From positions 1-5,468 of the forward strand of contig JAFGEY010000439.1 in NCBI GenBank assembly GCA_016931365.1: a DNA stretch of 5,468 bases, given 5' to 3'. This document shows, one piece after another, positions 1-5,468 of the stretch; the first letter of the stretch is position 1, and each line of letters starts with the position of its first letter. The notes beneath the pieces are model-generated. The model ran no database searches. It worked only from the letters and a program-made list of their open reading frames with translations, and was not told where the DNA came from. The stretch comes from Anaerolineae bacterium (GTDB lineage: Bacteria; Chloroflexota; Anaerolineae; JAFGEY01). Both the position numbers and the translations under genes were made by a program.

Positions 1-1
1 G

Positions 2-17
2 CACCCGGCATAGATGG
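2..17. repeat. Imperfect 16-base direct repeat, left copy
   Basis: This 16-base stretch, beginning CACCCGGCA and ending GATGG, matches 475-490 at 14 of 16 positions in the same orientation. The two copies bracket the OB-fold gene at 59-424. They could be the remains of a duplication, a binding site or chance. Nothing in the window decides between these. Confidence 0.35.
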
Positions 18-58
18 TTCGGTAGACACAAAAACTCACACCCAAGAAGGAGAAGATC

Positions 59-424
59 ATGCTCAACAGTATGCTAATCGAGGGCGTCGTCCTCAAGACC
101 TGGACCTACGCCGGCACCCCTTTCCTGCGCCTGGTCAACCGGCCCGACCCCGGCATCGACGGCGGCGATATGTTGGTCATTGCCCGCCTGCCCGGCACCG
201 TGCCGATCGGCCTGCGGCCGGGCGACCAGGTCAGGCTGCACGGGCGCTTCTTCAACCGGCGCAAAGAGGAGGGCAGCGACGACTATGTCGGCGAGATTCA
301 CGCCGAACGGGTCGTCCTTGTCGCCCGTAACCAGCTGCGCAAGCCGCGCGCCAATGGAGACAGAACCGGCAGCAGCGATGAGAATACTGCCACCGAGTAC
401 GAACTGGCCGAGCCGGTGATGTAA
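59..424 (+). CDS. Small OB-fold protein, SSB-like (hypothetical)
   Basis: A 121-residue soluble protein with no signal peptide or membrane segment. The ATG at 59 is chosen because AAGGAG at 47-52 lies six bases upstream; a second ATG at 71 has poorer spacing. Residues 5-27 (IEGVVLKTWTYAGTPFLRLVN) are hydrophobic and strand-like. Residues 54-65 (PGDQVRLHGRFF) and 77-89 (VGEIHAERVVLVA) repeat the 'GD.V...G......I.A..V.L' layout of the last strands of single-stranded-DNA-binding OB folds. The C-terminal 30 residues are polar and probably disordered. They are mildly acidic but lack the hydrophobic DDDIPF-type tip by which bacterial SSB recruits partners. At about 120 residues it is shorter than housekeeping SSB (roughly 150-180). 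It may be a plasmid or accessory nucleic-acid-binding OB protein. The gene is well supported; the function rests on fold pattern only. Codon choice is GC-rich (GCC, GGC, CTG), more so than in the operon to its right. Confidence 0.85.
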   Translation: MLNSMLIEGVVLKTWTYAGTPFLRLVNRPDPGIDGGDMLVIARLPGTVPIGLRPGDQVRLHGRFFNRRKEEGSDDYVGEIHAERVVLVARNQLRKPRANGDRTGSSDENTATEYELAEPVM

Positions 425-474
425 CATCTACCTATCGCTCGGCCTTGGGTTTGACCCTCGCTCATTAACAAACA

Positions 475-490
475 CACCCGGCACGGATGG
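475..490. repeat. Imperfect 16-base direct repeat, right copy
   Basis: This copy matches 2-17 at 14 of 16 positions. It overlaps a small inverted repeat, ACACCC at 474-479 with GGGTGT at 489-494 (6-bp stem, 9-base loop). That hairpin lies 50 bases after the OB-fold gene, but no T-run follows, so it is a poor intrinsic terminator. Confidence 0.35.
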
Positions 491-519
491 GTGTCAACAT
501 CAACAGCCTTTCATTCTAG

Positions 520-538
520 GCGAGTGCACTGCACTCGC
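520..538. repeat. Perfect 19-bp palindrome
   Basis: GCGAGTGCA (520-528) and TGCACTCGC (530-538) are perfect reverse complements around a single central C. As DNA this is the size of a dimeric-regulator operator. As RNA it could form an 8-bp stem with a 3-base ACU loop. Neither strand has a T-run after it, so a simple intrinsic terminator is unlikely. No start codon of a convincing gene lies close by, so its role is unknown. Confidence 0.55.
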
Positions 539-676
539 GCAGGATAGAGAGGCGCGCGACACATCACCATTCAGATGCTTGTGGAATTTTCCAAGAGCAT
601 CCGAGTGTTGCGGTGAGTTGTTGCTGGAGACGCTTTCCTTATGTGACTTGTGGGATGTCTTGATGAGCGCAAATGA

Positions 677-711
677 ACAAGCCAACGATCCGTTGGCGAT
701 CGCTGGCTTGT
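677..711 (-). terminator. Hairpin terminator of the leftward operon
   Basis: Arms 677-690 and 698-711 form a 14-bp stem with a 7-base loop. In the minus-strand transcript every position pairs, one as G-U. In the plus-strand transcript that position becomes an A-C mismatch, which points to leftward use. It lies 35 bases past the response-regulator stop codon (746). The U-tract after it on the minus strand is weak (TCATTTG), so termination may be inefficient or factor-assisted. The upstream side has the A-rich run AAAACAACC typical of bidirectional terminators. Confidence 0.65.
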
Positions 712-745
712 CCTGTGGTTGTTTTAGCACAGCCCCAAGTCGTGT

Positions 746-1381
746 CTAGATTAATCCGTGTCTCCGGGCGATGTCGGCGGCCTGTGTGCGGTTCTCTGTG
801 CGCAGCTTGGCAAGGATGTTGGAGACGTGGTTTTTGACAGTGCCCTCAACCAACACCAGGCTTTCGGCGATGTCGCGGTTCGAGTACCCCTGCGCCAGAA
901 GGACCAGCACATCTTGCTCACGTTCAGTCAGCGACTCGAACGGTAGTTCCTGCGGGCTGATCAAGTCACGCAACATCCGGGAAGCGATCTCGGGCTGGAT
1001 AAACACCTCGCCCGCTTGCACGCGACGGATCGTGCGGATCAAATCGTCGGCAGGTGTATCCTTAAGCAAGTATCCCAATGCCCCGGCGCGCACGCCCTGA
1101 TAAACATAGTCGTCGCGGCCAAATGTGGTCAGAATGATGATCTTGGCCTCCGGCCAGACTGAGCAGATCGCCTCGGTCGCCTCAATACCGTTCAACTTGG
1201 GGAGTTGCACGTCCATCAGAATCACGTCTGGGCGAAACTCGAGTGCAATACGGATGCCCTCTCTACCGTCTATGGCAGTTTCCACCACCTTCAAACCAGG
1301 CTCCAGATCGAGGATGGTTTTGAGGCCCTGGCGCATCAGGGTTTGATCTTCAACGATCAAGATACGAATCGTTTCTGACAT
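746..1381 (-). CDS. NarL/LuxR-family response regulator
   Basis: A 211-residue cytoplasmic DNA-binding regulator, full length for the family. The receiver domain spans about 5-120: acidic pocket E11-D12, phosphoacceptor D57 in the VILMDVQLP strand, switch T85/T86 and conserved K107 in the YLLKD motif. A linker (about 125-148) joins a LuxR-type helix-turn-helix at about 150-208, starting LTEREQDVL, with recognition helix EGTVKNHVSNILAKL near 179-193. All residues needed for phosphorylation are present. It is the last operon gene: its ATG lies nine bases after the stop codon of the kinase, and the only Shine-Dalgarno-like AAAGG is 12 bases from the ATG, so translation is probably coupled. The kinase is its expected phosphodonor, and the operon promoter is a likely target by analogy with related systems. 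Closest familiar relatives are DesR/LiaR/YvfU-type regulators. The gene is certain; its regulon is inferred. Confidence 0.97.
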   Translation of the reverse strand: MSETIRILIVEDQTLMRQGLKTILDLEPGLKVVETAIDGREGIRIALEFRPDVILMDVQLPKLNGIEATEAICSVWPEAKIIILTTFGRDDYVYQGVRAGALGYLLKDTPADDLIRTIRRVQAGEVFIQPEIASRMLRDLISPQELPFESLTEREQDVLVLLAQGYSNRDIAESLVLVEGTVKNHVSNILAKLRTENRTQAADIARRHGLI

Positions 1382-1390
1382 CGCTTCGAA

Positions 1391-2641
1391 CTACCTTTCA
1401 CCCGGCATTTCACCGCCCGCCGAAGCCGGTTGGCCCCCAGAGGCGATGACAGGCAGTCGTGCTTTGATCACCGTACCGTTACCATCTCTGGACAACATCA
1501 ATGTACCACCCAGCCCCTCGACCCGCTCACGCATACCTCGCAAGCCAAAATGGGTTGGGGTGGATTCAGCACGTTCCGGCAAGCCGATGCCATCATCGGC
1601 AATGCATAAAGTAGCAAAACCGGGCTCGCACTGCAACACCACTTGTACGCGATGGGCCTGGGCGTGTTTCTCGACGTTGGTGAGCGCCTCCTGTGCGACC
1701 CGCCAGATCGTTTCAGCCAGCGCCAGGCTCAACTCATCTGCCCTTTCTTCGATCTGGCAGTCGACCTCGATCCCGATGCGCTGGCCCAGCTCAACACATA
1801 GAGCCTGGAGCGCAGGGCGCAAAGCTGTATCGCCCAGGCCGGGCGCGCGCAAACCAGCCACCGATCGGCGCAGCGCATCCATACTGGCCCGCGTCAGCGC
1901 CTTTAGTTCATCTATCTGGGCCGATGCGCGCTCCGGATCGACGCGGTAAAGGCGCTGAATCGCCTCCAGTTGCACGGAAAGGGCCACCAGTGCGTGACCA
2001 AGACTGTCGTGCAAGTCGCGGGCCAGGCGCTCGCGCTCACGCAGCACAGCGAGTTCCGTCTCCCGCTGTTGAGCAGCTTCCAACGCCTCTTTCGCAGCTT
2101 CCAGTTCGGCGATCAACCTGCCTCGCTCGCGGCTGGCCTGGATCAAGTGACTGACGAACATCATGAACACGATCAGGAAGCCCCACTGCGCGATCATCGC
2201 AAACAACAGGGCGCGATTCACTTGTCGCAAATCCCAGCCGATGTTCTTGCCAAAGACGATGACGCTAACGCCCAACGCCGTCGGCAAAGCGATCCTGGCG
2301 GGCAGCATGCCAAACATCTGCCCAATGTAGGCAAAGACGATCCACCATATCTCTGGCACCAGCCAATACTCGACCAGCCAGATGCCGAGGTTGACCGCAA
2401 AGTAAGCGATGAGTCGTCGCTGTGATGGAAACGGTGTCTGGCCAATGAGTACCCCATACGACCCCATCTGTACCAGCAGCAGCAGAACAACAAGGATCTC
2501 CCGCCAGTTCAACGCAGCACGCGCTTGCCACAAGATCAGAGCCAAAGCTCCAACCAGCGTACCAAGCATCAGGATGCTCCAAAAGATAGCATACCTGCGA
2601 TATTGCTTTGCCGGTAAGGGGTATTGGGTCTCGGGTTTCAC
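1391..2641 (-). CDS. Membrane sensor histidine kinase, HisKA_3 (NarL/DesK) type
   Basis: With the GTG start chosen here the protein has 416 residues. Six hydrophobic segments (about 18-38, 48-67, 76-93, 98-113, 117-131, 144-166) form an N-terminal membrane sensor with no large extracellular domain, as in DesK-like kinases. A charged coiled coil (about 167-204) leads to the HisKA_3 dimerisation helix with ERLARDLHDSLGH, phosphoacceptor His about 211. The ATPase domain follows: N-box EALTNVEKHA (Asn about 322), G1 ADDGIG (about 348-353) and G2 GLRGMRERV (about 366-374). The kinase looks active and should phosphorylate the adjacent regulator. An ATG at 2764 is open in frame but would overlap the permease gene by 53 bases. 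ATG 2674 has no Shine-Dalgarno site. AAGGAG at 2657-2652 sits 10 bases before GTG 2641 and 7 before TTG 2644, so the start lies at one of these two. The last 18 residues are Gly/Pro/Ala-rich. Confidence 0.93.
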   Translation of the reverse strand: MKPETQYPLPAKQYRRYAIFWSILMLGTLVGALALILWQARAALNWREILVVLLLLVQMGSYGVLIGQTPFPSQRRLIAYFAVNLGIWLVEYWLVPEIWWIVFAYIGQMFGMLPARIALPTALGVSVIVFGKNIGWDLRQVNRALLFAMIAQWGFLIVFMMFVSHLIQASRERGRLIAELEAAKEALEAAQQRETELAVLRERERLARDLHDSLGHALVALSVQLEAIQRLYRVDPERASAQIDELKALTRASMDALRRSVAGLRAPGLGDTALRPALQALCVELGQRIGIEVDCQIEERADELSLALAETIWRVAQEALTNVEKHAQAHRVQVVLQCEPGFATLCIADDGIGLPERAESTPTHFGLRGMRERVEGLGGTLMLSRDGNGTVIKARLPVIASGGQPASAGGEMPGER

Positions 2642-2651
2642 CAAAGTGCCG

Positions 2652-2657
2652 CTCCTT
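2652..2657 (-). promoter_or_regulatory. Shine-Dalgarno site deciding the kinase start
   Basis: AAGGAG on the minus strand lies 7 bases before TTG 2644 and 10 before GTG 2641, both in the kinase frame. It sits inside the reading frame that would be used from the upstream ATGs 2764 and 2674, neither of which has a comparable site. This argues for the shorter kinase and leaves a roughly 70-base gap after the permease stop codon. Confidence 0.6.
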
Positions 2658-2711
2658 AAGGCCAAGTATATCATAAAATCTCGGAAACGGGCAAAGAAGT
2701 TCGAGTTCTGC

Positions 2712-3461
2712 TCAAGCCCTTGGCGACCAGCGAAAGAGGCGAGCGGCGGCGATCCCGGCAACAAGCGTGTATGCGGCGGCGACCAACAGGCTTGGCCACA
2801 ATTCAGGGCCGAACGTTCCGTCCATCAATGGTGGGCGCACCAACTGCACGACTGCGTATGCCGGCAGGTAAGGAGCCACCCGGCGGATCCATTCGGGCAT
2901 CAACGTCATTGGCATCACCGTGTCGGTGATAAACATCTGGCTAAAATTGATAATCTGCCCGATAGCCACGGCCGTCCCGGCCGTGGGCGCGATCCCACTG
3001 ATCACCTGGCCCAGCGCCACACAGGTTACAATGCCAATCACCACCATCGGGAAAGCGCGCAACAGGCCAGCCAGAGTGAGCGGCACCTTGAAGGCCAGGG
3101 CAGAGAACGCGACAATGATCGCGCTTTGCAGCATGCCGATCAAGACGTTGACGATCAAGTAGCTGCCAACAAGCTGCACGGTTGGGATCGGGCTGGCTTG
3201 CAAGCGGCGCAGGATTCCTTTCTCGCGCATGGTGACCATCAGCGTGCCGCTGCTCAACAGGCCAAAGGCGACGATGTTGAACACCACCATGCCGGGCATC
3301 ACCCAGGTCATATAGCTTTCATCGCTGATGGTGTTCTTGCCAAAGATCTGGCTATAGATCACCAGCGTAAAGATGGGGAAAGCCAGATTCCAGAATAGCG
3401 TTGAACGGTTGCGCAGATGAATGAGCAGCATTGCTTTGGTGAGAACAAGAAAGCGCTTCAT
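2712..3461 (-). CDS. ABC-2 type transporter permease
   Basis: A 249-residue inner-membrane protein, normal length for a single-domain ABC-2 permease. Six hydrophobic segments are visible at about 22-40, 53-75, 98-124, 132-156, 160-180 and 221-243. The cytoplasmic stretch after the second segment reads MREKGILRRLQASPIP (about 78-93), the family's coupling element that contacts the ATPase. The PMTLMPEWIRRVAPYLPAYAVVQLVR stretch (about 184-209) matches the pre-final-helix region of drug and lipid exporters. AAGGA lies eight bases before the ATG, and the gene follows the ATPase with a 20-base gap, so the two form one transporter, probably as a homodimer of each subunit. Export is expected from the family. 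The substrate (antibiotic, peptide or lipid) is not readable. No frameshift or truncation is seen. Confidence 0.95.
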   Translation of the reverse strand: MKRFLVLTKAMLLIHLRNRSTLFWNLAFPIFTLVIYSQIFGKNTISDESYMTWVMPGMVVFNIVAFGLLSSGTLMVTMREKGILRRLQASPIPTVQLVGSYLIVNVLIGMLQSAIIVAFSALAFKVPLTLAGLLRAFPMVVIGIVTCVALGQVISGIAPTAGTAVAIGQIINFSQMFITDTVMPMTLMPEWIRRVAPYLPAYAVVQLVRPPLMDGTFGPELWPSLLVAAAYTLVAGIAAARLFRWSPRA

Positions 3462-3481
3462 TTTGATATTCCTTTCTATTA

Positions 3482-4417
3482 TTAAGCACCGAGTTGCTTG
3501 CCGGTCAGCTTTAAGAATACGTCTTCCAGGTTCGGCTGTCGCAGCATCACATCGCCGATCGAGCGGCCAAGTTGAACTGCCAACCCTTGTAATGCAGATA
3601 GGGTGGCATGCGGCTGGGATGTTTCGATCTCCAGGTATTGTCCGGAATAGCGGGCCGTGTGAACGCCCGGCAAAGACTGCACCTGTTCCAACGGCGCATC
3701 CAGGCTGGTCTTGAGCACCGGGCTAGCCTCCAGCCCTGCGATCAACCGGGCAGGCGTGTCACAGGCGATGATCTTGCCGCCGTCAATGATCGCCACGCGC
3801 CCGCACAGCGCCTCTGCTTCTTCCATAGCATGGGTGGTGATGACGATCGTCCGCCCCTCATGATGCAACTGACGGATGATCCCCCAGATACTGCGCCGGG
3901 CGTGTGGATCGAGTGCCGAGGTCGGTTCGTCGAGCAGCACGATCTCCGGGTCATTGGCTATGGACAAAGCCAGGACCAGGCGTTGTTTTTGTCCGCCAGA
4001 AAGTCGTCGGGCCGGTACGTTGCGTTTTTCACTCAGATCAAATGATTCCAATATGTCCACGATCTGTCTCGTGTTCAGAAACACCTGATAGAGTCCGGCA
4101 TAGACCTCCACCAACTCAACGACAGTCAGATCATCCAAGAGGGCTGCGTGCTGGAGCTGGATGCCCAGCTTATGCTTGGTCAGTGAAGGATGGCGAGCCA
4201 CATCAATCCCGACGACTTGTACACTGCCGTGGGCGGACTTGTGCAGCCCCTCGACGCAGGACAAGAGCGTCGTCTTGCCGGCGCCGTTCGGCCCCAGGAG
4301 GCCAAAAATCTCGCCCGTTCGAATCTCCAGGTTCACACCTTGCAGAGCTTGCACCCGCTTTGTGCCGCGACCATACGACGCGAACAGGTCTACAATTTCA
4401 ATCGCAGTCTCATTCAT
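3482..4417 (-). CDS. ABC transporter ATP-binding protein (exporter, DrrA/CcmA-like)
   Basis: A 311-residue cytoplasmic ATPase that powers the adjacent permease. The ATG at 4417 is chosen because a strong GGAGGA lies five bases upstream; an ATG at 4444 would add nine residues and has no such site. Motifs in order: Walker A GPNGAGKTT (about 42-50, Lys48), Q-loop glutamine in GIQLQH (about Gln89), signature LSGGQ (about 139-143), Walker B IVLLDEP with catalytic Glu about 164, D-loop SALD, and H-loop ITTHAME (His about 196). All catalytic residues are intact. An extra C-terminal domain (about 230-311) ends NLEDVFLKLTGKQ, the tail typical of DrrA/DUF4162-type drug- and lipid-export ATPases; it accounts for the length beyond a bare 220-residue nucleotide-binding domain. 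It is the first gene of the operon. The gene and biochemical role are certain; the cargo is unknown. Confidence 0.97.
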   Translation of the reverse strand: MNETAIEIVDLFASYGRGTKRVQALQGVNLEIRTGEIFGLLGPNGAGKTTLLSCVEGLHKSAHGSVQVVGIDVARHPSLTKHKLGIQLQHAALLDDLTVVELVEVYAGLYQVFLNTRQIVDILESFDLSEKRNVPARRLSGGQKQRLVLALSIANDPEIVLLDEPTSALDPHARRSIWGIIRQLHHEGRTIVITTHAMEEAEALCGRVAIIDGGKIIACDTPARLIAGLEASPVLKTSLDAPLEQVQSLPGVHTARYSGQYLEIETSQPHATLSALQGLAVQLGRSIGDVMLRQPNLEDVFLKLTGKQLGA

Positions 4418-4422
4418 CTGTT

Positions 4423-4428
4423 TCCTCC
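4423..4428 (-). promoter_or_regulatory. Strong Shine-Dalgarno site of the ABC ATPase
   Basis: GGAGGA on the minus strand, five bases before ATG 4417, is the best ribosome-binding site of the operon and fixes the start of its first gene. Confidence 0.75.
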
Positions 4429-4442
4429 ATTCCACAATGAGC

Positions 4443-4459
4443 ACAACTGGTTCCGTTGT
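4443..4459 (-). promoter_or_regulatory. Inverted repeat at the operon leader, possible operator
   Basis: ACAAC (4443-4447) and GTTGT (4455-4459) form an inverted repeat with a 7-base centre. It lies between the proposed -10 box and the Shine-Dalgarno site, covering the expected start of transcription. A dimeric regulator could bind here, but an activator such as a NarL-type protein would more usually bind upstream of -35. The arms are only five bases each, so chance is possible. Confidence 0.3.
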
Positions 4460-4467
4460 ACGATTCT

Positions 4468-4473
4468 ATCATA
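4468..4473 (-). promoter_or_regulatory. Probable -10 box of the exporter/two-component operon
   Basis: TATGAT on the minus strand differs from TATAAT at one base and would start transcription near 4461, giving a leader of about 45 bases before ATG 4417. No good -35 sequence lies 16-18 bases upstream. This fits a promoter that needs an activator, as expected if the operon's own response regulator drives it. The call rests on sequence resemblance only. Confidence 0.4.
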
Positions 4474-4525
4474 CCTGATCGGCCTCGCGCTGCCCAGTCC
4501 CAAAGGATCGATCTGTCCTATGCCA

Positions 4526-4537
4526 TAGGGCCTATCC
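4526..4537. repeat. Left terminal inverted repeat
   Basis: TAGGGCCTATCC is the exact reverse complement of 4790-4801. It overlaps a local palindrome, CCTATG (4517-4522) with CATAGG (4524-4529), so the left end is a cluster of alternating CCTAT and ATAGG units. Confidence 0.7.
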
Positions 4538-4789
4538 AGCATGTGACGAAAGGCACAACCTGCGAGGAAGACATCAAGGGCAAACCGCTTCAAGAGAAGA
4601 ATCCCGATTCTGTGCAGGACTTTGGTGGCTTGTTTTGCCAAGGCGGTTTGCGCTGGGAATGTATTGACGACGTCGTCGTTGGCACAGAGAGCCATTTGTT
4701 TATCTCGAACGATTCGGACCTGAATGCAGATGCCTTGCATCCACCGGCTTGGCTGCTCAGAAGGATCGTTGCCCAGCAATGATCTTGGG

Positions 4790-4801
4790 GGATAGGCCCT
4801 A
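4790..4801. repeat. Right terminal inverted repeat
   Basis: GGATAGGCCCTA pairs exactly with 4526-4537. It lies 38 bases before the tRNA-like gene; the bases between include two T5 runs (4827-4831 and 4834-4838). Confidence 0.7.
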
Positions 4802-4839
4802 CCCATCTTCATCTGTCGCGCGCCCCTTTTTCGTTTTTG

Positions 4840-4927
4840 GTCGCGGTAGCTCAGGCAATGGTTGCCATTGCACGGTAGAGCGACCCGCTTCGGCGGGCAG
4901 TTCCGGGTTCGAGTCCCGGCCGCGACT
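4840..4927 (+). tRNA. tRNA-like gene with abnormal D-loop and anticodon arm (possible pseudo-tRNA)
   Basis: Acceptor strands GTCGCGG (4840-4846) and CCGCGAC (4920-4926) pair over 7 bp. TA follows at positions 8-9, then D-stem GCTC (4849-4852) with GAGC (4878-4881). The T-arm is perfect: CCGGG, loop TTCGAGT, CCCGG (4903-4919). Two parts are abnormal. The D-loop carries a 17-base insert (4855-4871), GCAATGG-TTG-CCATTGC, that folds into its own 7-bp hairpin; without it the loop is the canonical AGACGGTA. Where the anticodon arm should be, CCCGC-TTCG-GCGGG (4884-4897) forms a stem with a UUCG tetraloop, so there is no 7-base loop and no readable anticodon. The discriminator is T, and CCA is not encoded (CTG follows). 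It could be a decayed tRNA, a tRNA-like small RNA or a mimic. The tRNA ancestry is well supported; use in translation is doubtful. Confidence 0.6.
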
Positions 4928-4935
4928 CTGTACCG

Positions 4936-4952
4936 GCGACCGCAAAGGTCGC
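4936..4952 (+). terminator. Small hairpin after the tRNA-like gene
   Basis: GCGACC (4936-4941) and GGTCGC (4947-4952) form a 6-bp stem with a GCAAA loop, nine bases after the tRNA-like sequence. A short T4 run follows at 4958-4961. It could end the tRNA-like transcript, though the stem is short and the T-run is displaced. Confidence 0.4.
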
Positions 4953-5015
4953 AAGCATTTTCGTCAGCCATTTCATTCGGCGTTGACAAGGTTTTCGGCG
5001 ATAGAGGGAGCGTGT

Positions 5016-5468
5016 ATGACCCAAGACGAAGCGGTGAACGACACCGCCCAAGACAAGAGGACGCAACGGGCGCGCAGCGGACGGTGGATTATCGGCAAGG
5101 TGGACGATGGCTACCGGGTGATCAACCGTTCGACCGGGAGCTCACGGCAAGGCCGTGACAACGGTGGGCACGCCTACACCGTCACCCAGAGCGGCAGCGA
5201 GTGGGCCTGCGACTGCCCGGATTTCGAGCAGCGGCGGGGTCACTGCAAACACATCGAGGCTGTCCGGCTCTCGCTGGAAGGCGAAACACTGGACGTGCAG
5301 CCGCTAATCCGGGAGGACGAGAGCGGCATCCACGCCACTTTTCTGGATGGCGCGCAGATCTCACTGACCGTCGGCGGGCGCACAGCTTGCTCTCACTGCG
5401 GGCTGTCTCCGTGCGCGCATTTCAGCGCTGCCTTGCCTCACTACACCCGCTGGCTCAACGAACAGGCC
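5016..5468 (+). CDS. SWIM zinc-finger domain protein, 3' end outside window
   Basis: The frame is open from ATG 5016 to the window edge: 151 codons with no stop. GAGGGAG at 5004-5010 provides the ribosome-binding site. Residues 1-22 are polar. Residues 23-60 contain strand-like segments (RWIIGKVDDGYRVINRS, GHAYTVTQSG). The SWIM motif follows: C65-x-C67, nine residues, C77-x-H79 within ACDCPDFEQRRGHCKHIEAV, the usual CxC...CxH zinc ligand set. A second cluster, C125-x2-C128-x4-C133-x-H135 (ACSHCGLSPCAHF), could bind another metal ion. SWIM domains bind DNA or proteins and occur beside SWI2/SNF2 helicases, MuDR-type transposases and bacterial accessory regions. This protein has no visible enzymatic domain so far. 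Codon use is GC-rich like the OB-fold gene at the left edge. It may be an accessory nucleic-acid-binding protein; no specific role can be assigned. Confidence 0.88.
   Translation, partial: MTQDEAVNDTAQDKRTQRARSGRWIIGKVDDGYRVINRSTGSSRQGRDNGGHAYTVTQSGSEWACDCPDFEQRRGHCKHIEAVRLSLEGETLDVQPLIREDESGIHATFLDGAQISLTVGGRTACSHCGLSPCAHFSAALPHYTRWLNEQA

What the first reader, a model, noticed from the sequence alone, without database searches (positions are those of the whole stretch)
4840..4927. tRNA-like RNA with a hairpin inside the D-loop and a UUCG tetraloop in place of the anticodon loop
Seen directly: the acceptor, D-stem, D-loop consensus and T-arm are all intact, yet 17 bases forming a perfect 7-bp hairpin interrupt the D-loop (4855-4871). 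The anticodon arm is replaced by CCCGC-UUCG-GCGGG, an extra-stable tetraloop hairpin with no anticodon. Random decay normally erodes stems, whereas here all five stems pair perfectly. That suggests selection for a folded tRNA-shaped RNA that cannot decode. It might be a substrate for tRNA-processing enzymes, a regulatory mimic or an integration target.
Basis: seen in the sequence. Interest (0 to 1): 0.72.

Follow-up and report, generated by a model that had tools for sequence, protein, structure and literature searches.

The report
tRNA-like RNA with sealed anticodon arm
A bacterial DNA fragment carries a transfer-RNA-shaped gene whose decoding loop has closed into a very stable hairpin and whose D loop holds an extra hairpin; similar oddities turned up in viruses of bacteria, so it may be a tRNA mimic rather than a working tRNA, although a broken tRNA gene is not excluded.

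Summary
Bases 4840-4927 form a tRNA cloverleaf (Rfam tRNA, 41.3 bits, gathering score 29) with a perfect 7-bp hairpin in a 25-nt D loop and CCCGC-UUCG-GCGGG as anticodon arm; chance is unlikely. The host looks like Anaerolineae. No relative was found: 0 pattern matches in the species-genome collection, 0 of 400 Chloroflexota genomes, partial hits only in 6 of 120 Anaerolineae genomes, where an ordinary tRNA hits 119 of 120. Similar architecture occurs in unrelated viral contigs: expanded D loops with anticodon arms shut to 4-nt loops (GAAA, CUUG, UCCG, AAGA, AGGG), and a related form is conserved in Chaseviridae coliphages. D-loop hairpins covary in some phage tRNAs. Most likely: a tRNA-derived, non-decoding tRNA mimic of mobile origin. 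Main rival: a tRNA-Arg(UCG) pseudogene, since UUCG equals U33 plus anticodon UCG with one loop base missing; most viral short-arm families lack a perfect anticodon stem (70 of 98). The window copy is a singleton, so its hairpins could not be tested for covariation. Function is inferred.

The parts
4840..4846 (+). acceptor stem, 5' strand GTCGCGG (pairs with 4920-4926)
4849..4852 (+). D stem, 5' strand GCTC (pairs with GAGC 4878-4881)
   Evidence: pairing probability only 0.036 in RNAfold of the isolated RNA
4853..4877 (+). expanded 25-nt D loop, ending in the consensus GGTA
4855..4871 (+). extra hairpin inside the D loop, GCAATGG-TTG-CCATTGC, 7 pairs
   Evidence: 566 of 200,000 shuffles; pair probabilities 0.956-0.988
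4878..4881 (+). D stem, 3' strand GAGC
4884..4897 (+). anticodon-position arm CCCGC-UUCG-GCGGG; alternative register ACCCG-CUUCGG-CGGGC (4883-4898)
4898..4902 (+). variable region CAGTT
4903..4919 (+). T arm CCGGG-TTCGAGT-CCCGG
4920..4927 (+). acceptor 3' strand CCGCGAC and discriminator T; no encoded CCA (TCTG at 4927-4930)
5016..5468 (+). start of a SWIM zinc-finger protein gene 88 bases downstream on the same strand, cut by the window end; context only
   Evidence: Pfam PF04434 at 1.4e-5; four other relatives in a 5.8-billion-protein set

Best explanation
A tRNA-derived gene of mobile (phage-like) origin makes a tRNA-shaped RNA that no longer decodes. Shown: the acceptor, T arm and D-arm consensus are those of a tRNA, the D loop carries an extra hairpin, and the anticodon arm is closed by a C(UUCG)G tetraloop; the combination recurs in unrelated viral contigs. 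Inferred: the transcript is trimmed at both ends by the tRNA-processing enzymes (RNase P, RNase Z, CCA addition), which read acceptor stem, T arm and elbow and do not need an anticodon (recalled). Also inferred: it then acts as a tRNA mimic, binding tRNA enzymes or tRNA-targeting nucleases without being a translation substrate; with no open anticodon loop it would resist anticodon nucleases.
For: Rfam tRNA full-length match, 41.3 bits against gathering 29. All stems complementary; fold z -3.98; hairpins rare in shuffles. No ordinary tRNA closely resembles it in 120 Anaerolineae genomes (6 genomes with partial hits, best E 5e-4, longest 51 of 95 query bases), where a tRNA-Asn control hits 119 of 120, its own genome included. 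Anaerolineae tRNAs of this D/T motif: 138 matches in 79 of 120 genomes (my count), none with an expanded D loop or short anticodon arm. In viral contigs the combination recurs: L121 GAAA, L170 CUUG, L014 UCCG, L056 AAGA, L022 AGGG; L170, L056 and L121 also pass the Rfam tRNA gathering score (L014 and L022 were not given to it). In the loci, short anticodon regions occur in 7 of 16 expanded-D families and 1 of 28 normal-D families, Fisher p 0.0019. Of 13 viral families with a 5-bp stem and 4-nt loop, 4 have UNCG, GNRA or CUUG loops, p 0.003 (loop classes chosen after seeing some of them; window not counted). D-loop hairpins covary in presumed phage tRNA-Phe genes and between L071 and L073. A Chaseviridae element with an expanded D loop and a closed loop is conserved in 36 of 50,697 phage records, GenBank/RefSeq duplicates included.
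Against: The window copy is a singleton, so no covariation was seen in it. Of 98 viral families with short anticodon regions, 70 have no perfect 5-bp anticodon stem in my parse, so decayed or misparsed tRNAs are commoner than capped ones. Within those 98, capped arms are no commoner with expanded D loops (6 of 53) than with normal ones (7 of 45), so the two oddities need not belong together. RNAfold prefers another partner for the D stem. In 4400-5100 no consensus promoter or terminator was found on the + strand. There is no CCA. UUCG is also what tRNA-Arg(UCG) would leave after losing one loop base. The window shows no phage gene among the proteins searched (PHROGs on three of them), so phage origin is an inference from architecture.
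Confidence: 0.42

Rival explanations
1. A tRNA-Arg(UCG) pseudogene hit by two events: a 17-nt palindromic insertion in the D loop and loss of one base (38) from the anticodon loop. Stems look perfect because decay has only begun.
For: Rfam's register gives ACCCG-CUUCGG-CGGGC, i.e. C32-U33-UCG-G37 with one loop base missing and A27-C43 mismatched (position numbers mine). No CCA. ARAGORN cannot parse it properly. Decayed or misparsed short-arm tRNAs are common in viral contigs (70 of 98 families). A 276-bp stretch bounded by a 12-bp inverted repeat lies 38 bp upstream.
Against: No parent-like tRNA in 120 Anaerolineae genomes. Insert and arm both form perfect hairpins, rare in shuffles. Other unrelated families repeat the combination. 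A foreign or phage parent is not excluded.
Confidence: 0.36
2. A working but odd tRNA-Arg(UCG): the C32-G37 pair opens on the ribosome and the UCG anticodon is still read, as the Chaseviridae 'tRNA-Arg' genes may do.
For: Chaseviridae copies keep U33 and a purine at 37 while the triplet varies (UCG, UAG, AAG) and G32-C38 stays. Some presumed phage tRNA-Phe genes with D-loop hairpins keep a 7-nt loop, e.g. L021 CUGAACA.
Against: The window loop has 6 nt at most on a 4-bp stem and cannot form a 7-nt loop symmetrically, unlike Chaseviridae; its C(UUCG)G arm is very stable (pair probabilities 0.998-1.0).
Confidence: 0.1
3. A structured 5' leader or processing element of the SWIM gene 88 bases downstream, using tRNA-processing enzymes to cut the mRNA.
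For: Same strand, 88 bases apart; a 6-bp hairpin GCGACC-GCAAA-GGTCGC lies between.
Against: 15 loci with weakly similar SWIM genes from Anaerolineae show no tRNA by ARAGORN (29 matches were listed); only the zinc-motif region is shared, and ARAGORN handles such elements poorly.
Confidence: 0.07
4. An attachment site or integration scar of a mobile element.
For: tRNA genes are common integration sites (recalled); an inverted repeat lies just upstream.
Against: No integrase among the seven proteins searched, and no repeat of the tRNA 3' end in the 5.5-kb window.
Confidence: 0.05

Closest known systems
Ordinary bacterial tRNA (Rfam RF00005), nearest isotype by loop tRNA-Arg(UCG) (my reading)
   Same: Cloverleaf with 7-bp acceptor, 4-bp D stem, GG-TA D-loop consensus, 5-bp T arm with TTCGA; passes the gathering score
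   Different: 25-nt D loop with a 7-bp hairpin; anticodon loop of 4 (or 6) nt instead of 7; no CCA
'tRNA-Arg' of Chaseviridae phages (phiEcoM-GJ1, ST32 and relatives)
   Same: Expanded D loop (29-30 nt in most copies); anticodon region short; loop centre UUCG in 13 of 17 loci; in 36 phage records, duplicates included
   Different: D-loop pairing weak and one copy lacks six bases there; the loop closes as 5 nt but could open to 7 with U33; no sequence relationship to the window. PMC6266442 and PMC13340011 (passages) report it simply as tRNA-Arg; the phiEcoM-GJ1 record adds 'may contain an intron'
Capped tRNA-like genes in viral contigs (L121, L170, L014, L056, L022)
   Same: Complete tRNA body, expanded D loop, 4-nt anticodon-arm loops GAAA, CUUG, UCCG, AAGA, AGGG
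   Different: No evident sequence relationship to the window; L121, L170, L014 and L056 lie near other tRNA genes; four of the five are followed by CCA
Phage tRNAs with anticodon-loop changes proposed to evade tRNA nucleases (PMC10264068, passages)
   Same: Changed anticodon loops in phage tRNAs
   Different: The passages I saw describe base changes in the loop; none mentions shortened loops or D-loop insertions

Membership tests
tRNA (Rfam RF00005) | covariance-model score at or above gathering (29 bits) | tested here: met
   41.3 bits, model 1-71, 4840-4927; missed in the wider search
tRNA (Rfam RF00005) | 7-nt anticodon loop with U33 on a 5-bp stem | tested here: not met
   4-nt loop on 5 bp, or 6-nt loop on 4 bp
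tRNA (Rfam RF00005) | D loop of ordinary length | tested here: not met
   25 nt with a 7-bp hairpin
tRNA (Rfam RF00005) | aminoacylation and decoding | not testable with these tools
   needs biochemistry
tmRNA | tmRNA call by ARAGORN or Rfam | tested here: not met
   no tmRNA gene; none listed, where one lower-scoring match of the tRNA's clan was left out unseen
mascRNA-like tRNA mimic (RF01684) | gathering score 42.5 bits | tested here: not met
   19.9 bits
Chaseviridae 'tRNA-Arg' element | sequence homology | tested here: not met
   no phage record covers 80% of the element at E<=10, and no Chaseviridae record is among the 20 listed (136 more not listed)
loose set of capped, D-expanded viral tRNA-like genes | tRNA body, D loop of 18 nt or more, perfect 5-bp anticodon stem with a 4-nt loop | tested here: met
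   the set is defined by me, not by a published family
loose set of capped, D-expanded viral tRNA-like genes | lies in a phage genome or tRNA array | tested here: not met
   window genes are a two-component pair, an ABC-2 exporter and a SWIM protein; no other tRNA in the window
integration site of a mobile element | integrase and direct repeat of the tRNA end | tested here: inconclusive
   neither found in the window, but flanks are short

The most novel reading that the evidence does not exclude
There is an unnamed class of tRNA-shaped, non-decoding RNAs, mostly phage-encoded, in which the anticodon arm is sealed by a stable tetraloop and the D loop often carries an extra hairpin. They serve as cleavage-proof tRNA mimics, for instance decoys for tRNA-targeting defence enzymes, and the window is an example on a bacterial (Anaerolineae) fragment.
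Probability: 0.22. Interest if true: 0.75.

Novelty: new variant of a known kind. Interest (0 to 1): 0.45.

Why it matters
If it is functional, tRNA annotation of phages and mobile elements hides RNAs that keep every tRNA feature except the anticodon. Such RNAs would be natural probes of which tRNA enzymes, modification systems and tRNA-targeting defences need an anticodon at all. The Chaseviridae element, conserved in cultured coliphages, makes a related question testable in laboratory E. coli. If it is a pseudogene, it is still a warning that intact stems do not prove function.

Tried and rejected
Rejected: tRNA-Ala(tgc) (ARAGORN), because it ignores the GCTC/GAGC D stem that Rfam recovers. 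Rejected: 'no Rfam family', my reading; the narrower search gives tRNA at 41.3 bits. Rejected by inspection: a class II tRNA whose long variable arm is the UUCG hairpin, because the D-loop hairpin as anticodon arm would have G at 33 and leave too few bases for a D arm. Tried without profit: relatives of the SWIM protein in viral contigs (14 loci, zinc-motif region only), plasmids (no match) and 199 Anaerolineae genomes (27 genomes with weak hits, mainly to the zinc motif); the ORF at 59-424 in 199 genomes (2 weak hits); the UUCG pattern in 249 Anaerolineae genomes (0 matches) and in viral contigs (29 stretches; by my reading many are class II tRNAs with CTTCGG in the variable arm). One search spent a viral scan on an uninformative frame and was not used. 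Paper searches listed no paper that I recognised as describing tRNAs with both D-loop hairpins and closed anticodon loops; only open-licence PMC papers are held, and of six papers I read passages only. The first run of the association test counted tRNAs from scans selected for short arms; I replaced it with the loci only (stricter on the linker, gave 6 of 12 against 1 of 26 families, p 0.002). In one search one of 17 loci (L151) was missed by my extraction; its loop is.

Full report
What is there. The Rfam tRNA model matches 4840-4927 end to end at 41.3 bits; a search of the whole window had missed it. The fold is 4 standard deviations better than shuffles, and both hairpins are rare in shuffled sequence: 566 and 1,316 of 200,000. 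Against: folded alone, the RNA pairs GAGC with GUUC rather than with the D stem (probability of the D stem 0.036). RNAfold ignores the D-T tertiary contacts that hold real tRNAs (recalled).

Two readings of the anticodon arm. CCCGC-UUCG-GCGGG is a textbook stable hairpin (recalled). Rfam instead aligns ACCCG-CUUCGG-CGGGC: a tRNA-Arg(UCG)-like arm that has lost one loop base, with an A-C mismatch at the foot. The base pairs overlap almost completely, but the second reading says where the arm may come from.

Context. The permease at 2712-3461 has 439 relatives, 120 of them listed; the one organism name in the listing is an Anaerolineae bacterium, and three loci from Chloroflexi or Anaerolineae MAGs were fetched with it. 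The other genes are a response regulator, a histidine kinase, an ABC ATPase, a SWIM protein and an ORF at 59-424 without a family above cut-off. No phage family above weak scores was seen for the three window proteins given to PHROGs.

Is it known in cells? A pattern for an expanded D loop plus short anticodon region gave 0 stretches in the collection of 84,980 species genomes but 19 in viral contigs. A pattern with any anticodon-region length from 10 to 40 gave 0 of 400 genomes from the phylum of a Chloroflexi MAG; the pattern machinery was checked on the window and, with a freer D loop, on six records, five of which matched. In 120 genomes of the class of an Anaerolineae MAG the same D and T motifs with free spacing gave 138 matches in 79 genomes, all 55-58 bases long, i.e. 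normal. BLAST with the element gave one partial hit in each of 6 of 120 genomes; two lie in tRNA genes (Thr, Asn), one in a tRNA-Leu, three outside any tRNA call. The same search with an ordinary tRNA-Asn hit 119 of 120, its own genome included; that query has no insert, so it is the easier one. So this is not a fresh copy of a common native tRNA.

Viral parallels. Among 23 D-expanded tRNA-like genes (window included; seven of the rows are Chaseviridae), L121, L170, L014, L056 and L022 carry 4-nt loops on perfect stems; L048 can be drawn that way too but has an arm of ordinary length. L170, L056 and L121 pass Rfam's tRNA gathering score, as does phiEcoM-GJ1's element. In 36 phage records, GenBank/RefSeq duplicates included, all Chaseviridae in the 14 that I opened, an element annotated tRNA-Arg in some has an expanded D loop and an anticodon arm closed by G32-C38. 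In 14 distinct aligned sequences (flanks included; 16 of 17 loci extracted) the stems are constant except one acceptor G-U/G-C change, while the loop centre varies: UUCGA in 13 of 17 loci, UAAGA in 2, UUAGG in 2. Its D-loop pairing is weak and one copy lacks six bases there, so it supports the closed loop better than the D-loop hairpin. Presumed phage tRNA-Phe genes (GAA in the loop, my reading) carry D-loop hairpins; in L011, L036 and L046 the hairpin keeps seven pairs while three pairs change on both sides. L071 and L073 change GGAC/GTCC to GGGG/CCCC.

How strong is the pattern? Of 98 viral families with short anticodon regions (loci), 13 have a 5-bp stem with a 4-nt loop, 14 a 5-nt loop, 1 a longer loop, and 70 no 5-bp stem; capped arms are 6 of 53 expanded-D and 7 of 45 normal-D families; 4 of the 13 have UNCG, GNRA or CUUG loops, p 0.003. 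So capped arms exist and lean towards stable tetraloops, but decayed or misparsed arms are more common, and capping does not require an expanded D loop. That is why the pseudogene rival keeps 0.36.

Mechanism. Best supported: a tRNA-derived RNA that tRNA-processing enzymes would still accept (they read acceptor, T arm and elbow; recalled) and that cannot decode. What it then does is inferred. Mimicry or decoy of tRNA enzymes or tRNA-targeting defence is my first choice, because phage tRNAs are proposed to change anticodon loops to escape nucleases (PMC10264068, passages read). No experiment here bears on expression.

Verdict. Observation confirmed; interpretation partly supported; a new variant of a known kind, with the class-level parallel in phages the more interesting part.

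Noticed in passing
window 4526-4537 and 4790-4801: Perfect 12-bp inverted repeat TAGGGCCTATCC / GGATAGGCCCTA bounding 276 bp directly upstream of the element; may be a small transposon remnant. The ORF at 4456-4782 that spans most of it has no Pfam match.
   Followed up: partly
window 5016-5468: SWIM zinc-finger protein with only four other relatives in a 5.8-billion-protein search limited by query length.
   Followed up: partly
window 59-424: Small ORF upstream of the two-component/ABC operon; no Pfam family above cut-off and only two weak hits in 199 Anaerolineae genomes.
   Followed up: partly
window 4935-4952: Hairpin GCGACC-GCAAA-GGTCGC between the tRNA-like element and the SWIM gene, without a T run.
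   Followed up: no
L147 3013-3107 (phiEcoM-GJ1) and relatives: Chaseviridae 'tRNA-Arg' keeps its body but swaps the triplet at the anticodon position (UCG, UAG, AAG) while keeping U33, a purine at 37 and a G32-C38 closing pair.
   Followed up: partly
L009, L011, L013, L016, L021, L036, L046, L049, L050 and others: Presumed phage tRNA-Phe genes with a hairpin inside the D loop, covarying in some, several with UUCG as the hairpin loop.
   Followed up: partly
L351, L336, L353: Viral tRNA-like genes with a normal D loop but UUCG, GAAA or GAGA capping the anticodon arm.
   Followed up: partly
The Rfam search of the whole window at E<=1 missed a 41-bit tRNA match that a 401-base search found; wide searches may miss such elements.
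   Followed up: yes
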